Assembly (NCBI GenBank): GCA_015063165.1 | Contig: SUSZ01000013.1 | Span: 1-47,698, forward strand | Direction: 5' to 3' | Length of the DNA stretch: 47,698 nucleotides | Origin: Thermoplasmata archaeon | GTDB lineage: Archaea; Thermoplasmatota; Thermoplasmata; Methanomassiliicoccales; Methanomethylophilaceae | Part shown: in pieces, positions 1 to 47,698 of the stretch | How positions within the stretch are numbered: position 1 is the first letter of the stretch | How the letters are laid out: every line of letters begins with the position of its first letter | Notes under the pieces: model-generated | Database searches by the model: none | Seen by the model: only the letters and a program-made list of their open reading frames with translations | Told to the model about the DNA's origin: nothing | Made by a program: the position numbers and the translations under genes

Positions 1-61
1 CGCATTCTTCGTTGGGACAGGATACATCCGTATACTTTTGCTTTGGGCCCCGTTCTCCCAT
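1..61 (-). CDS. Partial N-terminus of a probable insertion-sequence transposase
   Basis: A minus-strand frame opens with ATG at 61-59 and runs off the left edge; 20 codons are visible. The peptide starts MGERGPKQKYTDVSCPNEEC, which resembles the short basic leader plus the first zinc-ribbon CxxxxC of IS transposases that carry a zinc ribbon before the catalytic domain. A TATA-like box lies 25-32 bases upstream, so the mRNA would be nearly leaderless. The decayed duplicate gene immediately to the right fits an IS-disturbed locus. The catalytic domain is outside the window, so the assignment rests on a short stretch only. Confidence 0.4.
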   Translation of the reverse strand, partial: MGERGPKQKYTDVSCPNEEC

Positions 62-83
62 TTAACCACTAGAATGAGATGGG

Positions 84-95
84 AGTATAAATATA
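84..95 (-). promoter_or_regulatory. TATA box of the edge transposase-like gene
   Basis: An AT-only stretch (tataaata at 86-93) sits about 25-32 bases upstream of the minus-strand ATG at 61. That is the usual archaeal TATA-to-start distance and implies a leaderless or nearly leaderless transcript. Confidence 0.35.
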
Positions 96-172
96 AAATA
101 TCAACTAAAAAGTATAACATCACCATTAATCACCACATATAATGATATAATTCTTTTTCGCTCAATACATCC

Positions 173-690
173 ATGGTGAACTGAGTTATGCCTCGCTTGA
201 ACGCCGAAATGGTCCGATACGCTTTAGAAAGCGCCTCTGAAGAAGTCCGTCACGAAAGCAGCTTTTGAAGGATACTGCAGGATCGCGATGCCAATGGAAA
301 CGATCGCTGTCAGGAGAAAGATGGAAACTAACATCGAAATGGAAGATTCTGGGGCCAGAACTGTATTTTCTAGCGATGTTATGAAAAAAGTTTTTTCAAA
401 AACTAACTATATCTCCATTATAGACTTCTGTTTGTGCATAACATCCAACAAATGTAATGATCATCCGATGGACAGAGGATGCATCTTTTTAGGTAATGGT
501 GCCCGTAAAATACCAGGGATTTCGGACACATCGCTACACGTGATGTAACTTTCAGATATATATGCGAATTCGGCGACCTGGGCTTCATCCATACCATAGG
601 ATGCAACCGTCTCGTATCCGTATGGTTGGACACGGGCAAGAGAAACGACCTGATGACCATTCGTGACCGCTGCGACTATCGGTTGAGGGA
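173..690 (+). pseudogene. Decayed copy of the neighbouring ferredoxin-like gene
   Basis: This stretch is a degenerate duplicate of the intact gene at 928-1818. The homology starts in the promoter (ttctttttcg at 151-160 against 906-915) and the initiator ATG at 173 matches the ATG at 928. The copy hits a stop after three codons. The middle part is still open from 288 to 548 and resembles residues 51-133 of the intact protein, including VAVRR, ARTV and the Cys motif before DRGC. After a TAA at 546-548, the match resumes in another frame (GCNRL, VWLDTGK-like) and fades near 680-690. The ferredoxin half is missing. This is a clear pseudogene from a local tandem duplication. Confidence 0.8.
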
Positions 691-927
691 ATGACATTTC
701 TAATAGATAGGAAAAAGACTGATGTTGAAATAAACCTCTATTCTATAATATTTTGCAGTGTGTAATACATAAATTCTCGCTTACGGCTGACGCCCGTTTT
801 GTCGCCCCCAGACAGGTGAACATTTTACCATTGGATTATAGATAAAACATGAAAATATGTTAGAAATTATTCTTTCAAAATTACTCTTCACTCATAATAT
901 TATATTCTTTTTCGGCTTAATGCATCC

Positions 928-1818
928 ATGCGGAACAAAGTAGTGCCACACATGAGCGTCAGAGTCGTCCGCCACGCTTTCAAAAAGCGCTTCTGGCTGG
1001 CATCTGCGACACGTAAGCACAAAACGTTCAACAAGGTCGTCACCAAGACGCTTTTCGAAGGTGACAACATGATCGTGCTGCCGAAGGATACGGTCGCCGT
1101 CAGGAGAACTGTGGAAACGAACATCGAAGTGGAAGATGCCGGGGCCAGAACGGTGCTTCCCAGCGATGTAGTGAAAGAAGTTCTCTCGAAAACTGACGAT
1201 ATCTTCATCATGGACTTCTGTCTGTGCAGAAAATCAAGCAAATGTGAGGACTATCCTGTGGACAGAGGATGCGTCTTCCTAGGTAACGGCGTCCATAGGA
1301 TACCGAAAGATTTCGGACACATCGCCACACGCGACGAAGCGTTCAGGTATATAGACGAATGCAGCAACCTCGGTTTCGTCCATATCATAGGACGCAACCG
1401 TCTCGACTCCGTATGGTTGAACACGGGCAAGAAGAACGACCTGATGACTATCTGCAACTGCTGTCCCTGCTGCTGCCTCTGGAACATCGTTCGCGACGTA
1501 TCGGACGAGATAGGCTCCGTGTACAGACGCATGGAGTCGGTGGAGATCAAAGTAGACGAGGACAGATGCATCGGATGCAGCATATGCACGGAGATCTGCT
1601 TCACCCATGCGATAAGAATCACAGACAAGAAATGCCGCATCGACCAGAAGCTCTGCAGAGGATGCGGGCGCTGCTCTGAAATCTGTCCCAAGGACGCAAT
1701 AAAGGTCACCTACGACCCCGCCACCATCATGAAGGAGGCGGAGGTCGTAGGATCCCTGTTCAGTTCCACCAGCGGCCGCAGCGGTCGATGGTCTCGTCCC
1801 TGTCAGGTCCGAGGCTGA
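928..1818 (+). CDS. Cysteine-rich protein with C-terminal 2x[4Fe-4S] ferredoxin domain
   Basis: A 296-residue protein in two parts. Residues 90-200 hold an unusual Cys set (Cys98, 100, 106, 115 and a CNCCPCCC cluster at 176-183) that could bind a further cluster. Residues 210-262 form a bacterial-type dicluster ferredoxin with two CxxCxxCxxxC motifs (214-224 and 243-253). It is probably an electron carrier or redox partner; the enzyme it serves cannot be read from the sequence. The ATG sits about 25 bases after an AT-rich TATA region near 895-904, suggesting a leaderless mRNA. The last 20 residues, rich in Ser and Arg, are encoded antisense to the end of purA, and the two genes overlap tail to tail by 59 bases. 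Confidence 0.8.
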   Translation: MRNKVVPHMSVRVVRHAFKKRFWLASATRKHKTFNKVVTKTLFEGDNMIVLPKDTVAVRRTVETNIEVEDAGARTVLPSDVVKEVLSKTDDIFIMDFCLCRKSSKCEDYPVDRGCVFLGNGVHRIPKDFGHIATRDEAFRYIDECSNLGFVHIIGRNRLDSVWLNTGKKNDLMTICNCCPCCCLWNIVRDVSDEIGSVYRRMESVEIKVDEDRCIGCSICTEICFTHAIRITDKKCRIDQKLCRGCGRCSEICPKDAIKVTYDPATIMKEAEVVGSLFSSTSGRSGRWSRPCQVRG

Positions 1819-3064
1819 GGATGTCGGCGGGCACCTTGAGGTACTTCTCCATGAACTCGACGTACTCCCTCATCTCTCCGGGGAGGTTGTCGTATCCGCC
1901 CTTGACCATGGCGGCGGTGTCCTTCCAGCCCTTCCATCCCTTGAAGTTCTGATAGACAGGCTTGGCCCTGTTGAGCTTGGCGATGGACGCGGGGAAGTGC
2001 TTGACCTCCTCCCCGTCGATCTCGTAAGCGACGCAGACGGGAAGCTCGGGGATGTCGTTGAGGACGTCCAGCTTGGTGATTCCGATAGAGGTGAATCCGC
2101 AGAGCCTGGTGGCGTGCTCGCAGACGACGAGATCCAGCCAGCCGCATCTCCTTCCCCTTCCGGTGGTGACTCCGAACTCTCCGCCTTTTTTCTGGAGCTC
2201 CAACTCCTGCTCCCCGGAGAGCTCGGAGACGAACGGTCCCTCTCCGACACGGGTGGTGTACGCTTTGACGATTCCGACGACCTTGTTCAGCCTGTTGGGG
2301 GCGATTCCGGCTCCGGTGCAGACCCCTCCTCCGCAGGTGGCGGACGAGGTGACGTACGGATAGGTTCCGTGGTCGACGTCCAGCATGGCTCCCTGTGCGC
2401 CCTCGAAGAGGATGTTCTTCCCTTCGTCCAGAGCATCGTTGATGAGCACGGACGTGTCGCAGATGCGGTCTCCGATGAGCTCCCTCCAGCCCATCATCTT
2501 GTCGTAGAGGCTCTCGGTGGTGCAGGAGCACTTCTCGGCGCCCATCATGTCCATGAGGTCCTTCTTGTAAGGAAGGATGAACGAGATCTTGTCCTTCAGG
2601 AGGTCGTCCTCGAGAAGGTCCCCGGCCCTGAATCCGATCCTTGCGATCTTGTCCTGGTAGGTGGGTCCGATCCCTTTCTTGGTGGTTCCCACGACGTTCT
2701 TGCCGCGGTACTTCTCCTCGGCCCCGTCCAGCTTCTTGTGGTAGCCCATGATGAGGTGGGCCCTGTCGGATACCCTGAGCCCGTCGATGGAGCCGCCGGC
2801 CTCCTTGACCTGCTTGATCTCCTCCTCGAGCTCCTCGAGGTTGACGACGACGCCGTTTCCGATGACTGCCAGCTTTCCGGGCCTCACGACTCCGGAAGGA
2901 AGCCCATGGAGCTTGAACACCTTGTCGTCGACTTTGATCGTATGTCCGGCGTTGTTGCCTCCCTGGAAGCGGACGATCATGTCTGCCTTCTCGTCGAGAT
3001 AATCGGTGATCTTTCCTTTTCCCTCGTCGCCCCACTGGGCTCCGATGATTGCTAGACTGGGCAT
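1760..3064 (-). CDS. purA: Adenylosuccinate synthetase
   Basis: 434 residues, the normal size for PurA. It catalyses the GTP-dependent joining of IMP and aspartate to adenylosuccinate, the first committed step to AMP. The N-terminus carries the signature GAQWGDEGKGK with the catalytic Asp, followed by NNAGHT. Further family motifs are GTTKKGIGP, the FEGAQGAMLD segment and TTGRGRRCGW. The ATG at 3064 has a ribosome site (AGGTGCG) about seven bases upstream. The gene is convergent with the ferredoxin-like gene and its 3' end overlaps it by 59 bases. Confidence 0.97.
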   Translation of the reverse strand: MPSLAIIGAQWGDEGKGKITDYLDEKADMIVRFQGGNNAGHTIKVDDKVFKLHGLPSGVVRPGKLAVIGNGVVVNLEELEEEIKQVKEAGGSIDGLRVSDRAHLIMGYHKKLDGAEEKYRGKNVVGTTKKGIGPTYQDKIARIGFRAGDLLEDDLLKDKISFILPYKKDLMDMMGAEKCSCTTESLYDKMMGWRELIGDRICDTSVLINDALDEGKNILFEGAQGAMLDVDHGTYPYVTSSATCGGGVCTGAGIAPNRLNKVVGIVKAYTTRVGEGPFVSELSGEQELELQKKGGEFGVTTGRGRRCGWLDLVVCEHATRLCGFTSIGITKLDVLNDIPELPVCVAYEIDGEEVKHFPASIAKLNRAKPVYQNFKGWKGWKDTAAMVKGGYDNLPGEMREYVEFMEKYLKVPADILSLGPDRDETIDRCGRWWN

Positions 3065-3110
3065 TTGAACGCACCTGCGTTTCCTTAACCCTCGCTATTA
3101 TAAGAACATG

Positions 3111-4217
3111 TCAACAGGAGTCGGGAGAGAATTCCTTGTAAAGGGGCAGAAGCTCGTCCAAAGTGATGTCCGTCTTGAACGAAGAAGGGCTGACATGGGA
3201 CTTGGCGGCGCGGCCGTGCTGGTTGAGGAACTCCATGAACGCGTCGATCTTAGGAGGGGACAGCTTCATGTGAGAGGACAGCTCGCTCATGTCGTAGACG
3301 AAGACCTCGGTGTCGATCTCGTTCCTCCACAGGTTGAGATACTTGGTTACGCGCTTCTCGTCGGCCAGGTCGTCCGGCTTCATCCCTGCGAGGAAGTCCT
3401 TGTCATGCAGCGGCCCCAGCCACAGGGGCCCGTAAGGGTGCATAGGGTCCTTGTCGTAAGCAATGGAGCGCTCCAGGGTGTCCTTGTCGTACTGGAGGTA
3501 TCCGAGCCTTCCCAGGGTCCTGTCGGCGGCCTCGGCGCCCTCCTCGACCCTCAAATAGGTCCTGAAGTAATGATCAGCGTAGAACGAGAGAAGGGGCCTC
3601 ATCCCCCTGTCGAACTTGGCCAGCTCACGGGCGATGCTGCTCATGAGTATCCTGAGGCCTCCCTCGTGGCACATGTACCCTCTGATCGGCTCCGCCTGGT
3701 ATCTGCGCCTGCATTTCACGGCGTGGGCGCCTGCGAGAGGTGCCGTGTCCGTAGCGGTGATGGCGAGGATGCCTCCGCGCCTGCAGCCGCGTATCGCAGA
3801 CTGGGTGAAAGGCACCGGAGACCCGAACGGATCGAGGTCCACGTAGTCGAACGAATGCTCCGCGAAGAGGGAATGCATGTTTCTGTTGGAGCTGACGCAG
3901 TTGTCAAGGCTGTTGAGCTCGATGTTCGCATCGATGTAGGCCACTGCGTCCGCGCTAATGTCGTTGGCGGTGACCTCGGTGCCAGGCACCTCCTTGGCTA
4001 TCCTGACTGATCTGGACCCGGTAGCGGCCATCGCGTCGGCGACGGTCACGCCTTTGTCCAAAGAACGGAGCAGCATGACGCTGACATCGCGGTTGAAAGC
4101 CATCTGCTCGTTGAAGAACACGGTCCCCTGGATCTTTCCGGGACCATGGACGGAATGCAGCCCGGGAACAAGAATGTCGGTGAGGCCTTCCTTCACCACC
4201 GTTCCTTCGGGTTTCAA
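3111..4217 (-). CDS. trm1: tRNA (guanine(26)-N2)-dimethyltransferase
   Basis: 368 residues, typical of archaeal Trm1, which uses S-adenosylmethionine to make m2,2G26 in tRNAs. The Rossmann methyltransferase region shows ADAMAATGSRS (SAM loop), the acidic NDIS strand end and the family's DLDPFGSPVPF catalytic motif. The start is a TTG at 4217, supported by GGTGAG five bases upstream and by overlap with the TGA of the upstream NTPase gene, which suggests translational coupling. Confidence 0.93.
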   Translation of the reverse strand: MKPEGTVVKEGLTDILVPGLHSVHGPGKIQGTVFFNEQMAFNRDVSVMLLRSLDKGVTVADAMAATGSRSVRIAKEVPGTEVTANDISADAVAYIDANIELNSLDNCVSSNRNMHSLFAEHSFDYVDLDPFGSPVPFTQSAIRGCRRGGILAITATDTAPLAGAHAVKCRRRYQAEPIRGYMCHEGGLRILMSSIARELAKFDRGMRPLLSFYADHYFRTYLRVEEGAEAADRTLGRLGYLQYDKDTLERSIAYDKDPMHPYGPLWLGPLHDKDFLAGMKPDDLADEKRVTKYLNLWRNEIDTEVFVYDMSELSSHMKLSPPKIDAFMEFLNQHGRAAKSHVSPSSFKTDITLDELLPLYKEFSPDSC

Positions 4218-4867
4218 ATGTTCTCACCGTTGATGAGACGGACGACCTTGTAAGGCAGAATGTTCCTGTTCGTAGGCGTGACTTCCAGGATCCTTACGTC
4301 GTCCCTGCGCCTTATATCCTGTAGAAGAGGGTTTCTGGATTTCTTATGGAGTGTTATTATCATGGGCTTCTCGGCATCGAGAGCCTCTTTGACAGCCTCC
4401 ACGAAGGCCTCGCTCTCGACCTCCATCTTTCCGACCTCATCGATGACGATGAGGTCGCACTCCTGGAAATCAGGCTCGACGCCTTCCTCGGCCTTCCTGC
4501 AGGCGTTCTTGATGGCTTTCACGCCGACCTGTTCGAATGTGTTGAGGTCGACGCCTATCTTGCCCACCATCACCTTGCTCTCTATGTCGGTGCTGGCGAA
4601 CTGGACGCACTCGCCGGTCATGAGGTCCCTCACTGTGAATCCGACTTTGCGTTTGCCTTTGACGGAGACCCTGGGTCCAGGGACTTTCTCTTTGACCTCT
4701 TCCGAGGGCTCTTCGGCGGAAGCCTCGCGGGCTTCGTCCACTGGCTCGTTGATCATGCCTCCGACGACGATCCCTTCCTCGCGTAACATGTCGATAACAC
4801 GGAGGAGGGCGTACGTCTTCCCGGAGCCCGGGAGTCCCGTTATTCCAATCTTAATGTCAGAGACCAC
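4214..4867 (-). CDS. THEP1-type nucleoside triphosphatase
   Basis: A P-loop NTPase of the THEP1 (NTPase_1) family. Walker A is GLPGSGKT close to the N-terminus and the family-specific Walker B is VIDEVGKME. The substrate class is nucleoside triphosphates; the physiological role of the family is unsettled. I place the start at GTG 4867 because a strong ribosome site (GGGGAGG) ends seven bases upstream and the P-loop then begins about ten residues in. A longer in-frame version to 4945 exists but would add an unlikely 26-residue leader. Compared with ordinary members (about 180 residues) this one has an acidic insert with EAREASAEEPSEE after the first strand. Confidence 0.85.
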   Translation of the reverse strand: MVSDIKIGITGLPGSGKTYALLRVIDMLREEGIVVGGMINEPVDEAREASAEEPSEEVKEKVPGPRVSVKGKRKVGFTVRDLMTGECVQFASTDIESKVMVGKIGVDLNTFEQVGVKAIKNACRKAEEGVEPDFQECDLIVIDEVGKMEVESEAFVEAVKEALDAEKPMIITLHKKSRNPLLQDIRRRDDVRILEVTPTNRNILPYKVVRLINGENI

Positions 4868-4982
4868 ACTAACACCTCCCCTTACCAACATGGGTATATG
4901 GAGCTGGTCATTTATAATGCCTTGTAGTTTTAGAGCAGAAATCATTAAATATGATTTCTTCAGCCAAGACTGTTGGCGATTG

Positions 4983-5387
4983 TCAAAGCTCCTCGATGGA
5001 CGAGATGTACATGAGCGGATACTTCAGCTCGTAGTCGTAGCGCATCTCCGCGGTGACCTCATAGCTGTCCAGCCTGATCTTCACCACTGCGTCCATCATA
5101 TCGCCTGTCAGGGAGATGTACGAATAACGGTCCTTCCCCGCAGGGAACACCGAGCGGTCGATCTTCACCTTCGCCGAGTACACGTAGGGCTGGACCTCTA
5201 TGGCCTGCGATATGGCCTTCTCCAGGCCTGCTACGGACTTCTTGTTCACTGGGGTCCCGACGAACTGGTGATAGATGGTGGCCATCTTGATTCCGGATTC
5301 GAACACTGCTCTCTCGCGTTCGGTACAAGAGAACCTGGAAGCGGCTATGGCTTCCCGATCTTCCTTTGAAACGTGCTCGGACGACAT
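4983..5387 (-). CDS. mptD: Archaeal dihydroneopterin aldolase
   Basis: 134 residues. The sequence carries the archaeal MptD signatures TERERAVFESGIK, HQFVGTPV and the C-terminal YPLMYISS. MptD cleaves 7,8-dihydroneopterin to 6-hydroxymethyl-dihydropterin in tetrahydromethanopterin biosynthesis, consistent with a methanogen. It is unrelated in fold to bacterial FolB. The ATG at 5387 follows a GAGGTGG ribosome site that overlaps the stop of the upstream YbjN-like gene, nine bases away, so the two are probably co-transcribed. Confidence 0.9.
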   Translation of the reverse strand: MSSEHVSKEDREAIAASRFSCTERERAVFESGIKMATIYHQFVGTPVNKKSVAGLEKAISQAIEVQPYVYSAKVKIDRSVFPAGKDRYSYISLTGDMMDAVVKIRLDSYEVTAEMRYDYELKYPLMYISSIEEL

Positions 5388-5396
5388 CCGGCCACC

Positions 5397-5855
5397 TCAG
5401 CTGTACATGACGTCTCTCTTGATGGCATCCGCAGGGATCAGGTCCTTGAGCTTTCCGTCGTTCACATCCACCGTCTTGAAGGCGATCATGATGAGGTTCT
5501 GGATGAGCTTGTAGGAAGGCACGGCGTCGAAGTAGCTCTGGATGATCTTGAAGCATATCTTGGGCTCGTCATCGACCATGTAGAAGCTTCCGTTGTTGAT
5601 CGTGTTGTTGACGGTGTTCACCTCTATGGTGAGCTTCTCCCTCGCCTTCTCGGGAATTTCGAACATCAGATAGCAGTAGATGTTCAAAGTGCGGTTGTCA
5701 TCGTCTGCCGCTATGAACATAGTGATCGGAAGGTCGTCGCCCATAGCCCTGAGCGCTATGGACCCTCCTTCCAGAGTCTGATACTTGAGGTCGGAAGCCA
5801 TTAGCGCTTTCTCGACGTTCTTCATCACTGCCTCTGCCTTTGGTTCACCGAACAT
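5397..5855 (-). CDS. YbjN-like / type III secretion chaperone-like protein
   Basis: About 152 residues, probably a single alpha/beta domain of the YbjN type, with an amphipathic N-terminal helix, alternating strands (ALRAMGDDLPITMFI, LNIYCYLMFEIP) and a C-terminal helical half. Members are small cytosolic proteins suggested to act as chaperone-like regulators; the function here is unknown. I take ATG 5855 rather than the GTG two codons upstream. It lies directly ahead of mptD in the same operon. Confidence 0.6.
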   Translation of the reverse strand: MFGEPKAEAVMKNVEKALMASDLKYQTLEGGSIALRAMGDDLPITMFIAADDDNRTLNIYCYLMFEIPEKAREKLTIEVNTVNNTINNGSFYMVDDEPKICFKIIQSYFDAVPSYKLIQNLIMIAFKTVDVNDGKLKDLIPADAIKRDVMYS

Positions 5856-5906
5856 AGTCACCGATATACATCCAGGTGTCTTAATTCTATTTAGTGAAGC
5901 ACTAAC

Positions 5907-5936
5907 CTATCCGCGGATAGCCAGACCGTCCTGGTC
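5907..5936 (-). terminator. Palindromes between citrate synthase and the YbjN-like gene
   Basis: A perfect 14-base palindrome (5907-5920, CTATCCGCGGATAG) and a short GACC/GGTC hairpin (5924-5936) lie just downstream of the citrate synthase stop on the minus strand. They may end that transcript or mark an operator for the YbjN-mptD unit. There is no U-run, so the role is uncertain. Confidence 0.3.
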
Positions 5937-5958
5937 GAGACTGGGCCGACCGGAAGCG

Positions 5959-7311
5959 TCACTCCCTGTCCTCGAGGCTGACGTACTCGCGCTCGTCTAA
6001 GGTGTTGACGTAGGCGGGACGGAGGATCTTGTTGGATGTTATCAGCTCCTCCATGCGGTGGGCGCTCCACCCGACTATCCTGGCTATGGCGAAGAACGGG
6101 GTGTAGAGCTCGCGAGGTATGTCCAGCATGTCGTAGACCAGACCGCTGTAGAAGTCCACGTTCGCGCAGACGCCGTTCTTGTTCTTCTTCTTGGCCATGA
6201 TGAGTTCGGGAGCGATCCTCTCGATGATGCTGTACATCCTGAAGTCGGCCTGCCTGTGCTTCTCCACCGCCAGCTTCTCGACGAAGGACTTGAACACCTC
6301 GGCCCTGGGGTCGGAGATGGTGTAGATCGCGTGGCCCATCCCGTAGATGAGGCCCTGATGGTCGAACGCCTTCTTGTCCAGGATGCGGTTGAGATACTTG
6401 GCGAGCTCCTTCTCGTCCTCAAGGTCGTCGACGTGCTTCCTGATGTCGTCCATCATGTCCATGACCTTCAGGTTGGCCCCTCCGTGCTTGGGCCCCTTCA
6501 GAGAGGACATCGCGGCGGCTATGACGGCGTATGTGTCGGATCCGCTGGAAGTGGTGACGCGGGTGGTGAAGGTGGAGTTGTTGCCTCCTCCGTGCTCCAT
6601 GTGAAGGACCAGAGCAAGATCCAGAACGGTGGCCTCGAGGTAGGTGTAGGACTTGTCCGGCCTGAGCATCCTCAGGATGTTCTCGGCCGTGGACAGGCGA
6701 GGGTCCGGCCTGTGGATGTACATGCTCTCGTCGTTGATGTAGTGGTTGTACGAGTGGTAGCTGTACGCGGTGAGCATGGGGAAGACGCTGATCAGGTAGA
6801 TGCACTGCCTCATCACGTTGGGGATAGAGTTGTCCATGGCCTTCTTGTCGTAGGATGAGAGGAAGAGCACGCTGCGGGTCATCGAGTTCATGATGTCCTT
6901 GCTGGCGGCCTTCATGATGATGTCCCTGGTGAAGGTGCTCGGCAGCTTGCGCTCCTCAGCGAGATGCTGCTTGAACTCCTCCAAATCGTGCTCGTTGGGA
7001 AGCGATCCGAATAGCAGAAGGTACGCGGCCTCCTCGAAGCCGAACCTCTTGTTGAGGAACCCGTTGCAGATGCTCTTGATGTCGTATCCGCGGTAGCAGA
7101 GCTTTCCGGGGCACTGCGTCTTGACCCCATCGACGATCTAGGACCCGTCCACCTGGGAGACCCTGGTCAGGCCGACGATGACCCCATTTCCTTCGGAGTC
7201 GCGGAGGCCTTTCTTGACGTCGTACCTGGAATAGAGGTCGGGGGAGAACATATCGCTCTCCCTGCAGAGCTCGCACTTCTTCTCGATATAGCTCTTGTAC
7301 TCGCTGTTCAT
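5959..7311 (-). CDS. Citrate synthase with an in-frame UAG (codon 58)
   Basis: Reading through the UAG at 7138-7140 gives a complete 450-residue citrate synthase, condensing oxaloacetate and acetyl-CoA, probably for glutamate synthesis. Upstream of the UAG are 57 residues ending VSQVDGS. Downstream follow IVDGVKTQ and the conserved CYRGYDI. Catalytic residues are present: His240 in HGGGNN, His327 in GMGHAIY and Asp386 in CANVDFYSG. It resembles the clostridial-type 450-residue enzymes. The start is ATG 7311 with GGTGA six bases upstream. Without readthrough the 3' part (in-frame TTG at 6984) would lose 109 residues including YRGYDI and has no obvious ribosome site. No frameshift is needed and the real stop is UGA. 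Confidence 0.9.
7138..7140 (-). other. In-frame UAG sense codon (candidate pyrrolysine) in citrate synthase
   Basis: Plus-strand CTA at 7138-7140 reads UAG in the citrate synthase frame, between GGG-UCC and AUC-GUC. Conserved citrate synthase sequence continues in the same frame on both sides, so this is a recoded codon or a very recent nonsense mutation. Confidence 0.8.
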
Positions 7312-7484
7312 CGTCTTCACCTATGATGGAGGACACCCTTCGCTTTCAAAGCCTAGTAAACTGGATGTATAACAACGTTCCGAGACGCGAAATGAACATT
7401 AGGTAATGGAATCGAATGTTACCCGTTCTTTGAGACATATTTGTTTGAAACGGAACAGAAAAACAGGTAATGAAAAGGGAAGGG

Positions 7485-7513
7485 GAGGCGCCTCCCGTCT
7501 TGGGAGGAGCCTC
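7485..7513 (-). terminator. Terminator hairpin of the repeat-rich surface protein
   Basis: Arms GAGGC-CCTCCC (7485-7496) and GGGAGG-GCCTC (7502-7513) form an 11-pair stem with one mismatch and a five-base loop. It begins eight bases past the UGA of the minus-strand gene and is followed on that strand by a pyrimidine/U-rich stretch. Confidence 0.6.
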
Positions 7514-7520
7514 GTTTTAT

Positions 7521-10205
7521 TCACTGGTAGACAGGGTTGACGACGGTCCTGACGGTCAGGGAGACGTCGCTGTTGGCCTGGAACTGGTAGTCGGAGGCGA
7601 AGGTCACGAGGGAGTCGCCCTCGTACCATCCTGCCAGGGCGTACCCGGTCAGAGGCTTGGCGGAGATCTTCATGACGGCCTTGTCATCGACGACGACGGA
7701 CAGCCTCGATCCCACGTCCACGTTGTTGTAGATGATGCTCCCATGGTCGATGGTGACGGTCACGGCATGCGACTCGTACTTGACCATGACGGCCTCGGCG
7801 TTGACGTGCTCGGTGCCCATAGTGACGGTCAGGATCTGGTATTCGCTCGTCTCCCCGTCCAGCACCCAGTGGTCGAACCTGTATCCGGCCTTGGGGACTG
7901 CGGTCAAGGTGTACTTGGAGCCGGGACCGGCCTTGATGTCGTAGGAGTCCCCGACGTCCTTGTCGTCGACCTTGACGGTACCGTTGGTCGCGGTGATGTG
8001 CAGGGTTCCGTCCGCCATCGGGACGTTGTACGCGGTGGCGACGATGTCCTCGGATCCCATCCTTATCTCTATGGTCTGGTAGCTGGCGCCGTACTTCTTG
8101 CCGTTGACATCCCACTCGGAGAACGTGTTGCCCGCGCTGGGCGCAGCGTTGACTATGAGGGACTCGCCGGTGTAGAGCTGGGTGGTGTACTCGGAGCCTA
8201 TGTTGGCGCTGTTGATGATCAGACCGCCGTTGACGGCCTTCACGGTGAGGGTGTGCAGGGTGCTCTCGGTGACAGCCTTGAATGTCATGTCGCCGTAGAC
8301 CTTGACGCTGTAGGAAGCCTCGGTGGAGACGTACTTGTCGTCGTAGGTCCATCCCCTGAGCATGTATCCGTAGGGGACCTCCACGCTGACGGTGACCTCC
8401 TTCCCGTCGTAGGTCTGGATGCTTCCTGCCTTTCCGTACTCGACCCCATTGATGGAGACGGTTCCGTAGTCGGTGGACGCCACGACGGTGCGGACGGTGG
8501 CGTGGACCATGGACGCGACCGCGGTGATGTCCTCGGAAGCACCGGTGACGGTGATCTTGTTGGCGTTGTAGACCTTTCCGTTCATCGTCCAGGTATCGAA
8601 TACGTAGGTGTCGGCAGGCAGGGCCTCGAAGACGATGGTGTCGCCTGCGTTGATGGTTCCAGAATAGGTGGATCCGACGTCGGCTCCGTTGACCTCGATG
8701 GTTCCGTTGGTGACGGAGAGGTTGACTTTGAGGACGGTGTTCTGCGTCTTCGCCTCGAAGGTCATGTCGGCCTGCTGCATAGTGACGTTGTACTCCTCCG
8801 ATGTGGATACGCACTTGCCGTCATAGTACCATCCGACGAACCTGTATCCGTTGGCGGGAACGGCCTTGAGGACCGCCTGGACGCCTTCCTTGACGAGCTT
8901 GGAAGATGCGGCCTCGCCGTCGATCTGAACGGTTCCGTTGTCGATGGTCGCAGAAAGCGTGTGGGTTTTCGAAGGAACGAATACGCCGACGATCTTCATG
9001 TTGTCGGAACCGGCGGTCACGGTCATGGCCTTGCCGGTGTAGGACTTTCCATCGATGAGCCAGTGGTCGAAGGAGTATCCTGCCTCAGCGGCTGCGGAGA
9101 GCTGCATGGAGGCGCCGGACTCCTCGAGGGTGACGGTGTAGTCGTTTCCGACGTTCTGTCCGAAAGCGATGATGCTTCCGTAGGAATCGGCGGCCTCTCC
9201 ATCGAGGGAGGTGGTCACATGGACCTGGCTGGTCCCCTTGGTCGCGGCCTGGGTCTGGGCAGACAGGGTAGTGGAAGAGTTGAAGATGAAGCTGCATACG
9301 GGGCTGCTGGAGGAATAGGTTCCAGTCCATCCGGAGACCAGGTATCCCGAATCAGCGACCGCGTAGACAGTCACGAGGGTTCCGGGCTGCATAGCGGCCT
9401 CGTACGACTTTCCGACGTTCTCGCCGTTGACATAGACGGTGCTGTTCCCGCCGCTGATGACGAGCTTCTCAGATGTCTTCGTGGACACAGCCTTCACGGA
9501 AACGTCGGAAGAGCTGACGGTGAACTTGTAGGTGGTGTCGCTGGAGACCTTAGAGCTGCCGATGTAGTATCCGTCGAACTCGTATCCGCTCCCGGGAGTG
9601 GCGACCAAGGTCATCGAGGTGCCCGGTATGTAATATCCAGAATACGAAGACACAGAAGCGTTCCCGTTGACGCTCACGGTCGTGTTCTGGCCGGTGACCG
9701 CGACGGTGACGGTTTCTGTCACCTTCTTGGAGATGACGAAGTTTCCGAGATCGTTGGAATGGAACCTCAGCTCGTCCTTGTACTTGTACGAATACAGCTG
9801 GACCACCTTTCCGTCGTTGACGGAATAGACTGTGGTGTCCTCGGTGAACACGTTGTCCATCACGATCTCGAGGAGAGATTCGGGTTTCACGACGTTTCCG
9901 TTCTTCTTGGCCAGTATGCTGTAGACTACAGCCGTGTCGGCGTCGATTTTAATATCAGAAGGAATCGCTGAGAGGACGCTCTCCCTCTCGGAGCCGCTGA
10001 GCTTAGACGTCTCGAGAACCGTTCCGGAAGGGAATCTTCCATCGAAAACGGTGATGTTGTTCGTGGGATCGGTTATCTTATCGACAACGTCCTTGTCATC
10101 GTTACCGTTGTTTCCGTTGTTGTTAAGCAACACGACAGCGACGACCGCCGCGGCAACCAGTATCGCAGCGATCGCGACTATCAGTATCGCTTGGTTTTTT
10201 TCCAT
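7521..10205 (-). CDS. Surface adhesin-like protein with nine InlB-type B-repeats
   Basis: 894 residues. An N-terminal hydrophobic helix (about residues 6-28) followed by an Asn/Gly-rich linker suggests a membrane anchor or uncleaved signal. Residues 30-170 form a unique domain. From about 170 to the end I count nine degenerate repeats of 75-85 residues with the pattern NGTV-x-V-NG, then G-x-x-V-x-V-x-A-x-P-x-x-GY-x-F-x-GW, typical of divergent InlB B-repeat (Listeria/Bacteroides) proteins. It is probably exposed outside the cell and involved in adhesion. The ATG has an AAGGAG site nine bases upstream, and a terminator follows the gene. The large plus-strand ORF opposite is an artefact of codon bias. 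Confidence 0.75.
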   Translation of the reverse strand: MEKNQAILIVAIAAILVAAAVVAVVLLNNNGNNGNDDKDVVDKITDPTNNITVFDGRFPSGTVLETSKLSGSERESVLSAIPSDIKIDADTAVVYSILAKKNGNVVKPESLLEIVMDNVFTEDTTVYSVNDGKVVQLYSYKYKDELRFHSNDLGNFVISKKVTETVTVAVTGQNTTVSVNGNASVSSYSGYYIPGTSMTLVATPGSGYEFDGYYIGSSKVSSDTTYKFTVSSSDVSVKAVSTKTSEKLVISGGNSTVYVNGENVGKSYEAAMQPGTLVTVYAVADSGYLVSGWTGTYSSSSPVCSFIFNSSTTLSAQTQAATKGTSQVHVTTSLDGEAADSYGSIIAFGQNVGNDYTVTLEESGASMQLSAAAEAGYSFDHWLIDGKSYTGKAMTVTAGSDNMKIVGVFVPSKTHTLSATIDNGTVQIDGEAASSKLVKEGVQAVLKAVPANGYRFVGWYYDGKCVSTSEEYNVTMQQADMTFEAKTQNTVLKVNLSVTNGTIEVNGADVGSTYSGTINAGDTIVFEALPADTYVFDTWTMNGKVYNANKITVTGASEDITAVASMVHATVRTVVASTDYGTVSINGVEYGKAGSIQTYDGKEVTVSVEVPYGYMLRGWTYDDKYVSTEASYSVKVYGDMTFKAVTESTLHTLTVKAVNGGLIINSANIGSEYTTQLYTGESLIVNAAPSAGNTFSEWDVNGKKYGASYQTIEIRMGSEDIVATAYNVPMADGTLHITATNGTVKVDDKDVGDSYDIKAGPGSKYTLTAVPKAGYRFDHWVLDGETSEYQILTVTMGTEHVNAEAVMVKYESHAVTVTIDHGSIIYNNVDVGSRLSVVVDDKAVMKISAKPLTGYALAGWYEGDSLVTFASDYQFQANSDVSLTVRTVVNPVYQ

Positions 10206-10378
10206 TTTTATAACTCCTTACCGCCCGATCATGGGCTTACGGAACCGTCAAAAAGGTATGATTAGATAAACGTTGAGTAAGTCTCGACTGGGGCCCCGCC
10301 ACATCATGCCGATCGTCCCTCTGCCTGATCTGCGCAAGAATCATATCGGCGACATGCATCCTGAAGGACATGACCGTC

Positions 10379-10561
10379 ATGAGGATCAAAGGCTCCGTGC
10401 AGGAGATAACATCAGACATCACCATAGCCGAGGCTGCGACGTCCTGCGGGATCCGTCCGGACGCCTACATCTTCCTGATCGGCGGGAAGCCCGTCCCCAT
10501 GGACACCCAAGTCCCCGAGGAAGGGGAGGTCTGCGCCGTCAGGGTCGCCTCGGGCGGATGA
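10379..10561 (+). CDS. ThiS/SAMP-like ubiquitin-fold protein ending in Gly-Gly
   Basis: 60 residues from ATG 10379 (63 from ATG 10370), with the beta-grasp pattern MRIKG-, an EIT/TIAEAA helix, PDAYIFLIGGKPVPMDT and a C-terminal ASGG tail. The diglycine end marks sulfur carriers (ThiS/MoaD) and archaeal protein modifiers (SAMP/Urm1), which are adenylated by an E1-like enzyme. No E1 gene is in the window, so sulfur transfer and protein tagging cannot be told apart. GAAGGA ten bases before 10379 supports that start. The UGA abuts the end of the convergent CobQ-like gene. Confidence 0.7.
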   Translation: MRIKGSVQEITSDITIAEAATSCGIRPDAYIFLIGGKPVPMDTQVPEEGEVCAVRVASGG

Positions 10562-11395
10562 TCATTCCCTCGCGATGCGCTCCACGGCGTCGAAATCGAA
10601 TCCGCTGGATATCGCGATGTCCGTGAACTCGTCCACGTTGTTCAGGAAGGCCTGGTGGACGTCTGTGCCTTCCAGCTTCCCCTTGGAGCTGGAGTACGAG
10701 TCCTCCTCCGGGAACCTCAGATAGACGTAAGGCAGCACGCCCAAGCACTTCATACCTGTCATCGACTCGATCTGGTCTATGGCATCCTTGAGGATGGATG
10801 CGTCGCCTCTGAACCTGTTTATTATGAACCCCTTCAGCCTGGGCCTGAGGTGGTCGGGGATTATCCTCCACGTTCCGTAGATGGCGGCGAAGACCCCTCC
10901 CCTCTCTATATCACCGACCAGGATGGCGGGGACGTCCGTGACCTCCATCAGCCCAGTGTTGGCGATGTCGCGGTCCATTATGTTGATCTCGGCGGGAGAA
11001 CCGGAGCCCTCGCAGATTATGGCGCCGTGCTTGGTCCTCAGCCTGTCGTAAGCCTTCACTGCCTCGCCCAGGAGCTCCTTGCGGTCCATAGGCTCGCCCC
11101 TCTTGTAATCCCTGTATGGCTTTCCGTTGACGACCGCCTGTATGATGCCGTTCCCGCTGGGCTTGAGGAGGACAGGATTCATGTCGGTCTCGGGCTCCAG
11201 ACCCGCGGACCACGCCTGGAAGGCCTGTCCCATGCCTATCTCTCCGCCATCCTTGGTGGCATAGGAGTTCAGAGACAGGTTGGAAGCCTTGAACGGGACG
11301 GGATCCAGCCCTTTACGAGCGAAATACCTGCACAGCATGGCGCACATCATCGTCTTTCCAGCGGACGAAGACGTCCCTAACACCAGGATCCTCAT
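10562..11395 (-). CDS. CobQ/CbiP-like amidase subunit lacking the glutaminase domain
   Basis: 277 residues matching only the N-terminal P-loop synthetase half of cobyric acid synthase: GTSSSAGKT near the N-terminus, SLNSYATKDGGEIG, MNPVLLKPSG, CEGSGSPAEINIMDRDIAN and GDIERGGVFA. The C-terminal glutamine amidotransferase half (Cys-His-Glu triad) is absent and the protein ends cleanly, so it may use ammonia or borrow the glutaminase of its neighbour. The ATG at 11395 overlaps the UGA of the upstream full-length CobQ (ATGA) and has a GGAGGGG site, so the two are translationally coupled. A substrate other than cobyrinic acid diamide is possible. Confidence 0.8.
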   Translation of the reverse strand: MRILVLGTSSSAGKTMMCAMLCRYFARKGLDPVPFKASNLSLNSYATKDGGEIGMGQAFQAWSAGLEPETDMNPVLLKPSGNGIIQAVVNGKPYRDYKRGEPMDRKELLGEAVKAYDRLRTKHGAIICEGSGSPAEINIMDRDIANTGLMEVTDVPAILVGDIERGGVFAAIYGTWRIIPDHLRPRLKGFIINRFRGDASILKDAIDQIESMTGMKCLGVLPYVYLRFPEEDSYSSSKGKLEGTDVHQAFLNNVDEFTDIAISSGFDFDAVERIARE

Positions 11396-13212
11396 TCTTT
11401 CCCCTCCAGTATCCTCATCATCCTTTCGACATCTATGTTCTCCTCGAACGCGTCGGCGAGCGTGTCCAGGCTGTCCTCCAGAAGCTCCTCGTAGCTCTTC
11501 GCGGGAGCATCCCTGACAGAGACGGAGCCGTCGACGAACGAAAGGAAATACCTCCTGAAAGCCTGCAGGTCGAAGCACCCGTGGAGATACGTTCCGAAGA
11601 GCTTCTCTTCCTCCCTGACGGAGCCTTCGTTCCAGGACGGGTAGAACATGCTGTCAACCCTGAAAAGCGGCTCCTCGCCGACCTCGGTCTGCCCCATGTG
11701 CAGCTCGTATCCGGTTACCTGCCCTCCGTCGCCTTTCAACAGGACCGCCTCGCGGTTGGCGATGGTCTTCTTGTATTCTGCGAAGGTGGACCTGTTGTCG
11801 AAGAACCCCAGACCTTCCAGGACCTCCTTAGTGCCGCCTTCGATCCCGAGAGAATCGTCCAGGGTGGCGCCCATCATCTGATAGCCTCCGCAGATTCCCA
11901 GGATGGGGACCTTGCCCTTCATCTCCTTCAGCCTGTCGGAGATCCCCTTGTCGCACATCCATCTGTAATCCAGGACGGTGTTCTTGGTGCCGGGTAGTAT
12001 GACCGCGCTGACGCCGTCCAGATCCTTCGGTTCCTGGACGTAGACTATCGAGACGTCGTCCATGAACAGCGGATCGATGTCGGTGAAGTTCGCGATGCGC
12101 GGGAACTTGACCACTCCGATCTTGATTCCGCCTTCGCCTCTCCTGCTGGTGTCCCTGAGGGCTTCGGAATCCTCGGAAGGCAGCATGACGTCGACGTGGG
12201 GGATGACTCCTATGACGGGCACTCCGGTCATCTCCTCCAGCTTTCCGGACCCGGCCAGCATCTTCTTCGGGTCGCCGCGGACATTGTTCAGTATGATCCC
12301 CTTGATGCGCTTCCTGTCCTTCTCCGGGATCAGCTCTATGGTCCCCAGCGCATAGGCGTAGGAGCCTCCCCACTCGACGTTGACCACCAGGAAGACCACA
12401 GCATCGGCGATCTCGGCCGCCCTCATGTTAGCGATGTCCTTCTCGTAGATGTTGATCTCCGCCGGGGAGCCAGCGCCCTCCATGACGACGTAGTCGTACC
12501 TCTTCTTCATGAAGTCGACGTGCTCCTTGACGATCTGGATCCCGGGACCGGGGACGAACTCCTCGTAGTACTCCTTCACCCTGTAGTCGGCGAAGGGCTT
12601 CCCGCAGACGATCACCTGGGAGATGTCGTCGCCCTTAGGCTTCAGAAGTATCGGATTCATGTGAGCGTCTGGTGTCGTGAGGCCGGCCGCCTGGGCCTGG
12701 AGAACCTGTATCATGGCGATCTCCGCACCGCTCCTGGTCACCTTGGAGTTCAGGCTCATGTTCTGGGACTTGAAAGGAGCCACCAGAAGGCCTCTCCTGT
12801 GAAGCATGCGGCATATCGCAGCCACGGTGATGGACTTGCCCGCATCGGAAGTGGCTCCGACGACCATCACGGCTCTGCCCTCATGCCAGAATTTGGACTT
12901 CACATCCACGAATATGTCCTTCAGGCGTGGATCCGCGGCATCTTCTATCCCGAGGCGTCTGATCTCAGACATGATGTACTTGGCGACCTCGGTGCGGTGG
13001 ATGAAGAGACAGTCGGAGCAGTTCCAAACAGGCTTCCCCCTCTTTCCGGGAGTGTTGGCCCCGAGGTCCTCGTCCCCGCAGGGATAGAACGGACAATAGC
13101 AGAAGGTGCAATCCTGTCCTGTGAAATGGCTCGGATGATAGGCGCATTCATGATTGGAGCCTATCCAGCCACGTTTGATCTCCTCGTTCACCTTCTTCTT
13201 GATGCAGTCCAT
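11392..13212 (-). CDS. cobQ: Cobyric acid synthase with an N-terminal cysteine-rich domain
   Basis: About 606 residues. Residues 1-70 hold a Cys/His-rich module (CAYHPSHF, CTFCYCPFYPCGDED, CSDCLFIH) resembling the small cysteine-rich domain found beside cobalamin genes in methanogens; here it is fused. The synthetase domain starts at VGATSDAGKS (about 117-126) and includes SLNSKVTRSG, LLKPKGDD and GAGSPAEINIYEKDIAN. The C-terminal class I glutaminase has GTKNTV, the nucleophile motif LGICGGYQMMG and a late TYLHGCF His. It amidates adenosylcobyrinic acid diamide in corrinoid biosynthesis, and methanogens need corrinoids. ATG 13212 is chosen over an upstream TTG; a TATA-like gttataac lies about 30 bases upstream. 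Confidence 0.9.
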   Translation of the reverse strand: MDCIKKKVNEEIKRGWIGSNHECAYHPSHFTGQDCTFCYCPFYPCGDEDLGANTPGKRGKPVWNCSDCLFIHRTEVAKYIMSEIRRLGIEDAADPRLKDIFVDVKSKFWHEGRAVMVVGATSDAGKSITVAAICRMLHRRGLLVAPFKSQNMSLNSKVTRSGAEIAMIQVLQAQAAGLTTPDAHMNPILLKPKGDDISQVIVCGKPFADYRVKEYYEEFVPGPGIQIVKEHVDFMKKRYDYVVMEGAGSPAEINIYEKDIANMRAAEIADAVVFLVVNVEWGGSYAYALGTIELIPEKDRKRIKGIILNNVRGDPKKMLAGSGKLEEMTGVPVIGVIPHVDVMLPSEDSEALRDTSRRGEGGIKIGVVKFPRIANFTDIDPLFMDDVSIVYVQEPKDLDGVSAVILPGTKNTVLDYRWMCDKGISDRLKEMKGKVPILGICGGYQMMGATLDDSLGIEGGTKEVLEGLGFFDNRSTFAEYKKTIANREAVLLKGDGGQVTGYELHMGQTEVGEEPLFRVDSMFYPSWNEGSVREEEKLFGTYLHGCFDLQAFRRYFLSFVDGSVSVRDAPAKSYEELLEDSLDTLADAFEENIDVERMMRILEGKE

Positions 13213-13324
13213 GGGCAATCATGGATGTAAATGCGCACTGCGGTTATAACACTAATTAATGACCGTCATCCCTCTCAGCCGCATCAACATCCGTATAACG
13301 GTCCTACGCGATTCACCTTTCACA

Positions 13325-13768
13325 ATGACCTCGCTGCGTCCGCCCCCTCCTACATCCGAAGCCACCACCAAGACGATGAAGTCCAACAAGGGAAAGGACA
13401 CGGGCCCGGAGCTGAAGGTCAGGAAGATGCTCCGCGAGGCAGGATACCCTGGTTATAGACTCAACTGGAAGAAAGCTCCAGGAAGGCCGGACATAGCATA
13501 TCCCGGGCACAAGCTGGCGATCTTCGTGAACGGATGCTTCTGGCATCGCTGTCCGATATGCGACATGCCCCTTCCCAAGTCCCACGTGGACTACTGGCAG
13601 GAGAAGTTCAGAAGGAACGTGGAGCGCGACGCTGAAAAGACGAAAGAGCTGGAGGATTCGGGATGGAAGGTGGTGGTGATCTGGGAATGCCGGCTCAAGA
13701 AGGAGCCTGAAGAGGTCAGCAGCGAGCTGAAGGGCATCCTGGACGTCCTGTACGGAAGATCGTCCTGA
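13325..13768 (+). CDS. vsr: Very-short-patch-repair (Vsr) endonuclease
   Basis: 147 residues from ATG 13325. Family features in order: SNKGKDTGPELKVRKML, YRLNWKKAPGRPDIAYP with the catalytic Asp, FVNGCFWHRCP with zinc/active-site residues, and the VERDAEKTKELEDSGWKVVVIWEC core. Vsr nicks at T:G mismatches produced by deamination of 5-methylcytosine and normally accompanies a cytosine-5 methyltransferase; none is in this window. The start is uncertain: 13259, 13325 and 13376 are all in frame, and 13325 best preserves the usual N-terminal length. It is divergent from cobQ. Confidence 0.85.
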   Translation: MTSLRPPPPTSEATTKTMKSNKGKDTGPELKVRKMLREAGYPGYRLNWKKAPGRPDIAYPGHKLAIFVNGCFWHRCPICDMPLPKSHVDYWQEKFRRNVERDAEKTKELEDSGWKVVVIWECRLKKEPEEVSSELKGILDVLYGRSS

Positions 13769-13794
13769 TTCCCTCGGAGCCCGCCGCCGTCGCC

Positions 13795-14106
13795 TCAGAC
13801 GAACCTCACGGCGGTCCCGTAGCAGACCATCTCCGCCGCTCCGCCCATGACGGCGGATGTCGCGTATCTGACGCAGACCACGGCGTCGGCTTTCAGAGCC
13901 TCGGCGTTCTCGATCATCCTCTGGGTGGCCATGTCCCTGGATTCCGCCATCATCTGGGTGTAGGCCTTGAGCTCCCCTCCGACTATGGTCTTCAGGCCCT
14001 GGCCGATGTCCTTTCCTATGTGCTTGCTCTGTATCATGTTGCCGGAGACGACTCCGATTATCTCGTACTGCTTTCCCGGTATGTTCTCTGTGTTGGTCAA
14101 CAGCAT
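13795..14106 (-). CDS. YbjQ/UPF0145 family protein
   Basis: 103 residues with the YbjQ hallmarks: VSGNMIQSKHIGKDIGQGLKTIVGGELKAYTQMM, a central helix with R-x-x-A-x-x-R-M, then ADAVVCVRYATS. The family forms pentameric assemblies of unknown function, sometimes annotated as heavy-metal binding. The ATG has a strong GGAGGGAG site. It is convergent with vsr and about 100 bases downstream of the UAG-containing glycosyltransferase gene. Confidence 0.85.
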   Translation of the reverse strand: MLLTNTENIPGKQYEIIGVVSGNMIQSKHIGKDIGQGLKTIVGGELKAYTQMMAESRDMATQRMIENAEALKADAVVCVRYATSAVMGGAAEMVCYGTAVRFV

Positions 14107-14204
14107 GAATCTCCCTCCTGCGATCCGCCGATCCTGGGAACGGCCCTCGCATCGGGGTTACATGGCACACACCGTATATAACTGTATATACAAGAAATAT
14201 ACAG

Positions 14205-16223
14205 TTAATTCTCTTGAATCTGCTTCTTGAGCTCGACGACCCTCCTCTTGGCCCAGGGCACGCCCATCTGGTAGGCCTTCCTGTACCAATCGATGGCCGC
14301 TTTGACGTCCGTCTCTTTCTGAAGCCCTGTCTCGAGAGACTTCGCGCCGACGCAGCACAGCAGGGGATCGTCGGTCCCTCTCTCAACGAGCTCTCTCAGC
14401 TCGCCTTTGCCGGCGGTGAAGAGGACCAGACGCATCATCCTGCTGGTGACCTCCTGGCCCTTGAGAACCTCCGCCTTCTCCCAGATGGACAGCAGACGCT
14501 CCGCGGGGCGAGGATAATCGAGTCCTTTGTCTATGTCCAGGCCGTCGAACATCTCCATTATCCTGGACGCCAAGGCTTCCGGCCCCTCGTCCAGGACGTT
14601 GTACTCCCAGTAGTTCCTCCTGCCCAGGCCCTTCGCCATGTAGCTACGGGAGTTGTCATCGGAATATCTGAGGACGACGAGGTTGCAGTCGGCGTACATC
14701 GCGACCTCCATGAACCCTGTGAAGACGGTGACGACGAGATCGAACCCGGAGGCGGCGTTCATGAACGTGACTATGTCGCCCTCGTACCTCTTGGTGCCAG
14801 GTAGCTCCTCCTGCTCGGGGAAGGGGGTGTTGGTGTATACCTCGTATCCTCTCCCCAGGAGCCTCTCTGCCAGACCCAGCATGACGCCCATCGTGTTCTT
14901 CTTCTCGTCCTCGGACCTGACCTCTATGGAATTCCCGTATGGGTTCAGAAGGATGGAGCGCGGCCCGTGCAGACCCGACCTCCTCAGCCTCTCGCAAGGG
15001 ACATCCGCCGGCTCGACCACGGACAGAGCGGGCTCCTGGACGCGCCTGGCGGCCCCTATGTAGAAGCTTGTGTCTATGTCCCCATGGAACATCGCGCCGG
15101 GGTACAAGGGCTTGTGAGGGATCATCTTGAACCTCTGATCCTCATGATAGTTCATCGACAGGTACATGCGAAGGCTCTTCACGTCGCCCCTGGACATGAT
15201 GAAGCCGTTCATCCCCGCCAGACGAGGAAGATCCTTCGCCGTCTCGGTGACGACCATGCTCACGTCCGAGTAGTCGATGCCGTCGAACCTGGCCAGCCAT
15301 CTGTAATTGTCCCCCATCGGGTAGAATGACGTTATCATGAACCTGCCGCCCCTCTCGGACAACTTATCGCACATGGCCTTTCCGATCAGGTACCTCATCT
15401 CGATCTCCGAGACGCTGATGATCTCGAGGCTTCCGTCGGATTTGCGACCGGTGTACAGCCCCCTCTCGTTCATGATGCGGGTGTCCACGATGGCGTTGGA
15501 GGGGATCGAGCTGATCTCCTCTTCGGAGTTCGGAGCGAAGACGGCGCCGATATCGGTGCCCGTGTCGAACTCCCTGGACCTGAGGAGCTGGTTCTTGGCG
15601 CGGCTGGACTTGCCGTATGGGCAATAGACGAACACCTTCCCCGGGCCGGATGGCTTGAACCCGTTGGTGCTATATTTCACGAAGCATCTGGATGTCTTGT
15701 CCTCTGGGCATGACGTCCCATAGATTTCAGGCATGTCTCCGTCCGAACAGATGAAACGGTCTGGACGGACCCCGTAGTGAGCCAGTATGCAGAAGAGCGA
15801 GCGGATCTCGGCCTGTGTTCCGCACAGGACTATCTCCCCGTTGAGGAAGATCTCGGGATTGATGGTGCACTAGAGCTCGGCGCCGTTGCCGCTCTTGATG
15901 ATGGGATTGTCGGAATAGAGGATGTTCAGGGCGGCCTTGACGTCGCGCTCGACGGCTATCCCGTTGAAATACATCTTGAACAGCCAGAGCCTTCCCCAGA
16001 ACTGGTCTATGTTCTTGCGAGCCAGCTCCAGAGCCTCGGCGTGGTGCCCGGGATCGTCGGAGCACAGCAGAACGTTGCAGAGGTCCTTCTCGCTGGCCTT
16101 GCCCTCGGAAACGGCTTCCCTGGCGGAACGTATCGCCTCGTCCATGTCGATGCGGTCGAACGTCCCCTTCAGGACCTTCCTGTAGGCCGGGACCTCGGAA
16201 CCGCGTCTTTCGATGCTTCCCAT
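14205..16223 (-). CDS. Sel1/GT-B-like glycosyltransferase-type protein with in-frame UAG (codon 118)
   Basis: Read through the UAG at 15870-15872, this is a 672-residue protein colinear with its neighbour at 16285-18327 over its whole length. Residues 1-115 are helical Sel1-like repeats (LARKNID, RLWLFKMYFNG). The middle part has a hexapeptide-like region (GEIVLCGT, VFVYCPYG). Residues around 390-560 look like a GT-B/heptosyltransferase-type domain (LLNPYGNSIEVR, NTPFPEQEELPGT, FDLVVTVFTGFMEVAMYA). The C-terminus is again Sel1-like (AIDWYRKAYQMG). The role is probably in glycan or surface modification, by inference. AAGGATAT precedes the ATG. The UAG aligns with a Lys of the paralogue, and the true stop is UAA. 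Confidence 0.75.
15870..15872 (-). other. In-frame UAG sense codon aligned with Lys in the paralogue
   Basis: UAG lies between GAG-CUC and UGC-ACC. The flanks align with the adjacent paralogue: AEL-UAG-CTIN here against AQY-K-YIVN there, and the shared F-x-x-G-E/D-IVLCGT continues in the same frame. A lysine derivative (pyrrolysine) at a lysine position is a natural reading. Confidence 0.8.
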
Positions 16224-16284
16224 CGGATATCCTTACGCGGAACCGCCTACAGGGTTATTAAATGTCAGCACCGTAGCATGGCTT

Positions 16285-18327
16285 TCAGGGCTGCTCGGGA
16301 TCGAATCCCGCTTCCATGGAGGCTTTAAGCTCCCCTTTCAGAACGCTGACCCTGCTCATGAACAGGGTGACCCCCTGCTTCCCTGCCCTTCTGTACCACA
16401 GGATGGCGCGCCTCTTGTCTACCGGCACCTGTATCCCGTGGTCCATGGCCATGGCGCCGACGCAGCAGAGCAGCGGGTCCTTCGTCCCTTCGTCCACGAG
16501 GCCTTTTATGTCCTTCTTCCCGGCGCTGTAGAGGATGGCGCGGACGAGCTCCAGGGTTATCTCGTCCTTGCTGAATAATGCCGCCTTCTCCTGGATGGTC
16601 ATGGCGCGCTCGTTGTTCCTGTAGAATCTCTTCGGCTTGTCTATCGGGAGTTCGTCCATTATCCTGGTGACCTTAGAAGCCAGCACGCTGGTCTTGTTCT
16701 CCAGGAGGTTCAGCTCCCAGTAGTTGTCGCGGCCAAGGCTCCTGGCCATCCTCTTGCGGCTGTTCTCGCGGGCATAGCTCAGGACCACCAGGTTGGCCTT
16801 GGAGTACATCACGGTCTCCATGAACCCGGTGAAGACGGTGACGATGAGGTCGAACGAGGTCGCCTGCGCGACGGTGGTGACTATGTCCCCCTCGTACCTC
16901 ATGGTCCCAGGAAGCTCCTTCTGGTCCGGGAAGGGCGTGTTGGTGAACACGAGGTATCCTCTCTTGAGGAATCTGCGGGAAAGCGCCACCATCGCGTCGT
17001 ATCCCTTCTTGCTCTCGTCCTCCGGCCTGATGGCTATGGAGTTCCCGTACGGGTTGAGGAGCACCGTGCGAGGGATGACGGGAGCCGCCCTTTTTCTGGC
17101 CCTGCCCACGTCGGGGATCGTCCCCATGGCGTTGAGCCCGGGATCCTTGAGACGTCTGGCCTCCCCAACGGTGAAATGGGTGTCGAGATTGCCGTGGAAG
17201 GTCGTTCCGGGATAGAGCGGCTGGTACGGGACCATCCTGACCATCGGGTCCTCGTGGTACATCATAGACAGATAGATGCGGATGCAACCGATCTCCCCTC
17301 TGGAGAGCAGCATGCCTTTGACCCCTTGAAGAACGGGGTGGTCCCTGGCCGATTCCGTCACGGCGAAGGTGACGTCGGAATAATCGACGCCTTCGAACCT
17401 GGAGATCCATCTGTAGTTATCCCCCATGGGGTAGTAGGAGGCCACCAGGTAGCGCCCTCCCCTCTCCTTCATCCTGTCGTAGATGCCCTTGCCTATCCTG
17501 TACCAGGGCTCGAGGGTCTCGAGGCTGCAGCTCTCGAAGTCCCCGCTGGACTTGCGGCCGATGCAGTATCCGGCTTCGTTGAGGATGCGCACGTCCACGA
17601 TGGCGTCCTTCGGAGCCCTGTTCAGAGCGACGATCCCTCTAGGCGCTATGGCGGCGCCTTTGTCGGGGGAGAATGTCCTGGGCAGCAGGAGCGAATCCTC
17701 GCCCGCGGCCTCCTCGCCGAACGGGTGGTAGACGAAGACGGCGCCAGGGCCTGTCTCGATGTCGCCGTTGGTGCTGAACCTGATGTAGCACCTGCTCTCC
17801 CCGTCGTCCGGGCAGGGCTTGCCGTACATCTCTGGAAGCTCCTCGCCGGGGCATACGTAATAGTCCGGGCGCACGCCGTAACCGGCGCAGACGCAGAACA
17901 ACGAGAGGACCTCCTTGCGGGTCCCGCACAGGACTATGTCCCCGTATACGAAGATGTCCTTGTTGACGATGTATTTGTACTGGGCACCGCCGGTCGCGCT
18001 CATGACGGAATCGTCGTAGTAAAGGGTGCGGAGGGCGGTCTTGATGTCGCGCTCGGTTCCGACGCCGTTGTAGTACATCCTGAACAGCCAGAGCCTTCCC
18101 CAGTCGTCGATGTTCTTCCTGGCAAGGCACAGCGCCTCCTCGTGGAGCTCGGTATCGTTGGTGCAGAGCAGCACGTAGCAGAGGTCCTTCTCGGTGGCCT
18201 CTCCTCTGGAGAATGCACGCCTGACGGACTCCACCGCCTCCACCATATCGACCTCCTCGAAAGATCCTGTCAGCACTTTCCTGTAAGGGGCATCGAGCCC
18301 GGGTTTCTGCTTCTTGGAACCGCCCAT
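16285..18327 (-). CDS. Sel1/GT-B-like glycosyltransferase-type protein, UAG-free paralogue
   Basis: 680 residues, the same architecture as the gene downstream of it: N-terminal Sel1-like helices (LARKNIDDWGRLWLFRMYYNG), a strand-rich centre (GDIVLCGT, VFVYHPFG), a GT-B-like half (VLLNPYGNSIAIR, NTPFPDQKELPGT, DLIVTVFTGFMETVMYS) and a C-terminal Sel1-like unit (RAILWYRRAGKQG). No transmembrane segment is seen. I use ATG 18327, which gives the MGGS- start matching MGS- in the paralogue, rather than the GTG at 18351. It is 61 bases upstream of the second copy in the same direction, so this is a tandem duplication. The substrate is unknown. Confidence 0.65.
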   Translation of the reverse strand: MGGSKKQKPGLDAPYRKVLTGSFEEVDMVEAVESVRRAFSRGEATEKDLCYVLLCTNDTELHEEALCLARKNIDDWGRLWLFRMYYNGVGTERDIKTALRTLYYDDSVMSATGGAQYKYIVNKDIFVYGDIVLCGTRKEVLSLFCVCAGYGVRPDYYVCPGEELPEMYGKPCPDDGESRCYIRFSTNGDIETGPGAVFVYHPFGEEAAGEDSLLLPRTFSPDKGAAIAPRGIVALNRAPKDAIVDVRILNEAGYCIGRKSSGDFESCSLETLEPWYRIGKGIYDRMKERGGRYLVASYYPMGDNYRWISRFEGVDYSDVTFAVTESARDHPVLQGVKGMLLSRGEIGCIRIYLSMMYHEDPMVRMVPYQPLYPGTTFHGNLDTHFTVGEARRLKDPGLNAMGTIPDVGRARKRAAPVIPRTVLLNPYGNSIAIRPEDESKKGYDAMVALSRRFLKRGYLVFTNTPFPDQKELPGTMRYEGDIVTTVAQATSFDLIVTVFTGFMETVMYSKANLVVLSYARENSRKRMARSLGRDNYWELNLLENKTSVLASKVTRIMDELPIDKPKRFYRNNERAMTIQEKAALFSKDEITLELVRAILYSAGKKDIKGLVDEGTKDPLLCCVGAMAMDHGIQVPVDKRRAILWYRRAGKQGVTLFMSRVSVLKGELKASMEAGFDPEQP

Positions 18328-18432
18328 TTTCCCGACCTTGCCTGGTAGCACGTTCCATGCATGCGCGATCGCCAGAATTCAGTCAAAAACACCGACGCTA
18401 GCATGCACGTTTCCATGCTCTATAAGTAACCG

Positions 18433-18442
18433 TTTTATAAAA
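18433..18442 (+). promoter_or_regulatory. TATA box for the nuclease/AAA pair
   Basis: TTTTATAAAA ends 22 bases before the ATG at 18465. A weak ribosome site (GGAG) lies between, so the 5' leader is very short. Confidence 0.5.
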
Positions 18443-18464
18443 GTGACTGTCTCGGAGCGGCAGC

Positions 18465-19628
18465 ATGGGCGAGTTCAGGTTCATACACTGTGCGGACCTG
18501 CATCTGGGGGCGCGTTTCAAGGGAGTCGATACCGACGATGCAGCGGAGCTCAGGAGGATAAGGATGGCCCCGCTGGAGTCCTTCGAGAGGATCATCGACC
18601 TCGCCATCTCTGAAAGAGCATGCTTCATGGTGATCGCCGGCGACATATACGAGAAGGGAGCGCTTCCTGCGACCAGAGCGTTCTTCGCGGAGCAGGCCAG
18701 ACGCGTCGGGATCCCCATCTTCATATCCAAGGGCAACCACGATTCCGAAAGGCCTTGGGACGCGGCAATACCTTATCCTGACAACGTGAAGGTGTTCGGC
18801 GTCCGCCCCGAGAGGGTCAGATTCCGCTGTGCCGACAGCGAGGTCGAAGTAACGGGAGCCAGCTTCATGTCCAAGAAGGAGAAGCGCAACCTCGTCTCGA
18901 TGCTCTCCGGCTCCGACGACGCGTTCACCGTCGCCTGCGTCCACTGCGACGTGGAGGAGGCGGACGAGGGACATCCCAACGCCGTCTGCAGGATGAACGA
19001 CTTCCTGGGCAAGAAGGTAGACTACTGGGCGCTCGGCCACATACACAAGAGGAAGATCCTCAGGGAGAGCCCCTACGCCGTGTACTCGGGGAACATCCAG
19101 GGCCGCAGCGCCAAGGAATCGGGCCAGAAGGGGGCCTACGTCGTCACGGTCTCGGACAAGAGCGTCACCAACCTGAGGTTCGTAGCCACCCATAGCCTGC
19201 AGTGGGGCTGCCTGGACGCGAATGTCACCGGGCTCTCGATGGACGACCTGGCATCGCGGCTGTCCGAAGCTTCCGATTCCGTGGACATAGCGTCTGTCAG
19301 GCTGAGCGGCACCGGAGAGCTCATGGAGCTCCACATGGAGGACCCGAAGAGGTTCCGCGAAGAGCTCGGAAAGCGCATCCCGTTCATACTCGCCAGCGTC
19401 CTGACGTCTTCCGAACCTGTGGAGGACGGAGAGCTGGCCACCAAGATTAGGTCCGTGGCTGCATCCATGGCCTCGGAAGGACGCAGAGCCTATGAAAGGG
19501 CGATAGCGGAAGGTTCCGATCTCGGCGAGCAGGCGAGAATCCTGTCTTCCCTGTCCGACAGCGACCTGGAAGCCTCCGCTAGAAGGGCGTCGGAAGCGCT
19601 GATCAGGATGACCGGGGGCAGGCAATGA
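18465..19628 (+). CDS. Mre11/SbcD-type (YhaO-like) metallophosphoesterase nuclease
   Basis: 387 residues. All calcineurin-like phosphoesterase motifs are present in order: CADLHLG, AGDIYEKG, KGNHDSE, VHCDVEE and GHIHKR. These bind two metal ions (usually Mn) and cut DNA. A C-terminal region of about 170 residues should contact the ATPase partner. The gene overlaps the next one (ATGA at 19625-19628), which encodes a Rad50/SbcC-like ATPase, so the pair likely forms a DNA end-processing complex. The length and partner type fit the YhaO/YhaN branch as well as Mre11. Confidence 0.88.
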   Translation: MGEFRFIHCADLHLGARFKGVDTDDAAELRRIRMAPLESFERIIDLAISERACFMVIAGDIYEKGALPATRAFFAEQARRVGIPIFISKGNHDSERPWDAAIPYPDNVKVFGVRPERVRFRCADSEVEVTGASFMSKKEKRNLVSMLSGSDDAFTVACVHCDVEEADEGHPNAVCRMNDFLGKKVDYWALGHIHKRKILRESPYAVYSGNIQGRSAKESGQKGAYVVTVSDKSVTNLRFVATHSLQWGCLDANVTGLSMDDLASRLSEASDSVDIASVRLSGTGELMELHMEDPKRFREELGKRIPFILASVLTSSEPVEDGELATKIRSVAASMASEGRRAYERAIAEGSDLGEQARILSSLSDSDLEASARRASEALIRMTGGRQ

Positions 19629-21655
19629 GGATCCGCAAGGTCTACGTGAAGTCGTTCGGCCCCCTCAAGAACAAGGAGGTGGTCGTATCGCCGGGACTCA
19701 ACGTGATATACGGCCCCAACGGCAGCGGGAAGACGTCACTGGCCGAGTTCATCGGCACCTGCCTCTCTCCCATGGACCGCAAGGACAGGTATCCGTCCTG
19801 CAGCAAGGACGACTCCGGTTCCGTGCTGATGTACGAGTACGACGGCGAGACGACCGTCACGATAAGAGGCCGCTCCAGGTTCGGACGCGTGCCGGAATGC
19901 GTCAAAGGCATCTCTCCGGACCTGTTCAGGGCCGTTTTCTCGATCCAGAGGGAGTCTCTCACAGACCTGGAGCCTCTGTCCCCGTCCGCCGACGACGACC
20001 CCGGCTACAGCATGATCCACACAGCAGCCGAATCCATGAAGCGCATAGAGCGCTCGGTCTTCGAGACGGACGAAGGAGGCATGTCCGAGCTGGAGGCCCT
20101 GGAAGTTGAGATGAAGGAGCTCGACGAGTCCATTGGCGTCCTGATGAAGGAGGTCAAGCGCTACGGAGAGTACGCCTCGCAGAAGAAGGCCGTGACCGAA
20201 AGGCTCCTGCTGGAGTCCGACGACTCCGTGGAGGCCGAGGAGAAGAGACGCTACCAGAAGCTCAGGGAAGACCACAAGGCCGACTACGAGCGTCTGAAGG
20301 AGCTCTCGTCCGCCCGCGCCGAGCTCGGGTTCTTCGAATGGGCCGGGAACTCCGAAGCGGCGGAGTTCAAAAAGCTGAGGAGGGAGCTGTCGGATTCCCT
20401 GGAGGAACTGGAATCCCTCAAAGCCTACATGGAGGAGCCCATCAACGAGCTCGGGGACAAGGACCCGTCGTCCATCCTGTTCTACTCTGACGACATAACC
20501 TGGCTGGACGGAGGGCGCAGGGACTACGCTCGCCAGTTCGAAGAGCTCCGCCGCAGCAGAGCGCAGCTGGCAGAAGCGAAGATGGTCCCGGACAGCAAGA
20601 AGAAGTCCATAGTCTTCGGACGCAGCACCCGTTCGTGCGACGTCACGAAGATGACAGAGGCCGTGAACGACCTCACCAGGAGGACCGAAGCGTACGAGCG
20701 CATGGTGTCCAGGATCACGTCAGCCCTCGGGATAAACGCCACGGAGACCGCTCACGCCGTGGCAGAGCTCGTCCGTCTCAGGGATGCGGCGTCCATAGTG
20801 TCGAAGCACGAGGAGAAGCTCAGGACGACCAAAGAGAAGGCCGATGCCGCCCTGGAGGAGATGGAGAGGCTCACCGAGCGCTACGGCGGACAGGAAGGCT
20901 TCCTGGAATGCCTGAGGAAGACCAGGGCCGCCAAGGAGATGGACAGCGAGATCACCGACATCAGGGCAGGACTGAGCAGGCATGGCCTGGATCCGGACGC
21001 GCCCATCTGCGCCGTGGAGTACATAGGCATCGTGGACGGAACGGAAGGCCTCAAGAGGAGGCTGGAGGACCTTGACTCCAAGATGGCCAGGATAATGGAT
21101 TCCGAGGAGCTGGAGGCCCTCATGGACCGCAAGAACGTGCTGTCCAACAGGAAGTCCGCCCTCCTGTGGAGAGGCATAGACGCGGCCATAGGGTGCGCCA
21201 TCGCCAGGAAGGTCGACGTCAGGGCGCTGTACTCCGGCTCCGGCGAATGGAAGAACGCCGAGGCCTACCTGTCTGCGATGACGGGATACGAATGCAGGAT
21301 CCGCTACGACAGGGAGTTCCTGGTGGAATGCAACGGCGTCGAGAGGCCTCTGAGGGAGATGGGTAGCGGGATGAAGTCCATGGCCTCCCTGGCTCTGAAG
21401 ATCGCCGCTGCGGAGAGGATAGGCGACGGCATGGTCCCGATAATCCTGGACGAGGTCCTGGCAGGGATGGACACCCAGAGCAAGTCCTCGGCCTGCAGGG
21501 TTCTGAAGGATGTCGCGAAGAAGATGCAGGTCATACTCCTGACCGGCGAGCAGGAGACCAAGGAGATCATGACGCTGCTTCCAGAAGTGACTCTGATAAA
21601 CCTGACACATGCGTACAAGGCCGCGGATCACGATGACGAGCTGAACGATTCCTGA
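19625..21655 (+). CDS. SbcC/Rad50-type (YhaN-like) AAA ATPase
   Basis: 676 residues. The N-terminus has KVYVKSFGPLKNKEV and Walker A GPNGSGKTS (about 30-38). The middle is helical coiled coil (roughly 150-480). The C-terminus has a GSGMKSMASLALKIA signature-like loop and Walker B VPIILDEVLAG, then a late switch TGEQE. Compared with Rad50 (about 850-900 residues) the coiled coil is short and I see no CxxC zinc hook, which is more like YhaN. It is translationally coupled to the nuclease gene. Confidence 0.85.
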   Translation: MRIRKVYVKSFGPLKNKEVVVSPGLNVIYGPNGSGKTSLAEFIGTCLSPMDRKDRYPSCSKDDSGSVLMYEYDGETTVTIRGRSRFGRVPECVKGISPDLFRAVFSIQRESLTDLEPLSPSADDDPGYSMIHTAAESMKRIERSVFETDEGGMSELEALEVEMKELDESIGVLMKEVKRYGEYASQKKAVTERLLLESDDSVEAEEKRRYQKLREDHKADYERLKELSSARAELGFFEWAGNSEAAEFKKLRRELSDSLEELESLKAYMEEPINELGDKDPSSILFYSDDITWLDGGRRDYARQFEELRRSRAQLAEAKMVPDSKKKSIVFGRSTRSCDVTKMTEAVNDLTRRTEAYERMVSRITSALGINATETAHAVAELVRLRDAASIVSKHEEKLRTTKEKADAALEEMERLTERYGGQEGFLECLRKTRAAKEMDSEITDIRAGLSRHGLDPDAPICAVEYIGIVDGTEGLKRRLEDLDSKMARIMDSEELEALMDRKNVLSNRKSALLWRGIDAAIGCAIARKVDVRALYSGSGEWKNAEAYLSAMTGYECRIRYDREFLVECNGVERPLREMGSGMKSMASLALKIAAAERIGDGMVPIILDEVLAGMDTQSKSSACRVLKDVAKKMQVILLTGEQETKEIMTLLPEVTLINLTHAYKAADHDDELNDS

Positions 21656-21689
21656 TACTTCCTAACAGCCTTCGAAACTCCCAATCATA

Positions 21690-21698
21690 TTTATAAAT
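21690..21698 (+). promoter_or_regulatory. TATA box 5' of the dnaG leader/possible RNA gene
   Basis: TTTATAAAT at 21690-21698 is the best archaeal TATA match in this gap. Transcription would start near 21718-21722, more than 200 bases before the dnaG ATG. That is unusually far for an archaeal mRNA start. Confidence 0.55.
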
Positions 21699-21719
21699 CA
21701 GTTCACCATTCGGCACTCA

Positions 21720-21895
21720 AGGAAGAGACAGCTTTTCCTGTTCACTATATCACGATCATCATCAGGCCGAAAGGCCTTGGCAGAGGGAGATAATAGGACG
21801 AGGATGTCCAGGCGATAGTCCCTTGTTGGCCTAAATCACAAAATCCGGCAGGTGGCCGGTTGGAACAACGTGCGCGTGCAGTGGAGCAGATAGGC
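21720..21895 (+). ncRNA. Candidate structured RNA or long leader upstream of dnaG
   Basis: The stretch has no ORF but several clean helices: AGGCC-GAAA-GGCCT with a GNRA loop (21764-21777); AGGGA (21784-21788) with UCCCU (21819-21823) enclosing GGAC-GUCC (21796-21809); and CCGGC-AGGUG-GCCGG (21845-21859). The GGCC at 21773-21776 can instead pair with GGCC at 21828-21831, an alternative fold. It has its own TATA box. It does not show the conserved cores of SRP RNA, RNase P RNA or tRNA that I know. It could be a stand-alone RNA or a regulatory leader. Confidence 0.4.
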
Positions 21896-21911
21896 TAGAT
21901 TCTTTTCCGTA

Positions 21912-21927
21912 GACCCTTAGGAGGGTC
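21912..21927 (+). promoter_or_regulatory. Hairpin overlapping the dnaG ribosome binding site
   Basis: GACCCT-TAGG-AGGGTC is a perfect six-pair stem whose loop and 3' arm contain the AGGAGGGT ribosome site, three bases before the dnaG ATG at 21931. Folding would hide the site, so translation may be controlled here. Confidence 0.4.
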
Positions 21928-21930
21928 CAC

Positions 21931-23637
21931 ATGAATATCGATCCAAACACGACAAAGTACATGGTTAGAGCTAAGATCAACGCGGACGGGATCATCGAGA
22001 ATCCCGACGTCGTAGGAGCAATCTTCGGACAGACCGAAGGGCTCCTCGGCGATGATCTCGACCTCAGGGTCCTTCAGAAATCCGGCAGGATCGGAAGGAT
22101 CGAGGTGGAGGTCGTCTCGAAAGGCGGAAAATCGGAAGGCATCATCTACATGTCCTCCAGCCTCGACCAGGTGGAGACCGTCATCCTCGCTTCCGCTCTC
22201 GAGACCGTCGACCGCGTCGGACCTTGCAAAGCTTCCATCCACGTCCTCGGCATCGAAGACGTCAGGGTCACCAAGAGGGAGAAGGTCGTCGAGCGCGCCA
22301 AAGAGCTCCTCAACGACCTCATCAAGCAGTCTAAAGGTTCCAGCTACGACCTCATGGACAGCGTGAGGCAGAGCGTCCAGGTGGAGGAGATCACCTCCTA
22401 CGGAAAGGACAGGTGCCCCGCAGGACCCAACGTCAAGGACTCCGAAGCCATCATCATCGTCGAGGGCAGGTCCGATGTCCTCAACCTTCTCAAAGCGGGA
22501 ATCAAGAACGCGATCGCGGTGGAGGGAACCAACATCCCCAAGACCGTCCAGGAGCTCTCCAAGGAGAGGGTCGCTACCGCTTTCGTCGACGGAGACAGGG
22601 GAGGAGAGCTGATCCTCAGGGAGCTCTTCCAGGTCGCCGAAGTAGATTTCGTCGCCCGCGCGCCTCGTGCCCACGAGGTCGAGGAGCTCACCGCTAAGCA
22701 GATCATCAAATGCCTCCGCAACAAGGTCCCCGGAGACCAGTACATGGAGATGAACGGCCTCATCACCGAGGAGGGGACCATCGACTACGACGCCGCCCTC
22801 GCAGAGGACCGCAGGTCCAGCAGGCGCGACGAGGACGATGAGGACGAGAGGCGCGAGCGCAGGGAGAAGAGGCGCGAAGAGCGTGAGGAGCGCAGGGAGA
22901 AGAGGCGCGAAGAGCGTGAGGAGCGCAGGGAGAAGAGGCGCGACCGCGACGAGGAAGAGGAATATGAGAGGCGCGACCGCAGGAGCAGGCGCGACCGCGA
23001 CGAGGAAGAGGAAGATGACAGACGCGATCGCAGGTCCAGCAGGCGCGACCGCGACGAGGAAGAGGAAGATGACAGACGCGACCGCAGAGAGCGCAAGTCC
23101 CGCTTCGACAACGACGCCATCGAGAAGTTCAGGAAGAAGAAGGACGACGTGGCCGAGATCCCTGCGATCGAGGCCGCAGAAGAACCTGCCATGATCGAAG
23201 CAGCCGAGGAGCCCGCGATGATCGAAGCCCCCGCTAAAGTCGAAGCTGTCGACGAGCCTGTCGAGGAGAAGCCCCAGGAAGAGGCCAAGCCCAAGACCAG
23301 AAGAACTCTCCGCGGCAAGAAGAGCTCGGACAAGGTCCTCACCCCCGAGCAGACCCAATACCGCGACATGCTCCTCGATCTCGCCACCACCCACAACGCC
23401 AAAGTCCTGGGCGAGGGCAACGAGGTCATTAGGGAGGTCGCCGTGAAGAACTTGGTCAACTCCCTCAAGGAGGATTCCGACGGAGTAGTCGCCATCGTGT
23501 TCGACGGCGTCATCTCCCAGAGGATCCTGGACATTTCAGCCGAGAAGGGCATCGGTACCGTCATCGGAACCCGCAGAGGAAACGTCTCCAAGATGCCCGC
23601 AGAGATCACAATCCTCACCAAAGAGGACCTTTACTGA
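21931..23637 (+). CDS. dnaG: Archaeal DnaG primase / exosome-associated DnaG
   Basis: 568 residues against about 400-450 in most archaea. The N-terminal archaeal DnaG domain (TTKYMVRAKINADG) is followed by TOPRIM motifs IIIVEGRSDV (about 172-181) and FVDGDRGG (about 219-226) with the metal-binding acidic residues. Archaeal DnaG binds the RNA exosome and has primase-like activity. Residues about 295-395 are an inserted Arg/Glu/Asp-rich block built from short repeats, then an Ala/Glu/Pro linker, then a conserved C-terminal domain (about 465-568). The ribosome site is AGGAGGGT. It is immediately followed by the Lon-like ATPase gene. Confidence 0.93.
   Translation: MNIDPNTTKYMVRAKINADGIIENPDVVGAIFGQTEGLLGDDLDLRVLQKSGRIGRIEVEVVSKGGKSEGIIYMSSSLDQVETVILASALETVDRVGPCKASIHVLGIEDVRVTKREKVVERAKELLNDLIKQSKGSSYDLMDSVRQSVQVEEITSYGKDRCPAGPNVKDSEAIIIVEGRSDVLNLLKAGIKNAIAVEGTNIPKTVQELSKERVATAFVDGDRGGELILRELFQVAEVDFVARAPRAHEVEELTAKQIIKCLRNKVPGDQYMEMNGLITEEGTIDYDAALAEDRRSSRRDEDDEDERRERREKRREEREERREKRREEREERREKRRDRDEEEEYERRDRRSRRDRDEEEEDDRRDRRSSRRDRDEEEEDDRRDRRERKSRFDNDAIEKFRKKKDDVAEIPAIEAAEEPAMIEAAEEPAMIEAPAKVEAVDEPVEEKPQEEAKPKTRRTLRGKKSSDKVLTPEQTQYRDMLLDLATTHNAKVLGEGNEVIREVAVKNLVNSLKEDSDGVVAIVFDGVISQRILDISAEKGIGTVIGTRRGNVSKMPAEITILTKEDLY
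22858..23090 (+). repeat. Tandem charged-codon repeats inside dnaG
   Basis: A 33-base unit encoding RREKRREEREE-type residues occurs a little over twice (22858-22938). Units of about 45-51 bases encoding RRDRDEEEE-x-RRDRR-type residues then occur about three times (22939-23090). The repeats are near-identical in DNA, so they are recent and slippage-prone. Confidence 0.75.
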
Positions 23638-23643
23638 TTGGAA

Positions 23644-25167
23644 ATGACAGAGAAGAGAGCGGTGGATACCTGGGACGACGTCGCAGGCATGCAGTCCACA
23701 GAGGAAATTCTCCTCCCGTCCGACCCCCTCGACAGGGTGCTTGGACAAGAGGAGGCGATAGAGCTGGCCAAGATAGCCGCTCGCCAGCGCAGGCACCTGC
23801 TGCTGGTGGGCCCCCCGGGGACAGGTAAGTCGATGATAGCACGTGCCCTCTCGATGAACCTTCCCGCCCCTTCCCACGAGATCAGAGTGGTCAAGAACCC
23901 CGAGAACTCCGAGAGGCCGTTCCTCGAGGTCCTTGACAGAGAGGAGGTCGAGAAGGAGGAGAACCTCAAGAAGGAGTCCGTAGGAGTGCTCATGCGCCCC
24001 GAGGAGGCGCCCGGCAACGTCGCCGAGCACCTCGGGTACAAGTGCAAGAGCTGCGGCAAGTTCTCCCTTCCCACGGACCTCAACTGCCCCCACTGCAACA
24101 ACAGCAAGATGGACGGCGGAAACAGGAGCAACCCGTTCCAGGACATCATGGGAAGCCTGGGCGGGATGCTCGGCGACTCCATACCCCAGATGACCGCAGG
24201 GAAGGAGAAGGTCCACACAACCCGCACCCGCAACGGCGAGGAGGAGACCGTCATCTTCGAGCGCGCCGGAGACAAGATCCGCATGCTGGACCAGTCTGCC
24301 CTGGACAAGAGGGGAGAGCTGGCCCGCACGTCGAGCGAGAAGGTCCTGGTCAAGCTGAACAGGAACCCGTTCGTGCTCGCCACCGGAGCGTCCGAAACAG
24401 AGCTTCTGGGAGACGTCAGGCACGACCCCTACGGAGGCCACGACAAGCTCGGAACCCCCGCTTACGAGAGGGTCGTCGCCGGATCCATCCATGAGGCCCA
24501 CGAGGGAGTCCTGTTTGTGGACGAGATATCCCATCTGGGATCCCTCCAGAGGTTCATCCTCACCGCCATGCAGGAGAAGACCTTCCCCATCATGGGGAGG
24601 AACCCCCAGTCAGCCGGAGCCAGCGTGAAGGTCGAGGACGTCCCCTGCGACTTCATCCTCGTCGCCGCATGCAACATCCAGGATCTGGAGAACATCCTCT
24701 CCCCGCTGAGGTCGAGGATCATAGGAAACGGATACGAGGTCCTCGTGGACATCGCCATGCCCGACACTCCCCACAACCGCGCCAGATACGCCCAGTTCGT
24801 GGCTCAGGAGGTCAACCTCGACGGCCACATCCCACACGCCACGATCGGGGCCGTGGAGCTCATCATCGAGGAGGGGAAGCGCCGCGCTAGGGACGACAAC
24901 CAGCGCAACTCCCTGACCCTCAGGCTCAGAGAGCTCGGCGGACTGATAAGGTCAGCCGGGGACATCGCCGTGATGGAAGGCGCCGAATACATCGAGGCCG
25001 ACCACATCCGCAGGGCGCTCGCGAGATCCCGCCCCGTCGAGGACCAGATCCGCGACAGGTACGGGTCCTACAGCAAGGGTCTCTCCAAGGACCTTTCCGG
25101 AGTGCAGAAGGAGCGCTCCGAATACTATTGCCAAACCGAACATCTGGACGACAGCATGTTCTCCTGA
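23644..25167 (+). CDS. LonB-like AAA ATPase with zinc ribbon and no protease domain
   Basis: 507 residues. The AAA core is of the archaeal Lon/magnesium-chelatase type: Walker A GPPGTGKS (56-63), Walker B GVLFVDEI and sensor NPQSAG/CNIQDLENI segments with the downstream LRLRELGGLIRSAGD lid. Between Walker A and B, where archaeal LonB has its membrane segments, there is a zinc ribbon (CKSCGK at 134-139, CPHC at 148-151) and a Gly-rich stretch. The protein ends about 80 residues after the lid, with no Ser-Lys protease domain. It therefore probably acts as a remodelling ATPase, not a protease. ATG 23644 starts seven bases after the dnaG stop. Confidence 0.7.
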   Translation: MTEKRAVDTWDDVAGMQSTEEILLPSDPLDRVLGQEEAIELAKIAARQRRHLLLVGPPGTGKSMIARALSMNLPAPSHEIRVVKNPENSERPFLEVLDREEVEKEENLKKESVGVLMRPEEAPGNVAEHLGYKCKSCGKFSLPTDLNCPHCNNSKMDGGNRSNPFQDIMGSLGGMLGDSIPQMTAGKEKVHTTRTRNGEEETVIFERAGDKIRMLDQSALDKRGELARTSSEKVLVKLNRNPFVLATGASETELLGDVRHDPYGGHDKLGTPAYERVVAGSIHEAHEGVLFVDEISHLGSLQRFILTAMQEKTFPIMGRNPQSAGASVKVEDVPCDFILVAACNIQDLENILSPLRSRIIGNGYEVLVDIAMPDTPHNRARYAQFVAQEVNLDGHIPHATIGAVELIIEEGKRRARDDNQRNSLTLRLRELGGLIRSAGDIAVMEGAEYIEADHIRRALARSRPVEDQIRDRYGSYSKGLSKDLSGVQKERSEYYCQTEHLDDSMFS

Positions 25168-25177
25168 AACGGAAAAC

Positions 25178-25206
25178 GCCCTCCTCCGCTTCTATCGGGG
25201 GAGGGC
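25178..25206. terminator. Bidirectional terminator hairpin
   Basis: An 11-pair stem (25178-25188 with 25196-25206) and a seven-base loop sit between the convergent Lon-like and acetyltransferase genes. It starts ten bases after one stop and touches the other, so it can serve both directions. Confidence 0.7.
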
Positions 25207-25665
25207 TCACCCGGATCTGCACCCAGAGACGAACATCACCATGCGGTAGCCGTCTCCGCCGTCGTTGTAGAATCCGTAAAGACGCTCTGTGACGCGGAAT
25301 CCGCGCTTCTCGTAGAATCTCTTCGCTAGGAGGTTGGATGTGCGGACCTCCAGCTGGATGATGCTGTAGCCGTCCATGTAGCACCTCCTGCGGAAGGTGT
25401 CCAGAAGCTGCTGGCCTATGCCTTGTCCCCTGCAGCTCTCGTCCACGGCGAAAAGGGAGATGGAAACCCTTCCGCCCTCCAGCCGGGATCCGCAGATGGC
25501 CCCGAGGATGTTGCCGAACACGTCGGTCGCGACGAACTGCCCCTGGGGCCACTGCTCTTGAAAGAACATTATGACAGACGGCGGGAAGAATTCGTCGAGG
25601 TTGCTGTTCATCAGGACGAACACGCCCTCGAGGTCCTTCTCGCCAGCCTGTCTGACCATCGCCAT
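25207..25665 (-). CDS. GNAT-family (RimI-like) N-acetyltransferase
   Basis: 152 residues with the GNAT acetyl-CoA loop SCRGQGIGQQLL and the C-terminal LEVRTSNLLAKRFYEKRGF segment typical of RimI-type N-terminal protein acetylases. The pattern after it (YNDGGDGYRMVM) also fits archaeal N-alpha-acetyltransferases. The substrate cannot be fixed from sequence. Its ATG is four bases downstream of the stop of the phospholipase-D-like gene, so it is the last gene of that operon. Confidence 0.8.
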   Translation of the reverse strand: MAMVRQAGEKDLEGVFVLMNSNLDEFFPPSVIMFFQEQWPQGQFVATDVFGNILGAICGSRLEGGRVSISLFAVDESCRGQGIGQQLLDTFRRRCYMDGYSIIQLEVRTSNLLAKRFYEKRGFRVTERLYGFYNDGGDGYRMVMFVSGCRSG

Positions 25666-25669
25666 CGGA

Positions 25670-27949
25670 TCACTTCAGTACCTTCTTCGCCAGGCCTATT
25701 ATCGCCACTATAGCGGCGATGACGGCGGCTATGAGAGCGTAGATCATGGATCCCAGGCCGCCCTCGGACGAGGAGTCTCCTGAGCCGGAGCCGCTGACGA
25801 CGTTGAAATCTACATCGGCCAGACCTGTGTTCGATCCGTCCGTGACCTCAAGTGTCACTCCGTTGCTTCCGGCCTTGGTGGGGGTGTAGGTGAAGCTCGG
25901 CGAGGACGTGGTCTTGCTATAGCCGTCGTCGAAGGTCCACTTGTAGGTGTAAGATCCCGAAGGATCCACATCCGCTTCGAACTTGATCGAGTCTCCGAGG
26001 GTGATCTTGGAAGCGGAAGCGGTGATGGTCACTCTGAGGTCCACTACAGCGTAGTCCATGGTCGCTCTGGCGGTCTGTCCGGAGGAATCCTTGACGGTCA
26101 CCTCAAGTACATGCGCTCCAGCCTTGGGCGTGACGCTGGCATAGGGAACCTTGGTGATGGCGGTCTGTCCGTCTCCGAAGCTCCATTCGTAGGTGTAGCT
26201 TCCGGCAGGTCTAACTTCGACCTCGAAGGTCACCTTCTCGCCAAGATCGTAAGACTTCTGGGTGGTCAGGATGTTGACGGACAGCCCCTCGTACTCGTAG
26301 TTCCTGCTGAAGTCTCTCTCGAACACGCTCGCGAAGTAGTCTGCCACCTGCGAGGAGAGGATGACCGCTCCGACCTCCCTGTTGTTGTTGAAGGAGTTGC
26401 TGGTCCAGTTGACAGAGGATACGATAGCCCTGTCGTCGCAGACGAGTCCCTTGTTGTGAATGTATGGGGTGTCCATCGCTGCCGCCTTGATGGCGCTTCC
26501 GGAATTCAGCCTGTCAACCAGGCTGTTGGCGGCTGCCGCATAGGAGCCTCCGGAGGTGACCATTATCCTGGCATCTACGCCGGAGGTGGCAGCCGCGTTC
26601 AGGACGTACAAGGGAGAGCTGGACTCTGTATAGTCGAGATAGGAGTCTCCGACGTTCTGCTGCTGGACATAGGCGCGTTCGCTGGCGTTGCTGATCCAGT
26701 ACATCTCGGTGTCCCAAGCGTTGTCGGGAGACAGCATTGGGCAGACCTTGGCGGAATAGGAGGGGAAGCTTCCGGAGGAAACAGGCTTGTAGGTCATTGT
26801 GGCCGCGCTTGCGTTGGCGTAGCTCATCTCGGAGAAGTCCCTGACGTCGCCGTAGCTATCGTCGATGTCGTTCTGGAAGACACTCTCCATGTAGGATCCG
26901 TACTCCTTGCTCTCGATCACGGCTCCCCATCCGCGGTTGCCATACTCGCCGCTGTAGGTCCCGTTATGGATGGACCCGTTGAGGTTGTCGGCGGTCCAGT
27001 TCTCGGAGGTCACGATGGTCTTGGTGCCGTCCACTATGGCATATTTCGCATGGACGAAGGAGAAACGCTCTCCGGACTGTCCTCCGATGAGCTTGACCTC
27101 TCCGCCCGCGTTGACGAGAGCCTTCATCCTGGAGGCCATGTCGCTCTGGTCTCCGCCGTTGGGGCTGGCCTCCATCAGGACGACGACTTCGACGCCCTTC
27201 TTGGCGAGGTTGCATAGGAGGGCGTACATGTTGGCGTTGGTGAGCTGGTAGATCTCGATGTGGACGGACTTCTTCGCTCCGCTTATGGCGTCGAAGATGG
27301 GAACCCCTCCGCTGTCAGGGAAGACGAAGGGAGTCACAGTCGCGCTGTATGCGAGCGAGGGGTCGAACGCGTAGGACGTACGTCCCGGCTTGGCTATTCC
27401 CCAATCTGCGGCAGTGTCGGTGTCTGTGGAGCCCATCCTGCCGACATAGGCGTTGGTTCCGTTGATGGTCACGGAGGAGCCGGACCAGTACCTGGAATCT
27501 GAGATGGTCTTGCTGCCGAAACAGATCGCGTCGATGCAATTGCCGGAGGGGCTGTAGAGGAAAACCTCGTCCCCCTTGTTGGAGAAGATATAGTTCTCAC
27601 CGGCTTCCACGCCGCTGTTCCCGATGTAGATGACTTTGTCGCGGTCCGCGAAAGCTGTTTTAGCGCTGGAATCAGGTCTCACTATAGTGATAGATTCCTT
27701 GCTGTCCAGAACCAGGCTCTTGGTGAACTTGCATTCATCCTCTCCGTCAGAGAGATAGTATCCTTTGAGGTCGACCGATTTAGAACTATAGTTCTTCAAG
27801 GTCACCCCTTCCCAATCGTAAGGGCTGAACTCGCTGATCAGAACGCCGTCCAGATCGCCCTTGGCATCGGACTCGTCGAACGAGGCCTGCATTGCCAGAA
27901 GCGCAAGAACGACGACCGCGAGCAGCGATACGGCTTCCTTGGCGTTCAT
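25670..27949 (-). CDS. Exported phospholipase-D-like protein with lamin-tail and PKD domains
   Basis: About 759 residues from ATG 27949, which has a perfect AGGAGG site; the longer frame to 27979 lacks one. Order of parts: signal segment (SLLAVVVLALLAMQA), lamin-tail domain (LISEFSPYDWEGVTLKNYSS, about 40-170), two PLD half-sites with HKD motifs HAKYAIVDG and HNKGLVCDD each followed by N-W-T, two PKD-type Ig domains (YEWSFGDG, YKWTFDDG), a Gly/Ser linker and a C-terminal membrane helix ending in KKVLK. It is probably a cell-surface phosphodiesterase or nuclease. Its paralogue lies directly upstream. Confidence 0.85.
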   Translation of the reverse strand: MNAKEAVSLLAVVVLALLAMQASFDESDAKGDLDGVLISEFSPYDWEGVTLKNYSSKSVDLKGYYLSDGEDECKFTKSLVLDSKESITIVRPDSSAKTAFADRDKVIYIGNSGVEAGENYIFSNKGDEVFLYSPSGNCIDAICFGSKTISDSRYWSGSSVTINGTNAYVGRMGSTDTDTAADWGIAKPGRTSYAFDPSLAYSATVTPFVFPDSGGVPIFDAISGAKKSVHIEIYQLTNANMYALLCNLAKKGVEVVVLMEASPNGGDQSDMASRMKALVNAGGEVKLIGGQSGERFSFVHAKYAIVDGTKTIVTSENWTADNLNGSIHNGTYSGEYGNRGWGAVIESKEYGSYMESVFQNDIDDSYGDVRDFSEMSYANASAATMTYKPVSSGSFPSYSAKVCPMLSPDNAWDTEMYWISNASERAYVQQQNVGDSYLDYTESSSPLYVLNAAATSGVDARIMVTSGGSYAAAANSLVDRLNSGSAIKAAAMDTPYIHNKGLVCDDRAIVSSVNWTSNSFNNNREVGAVILSSQVADYFASVFERDFSRNYEYEGLSVNILTTQKSYDLGEKVTFEVEVRPAGSYTYEWSFGDGQTAITKVPYASVTPKAGAHVLEVTVKDSSGQTARATMDYAVVDLRVTITASASKITLGDSIKFEADVDPSGSYTYKWTFDDGYSKTTSSPSFTYTPTKAGSNGVTLEVTDGSNTGLADVDFNVVSGSGSGDSSSEGGLGSMIYALIAAVIAAIVAIIGLAKKVLK

Positions 27950-27994
27950 GCCTCCTAATCGTTGGATAAAATAATACACTTTCCCACACCAGCT

Positions 27995-29977
27995 TCATCG
28001 CTCCAGGGGGCGCCTGAAATGGAAAGCCAGCATCAGCGCGACACCCGCCACCGCCACTATGAGGGATATCAGGGCCTCTGCCGGGATCCCGAGATCGAAC
28101 TCCACGATCTGGGGACGCAGGACCGAATATCCTGCCGATGCCGTGCGGCTGTTGCCATCCCCGTCCGTGACCTTAACGGAAAGCGAATGGTCCCCCTCGG
28201 TAGTCCAGAACGACATGCGAGGGATCGTGGTCGTTCTCGTCCTCCCGTCTCCGAGGTCCCATTCGTAGCTGTAATCGCCGGTGACGGTCACGTCCACCGA
28301 TACGACAGCCTCCTCGCCGACCTTGTACACCGGACTGAACTCCGAGATCTCCACCTCGAAACCCTCGTACAGGTAGTGCCTCCGGTGGTCCTGTATGAAC
28401 GCTTCGGCGAAGAAGTCCGATACCTCTGCGGATTCTATCGCTATCCCGAACTCCCTGTTGCATGAGAACGAATTATCCGTCCAATTCACGGAAGCCACGA
28501 TGGCAACATCGTCGCAGACGAGGCCTTTGTTGTGCACGTACGGATACATCATCGAAGCGGCTTTGATTCCCGTGCTGGCGCACAGCGAGTAGGCATAGGT
28601 CCCTGCGGACGTGGCTTCCAGAACCAGCCTGGTGTCGACCCCCCTGGTCACCGCCTGCTTCATATTCCACAGCGGAGTCCCCTCGTCTGCGTCCCTGTAA
28701 GATGACCCTATGCTCTGCTGCTCGGAATAAAGCCTCTCCACGGCCCTGTCCATGTAGTAGGTCTCCGCTCTGAATGACCCGTCCGGGGACAGGAACGGCA
28801 CCACGGTCGTGCTGTACATCTTGCCGTAGGAATCCGTCGGAGGCTGGTAGCCCAGATTCCCTGAGGCGCGTGCGTTCGGATACTCCTCGGAGAAGCGCTT
28901 CACGTCCCCATAGGCAAGGCAGGAATCGTTCCTGAAGACCCTCTCCATGAACTCGGCATACCCGGTGCTCTCGACTACCGCGCCCCATCCGCGGTTGCCT
29001 TTGTCGTCCCCGTAGGTGCAGGGACGGGCGTTGCCGTTCATGTTGTCCTCGGTCCAGTTCTCCGTGGTCAGGACCGTCTTGTAGCCGTCGATTATCGCGT
29101 ATTTCGCATGCATGTACGGAAAACGGTCCACATCGGTCCCTCCGATGAGGAAGACCTCGCCACCATGGTCCTCCAAGGATTTCATTAGCGGCACGTAGGG
29201 CACCAGATCGACCCCTAGAGGCGCCGCTTCGAGCAGGAGGGTCACCTCTACCCCTCTGTCCTCCAAGTCGCACAGAAGGGCGTATACGTTCCTGCTGCTG
29301 AGGATATAGAGCGACACGAGGACGCTTTTCTCCGAAGACTCGAGAGCCCTGTAGACAGGGACGCCCCCGCTGTCGGGGAACAGGAACGGCATCACCTCGG
29401 CGTCGTATCTCCTGTCAGGATCGAATCCGATCTCCGTCACACCAGGACGGCGTATGACCCAGTCCTCGGCGGCGTTGGTATCGCCTCCGACCCTTATGGC
29501 ATAGTATCCCCTCTTGTTCTCCACCGTCGGGCCGATCCAGACGGTCTTGTCCTCTATCCTCTTCTCGCCGTAGCACACAGCATCGATGATCTTGCCGTCC
29601 TTCATCAGATACAGGTCGTCCCCGGTGTTCCCGAGGATGAGCGAGCCTTTCCCCTTTACGACGCCCTCCTCTCCGACCGTCACTATTCGAATGCTGCCTC
29701 CGAATGAGGTGCAGTCTGGGTCCAGAGAGAAGCCCAGAGCCTCACCCGCCGGAATCCTGAGGGATCTTGTGAAAGCCCAGGTCCCCTCGCCGTCGGTCAA
29801 GTATGAGCCATTGAGATCGACCGCGGAGGAGCCCGGGTTGGACACGGCTATCGCCTCCCCATACGGATCGAACGCATGTATCCTAGGTTCAGAGCATACA
29901 TCGTCCGATACGAACAGGAGCACGAGGACGAGCGTCAGAGCCAGGGGAATTAAAAGAGCTGTCGTCCGCGTGTCCAT
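27995..29977 (-). CDS. Second exported phospholipase-D-like protein (paralogue)
   Basis: 660 residues with the same plan as its downstream neighbour: an N-terminal signal helix (LLIPLALTLVLVLLFV), lamin-tail domain (IHAFDPYGEAIAVSN), HKD sites HAKYAIIDG and HNKGLVCDD, one PKD-type domain (YEWDLGDG) and a C-terminal helix followed by HFRRPLER. It differs in having one PKD domain, not two. The 45-base gap suggests one transcript with the next gene. The role is exported phosphodiester hydrolysis, with the substrate (lipid or DNA) unknown. Confidence 0.83.
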   Translation of the reverse strand: MDTRTTALLIPLALTLVLVLLFVSDDVCSEPRIHAFDPYGEAIAVSNPGSSAVDLNGSYLTDGEGTWAFTRSLRIPAGEALGFSLDPDCTSFGGSIRIVTVGEEGVVKGKGSLILGNTGDDLYLMKDGKIIDAVCYGEKRIEDKTVWIGPTVENKRGYYAIRVGGDTNAAEDWVIRRPGVTEIGFDPDRRYDAEVMPFLFPDSGGVPVYRALESSEKSVLVSLYILSSRNVYALLCDLEDRGVEVTLLLEAAPLGVDLVPYVPLMKSLEDHGGEVFLIGGTDVDRFPYMHAKYAIIDGYKTVLTTENWTEDNMNGNARPCTYGDDKGNRGWGAVVESTGYAEFMERVFRNDSCLAYGDVKRFSEEYPNARASGNLGYQPPTDSYGKMYSTTVVPFLSPDGSFRAETYYMDRAVERLYSEQQSIGSSYRDADEGTPLWNMKQAVTRGVDTRLVLEATSAGTYAYSLCASTGIKAASMMYPYVHNKGLVCDDVAIVASVNWTDNSFSCNREFGIAIESAEVSDFFAEAFIQDHRRHYLYEGFEVEISEFSPVYKVGEEAVVSVDVTVTGDYSYEWDLGDGRTRTTTIPRMSFWTTEGDHSLSVKVTDGDGNSRTASAGYSVLRPQIVEFDLGIPAEALISLIVAVAGVALMLAFHFRRPLER

Positions 29978-30083
29978 GCTGAGATTATGGCCGGAGGCTT
30001 TCTTAACCGATGACGAACGAAAATAAGGTTGTTAAAAGACAAAATACCACCATTTAAATAAACAATGAAAATAGAGGCCACGA

Positions 30084-31271
30084 ATGACTGAAACTAGGCT
30101 GGGACGCCGTCCTCTGATGCTGCTCATAATCATATTGAGCATGTTCGGTCCGATATCCACGGACATGTATCTCTCGGGACTCCCTAGGATGATAGAGGAT
30201 TTCCAGACGACTGAATCCGTCATGAACATGTCCCTGTACCTGTTCATGCTGGTCCTTGCGTTCAGCATACTTATACTCGGGCCCATGGGCGACAAGTACG
30301 GCAGGAGGAAGGTCCTCGCATTCTCCCTGGCGATCTACGCTGTCTCCAACATCGCATGCTGCTTCACCCAGGACGTCTGGATCTTCATCGCGCTGAGGAT
30401 GATCCAGGCTGTAGGGGGAGGAGGGGCCCTGACAGCCGCGTTCGCTCTCATCAAGGACTGCTTCACCGGCAACGACATGAAGTCAGTCCTGTCCATAACG
30501 GCGGCGATAGGGATTCTCGGGCCCATCCTGGCTCCTGTCATAGGGACGCTGCTGATCAACCTGGCAGGATGGCGCGCGACGTTCTGGGCACCAGCATCGA
30601 TCTCGCTGTTCTGCCTCGCTATGAGCCTCCTGCTGCCTGGGAACATCCCTCTGGACCGCTACAAGGGGACCGTCCTCGGATCCCTGACAAGACTCGGGGC
30701 CGTCACCAAGAACCGCAGCTTCCTGCTGTTCATGCTTATGATGTGCACATTCACCGGCTCCCAGCTAGCATACATATCCGTCTCTTCGTACGTATACCAG
30801 GACGGATTCGGGCTCGGCACCACCGAGTACAGCCTCGTCCTGGCCATGTCATGCATCCTAGGGCTCGTGATAGCCCGCATAGAGGATCACAGGAACGTCA
30901 CGCCGAAGAAGAGGCTGGTGTTCATCATCTCCATGGGGCTTCTCAGCCTGACGATGATGTGCATCGTGGCTCCCATGCACTGGACGCTGTTCATGCTTTC
31001 GATCGTCCCCTGCTGCGCCATCACGATAACAGCACGTTCGTTCGGGTTCGGAATCCTGATGAACCAGCACGACGGGGACAACGGCTCCGTCTCCGCCATG
31101 CTGAACTTCACCACGTTCATGTTCGCCTTCGTCGGGATGGTCATCGCCTCATCATTCCCCGCGGATCTGTTCATCTACGGAGTCGCCACCATGCTCGCGA
31201 TATGCTGCAGCGTGTTCCTCGGAAGCTGGGCTCTTCTGCGTGCGAGAGGATACGGCCTCAAGGGCTTGTGA
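30084..31271 (+). CDS. MFS drug exporter, Bcr/CflA type
   Basis: 395 residues with about 12 hydrophobic segments. The loop between helices 2 and 3 has motif A (GDKYGRRKVL), and the first helix carries the STDMYLSGLP pattern typical of DHA1 Bcr/CflA multidrug exporters, as does IQAVGGGGAL in helix 4. It likely exports drugs by proton antiport. The ATG follows a GAGG site and a TATA-like tttaaataaa about 30 bases upstream. It is divergent from the phospholipase-D-like genes. Confidence 0.88.
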   Translation: MTETRLGRRPLMLLIIILSMFGPISTDMYLSGLPRMIEDFQTTESVMNMSLYLFMLVLAFSILILGPMGDKYGRRKVLAFSLAIYAVSNIACCFTQDVWIFIALRMIQAVGGGGALTAAFALIKDCFTGNDMKSVLSITAAIGILGPILAPVIGTLLINLAGWRATFWAPASISLFCLAMSLLLPGNIPLDRYKGTVLGSLTRLGAVTKNRSFLLFMLMMCTFTGSQLAYISVSSYVYQDGFGLGTTEYSLVLAMSCILGLVIARIEDHRNVTPKKRLVFIISMGLLSLTMMCIVAPMHWTLFMLSIVPCCAITITARSFGFGILMNQHDGDNGSVSAMLNFTTFMFAFVGMVIASSFPADLFIYGVATMLAICCSVFLGSWALLRARGYGLKGL

Positions 31272-31421
31272 GATGGAAAGTAATCGATGGCCGCTCGATT
31301 GACAAGACCGTCCCTAGGGGATGGCATCATGCGGCGAAGCCATTACGATGTGGGACTGGTTCGGTTCATGATGCCCGACGACGGCCGGAACTGCATCCGA
31401 TCCAGCGACAGATGGATCAAG

Positions 31422-31454
31422 AAAAAAGGGACACGACGGATGCCGCCGTGCCCC
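31422..31454 (-). terminator. Intrinsic terminator of the P-type ATPase gene
   Basis: An imperfect stem (31428-31439 with 31443-31454) nine bases past the minus-strand UGA is followed by six U residues (plus-strand aaaaaa at 31422-31427). Confidence 0.7.
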
Positions 31455-31462
31455 GAATGGTT

Positions 31463-33325
31463 TCACTTCTCGTACATCTTAGTGCGCAGGCACCTCATGG
31501 AGTTCAGGATCGCCAAGACAGCGACTCCAACGTCTCCGAACACCGCCATCCACATGTTCGCGATTCCGAACAGGGAAAGGGCGAGGATGAGGAACTTCAC
31601 GCCGAGCGCGAACACGATGTTCTGCTTGACGATGGAGTTGGTGCGCCTTGCCAGCTTGATAGCGGTGCTGAGCTTCTTGGGCGAGTCGTCCATGATGACG
31701 ACGTCCGCAGCCTCGATGGCCGCGTCGGATCCGAGTCCTCCCATGGCGACCCCGATGTCCGCACGGGAGATCGAAGGCGCATCGTTGATTCCGTCTCCGA
31801 CGTACACGACGTTGGACTTAGGGGCCTTCTCTGCGATGATCTGCTCGAGGTGCTCGATCTTGTCCGCGGGCATGAGCTCGCAGTGGGCCTCGTCGAGTCC
31901 GATCTTGTTGGCGACCTCCTCTCCGATGGGCTTAGCGTCTCCGGAGAGCATGACGGTCCTCTTGATGCCGTTCGCCTTGAGGTCCTTGATGGCCTCCACG
32001 GAAGTGGACTTAACGATATCGGACAGGGTGATCTTACCCATATAGACGCCGTTCTTGGCGACGTGGACCACGGTGTGGATCCCGTCCTCGGTGGTGGGGA
32101 CGGCTCCGACCTCGGCCATGAGCTTCCTGTTTCCGACAGCGATCTTGTCGCCGTCGATCTCGGTGATGACTCCCCTTCCGGCACGGTCCTCTGAGGCTCC
32201 GATGCGGGAGTAGTCGAATCCCTCCTTGCACTCCTTCTTCAGGGAGATGGCGATGGGGTGGTTGGATCCGGACTCCGCCATGGCGGCCATGAGGACGAGC
32301 TCGTCCTCGGTGCAGCCGACGGCTTCCTTGGTGTCTATTCCGAACCTTCCCTCGGTGAGGGTTCCGGTCTTGTCGAAGACTATAGTCTCGGCGTGGGCGA
32401 GGGCTTCCAGATAGTTTCCTCCCTTGACCAGGATACCCAGCTTGGATGCGGCTCCGATACCGCAGAAGTATCCGAGAGGGACCGAGATGACCACGGCGCA
32501 GGGACAGGAGACGACCAGGAAGGTCAGAGCCCTGTATATCCAGGTCTCGGGGTTCATTCCGAGGAGTGTGGGTATGACCGCCACGAGTATGGCTGCTCCC
32601 ACGACGGCGGGAGTGTAGTATCTTGCGAATTTGGTGATGAACTTCTCGACGGGTGCTTTCCTCGATATGGAATCCTCGACGAGCTCGAGGACCTTGGAGA
32701 CGGTGGAATCCTCGTACTCCTTGGTCACGCACATCCTGAACTTGGCGCTGACGTTGACGGATCCGCTGAAGACCTCGTCGCCAGGCCCGACGTTGCGGGG
32801 GACCGATTCACCGGTAAGAGCGCTTGTATCCAGAGAGGACCTTCCGTCGACGATGCTTCCGTCGAGAGGGACCTTCTCCCCGGGAAGAACCTCCACCATG
32901 TCTCCGATGTTGACCTCTTCGGGGTCCACACGGACAACTTCCCCGTCCTTGACGAGGTTCGCATATTCGGGCTGGATGTCCATCAGGTCTGCGATGGACT
33001 GTCTAGTCGTGTTGACAGCGCGGTCCTCGAACCATTCTCCCACCTGGAAGAACAGCATGACTGCGGCTCCTTCCTGCCAGGATCCTATGACGAACGCTCC
33101 CACGCTTGCGATGAGCATGAGAATCTTCTCGTCCAGAAACTGGCCTTTGAATATGTTACGGATGGCCGTCACCAGGACGTCGTATCCTCCTATGAGGTAC
33201 GCCGCCAGGAAGAAGAAGAACTGATACTTCTCCTCGATGGCCTCCGTAAAGTGGAGTACCATGCCCACGGCGAAGATCGCCAGGGCGATGATCAAGCGCT
33301 TCTCGAAGTTGTTCATCGAGTTCAC
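31463..33325 (-). CDS. Zn/Cd/Pb-type P1B-ATPase efflux pump
   Basis: 620 residues. All P-type motifs are present: TGES, CPC in the transport helix (VVSCPCAVV), DKTGTLTEG phosphorylation site, the P1B HP motif (SGSNHPIA) and GDGINDAP. The last helices have Lys in VKFLILAL and Asp in FGDVGVAVL, as in the Zn/Cd/Pb (P1B-2) subgroup and not the copper pumps. There is no N-terminal metal-binding domain; the adjacent upstream gene encodes it separately. The pump would expel divalent soft metals. It overlaps the upstream chaperone gene by four bases and ends in a clear terminator. Confidence 0.92.
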   Translation of the reverse strand: MNSMNNFEKRLIIALAIFAVGMVLHFTEAIEEKYQFFFFLAAYLIGGYDVLVTAIRNIFKGQFLDEKILMLIASVGAFVIGSWQEGAAVMLFFQVGEWFEDRAVNTTRQSIADLMDIQPEYANLVKDGEVVRVDPEEVNIGDMVEVLPGEKVPLDGSIVDGRSSLDTSALTGESVPRNVGPGDEVFSGSVNVSAKFRMCVTKEYEDSTVSKVLELVEDSISRKAPVEKFITKFARYYTPAVVGAAILVAVIPTLLGMNPETWIYRALTFLVVSCPCAVVISVPLGYFCGIGAASKLGILVKGGNYLEALAHAETIVFDKTGTLTEGRFGIDTKEAVGCTEDELVLMAAMAESGSNHPIAISLKKECKEGFDYSRIGASEDRAGRGVITEIDGDKIAVGNRKLMAEVGAVPTTEDGIHTVVHVAKNGVYMGKITLSDIVKSTSVEAIKDLKANGIKRTVMLSGDAKPIGEEVANKIGLDEAHCELMPADKIEHLEQIIAEKAPKSNVVYVGDGINDAPSISRADIGVAMGGLGSDAAIEAADVVIMDDSPKKLSTAIKLARRTNSIVKQNIVFALGVKFLILALSLFGIANMWMAVFGDVGVAVLAILNSMRCLRTKMYEK

Positions 33326-33549
33326 TTGATCCTTTTCACCGACTTGACATCGCTCGATGCCTTCATCGCTTCCTTGGTGATCTGCTCGACGATGGCGTCG
33401 ACATCCTCCCTCTCGGTGGTGAAGCTGAGCTTCTGGGTCATGAAGACCACGTTGACGTCGTTGATCCCCTGGATCTTGGAGACAGCGGTTTCGATCTTTG
33501 CCGCGCAGTTGGCGCAGTCGAGTCCTTCGAGTTTGAGTACTACCTTCAT
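33322..33549 (-). CDS. Heavy-metal-associated (HMA) chaperone
   Basis: 75 residues from ATG 33549; a GTG three codons upstream is less likely. A single ferredoxin-like HMA domain with the metal site LDCANCAAKIE and the usual VVFMTQKLSF second half. It would pass metal to, or act as the detached N-terminal domain of, the pump encoded next. It is the first gene of the two-gene metal operon and lies under a palindromic operator. Confidence 0.9.
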   Translation of the reverse strand: MKVVLKLEGLDCANCAAKIETAVSKIQGINDVNVVFMTQKLSFTTEREDVDAIVEQITKEAMKASSDVKSVKRIK

Positions 33550-33560
33550 TTTACTCACTG

Positions 33561-33590
33561 ATAGTTGAATGACTGTTCAACTATTAATAG
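33561..33590 (-). promoter_or_regulatory. ArsR/SmtB-type operator overlapping the metal operon promoter
   Basis: A perfect inverted repeat ATAGTTGAA-N6-TTCAACTAT (33561-33584) has the TGAA-N6-TTCA core of ArsR/SmtB metalloregulator operators. It begins 11 bases before the chaperone ATG and overlaps an AT-rich box (ctattaatag, 33581-33590). Binding would block transcription until metal releases the repressor. No ArsR gene is in the window. Confidence 0.7.
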
Positions 33591-33694
33591 GCACTGCACG
33601 ACAAATTACGTGTATCAGATAATTCTGCCTAATGGCAAAATATTGGAATTGGTTTATAAATGGATGGAGGATATTCTTATCTCTCTTAAATAAG

Positions 33695-33729
33695 AAAAAA
33701 TACCCGCACGGAAAAAGGGCCCGTACGGG
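33695..33729 (-). terminator. Intrinsic terminator of the fbp-tpiA operon
   Basis: A nine-pair stem with one mismatch (33703-33711 with 33721-33729) starts nine bases after the tpiA stop and is followed by six U residues on the minus strand. Confidence 0.7.
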
Positions 33730-33738
33730 AATGTTGTT

Positions 33739-34416
33739 TCAGATGTACCTTATCAAGTCCCTGAGAACCGCTTCGGGATCTGCGGCCTTGACCACTCCCG
33801 ATGCGAGGAGAACGCCCTTGGCGCCGAGATCTATGGCTGTCTTGACGTCCTGCCCGGTCTTGACTCCAGCTCCGCAGAGGACCGCGACCTTGGGATCCAC
33901 GGCCTCGACGGCGGCTACGGTGTCCTGAACGATGCGGGGGTTCGCGGTGGTGACCGAGATGTACCCTCCGATGAGCTCGGGGGGCTCCACGGCGACCATC
34001 TTGGGCGAGAACGCGGCGAGCTCCTTGGCCTTCTCCACGCTCTCGGCGCAGACGCATGTGCAGACGCCCAGCGCGTGGCACATGTCCACGCAGGCTCCTA
34101 CATCGGCTGCGGGCTGCCTGTTCTCCGAATGATTGATCAAGGTGCCGAACGCGCCGGTGGCCTTCACGGCGGAAGGGGTGGTGTACCCCGTTCCGGAGCC
34201 GGGCTTCCTCGGACTGACGTTCTGGGAGAACACCGGGATCGATGCATCCCTGGCCACCAAGGACAGCTCCGGCATCGGAGGGCATACGGCTATGCTCACT
34301 CCGGACTCCTCGGCCACTGCGGCACAGGTATTGGCGAGGCGGAGAGCGCCTTCGCCCTCCACCTGGCTGTAGACCTTGAAGTTGACGATGACCGCGGGGG
34401 TCCTGAGATCAGTCAA
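33739..34416 (-). CDS. tpiA: Triosephosphate isomerase, archaeal type
   Basis: 225 residues, the short archaeal length. It interconverts dihydroxyacetone phosphate and glyceraldehyde 3-phosphate. Catalytic residues are visible: Lys in VIVNFKVY, His in LINHSENR and Glu in VAVEPPELIGG. The phosphate loop is LCGAGVKTG with LLASGVVKA. The gene overlaps the end of fbp by eight bases, which couples the two gluconeogenic enzymes. Confidence 0.96.
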   Translation of the reverse strand: MTDLRTPAVIVNFKVYSQVEGEGALRLANTCAAVAEESGVSIAVCPPMPELSLVARDASIPVFSQNVSPRKPGSGTGYTTPSAVKATGAFGTLINHSENRQPAADVGACVDMCHALGVCTCVCAESVEKAKELAAFSPKMVAVEPPELIGGYISVTTANPRIVQDTVAAVEAVDPKVAVLCGAGVKTGQDVKTAIDLGAKGVLLASGVVKAADPEAVLRDLIRYI

Positions 34417-35554
34417 GGTTCTCGAACCTCGAGGTGAGCTCTTTGAGGACTTCGGGCCTGGAGGTGTACTCCATCTCCTCAGGTCCGAGGATCGAGGGCA
34501 TGAAGGGTCCCTGGCTCCTCATGAACTTGCTCGCCTTGACGGCGTTCATGCGGGCGAGATCCCAGGTGTTGCCCTTGAAGAAGTCCATGGGGATGTGCTC
34601 TCCCTTCTTGGCCCCTATGGGCTCGAGTCCCTGGAGCTTTCCTTCGTTGAGCTGGAATCCGAGGCAGCAGATTCTTGGAGGTCCGTCGAAGTAGACAGGG
34701 TCGGACTCCTCGGGGGAGCAGGGATAGAAGGCTCCGTAGTGGGAACCCCTCATCCATCCGGCGACGAGCATGGTGTTGTTCATGAAAGGCTGCAGGTACT
34801 CTCCGACGGAGGGGAGACCGCTCTGGGCACGGCAGATGCAGACAGGGTCGTCCTTCCCGATGTATTTCCCAGCGGTGAGGTTGAGCTTGTCGGTGGAGAC
34901 GACGCATGCGGGGCCGATTTCTGCCCTGGAGCAGATCCTCTTGATGGCGTATCTGGAGGTGTCTCCGAGAAGCGAAAGGATGCTGAGCGTCTCTTCGGGG
35001 GACTTCATGATGACCTTCTTGTGGCCGATGACGTCCTGGATCTCGACATCGAATCCCTTCTTGGCCCTGGCGTCTACGACGAGGCCGGTGGTGGTGAAGG
35101 GGTCCAGGAAAATCCTGCTCAGGGGCAGGGAGTACGCGGAAGGCTCGGTCTTGTCTGCCATGAAGAACATGAGGGGCTCGGAGCCTCTCTCGACAAAGCT
35201 CATCTCGGCGGATCCGGGACCTGCTCCCTTGACGTTTCCGGAGAAAGCATCGGTGAGGATGTCCTGTCCTGCTGCATACAGCTTCATGGATTTGGCGATC
35301 TTGGCGGCCTTCTGGAAGCACTCCCAAGCGGCGCCATGGACGTCCTTGTTGGCGACGCCCTTGTAGTGGGTCATGTAGAGGTTTATGTCATCTCCGACAC
35401 GGGTGACATAGAAATCTTCGATGATTCCCTGCTTCTGAGCGTCAGCCAAAATCTCCTGGCTAGCCTCGAGCATCGAGGGGTGGGGCCTGGAGTGTCCTAC
35501 AACGGACCCGACGTCCGCCTTTATAACTGAAACTGTGACTTTTTCTGCAGACAT
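34409..35554 (-). CDS. fbp: Bifunctional fructose 1,6-bisphosphate aldolase/phosphatase
   Basis: 381 residues, a class V FBPase. It condenses triose phosphates and removes the 1-phosphate to give fructose 6-phosphate, the gluconeogenic pacemaker of archaea. The N-terminus SVIKADVGSVVGHSRPHP holds metal and substrate ligands. Other hallmarks are VTRVGDDINLYMTH, the GAGPGSAEMSF loop and DPVYFDGPPR. The ATG is preceded by GGTGA. It forms an operon with tpiA, fitting the joint use of triose phosphates. Confidence 0.96.
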   Translation of the reverse strand: MSAEKVTVSVIKADVGSVVGHSRPHPSMLEASQEILADAQKQGIIEDFYVTRVGDDINLYMTHYKGVANKDVHGAAWECFQKAAKIAKSMKLYAAGQDILTDAFSGNVKGAGPGSAEMSFVERGSEPLMFFMADKTEPSAYSLPLSRIFLDPFTTTGLVVDARAKKGFDVEIQDVIGHKKVIMKSPEETLSILSLLGDTSRYAIKRICSRAEIGPACVVSTDKLNLTAGKYIGKDDPVCICRAQSGLPSVGEYLQPFMNNTMLVAGWMRGSHYGAFYPCSPEESDPVYFDGPPRICCLGFQLNEGKLQGLEPIGAKKGEHIPMDFFKGNTWDLARMNAVKASKFMRSQGPFMPSILGPEEMEYTSRPEVLKELTSRFENLD

Positions 35555-35636
35555 AAGTTCACCGTATGCTTTTGCTTGACGTTAAGCGTATCTCAATAAT
35601 AAGTATTTAGGGATTGGTCGCTCTGCTGGTTGCGTG

Positions 35637-36992
35637 TTATGCTGAAGAATTAATGCTTCTGAACACCTTGTTCCTGACAGCGCGGGTTATCACCAGGATG
35701 ATGGTAGCTCCGACGACGTGCCCGAAGAAGAGCGCCCAGAAGATTGCCTGGAGCGAGAACTGCCCCGCTATGTAGAAGAACGTTATCAGAACAGCGTTCC
35801 TGAGCACGGCGCACACCACGGACACCTCCGGATGGCCAAGAGCCTGAAGATATCCCGAGCACAGCGGGTTGAACGAGTAGAACGGGGCGTACAGCGCGAG
35901 GATCGTCATCGCCTCTGCCATGGCAGGCCTGTATGACACGGTCGCATCGGAATAGGTGAACATGGTCATCACCTGCTCCGAGAACAGGATCAGCATCAGC
36001 GAGAGGAACGCCACGGACAGGATCCCCGCCTTCACAGAATACCCGAACGCCTTGGACATCCTCTCGGGATTCCTCTGGCCGTATGCGGACGAAGCCACTG
36101 GGACAAGGGCGGACCCGACCGCCATCGCCGGGACGACTATGGCCTCTATGACCCTGTCGGGAGTCGAGAATATCGCCAACCCTTCGGAGCCGGCGCAGAG
36201 GATCACGAGGAAGTTCAGGACGGCGTCCATCCCGTAGAGGACGCAGTACTCCAGCATCTGCGGAACGCCGGCTACCACCACGCTCTTCATGTGAGCGCCG
36301 TCGAACCTGAAGCTCCTGCGGGCGTATCCTAGGTAGGCCTTCCTGGAGAACAGGAAATGGCATCCGAGAAGGAACGAAAGCAACGTGGATGCGACCGTAG
36401 CCACTGAGGCCCCTGCTATCCCCATGTCTGCCCAATAGATGAACACAGGGTCCAGGACCATGTTGGAGAACGCTAGGACGACCATCATCACGGTGGACTG
36501 GGTGGTGGCTCCCTCCCCTGTGAGGATCCCGGACACGGTTCCGTTGAGGATCAGCAGAAGGATGGACAGGCTGAACGGGGTCATGTAGTCCATTGACAGC
36601 CCCAGAACGTCCTCCGCTCCGATAGCCTCGAACAGAGGCCCCTGGATAAGGATGACCACCGGGGTGCACGCTATGCCGAATATCAGCGCGAACACCAAGG
36701 ACTGAGCGGCGCAGGCGGAGGCGTCCTCCTTCCTCTTGGCTCCGATCATCCTGGAGACGACGGCCGACGCTCCCACCCCCAGGCCGCTTCCGAGCCCCAC
36801 GAACACGTTGTAGATCGGAGCGGCGACGGCCAGAGCGGCGAGGCAATCGACTCCCAGGCCGGAGCACCACATCCTGTCCACGAGGACGTTCAGCTGAGCG
36901 ACGAGAAGGGCTATCAGGATGGGGATGGCCATGTAGATAATGGCTTTCCTAGGATCCCCCAGAAGCTTCTCCACCCTCCCTTCGGCGTCCAT
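35637..36992 (-). CDS. MATE-family multidrug/toxin efflux transporter
   Basis: 451 residues with about 12 hydrophobic segments in two homologous halves. Typical MATE features include PILIALLVAQLNVLVDRMW in the first helix, GLGSGLGVGASAVVSRMIGA and the second-half repeat PDRVIEAIVVPAMAVGSALVPVASSAYGQ. It likely uses an ion gradient to export cationic compounds. I start at ATG 36992: a TATA box (37015-37021) lies about 25 bases upstream, implying a leaderless mRNA. The frame stays open to 37901, but that extension is antisense to the Sel1-like gene and is not protein-like. Confidence 0.88.
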   Translation of the reverse strand: MDAEGRVEKLLGDPRKAIIYMAIPILIALLVAQLNVLVDRMWCSGLGVDCLAALAVAAPIYNVFVGLGSGLGVGASAVVSRMIGAKRKEDASACAAQSLVFALIFGIACTPVVILIQGPLFEAIGAEDVLGLSMDYMTPFSLSILLLILNGTVSGILTGEGATTQSTVMMVVLAFSNMVLDPVFIYWADMGIAGASVATVASTLLSFLLGCHFLFSRKAYLGYARRSFRFDGAHMKSVVVAGVPQMLEYCVLYGMDAVLNFLVILCAGSEGLAIFSTPDRVIEAIVVPAMAVGSALVPVASSAYGQRNPERMSKAFGYSVKAGILSVAFLSLMLILFSEQVMTMFTYSDATVSYRPAMAEAMTILALYAPFYSFNPLCSGYLQALGHPEVSVVCAVLRNAVLITFFYIAGQFSLQAIFWALFFGHVVGATIILVITRAVRNKVFRSINSSA

Positions 36993-37014
36993 GGACAGTC
37001 CAGAGTCGAACCTG

Positions 37015-37021
37015 TATAAAA
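37015..37021 (+). promoter_or_regulatory. TATA box in the MATE / Sel1-like divergent gap
   Basis: TATAAAA lies about 25 bases from the MATE ATG (36992) on one side and about 25 from an in-frame GTG at 37041 of the Sel1-like gene on the other. A single AT element may serve both leaderless transcripts. Confidence 0.4.
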
Positions 37022-37022
37022 C

Positions 37023-37898
37023 ATGGGTTATGCGGTAAACGTGCATGCACGCGCCACCCTTATCACGCCTCCGGACGAGTTCCTCGGCATGTACGACGAA
37101 TCCGGCAGGAAGTGGATGATGGATACCGTTCGCAGGGCGGACGACGGCGACAGCGAGGCTATGAAGGCCTTGGACGTGCTCTCCGGACGCAGGATCGAGG
37201 AGATCGGCACCAGGGCGCTCGACAGGCTGATAGCGGAGGGAAGCTCTTGGGCGCCGCTTCTCCTGGGAAGGCTTTTCGAGGAGAGGTGCCAGACGGACGA
37301 CGACGTCTGCACCGCGATAAGGCTTTACGAGGAGTCCGCGGACAAAACCAACCCGTACGCCATGGTGGCGATGGCCAGGATCTTCGAGAAAGGGGACCAT
37401 GTCGTGAGGTCCTTCCACAACGCCTACATCCAGTACAAGAGGGCGGCCTTCATGGGATGCCCGCCCGCGGTCGAATGGATGGAGAGGAACGGAGAGAAGG
37501 GAAGATGCTAGGTCGACCTGGACAGCAGATGCGACTCCAGCGACCCCCAGGCGATGTACGATGTGGGGCTTCTGCATGAGGAGGGCGACTAGACCGAGCA
37601 TTCCTACGGAGCGGCGTTCTCGCTGTACATGACAGCCGCGCTGAAAGGGCACAAGGCGTCCGCGATGAAGGTGTCCGAGTTCCTCATGGAGGGCAAAGGG
37701 GTGCCGTCCGACCCGGAGCTGGCCCTGATGATCCTGATACTGCTGGCCGACCATGGATGCGTAGAAGCCCAGGACATGCTCCGCTCGATGACCGACTACG
37801 ACCTCGCGGACTGCCGCGGCGACGAGCTGGAGTCTTCGGAATACCCCGAGGACTCCTGGGGTCAGGAGGTCTTGGAGAGGATCGGAAGCCTCGGGTGA
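37023..37898 (+). CDS. Sel1-like repeat protein with two in-frame UAG codons
   Basis: Reading both UAGs (37509-37511 and 37590-37592) as sense gives 291 residues with Sel1/TPR-like helical repeats throughout: AIRLYEESADKTNPYAM and IQYKRAAFMGC before the first UAG, AMYDVGLLHEEGD just before the second, and SLYMTAALKGHKASAM plus ALMILILLADHGCVEAQ after it. The second UAG falls at the usual Gly of the G-x-G-V turn of a Sel1 repeat. The frame is the same across all three segments and the final stop is UGA. The protein is probably an interaction scaffold. The start may be ATG 37023 or, from the TATA spacing, GTG 37041. Confidence 0.7.
37509..37511 (+). other. In-frame UAG sense codon 163 of the Sel1-like gene
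   Basis: UAG sits between AGA-UGC and GUC-GAC. The frame stays open afterwards and codes for the next Sel1-like repeat (QAMYDVGLLHEEGD). Confidence 0.7.
37590..37592 (+). other. In-frame UAG sense codon 190 of the Sel1-like gene
   Basis: UAG sits between GGC-GAC and ACC-GAG, inside a Sel1 repeat whose first helix precedes it and whose second helix (AAFSLYMTAALKGH) follows in the same frame. Confidence 0.75.
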
Positions 37899-37931
37899 CA
37901 CGTTTTTGTACGCGTCCGCTGTTAGACCGGC

Positions 37932-38981
37932 ATGGACAGGGCGGCGAGGTTCAGAGAGCTCTTCAGAGTCGGAGGAGGCTCTCCAGACCTTGCCAGCATA
38001 CCCGGGCTGATGAGGTTCGGAGGATTCGGGGACAAGGACGCATACCTCGTGGAGAGCGCGGTCCGCGTGTCCCCGGAGCTGTTCCGCGCCTCCTTCTCCG
38101 ACGCGGACGCGGACAGGGCTCGCAAAGCCGCCGAAAGCCTTCGCGTCCCCGGGATCATACCCATTATACAGGACATGAGGGAGGCTCTCGGCCTGAACCG
38201 GCTCAAGAGCATCCAGACCGGCACCAGCAGGCGCGAGATGTTCAGGAGGATGATATCCGAGAGGGGACGCTCGTCGCTGACGGACGGTTCCATGTCCAGA
38301 AGAGGGTTCCTTCCTGAGGACGTGCTGATGGTCTCGTACATAGCCAGATGCAGCCGCAGGAGTCTTGAGGACATGGCCTGGGACCCCGACATCAGGACAG
38401 CGAATTACGCCGCACAGAAGATAGCCGAGGACACCTCCCTCGACCTGGCCGCGGTCCTCGCGCTGATGGAGGACGTCCGCAGCGAGGAGACGATGCGCCC
38501 CGCTCCCAAGGTGGACCCTGGCCTGGTGTTCAAGAAGTCCCGTCCGTCGGAGGCCAGACTGGTACGCTACAACGGCAAGGAGAAGTCCGTCCAGATACCG
38601 TACGAAATCGTCCTGAACGGCGTCAAGCTGAAGGTCACATCCGTCTCGGACAACGCGTTCGCCAGGAACACAGACCTGATGGAAGTCCTATTCCCGACGA
38701 GCGTCCAGAGCATCGGCAGGTACGCGTTCTTCGGTTGCACCGCCCTGGCCGACGTCGTGTTCTCCGAAGGACTCAAGGCCATCGGCCCCGGAGCCTTCTG
38801 CAGATGCGTCTCCTTGGAGTCCGCCGACCTTCCGAGAGGGCTCGAATCCATAGGGGATCAGGCATTCCTGGGTTGCTCCATCGAGGAGATGTACCTGCCG
38901 GAGACCGTCGCTTCGTACGGAAAGCACTCGTTCCCGTCCGGATGCAGGCTGATCGGACCCAGCATCGGAACGCAACAATAA
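37932..38981 (+). CDS. BspA-like leucine-rich-repeat (LRR_5) protein
   Basis: 349 residues. The N-terminal 220 residues are helical and unrecognised. From about 220 to the end there are BspA-type repeats of about 23 residues with the pattern I-G-x-x-A-F-x-G-C-x-x-L-x-x-V-x-F/L-P (SIGRYAFFGCTALADVVF, AIGPGAFCRCVSLESADL, SIGDQAFLGCSIEEMYL). There is no signal peptide or membrane helix, so it is likely cytosolic or exported by another route, unlike most BspA adhesins. It starts 33 bases after the Sel1-like gene, same strand. No clear ribosome site is present. Confidence 0.75.
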   Translation: MDRAARFRELFRVGGGSPDLASIPGLMRFGGFGDKDAYLVESAVRVSPELFRASFSDADADRARKAAESLRVPGIIPIIQDMREALGLNRLKSIQTGTSRREMFRRMISERGRSSLTDGSMSRRGFLPEDVLMVSYIARCSRRSLEDMAWDPDIRTANYAAQKIAEDTSLDLAAVLALMEDVRSEETMRPAPKVDPGLVFKKSRPSEARLVRYNGKEKSVQIPYEIVLNGVKLKVTSVSDNAFARNTDLMEVLFPTSVQSIGRYAFFGCTALADVVFSEGLKAIGPGAFCRCVSLESADLPRGLESIGDQAFLGCSIEEMYLPETVASYGKHSFPSGCRLIGPSIGTQQ

Positions 38982-39008
38982 GATAATCAGAGTCAATCCC
39001 CTTTTGTC

Positions 39009-41129
39009 ATGACTGCCACCGCTCTGATGGATCTCGTAGAGGGAGGCGGATGCATCGGATGCTACGCCTGCCTCCATGTCTGCGAGAAGGATGCCATAGC
39101 CCTCCGCATGGACGAGAGGGGATTCCGCACGGCACAGATCGATCCTTCCGCATGCGACGGCTGCGGGAAGTGCGTCCAGACGTGTCCTCAGCTGACCGGA
39201 GAGGCCGACGGGAAGCCCATGGCCGCCTGCTATGCTGTTAAGGCCGAGCCTACGGTGCAGTCCAGGAGCTCTTCCGGAGGAGCGTTCGACCTTGTCTCCA
39301 GGTGGATGCTCAGGCGCGGAGGATCCGTATGCGGGGTCGCGATGGCGGAAGACCTCGTCCCGACGTTCAGGATCGCCCGCGACGAAGAGGGTCTGGAACC
39401 GATGCACGGGTCCAAGTTCGCGTTCAGCGACATGAAAGGCATCTATGATGGGATCTCGAAGGAGCTGGAAGACGGCAGAGAGGTCCTTTTCGTGGGTCTC
39501 CCCTGCCAGGTCCGCGCCGTCCGCAACGTCTTCCATGACGACCGCCTCTACACTGTCGACCTGATCTGCAACGGGATGCCGTCGGAAGGCGTCTATAGAA
39601 GGTATCTCGAAGAGCTTTCACAGAGCAGGAAGGTAGCGAACCTCGTGTTCAGGGCCTCAGACGTCCACTAGGGCACCCTTGTGGTCGCTTACGAGGACGG
39701 GACGACCAGGAACATCGTGAACGACCCGTATCTCAAAGGATACTCCGAATGCCTTTTCGTATCCGACGGATGCTCCGGATGCAGGCTGGCCAATACCCCT
39801 CGCGTCGGGGACCTGACCGTCGGGGAGCTGTTCGAAGCGGACAGGATCCTCCCGGACACGGACGTCCGCGACGGGGTCAGCACCATCCTGGTGAACAACG
39901 ACAAGGGAGGTAGCATGTTCGACGGGATCCAGAAGGATGCCTCGTACGTCAGGCGCATCCCGCTCTCGTTCTCCAAGAGGTTCAACAATTACGACAAGAA
40001 GCGCGACAGTCCCGAGAAGGAGAGGTTCTTCCACCTGCTGGACAAGGGGATGCCGATGTCCAAGGCGCTGCTGTACAGCGTCGAGCGCAGGTACGACGTC
40101 GCCATAACAGGGTTCTGGAGGGTGTACAACTACGGCGGGGTGCTGACGTACTACGCCCTGTACAACCTGATGGAGGACATGGACCTGGAGCCTATTATGG
40201 TCGACAGCAGGCACACGATAAAGGGCCGTCTGCCCAACCCGAGGCTGTACAGGACCGGATATCCGGCCTACAGCAGGGACTTCTGGTTCGCCACCAAGGA
40301 TGCCCAGCGCAAGGACCTGAACCCCCGCATCCGCAACTTCGTCGTCGGATCCGACCAGGTCTGGAACAGGGACCTGATCAAGCAGGAGTCGCTGGAGGCC
40401 TACGGACTGGACTTCGTGGAGCCCTGGAGGAACAGGGTGTCGATAGCCGCGTCCTTCGGGAAAGGGAAGTTCTCAGGGTCGGACGAGGACAAGGAGAGGT
40501 TCGCCACGCTTCTGAAGAGGTTCAACCACGTCTCCGTGAGAGAGGACGCAGGGGCGAAGCTGTGCAGGAGCATGGGCGTAAAGGCCAGAACCCTTCTGGA
40601 CCCTGTCATGCTGTGCGATCCTCGCCATTTCCTGGAACTCGCCGAGAAGGGCGATGCCGAACCCGAAGGCGAGTACGTGTTCAACTACATGATCGTCCCG
40701 GCCAGATTCGAAGGCATGGGAGAGGTCTACGACGAGTTGGGGATAGAGCCCGTCACGATACCTGGAGCCGCCGCTGTGGGGGCGGAGAAGCTGGGCGTGC
40801 CGCTTACCGACCCTGGGTGCGTCGAGAACTGGATGAGGTACTTCCAGGGATGCTCCTTCGTGTTCACCGACTCGTTCCACGCCACGGTGTTCTCCATCCT
40901 GTTCAGGAAGCCGTTCGTCACCATAGCCAGCGAGACGAAGGAGGGCGGAGGCAGGGTAGGCACGATCCTGAACGCCCTCGGCCTGCAGGACCGCATGTTC
41001 GAGAGCGTGGGCAAAGTGCTGGAATCCGGCGTCCTCAAAGAGCCCATCGACTTCGATTCGGCTCATGAGAAGCTGAAGACGCTCCGCTCGGACTGTCTGG
41101 AATGGATAGACAAGGCCCTGATACGCTGA
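39009..41129 (+). CDS. FrhB-like/polysaccharide pyruvyl transferase fusion with in-frame UAG (codon 221)
   Basis: With the UAG at 39669-39671 read as sense, this is a 706-residue two-module protein. Residues 1-65 are a dicluster ferredoxin (CIGCYACLHVC, CDGCGKCVQTC). Residues 80-340 are the F420 hydrogenase/dehydrogenase beta-subunit fold (SSSGGAFDLVSRW, FVGLPCQVRAVRN, then CSGCRLANTPRVGDLTVGE after the UAG). Residues 360-706 are a polysaccharide pyruvyl transferase domain (GFWRVYNYGGVLTYYAL, VVGSDQVWNRD, FTDSFHATVFSI). Such pairs occur in glycan loci, where the F420/flavin module may reduce or modify a sugar. The UAG splits the FrhB domain, so neither fragment alone would be complete. The stop is UGA. 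Confidence 0.85.
39669..39671 (+). other. In-frame UAG sense codon in the FrhB domain
   Basis: UAG is between GUC-CAC and GGC-ACC, just after FRASD and before the LVVAYEDG strand. FrhB relatives often have Trp near this point (FRxxxxGW), so UGG to UAG is one possible origin. Confidence 0.8.
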
Positions 41130-43157
41130 TCAGACGTAGCGCTTCCTGATCTCCAGAGCCTGCTTCGCGCGTCCGGGGGCTATGGGGCTGCCGTCCTTGA
41201 GGTGCGCCATGACGTCCTCGATGACCTCCACCTCCTTCCTGTCCCCGGATTCGCGGAGGATGGCATACTTGACCTTGCGCCAGTCACTGAAGGACCTCAG
41301 GGCGTAGACCGCATCGTCCATGTCGCCCCTGCGCTTCTCTTCGTAGGCCGCGGACCTCTCCTCGGACTGCTCCACCGTTATGCAGTGCCCGAGGACGACG
41401 TCGTCGAACGGGACCTCCATCTCGGAGAAGGACTCCCAGCAGGAAGGCTTCCTGCATTCCTGCATGGCGCTGCCCCCTGCCTCGGTTATACCGTCCAGAT
41501 AGGTCTGGAACTCCTTCGCGGCCGCGAGGGCGTGGCGGACGAGCGAGATATCCGCGATCTGCCTGGTCCAGATCTCGTCGGTGTCTATGACGCGGCCCCT
41601 GTCCTTGAGGTCCTGGATGGTCTTGGACACGGCGTAGCTGCATATCTGCGGCTTCATGTATCCCTCGAACCAGTCCTCCTTGCCGATGGCCTCGTAGACG
41701 TCCTCATAGAGGATCGAGGTGGTCACGGACTCCTTGAAGTACTCGTCGTCGAACCTGGCGGGGTTCTCGGCGAACGCCTTCGAGATGTCCTTGGAGAAGA
41801 AGCTGTAGCAGGTCTGGCCGCCCTTCGAGGCCATGTCGGGCTGGAGGTCGATCATGTACCTGCACTTGGCCAGGTCGATCTTGTCCATCCTGCGCCTCTT
41901 GTCGTACGTCCTCTTGAACGCGGCGCGCTCTGACTCGGTCCCCTTGGTGGAATCCTGTTCGAACTGTCCCCTTGTGCGCTCGTAGAACCACTTCTCCTGG
42001 CTTCCGGGGATCTCGCACCTGCGCGAAGCGTTCTCCATGGCCATCTGGAACTCGGTGCTCGACGAGAGGTCCGATTCCCTGACGGCGTTCTGGGTGTTGA
42101 CGAAGACGGAGATGTTCCTCACGATGTCCACGGCGTCCTCGGCGGACACCACGGTGAGCTTCATAGGGACGTAGACCTCGTTGATCTTGTCCCTGTACTT
42201 CGTCTTGAGCTCCTTGAAGAGCGAGACGGTGGTCTGTCCTCCGTTCACTATCTGGAGGTTGGTGAACGACTTGATGCCGGTCTCGTCCATCTCCACGGAC
42301 GAGGCGGTGAGGGCGACCCCGTTGTTGTAGGCGAAGAACATGCCGGGGTCCTCGCGGATGGTGTTGCGTATTCCCCTGTTGACCTTGGTCTTCACCGTAA
42401 GGAACGACCTGACGTTGGATTCGAGCAGCTTGCTGCCGTAGTCGCGGTAGATCAGAGCGAGGAAGAGCCCGGGGACGGTGCCTATGTAGGAGGTGCACCT
42501 GGCGTTGGATCCGGCCTTGACGCAGGGGATGGACGAGAACCCGAAGTCTGAGACCTTGATGACACGATAGTCGTCCGGACGGGACGAGCCTAGCGTCTCC
42601 TTCATGAACGCCATGTCGATGAGACGGAGGAACACGGGCTTCCCGTCCAGGTCCCTGTCCTTGATCTCCTTGAACCTGACGCTGCGGATCTTGTCGGTGA
42701 CGACGTAGACGAAGATGCGGTCGTACCCTGGGAATCCCATGCGGACGTGCCTGGCCAGCCCGTGTCCGGGGTCCTGGGGGTCGGTGATCTCCTCCACGAC
42801 CTTGTTCACGGACTCGTCGATGAACGCGATGCAGTGCTTGGCGTGGTCGTAGAACTCCTTCTCGGTCATCCTGGAAGGCTCGGCGTCGCCGGTGTAGTCG
42901 CACACAAACAGGCTGAGGGTGCTGTCCCCAAGACCTCCCTCCCCGTCCGTGTAGGCGTACCCATGGACGGCCATGGCCCTGTTGCGCCTACCGTTCCCTT
43001 CGTATCTGCAGACCTCCGCCTGCGGGCACACGTCGAGGGCGGCCATGTCCTTGGTGGCCTCCTCCAGGAACCTGTCCGCGGCGGACGTTCCCGTCTCGGA
43101 CGCGTACTTCCTGATATCTTCGAGATACTGGCTACGATAAGTTTCGACTTCGTCCAT
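41130..43157 (-). CDS. AIPR-family (abortive infection phage resistance) protein
   Basis: 675 residues. The central region carries the AIPR hallmarks: GSKLLESNVRSFL, NTIREDPGMFFAYNNGVALTA (268-284) and NLQIVNGGQTTVSLF (300-314), then FVNTQNAV. The family is linked to phage defence, sometimes in restriction-like loci, and is thought to act on nucleic acid. Residues 1-240 and 400-675 are less conserved; the C-terminus is charged and helical. The start ATG has a GGAGG site overlapping the stop of the upstream gene. It is the last gene of a three-gene operon with two unrecognised partners and may be the effector. Confidence 0.82.
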   Translation of the reverse strand: MDEVETYRSQYLEDIRKYASETGTSAADRFLEEATKDMAALDVCPQAEVCRYEGNGRRNRAMAVHGYAYTDGEGGLGDSTLSLFVCDYTGDAEPSRMTEKEFYDHAKHCIAFIDESVNKVVEEITDPQDPGHGLARHVRMGFPGYDRIFVYVVTDKIRSVRFKEIKDRDLDGKPVFLRLIDMAFMKETLGSSRPDDYRVIKVSDFGFSSIPCVKAGSNARCTSYIGTVPGLFLALIYRDYGSKLLESNVRSFLTVKTKVNRGIRNTIREDPGMFFAYNNGVALTASSVEMDETGIKSFTNLQIVNGGQTTVSLFKELKTKYRDKINEVYVPMKLTVVSAEDAVDIVRNISVFVNTQNAVRESDLSSSTEFQMAMENASRRCEIPGSQEKWFYERTRGQFEQDSTKGTESERAAFKRTYDKRRRMDKIDLAKCRYMIDLQPDMASKGGQTCYSFFSKDISKAFAENPARFDDEYFKESVTTSILYEDVYEAIGKEDWFEGYMKPQICSYAVSKTIQDLKDRGRVIDTDEIWTRQIADISLVRHALAAAKEFQTYLDGITEAGGSAMQECRKPSCWESFSEMEVPFDDVVLGHCITVEQSEERSAAYEEKRRGDMDDAVYALRSFSDWRKVKYAILRESGDRKEVEVIEDVMAHLKDGSPIAPGRAKQALEIRKRYV

Positions 43158-43158
43158 C

Positions 43159-44316
43159 TTAATCCTCCGTTGATCCCGGGCCGACAGCCCAGATGACTTC
43201 CAACGCGCGCTCCATCTCGTCCTTCACCGGTCCGGAAAGCTCCAGCCCGGTCTCCTCCGGGTCGGAGAACAGCCCTTCGGTGCATGACCAGTCGAAGCCC
43301 CTGACTCCCAGGAGCGGCATGACCTTCGAGTAGGGAGCGGCTCTGATGCCGCAGGACAGCGTGACCACGATCGCTCTCTCGGAGATGGGGTGGTCCTTTA
43401 GCTGGGACACGACAGAATCGCAGAGCTCCTGCATCGCCACGATCTCCAGGCGAGAGCCCATCGACTCGGCTTCAAACATGCTGCAGAGGCTGTCCGACCA
43501 TACGCGCTCCACCGAATACCCGCTCATGTCCAGAGCGGAAACGAACACCGATTCGGCGGCGGCGAACCTGAACCCTTCCGGAACTCCTCCGCTGGATTCC
43601 CCCGCGGCCGCGGTGCATAATGAATCGAAAGGCGGGATGTGGGCGCTCATAGAGGATATCACAGGGTTGCCGTAGCGGTCCTTGGCCACCAGAACCCTGC
43701 CGCCCACGTTCTCCACAGCCCATCCGGGGCATCCCGGAACGCGTCCTGCGTCCACTTTGGGGGCCAGGAACCCGCACATGAATCCGTCCTCGGCCATGCG
43801 GCTCTCGACGGGTATGGACCTGCATCTCTCGCAGAGGCCCTTGTCGTCGACAGCCAGCTCTGAGGCCGACCTCATGGAATACGATATGCCTTTACCCTCC
43901 AGAAGCGAGGTGAAGCCCTGGATGACGTCCCAGCTGTCCGAAGCGAACGTCACGACGCCGTCCTCGGAAGAGGCCAGAAGACCGTCTATGCGGCTGTCGC
44001 CTGTGACGGAAGCGTACTCCGGAACGGCTTCAACGTTAGAGAATATCCTGGATACTGCGGAATCGGAAAGCCTCATGGGGACGTCTATCTTCCTGTACGG
44101 AGCCTTCCTGACAGGCTCGGAGACCCTGCATACGAGCGCCCCCTGCCTTCTGCTGACTATCTCGAAAGGCCCCATGGCCTCCTCTCCGCAGCAGACGAAA
44201 GCCTTGTCGGCTCCGTCGACGACGGGAGCGGCGAACCTGGAGCGGATGGGCACGACCCCGCTGGAAAGGAAGGACGAAAGGGATCTGGAATCCAGTGGCA
44301 GGATGACGGAGACCAT
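43159..44316 (-). CDS. Unrecognised AIPR-operon protein, middle gene
   Basis: 385 residues from ATG 44316; the frame extends nine codons further but 44316 overlaps the upstream UGA (ATGA). I do not recognise a family. No signal peptide or membrane helix is seen. A CERC pair with FMCGF near residues 175-195 may bind metal. The first third alternates strands and helices (VSVILPLDSRSLSSFL, APYRKIDVPMRL). A later segment with SERAIVVTLSCGI is strand-like. It is coupled to both neighbours, so it should act with the AIPR protein. Confidence 0.7.
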   Translation of the reverse strand: MVSVILPLDSRSLSSFLSSGVVPIRSRFAAPVVDGADKAFVCCGEEAMGPFEIVSRRQGALVCRVSEPVRKAPYRKIDVPMRLSDSAVSRIFSNVEAVPEYASVTGDSRIDGLLASSEDGVVTFASDSWDVIQGFTSLLEGKGISYSMRSASELAVDDKGLCERCRSIPVESRMAEDGFMCGFLAPKVDAGRVPGCPGWAVENVGGRVLVAKDRYGNPVISSMSAHIPPFDSLCTAAAGESSGGVPEGFRFAAAESVFVSALDMSGYSVERVWSDSLCSMFEAESMGSRLEIVAMQELCDSVVSQLKDHPISERAIVVTLSCGIRAAPYSKVMPLLGVRGFDWSCTEGLFSDPEETGLELSGPVKDEMERALEVIWAVGPGSTED

Positions 44317-45203
44317 CAGAGGCCCCTCCTGCGAAGACCGCACATGTAGTCTAGCATCGCCACGACGTTCTCGTTGCTCTCCTGCTCGAAATACTCGACG
44401 AACGGCACGATGTCCTCGTCCACGAAGCAGTCGACAGAGTCCTCGCTCACCAGTATGTCGCAGTCGAATCCGCTGTACTCACCTATCATGGACTCGTCCA
44501 CTATCGGCCCGTATGTCATGACGACGCCCTTGAACTCGGCCTTCCCGGGACCGAGCGGAAGGACCCCGTCGCATTCGGCCATGACGAGGTCGAGAAGCCT
44601 GAGCAGGACCTGCTCGCGTATGCCCATGCGGACGCGCTTGCGAAGGGCCTCGTCCGTCGACAGATGCTCGTAGCGCTCCGGAACGGAGTTTGCCTCGGAA
44701 CAGTACGACATGAGGACGGAGGGGTCGTCTGTGCGCGGCTTCCCTACGAAGTCGGAGTAGGCGGAGCTGAGCCAGTCCCAGTGATCGGAATATGTCCTGC
44801 GTATCCAGTCGCCGTCGCCTGCATCGTGGCATGTGGAAAGGGATCTTGCGAATGCGCGGAGCTCGGGAGAATCGGAAAGAACGTACCTGCCGGAGTCGTC
44901 GGTGGAGATGATATACCCATCCTTCTCCAGCGACCTGATCGCCTCCTTCATCTTCGGGACGGCAGAAAGGTACCTGCGCGTAGCCGGTCCTCTGCTCAGA
45001 GTGTCCACGATGAACGTCTTGCGGGCGTCCATGCTCTCAGCCATGGCGTCCCACGCCCTGCTGACCTTGACGTAGCAGTCGTTACAAAGAATCAGAGGAT
45101 CCGTCCCCATGCTGTTGTAGCAGCTGCCTTGCTTCACGCTGGCGCCGCAATGCTCACAGATCAAAAGCGCTTGCGTTGACGCATGGACGGATGGGTTTTC
45201 CAT
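44316..45203 (-). CDS. Zinc-ribbon/winged-helix-like protein, first gene of the AIPR operon
   Basis: 295 residues. The N-terminus has a treble-clef or ribbon pattern (CEHCGA then LCNDCY, about residues 16-42). Residues about 75-115 read like a winged helix (KMKEAIRSLEKDGYIISTDDSGRYVL). The rest is an unrecognised acidic domain (SGFDCDILVSEDSVDCFVDED). It may sense or bind nucleic acid and could regulate the operon; this is inference. A TATA box about 25 bases upstream of the ATG implies a leaderless mRNA. The UGA overlaps the next ATG. Confidence 0.7.
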   Translation of the reverse strand: MENPSVHASTQALLICEHCGASVKQGSCYNSMGTDPLILCNDCYVKVSRAWDAMAESMDARKTFIVDTLSRGPATRRYLSAVPKMKEAIRSLEKDGYIISTDDSGRYVLSDSPELRAFARSLSTCHDAGDGDWIRRTYSDHWDWLSSAYSDFVGKPRTDDPSVLMSYCSEANSVPERYEHLSTDEALRKRVRMGIREQVLLRLLDLVMAECDGVLPLGPGKAEFKGVVMTYGPIVDESMIGEYSGFDCDILVSEDSVDCFVDEDIVPFVEYFEQESNENVVAMLDYMCGLRRRGL

Positions 45204-45221
45204 AGTAATATTTCCCCCTTC

Positions 45222-45232
45222 TTATATAAAAT
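45222..45232 (-). promoter_or_regulatory. TATA box of the AIPR operon
   Basis: ttatataaaat on the plus strand lies 19-29 bases upstream of the minus-strand ATG at 45203, which is the spacing of a leaderless archaeal transcript. It is the only clear promoter for the three genes. Confidence 0.6.
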
Positions 45233-45353
45233 AGTTAAGAATTGACGACTCATTATTGTCCTGTACAAAAAAGAACAACGGTCATCAGATTGGCGAGTGC
45301 AGTCAACCTCAACCCCACATGAACCGCATTCACCACGCAACATGAGAATATGT

Positions 45354-45383
45354 ATACCTACCAGAATTATTTATTTTAGGTAT
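45354..45383. promoter_or_regulatory. Inverted repeat between the AIPR operon and the Sel1 gene
   Basis: ATACCTA (45354-45360) and TAGGTAT (45377-45383) are perfect inverted arms around an AT-rich spacer. They lie in the 262-base divergent gap and could be an operator; the gap otherwise shows only promoters. Confidence 0.3.
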
Positions 45384-45465
45384 GACTAGACTCAACAAGG
45401 ATTCTTGAATGATAAGCCAGAGCCGAAAAAATCCCGATTAACGTATACTAGGACGAACTGATCGC

Positions 45466-47193
45466 ATGCCTAGCAGCAAAAGCAGATACAACATACCGGC
45501 CAACGACGCCATCGCTGACAACCTGTACAAGAAGGGAAGAAGCTACGAGACCGGAAAAGGCGCGAAGCAATCTTACGAGGACGCCGTATCCTGCTATCGC
45601 CAGGCTGCAGAAAAGGGCCACAGCAGGGCCATGCACAGCCTCGGGAAATGCTATTCCACCGGCCATGGCGTCAGACGCTCCTTCGAGGAAGCCGTCATCT
45701 GGTACAGGAAAGCCGCCGATCTAGGCAACAGCCACGCCATGCACAGCCTGGGAAGATGCTACGAAACGGGCAAAGGGGTGAGGCAGTCGTACGATGAAGC
45801 GGCCAAATGGTACAGGCGCGCCGCCGATATGAACAACGTCTACTCCATGCACAGCCTCGGCGAGTGCTACGAGAAGGGAAACGGCGTCCGGCAGTCCTAC
45901 GAAGAAGCCATAAAATGGTACATGAAGGCCGCCGAGAGAGGCGATGCCAGATCGATGAGCGACATCGGCGACTGCTACTGTTTCGGACACGGCGTCGAGA
46001 AGAACTACGAGAAGGCCGTCGAATGGTACAGGAAGGGAATGAGCAACGGCGACACCTATTCCGTCAACGGCCTGGCATGGTGCTACTACCACGGAAAAGG
46101 GGTGGAGAAGTCCTACAGCAAGGCGTTGGAGCTCTACATGGACGCCGCCGACCACGGCAACACCTACGCGATGCACAGCATAGGGAGCTGCTACTTCTAC
46201 GGACACGGCGTCGAGAAGAACTACGAGAAGGCCGCGGAATGGTACAAGAAGGCGGCGGATCTCGGAAACGCGTACGCCATCCACAGCCTCGGCTGGTGCT
46301 ACATCAACGGAAAAGGGATAAAACAGTCCTACGACGACGCGGTGAAGCTTTACGAGAAGGCCGCCAAGCTCGGGAACAGCTATGCCATGTACGGACTGGG
46401 CTGGTGCTACGAGAAGGGTAAGGGCGTGAGGATGTCCTACATCGAAGCGATAAGCTGGTACGAGAAGGCTGCCGAGCTGAAGAACTACTACGCCATGCAC
46501 AACCTGGGCGAATGCTACGAGAAGGGAAAGGGCGTAGAGCAATCCTATGAAAAGGCGGCAGATTGGTACATGCAGGCCGCCAATCTCGGGGATTCCAAAT
46601 CGATGAGCAACATCGGCGAATGCTACTACTACGGCAAAGGAGTGGAGCAGTCGTACGAGAAGGCCATAGAATGGTACAGAAAAGGCATGGAGCTCGGCAA
46701 CTCCTATTGCATATACGGTCTCGGCTGGTGCTACTACTACGGAAAGGGAGTCGAAAGATCGTACGAGAAGGCGGTCGAATGGTACAGAATGGCCTCCGAC
46801 AAGGGAAACAGCTATGCCATGTACGGTCTCGGCTGGTGCTACTACTACGGAAAGGGTGTAGCTCAGTCGTATGAGAAGGCGATCCAGCTCTATTCAGAAG
46901 CCTCCAAGATGGGCAACAGCTACGCCATGTACGACCTTGGATGGTCTTACGAGAATGCGAGAGGCGTCGACCAGTCATATGAAAAGGCGTTTTACTGGTA
47001 CAAGAAATCGGCCGAGCTGGGCAACAGCTACGCCATGTACGGCTTAGGGGAGTGCTATTTCTATGGCCGTGGCGTGGAAGAATCCACGGACAAGGCCATG
47101 AAATGCTATATCAAAGCTGCAGAGATGGGCAACAACTATGCGTCTTTGAGATACGAAGCGTTCTCCGATACAGGCGAGGACGAGGCTCCCTGA
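45466..47193 (+). CDS. Sel1-repeat protein with 15 tandem repeats
   Basis: 575 residues, almost wholly made of 15 consecutive 36-residue Sel1-like repeats with the consensus YAMYGLGWCYYYGKGVEQSY, then EKAIEWYRKAAELGNS. There is no signal peptide and the tail is short and acidic (TGEDEAP). Such solenoids bind partner proteins. The near-regular spacing of 108 bases and high similarity suggest recent expansion. A TATA-like gtatacta lies about 20 bases upstream. It faces away from the AIPR operon across a shared 262-base gap. Confidence 0.92.
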   Translation: MPSSKSRYNIPANDAIADNLYKKGRSYETGKGAKQSYEDAVSCYRQAAEKGHSRAMHSLGKCYSTGHGVRRSFEEAVIWYRKAADLGNSHAMHSLGRCYETGKGVRQSYDEAAKWYRRAADMNNVYSMHSLGECYEKGNGVRQSYEEAIKWYMKAAERGDARSMSDIGDCYCFGHGVEKNYEKAVEWYRKGMSNGDTYSVNGLAWCYYHGKGVEKSYSKALELYMDAADHGNTYAMHSIGSCYFYGHGVEKNYEKAAEWYKKAADLGNAYAIHSLGWCYINGKGIKQSYDDAVKLYEKAAKLGNSYAMYGLGWCYEKGKGVRMSYIEAISWYEKAAELKNYYAMHNLGECYEKGKGVEQSYEKAADWYMQAANLGDSKSMSNIGECYYYGKGVEQSYEKAIEWYRKGMELGNSYCIYGLGWCYYYGKGVERSYEKAVEWYRMASDKGNSYAMYGLGWCYYYGKGVAQSYEKAIQLYSEASKMGNSYAMYDLGWSYENARGVDQSYEKAFYWYKKSAELGNSYAMYGLGECYFYGRGVEESTDKAMKCYIKAAEMGNNYASLRYEAFSDTGEDEAP

Positions 47194-47481
47194 TCACAGC
47201 AAGGAATCGACGTACTTGTTCCATGCTTTGATTTCATTGAATTCGATAGGAGTTCCATCACGCATGTTGAACAAGATGGTCTCGCATTCGATAAGGATCC
47301 TCTCAAGTTCATTTTTGTTATCCTCATCGATCAGCCCGTTCTTGTAAGCAGCTTCGATCTGAGGTCCGAGTGGGCCGACCTGCTGTTTTCCGCCATTGAT
47401 CTTCTTGATGTAGATCTCAATCTTCGAGCGGATCTGGGTAGCGGCATTAAGAGCTTTGAAACTAGTGCAAGGAACCTGCAT
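47194..47481 (-). CDS. Small protein of unknown function
   Basis: 95 residues from ATG 47481; a GTG three codons upstream is also possible. I do not recognise it. It is mostly helical and charged, with KALNAATQIRSKIEIYIKKI and a second helix NKNELERILIECETIL. The base composition is AT-richer than the neighbours, with more A/T-ending codons, a mild sign of foreign origin. Its stop abuts the stop of the 15-repeat Sel1 gene. Confidence 0.55.
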   Translation of the reverse strand: MQVPCTSFKALNAATQIRSKIEIYIKKINGGKQQVGPLGPQIEAAYKNGLIDEDNKNELERILIECETILFNMRDGTPIEFNEIKAWNKYVDSLL

Positions 47482-47552
47482 AATTGGCACAATAAAACGG
47501 ACGATATTAGCTTATCGTAAGAACAGGAAATATCCGGATAAATAAAACGACG

Positions 47553-47698
47553 ATGACGATGAATCAAATTGAAACTCTAACTCCCGATTTTGATGGTATA
47601 CATCCCTCGATTGATGCTCTTTCTCCAGGTGCCCGTATGTCTGGCCATGTCCCGATCAACGTCGGGACAGCTATACCGCCATTGTGGTATAACCGATG
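47553..47698 (+). CDS. Start of an unidentified gene running off the right edge
   Basis: An open frame of 48 codons starts at ATG 47553 (or 47559) and is still open at the window end. The peptide begins MTMNQIETLTPDFDGIHPS and continues protein-like, with LSPGARMSGHVP and PPLWYNR. A TATA-like gataaataaaa is only about 12 bases upstream. Two short inverted repeats lie in the last 50 bases. No family recognised. Confidence 0.4.
   Translation, partial: MTMNQIETLTPDFDGIHPSIDALSPGARMSGHVPINVGTAIPPLWYNR

Follow-up and report, generated by a model that had tools for sequence, protein, structure and literature searches.

A predicted pyrrolysine codon in one of two tandem Sel1-like/glycosyltransferase-like genes of a Methanomethylophilaceae archaeon

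The tandem gene pair and its protein family

The window, meaning the whole 47,698-nucleotide stretch of contig SUSZ01000013.1 analysed here, contains two adjacent paralogous genes on the reverse strand. Gene A (14205–16223) is predicted to encode a Sel1-like/glycosyltransferase-like protein of 672 residues if its UAG codon is read as pyrrolysine (Pyl, O). Its frame, which runs from 16223 down to 14205 and terminates at TAA, is open save for a single TAG, codon 118 of the read-through translation (15870–15872; CTA on the forward strand, TAG on the reverse), and other stops or frameshifts are absent. Gene B (16285–18351, with an in-frame ATG at 18327 as an alternative start) contains no internal TAG. 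Alignment of the two proteins sets O118 of gene A against a Lys codon AAA of gene B on the same strand (17976–17974), and the preliminary description, which had placed the UAG opposite a lysine of the tandem paralogue, was exact on this point.

The identity of the encoded family is only partly defined by profile and structure searches. Pfam Sel1 scored 20.9 bits in gene A and 30.0 bits in gene B, against a curated cut-off of 30.7, and sequence searches of the PDB and NCBIfam returned no family beyond this marginal Sel1 match. An AlphaFold model, built with four sequences, reached a mean pLDDT of 50.6, with values of 24–35 around residue 118; it places this residue after the N-terminal helices and, at such quality, shows nothing more. 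Weak Foldseek matches to this model (best E-value 2.8e-3; WaaC aligned across about 158 columns with an E-value of 5e-3) weakly suggest that the C-terminal part resembles GT-B transferases such as WaaC, a heptosyltransferase-like fold. The glycosyltransferase-like label is used here as a lead rather than a result.

Coding beyond the UAG and use of TAG in the host genome

Downstream of the TAG, the frame of gene A continues for 554 open codons, a length with a chance probability of about 3e-5 on stop-triplet frequency alone, and the coding signal past the TAG (0.43 per codon) equals the gene median (0.41). The host genome, a 2.28 Mb draft in 67 contigs, carries pylS, pylB, pylC and pylD in one cluster, and the NCBIfam models PylB, PylC, PylD and PylS_Cterm all score above their curated cut-offs. 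A tRNA-Pyl with the anticodon CUA adjoins this cluster, and both mtmB genes of the host, which encode classical Pyl proteins, contain one TAG each.

Stop usage was sampled on about 415 kb of stretches from the same genome, with open reading frames (ORFs) picked by codon usage. Coding sequence continued past TAG-ended ORFs in 14 of the 17 with an extension of at least 20 codons. The same test gave 10 of 169 for ORFs ending in TGA and 3 of 22 for those ending in TAA. TAG acted as a real stop in at most 7 of the 281 scored ORFs, and several of the remaining TAG-ended ORFs have a TGA immediately or shortly after. TAG seems rarely to be a true stop in this genome, in agreement with the 1.6% of TAG stops given for Ca. 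M. alvus (PMC4153887). The order Methanomassiliicoccales is already known to use TAG sparingly as a stop and to have many Pyl proteins (PMC4153887, PMC5011839).

The apparent near absence of genuine TAG stops from the sampled stretches implies near-constitutive decoding, which argues against a dual output from gene A, with termination at the UAG yielding a 117-residue Sel1-like fragment, readthrough yielding the full protein, and Pyl supply tuning the balance. Such an arrangement would suit the location of the UAG after an N-terminal piece of mostly predicted helices (in a low-confidence model), and UAG decoding depends in principle on the level of Pyl-tRNA. However, RNA folding found the hairpin downstream of the UAG to be unremarkable (z −1.34, not significant), and we regard regulated dual output as highly unlikely.

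The UAG codon in the sister species and across the family

A scan of genome contigs for further relatives yielded a single match, a sheep-rumen Methanomethylophilaceae metagenome-assembled genome (MAG) from a sister species (G026; GenBank contig JAFYAH010000027.1). Its matching locus is syntenic with the window (cobQ, vsr and ybjQ at 88%, 80% and 84% identity, respectively) and encodes a syntenic orthologue of gene A, G026a, plus its own tandem copy, G026b, both with TAG at the exact gene A codon. A seven-member alignment was assembled from genes A and B, G026a, G026b, a further copy from the host genome (C48), G029 and G025. Identity to gene A is 62% for G026a, 56% for G026b, 51% for gene B and 49% for C48, and about 39–40% for G029 and G025 over the best-matching segment only. 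At codon 118 of gene A, the column contains TAG in gene A, G026a and G026b, AAA (Lys) in gene B, CGC (Arg) in C48 and CTG (Leu) in G029 and G025.

Immediately after the site, the three O-bearing genes all have Cys, and the four others have Tyr or Phe. This pattern might represent co-variation with O and could equally reflect shared ancestry.

Under the standard code, the frame of gene A ends at the UAG and an internal ATG at 15734 opens 509 residues, so the gene could be taken as split or as a pseudogene, perhaps with a restart at this ATG. The 45 codons from the TAG to that ATG, however, show a dN of 0.17 versus a dS of 1.5 between gene A and G026a; the stretch that the restart model leaves untranslated is therefore under protein-level selection. 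The intact frame beyond the TAG and the persistence of the TAG in the sister-species orthologue, which is 62% identical, also speak against a real stop, the probability of which we consider very small. The draft state of the genome could be thought to favour a sequencing or assembly error, but the recurrence of the same TAG in the genome of another species, whose contig is also deposited independently in GenBank, renders this practically negligible. The sister-species TAG and the downstream selection thus rule out, as far as sequence allows, a sequencing error, a pseudogene and a split gene. Random residues at the site together with disabling mutations downstream had been named in the preliminary description as what would refute its reading of the site. 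The downstream part of this expectation fails, as the orthologues are intact and two retain the TAG, although the site residues do vary (K, R, L, L).

Two features of a Pyl-encoded protein are accordingly found in gene A, namely homology and purifying selection that run on past the UAG, and a UAG kept at the same codon in the orthologue and its tandem copy. With the pyl machinery and the open frame, they make it very probable that the UAG at 15870–15872 is a sense codon, decoded as Pyl through PylS and tRNA-Pyl(CUA) to give one full-length protein of 672 residues. Actual incorporation of Pyl into the gene A protein is what we infer from this sequence basis.

Whether the codon stands specifically for lysine is a separate matter. 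The preliminary description considered a lysine derivative chemically natural here and proposed, as a check, asking whether UAG and Lys alternate between the two paralogues in sister genomes. Such alternation would be expected of a site needing a modified lysine. The idea of a lysine derivative holds insofar as the UAG is very probably sense and pyrrolysine is a lysine derivative, but Lys is not the rule opposite TAG, and the alternation is not borne out by a column reading O, O, O, K, R, L, L. The AAA of gene B favours lysine substitution, yet it is weak evidence alone because Lys constitutes about 6% of residues in these proteins. Additional support comes from the third family copy in the host genome (C48; L034, G000:C48:26328-28268, forward strand), which has Arg at the gene A site and a separate TAG of its own within the motif LPGT(O)RYE, at a position occupied by Lys AAG in five of the other six members; this is the sole mostly-Lys column among the compared TAG sites. 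In contrast, the gene A column contains Arg and Leu besides its one Lys, the residues opposite TAG codons elsewhere in the genus are chiefly Tyr, Glu, Ser, Cys, Ala, Leu or Val, and a partial tally of residues opposite TAG already points away from an excess of Lys. We therefore regard a specific lysine substitute as decidedly unlikely. Furthermore, Lys AAA is not an obvious direct precursor of the UAG, since the conversion needs two base changes, via AAG or a TAA stop. A single base change separates TAG from many counterpart codons (TAC, GAG, TCG, AAG), and the overall pattern appears to follow mutational accessibility and tolerance rather than lysine chemistry.

Other in-frame TAGs in the genome and genus display the same variety. 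Within the window, a ferredoxin/polysaccharide-pyruvyl-transferase-like gene (39009–41129, forward strand) contains a TAG at 39669–39671. Tyr, usually encoded by TAC, occupies this position in 14 of 18 homologues, so this UAG replaces a conserved Tyr. Elsewhere, a large secreted-looking repeat protein (L082, G000:C17:4984-7974, reverse strand) contains two in-frame TAGs, the first of which recurs in six homologues spanning five species and is replaced by Cys in one more; the protein is a better candidate for selected Pyl than the UAG of gene A. A Sel1-repeat protein (L097, G000:C29:24784-27030, reverse strand) has a TAG common to four species, where the remaining homologues carry Cys, Ser or Tyr. 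Further TAG sites in the genus lie opposite Glu/Ala/Ser/Gly, Ser/Glu or mixed residues.

Selection on pyrrolysine and relation to known systems

Comparison of the family sequences weakly supports selection for Pyl itself at codon 118. Fourfold sites of gene A and G026a are 37.5% identical, and neutral retention of all three TAG bases would therefore be expected at about 5%. Among the 172 columns in which gene A, gene B and C48 all differ, G026a keeps the gene A residue in 60. In the roughly 30 codons that directly follow the TAG, G026a and G026b (L033, G026:C26) share about 91% DNA identity, against an average of about 60% elsewhere, and gene conversion between them is probable. Because of this likely conversion, their TAGs probably represent one event, and independent triple conservation of the TAG was rejected. 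The branching of the tree of five close family members is not settled.

These data are compatible with Pyl being tolerated or mildly favoured at this codon and require no special function. A stronger proposal, that Pyl 118 is selectively maintained and lends A-type proteins a property absent in the Lys, Arg or Leu paralogues, the tandem duplicates having specialised by amino-acid alphabet, appears unlikely. The idea that the pair offers the same protein with and without UAG is sound for genes A and B, but the contrast is limited to this genome, as the sister species has UAG in both tandem copies.

The gene A codon probably arose because TAG, which has almost ceased to serve as a stop in this lineage, can emerge by point mutation at tolerant positions. 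In A-type genes it would then have been retained at this site, which lies after the N-terminal Sel1-like helices and before the following domain, with paralogues using Lys, Arg or Leu at this codon instead. Pyl there probably has no catalytic role and would be tolerated or mildly preferred. The best reading of the gene A UAG is an ordinary, occasionally conserved Pyl sense codon, one of many in the genome. Later work has reportedly proposed that TAG always means Pyl in some archaea.

Methylamine methyltransferases MtmB, MtbB and MttB likewise contain an in-frame TAG, decoded as Pyl in their case and predicted to be so in gene A. In those enzymes, Pyl serves to activate the methyl group of the methylamine for transfer and is tightly linked to function (PMC9842639), whereas the gene A site is variable among paralogues and a catalytic role is not indicated. 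With the non-methyltransferase Pyl proteins of Methanomassiliicoccales, gene A shares the order, the pyl cassette, rare TAG stops and a TAG in an accessory gene with TAG-free homologues. Published accounts list 16 extra Pyl proteins beyond methyltransferases in Ca. M. alvus, half of them with homologues without the codon (PMC4153887), and 46 genes with an in-frame amber codon in rumen strain ISO4-H5 (PMC5011839). The Sel1/glycosyltransferase-like family is not named in the consulted passages of these accounts (PMC4153887, PMC5011839), and gene A differs in that its TAG is shared at one codon by two species and can be set against a tandem paralogue. Gene A is a well-supported addition to the kind of Pyl protein already described for the order.

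In this genus of rumen and gut methanogens, accessory genes use UAG as a functional sense codon, which is sometimes conserved between species and interchanges with codons for Tyr, Glu, Ser, Cys, Lys and other residues. Genes that contain it will be broken up by standard gene calling. Paralogue pairs with and without UAG provide a means of asking whether Pyl is ever selected outside the methylamine methyltransferases.

Follow-up and report, generated by a model that had tools for sequence, protein, structure and literature searches.

A private in-frame UAG, probably a pyrrolysine codon, in an Fe-S/FrhB-like and pyruvyl-transferase fusion gene of a Methanomethylophilaceae archaeon

The fusion gene and its in-frame TAG

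The window, a contig stretch of 47,698 nucleotides from a Thermoplasmata archaeon of the Methanomethylophilaceae, a methanogen of gut type, contains on its forward strand a fusion gene that starts with ATG at 39009, ends with TGA at 41127–41129 and comprises 706 codons when one in-frame TAG is counted as pyrrolysine (Table 1). This TAG is the sole stop ahead of the terminal TGA, and the 706 codons contained no further stop or frameshift. A chance frame is excluded, because the 485-codon continuation past the TAG holds the complete second domain and full-length homologues exist (29 sequences aligned). A GTG-started frame (39681–41129) opens shortly after the TAG. On the opposite strand, a gene for an AIPR abortive-infection-type protein (41130–43157; 252 bits) abuts the fusion gene in convergent orientation.

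Pfam matches bore out the domain layout proposed in the initial annotation, which had the FrhB-like domain spanning the UAG and a pyruvyl-transferase domain following in the same frame as the Fe-S/FrhB part. The cysteines of the 4Fe-4S motifs (Cys 15, 18, 21, 25, 49, 52, 55 and 59) were invariant across the 29 sequences.

Table 1 Features of the fusion gene in window coordinates
Feature	Position	Strand	Evidence
Whole fusion gene	39009..41129	+	Open frame; full-length homologues
In-frame TAG, codon 221	39669..39671	+	
Two 4Fe-4S (ferredoxin-type) motifs, residues 15–60	39051..39188	+	Pfam Fer4_7, 39.2 bits
FrhB_FdhB_C domain (PF04432), residues 157–310, codon 221 within	39477..39938	+	Pfam, 75.9 bits (cut-off 23.3); F420-reducing-enzyme fold match
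Strand-loop-strand, residues 209–228, residue 221 in loop	39633..39692	+	AlphaFold2, mean pLDDT 90.8
Polysaccharide pyruvyl transferase domain (PF04230, PS_pyruv_trans), residues 374–641	40128..40931	+	Pfam, 90.7 bits (cut-off 25.3)

An AlphaFold2 model of the fusion protein, computed from the 29-sequence alignment with the TAG entered as Lys (mean pLDDT 90.8, pTM 0.86), placed residue 221 in a loop (215–223) between two strands (209–214 and 224–228). Residues 1–333 matched a component of the F420-reducing CO dehydrogenase (8riu_B; Z 25.9, 3.4 Å, 302 residues aligned), and the structure search also returned 8rja_E, F420-dependent sulfite reductase and HCAR for this part. The rest of the protein matched GT-B-like enzymes, and the pyruvyl-transferase domain matched the yeast pyruvyl transferase Pvg1p (5ax7; Z 17.4, 3.6 Å over 263 residues). 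By Pfam and by fold, the first part is a member of FrhB_FdhB_C, with predicted flavin/F420 use.

Comparison of the protein on either side of the TAG revealed an after/before divergence ratio of 1.04 (sd 0.09) in 20 pairs with the window gene and of 1.06 (sd 0.15) in 183 pairs without it, the pairs in both sets being non-independent. Base changes specific to the window gene numbered 26 in the 207 codons before the TAG, 12 in the 88 codons that remain of the FrhB domain and 28 in the 392 codons that follow it. Cysteines invariant in the 29 sequences were retained both before and after the TAG (e.g., C255 and C258). These sequence comparisons thus gave no sign of decay downstream of the TAG, as would also be the case for a very recent mutation.

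TAG usage and pyrrolysine machinery in the host genome

The host genome (G000; 2.28 Mb, window included) encodes PylS, PylB, PylC and PylD, all above the NCBIfam cut-offs and all on one contig, and a tRNA-Pyl with anticodon CTA adjoins pylS, with pylB, pylC and pylD alongside. Two mtmB genes of this genome carry the known kind of in-frame TAG and served as internal positive controls. Near the pyl and mtmB genes, a nitroreductase-family gene (L056:10449-10961, minus strand) has an in-frame TAG at codon 81. The genome also encodes aRF1, so termination may compete with pyrrolysine insertion at the UAG of the fusion gene; an altered release factor was rejected, since this aRF1 carries NIKS and YRCDSQF, which we take to mark an ordinary protein (motifs NIKS and YxCxxxF).

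A survey of 481,202 bases of the host genome, window included, revealed that TAG is a rare terminator, ending 23 of 333 called ORFs. A coding-like in-frame extension followed 16 of these 23 ORFs, compared with 26 of the 310 ended by TGA or TAA (23/278 and 3/32, respectively). A second run, which used different thresholds and a separate codon model, gave 17/28 for TAG versus 28/314 (Fisher p 4e-10). In samples of the same genus, the extension was found for 5/12 (G026), 4/5 (G029) and 2/6 (G014) TAG-ended ORFs; in a class-level relative, which may or may not carry pyl genes, it was found for 1/12 TAG-ended ORFs versus 2/67 (G146).

A crude caller detected 33 TAG-containing ORFs in the 481 kb, of which 23 were scanned with Pfam together with one transposase; the other 10 mostly had the TAG near the start or overlapped another gene. 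In 8 of the 24 frames scanned, the TAG fell inside the stretch with the best Pfam score (the FrhB fusion, a Sel1 protein, citrate synthase, two MtmB, DUF2099, PhzF and Dus), and Pfam matches flanked it on both sides in the nitroreductase and transposase frames; for the remaining 14 the scan bears neither way. Seven of the 23 TAG-ended ORFs had no coding-like extension, and thus some TAG codons may still terminate; of these seven, three lack any Pfam match and could be spurious ORFs, and in another, a transposase, the rve domain extends beyond the TAG. True TAG terminators are therefore few in this genome, though some may exist, and TAG appears to be mostly a sense codon there.

The window itself contains other genes of this kind. 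The citrate synthase gene (5962–7320, minus strand; 391 bits) has a TAG at 7138–7140 (codon 61), inside the Pfam domain, and the gene for a Sel1-repeat protein (37023–37898, plus strand) has in-frame TAGs at 37509–37511 and 37590–37592, one of them within the Sel1 match. A 672-codon frame with no Pfam match (14205–16223, minus strand) has a TAG at 15870–15872 (codon 118).

A PYLIS-like signal at the TAG of the fusion gene was rejected: nothing in Rfam matched positions 39400–40200 even at E values of up to 5, and no unusually stable RNA structure was found after the TAG (folding z-score −0.98). A genome-wide search for PYLIS_1 returned one match, under the family cut-off and on another contig. 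According to the portion of PMC4153887 used here, PYLIS-type signals are not obligatory for pyrrolysine insertion.

Homologues and the codon at site 221

The host genome contains seven copies of the fusion, and the window copy alone has an internal stop. Codon alignment of 29 sequences, the window gene included, revealed Tyr at site 221 in 16 of the 20 nearest homologues (TAC 15, TAT 1), with Lys in two and Gln and Pro in one each; eight more distant sequences had Ala, Ser, Pro, Pro, Thr, Thr, His and Trp. The residue is thus moderately conserved as Tyr within the near clade and lies outside the invariant columns of the alignment. The comparison was widened with 42 of 46 loci from contigs of named genomes, the other four having no single aligned piece that covered residues 205–235; two pyruvyl-transferase-only frames were left out. 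Among these 42 loci the loop varied in length and a G-W motif was frequent in bacterial members, and the exact column shifted with the alignment.

TAG at site 221 was found in none of the 28 other aligned sequences and none of the 42 loci. Full-length homologues with an internal stop, apart from the window gene itself, were found neither in the 31 genomes of the genus, a set that includes the host genome and in which four genomes, the host again among them, have a match at E <= 1e-80, nor among the matches listed for 150 genomes. A first scan of genome contigs turned up no relative, and the 20 bases around the TAG had no match in viral contigs. Of the named records that contain a homologue, the nearest are two MAGs, one of a sheep-rumen Methanomethylophilaceae and one of a Methanomassiliicoccaceae. 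tblastn with the neighbouring LRR_5 and AIPR genes and with the Sel1 gene placed none of them beside G026:C31 (L044) or G000:C17:132221 (L041), so orthology has no support from synteny. At another locus of the host genome (L042, G000:C17:78000-90000), four Fe-S/FrhB/pyruvyl-transferase fusion paralogues are clustered in alternating orientation, and similar clusters occur in G025, G026 and G029.

The initial annotation had noted Trp near this position in relatives and had proposed a change from UGG to UAG. Trp does occur in distant relatives, in a G-W motif a few columns off (bacterial and distant archaeal members), but the nearest homologues have Tyr, and the route from Trp was rejected because their codons are TAC and TAT. 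With TAC in 15 of the 20, a change from TAC to TAG is a single step and the shortest path. A variable loop with frequent stops in sister strains had been named as the pattern that would count against the proposal; the loop did prove to vary within the family, but no stop codon was present at site 221 in sister species, so the mutation looks private to the window lineage.

Interpretation and comparison with known systems

The reading that we hold to be very probable is that of a functional Fe-S/FrhB-like and pyruvyl-transferase fusion whose private UAG is read as pyrrolysine and tolerated in the FrhB loop. A point mutation, most simply TAC to TAG at a Tyr codon, would have placed the UAG in the loop; the general pyrrolysine system would decode it through Pyl-tRNA to give the full-length protein; and the codon would persist because site 221 tolerates other side chains, such as the Lys and Gln of homologues. 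The pyl genes, the tRNA-Pyl, the UAG-containing mtmB genes and the rarity of UAG termination make pyrrolysine the most likely residue at 221. On sequence grounds, the site is probably a pyrrolysine codon and probably neutral; insertion, its efficiency and neutrality are all things that we infer.

A young pseudogene, in which the UAG is a terminating nonsense mutation tolerated thanks to six paralogues, is unlikely. The UAG is private to the window copy, and since the six other copies are stop-free a broken one could be tolerated; however, the gene has acquired neither a second stop or frameshift nor an excess of divergence past the UAG, in a genome where tRNA-Pyl and PylRS are present and TAG is usually sense. 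A sequencing or assembly error in place of a real TAC (Tyr) has in its favour the single genome of the species and the single base separating TAG from the codon of the homologues, but TAG in other conserved genes genome-wide suggests a real property and makes such an error highly improbable. Least credible of all, to the point of near dismissal, is a programmed two-product gene, in which a stop at the UAG or a restart at GTG 39681 would yield separate Fe-S and pyruvyl-transferase polypeptides: the GTG-started frame begins shortly past the TAG, but both cuts fall within one folded FrhB domain, and full-length homologues are uninterrupted among the matches listed.

The initial annotation had also raised selection of pyrrolysine near the F420/flavin site. 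The codon does lie within the FrhB domain, at a site that keeps some preference for Tyr in the near clade, but the results went against the proposal: UAG was absent from the site in all homologues examined, loop length differs among family members, column 221 is not invariant, and UAG occurs in many unrelated genes of the host genome. Nothing points to selection at a flavin/F420 site, and a selected catalytic or cofactor-binding role for Pyl221 is very unlikely. There is likewise just a slim chance that Pyl221, in the window paralogue alone, was recruited to a role in the FrhB-like domain, structural or electrophilic; if true, a redox enzyme with the F420-reductase fold would contain a pyrrolysine with its own function.

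With the preferred reading, a private and tolerated pyrrolysine codon, the fusion gene adds little on pyrrolysine chemistry and is a clean, checkable example of such a codon drifting into an unrelated enzyme. Standard annotation would give two false genes here and, judging by the other TAG-bearing genes as well, many genuine genes of such methanogens would come out of standard gene calling in pieces.

Residues 1–333 resemble the FrhB/FpoF/Fsr/HCAR fold family, from which the fusion differs in its attached pyruvyl-transferase domain and in that F420 use is predicted. Gut Lachnospiraceae and Ruminiclostridium seem to have the same three-part fusion (at L082 and L084, among other loci), with matches over nearly the whole query (e.g., L082, 36% identity in the best segment, residues 6–704); these bacterial members have a longer loop, in many cases with a G-W or S-W motif, and no TAG at the site. 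Its occurrence in gut bacteria and archaea suggests possible transfer between them.

In contrast to mtmB, mtbB and mttB, where the pyrrolysine site is conserved, the UAG of the fusion gene is not shared at the same site by the homologues examined. A pyrrolysine codon in the tRNA-His guanylyltransferase of Methanosarcina, reportedly with experimental support, is said to have been interpreted as neutral evolution by Heinemann et al. in 2009; both are pyrrolysine codons outside methyltransferases, but the enzymes differ and the fusion is known from its sequence alone. A 2025 paper in Science reportedly describes archaea in which every TAG codon stands for pyrrolysine. The phenomenon is most likely one already known in the order, to which the fusion gene adds one further example. 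In the excerpts that we draw on, amber stops are described as little used in Methanomassiliicoccales (PMC3941956), and for 'Ca. Methanomethylophilus alvus' 16 further predicted Pyl proteins are given and an in-frame amber codon is argued to be a stable mutation (Borrel et al. 2014, PMC4153887). As far as those excerpts extend, the two cases share in-frame TAG codons in ordinary genes where homologues carry a sense codon, the pyrrolysine machinery and few TAG stops, whereas the present one concerns another species and another gene, with a TAG density in the 481-kb sample that looks higher by a crude caller.
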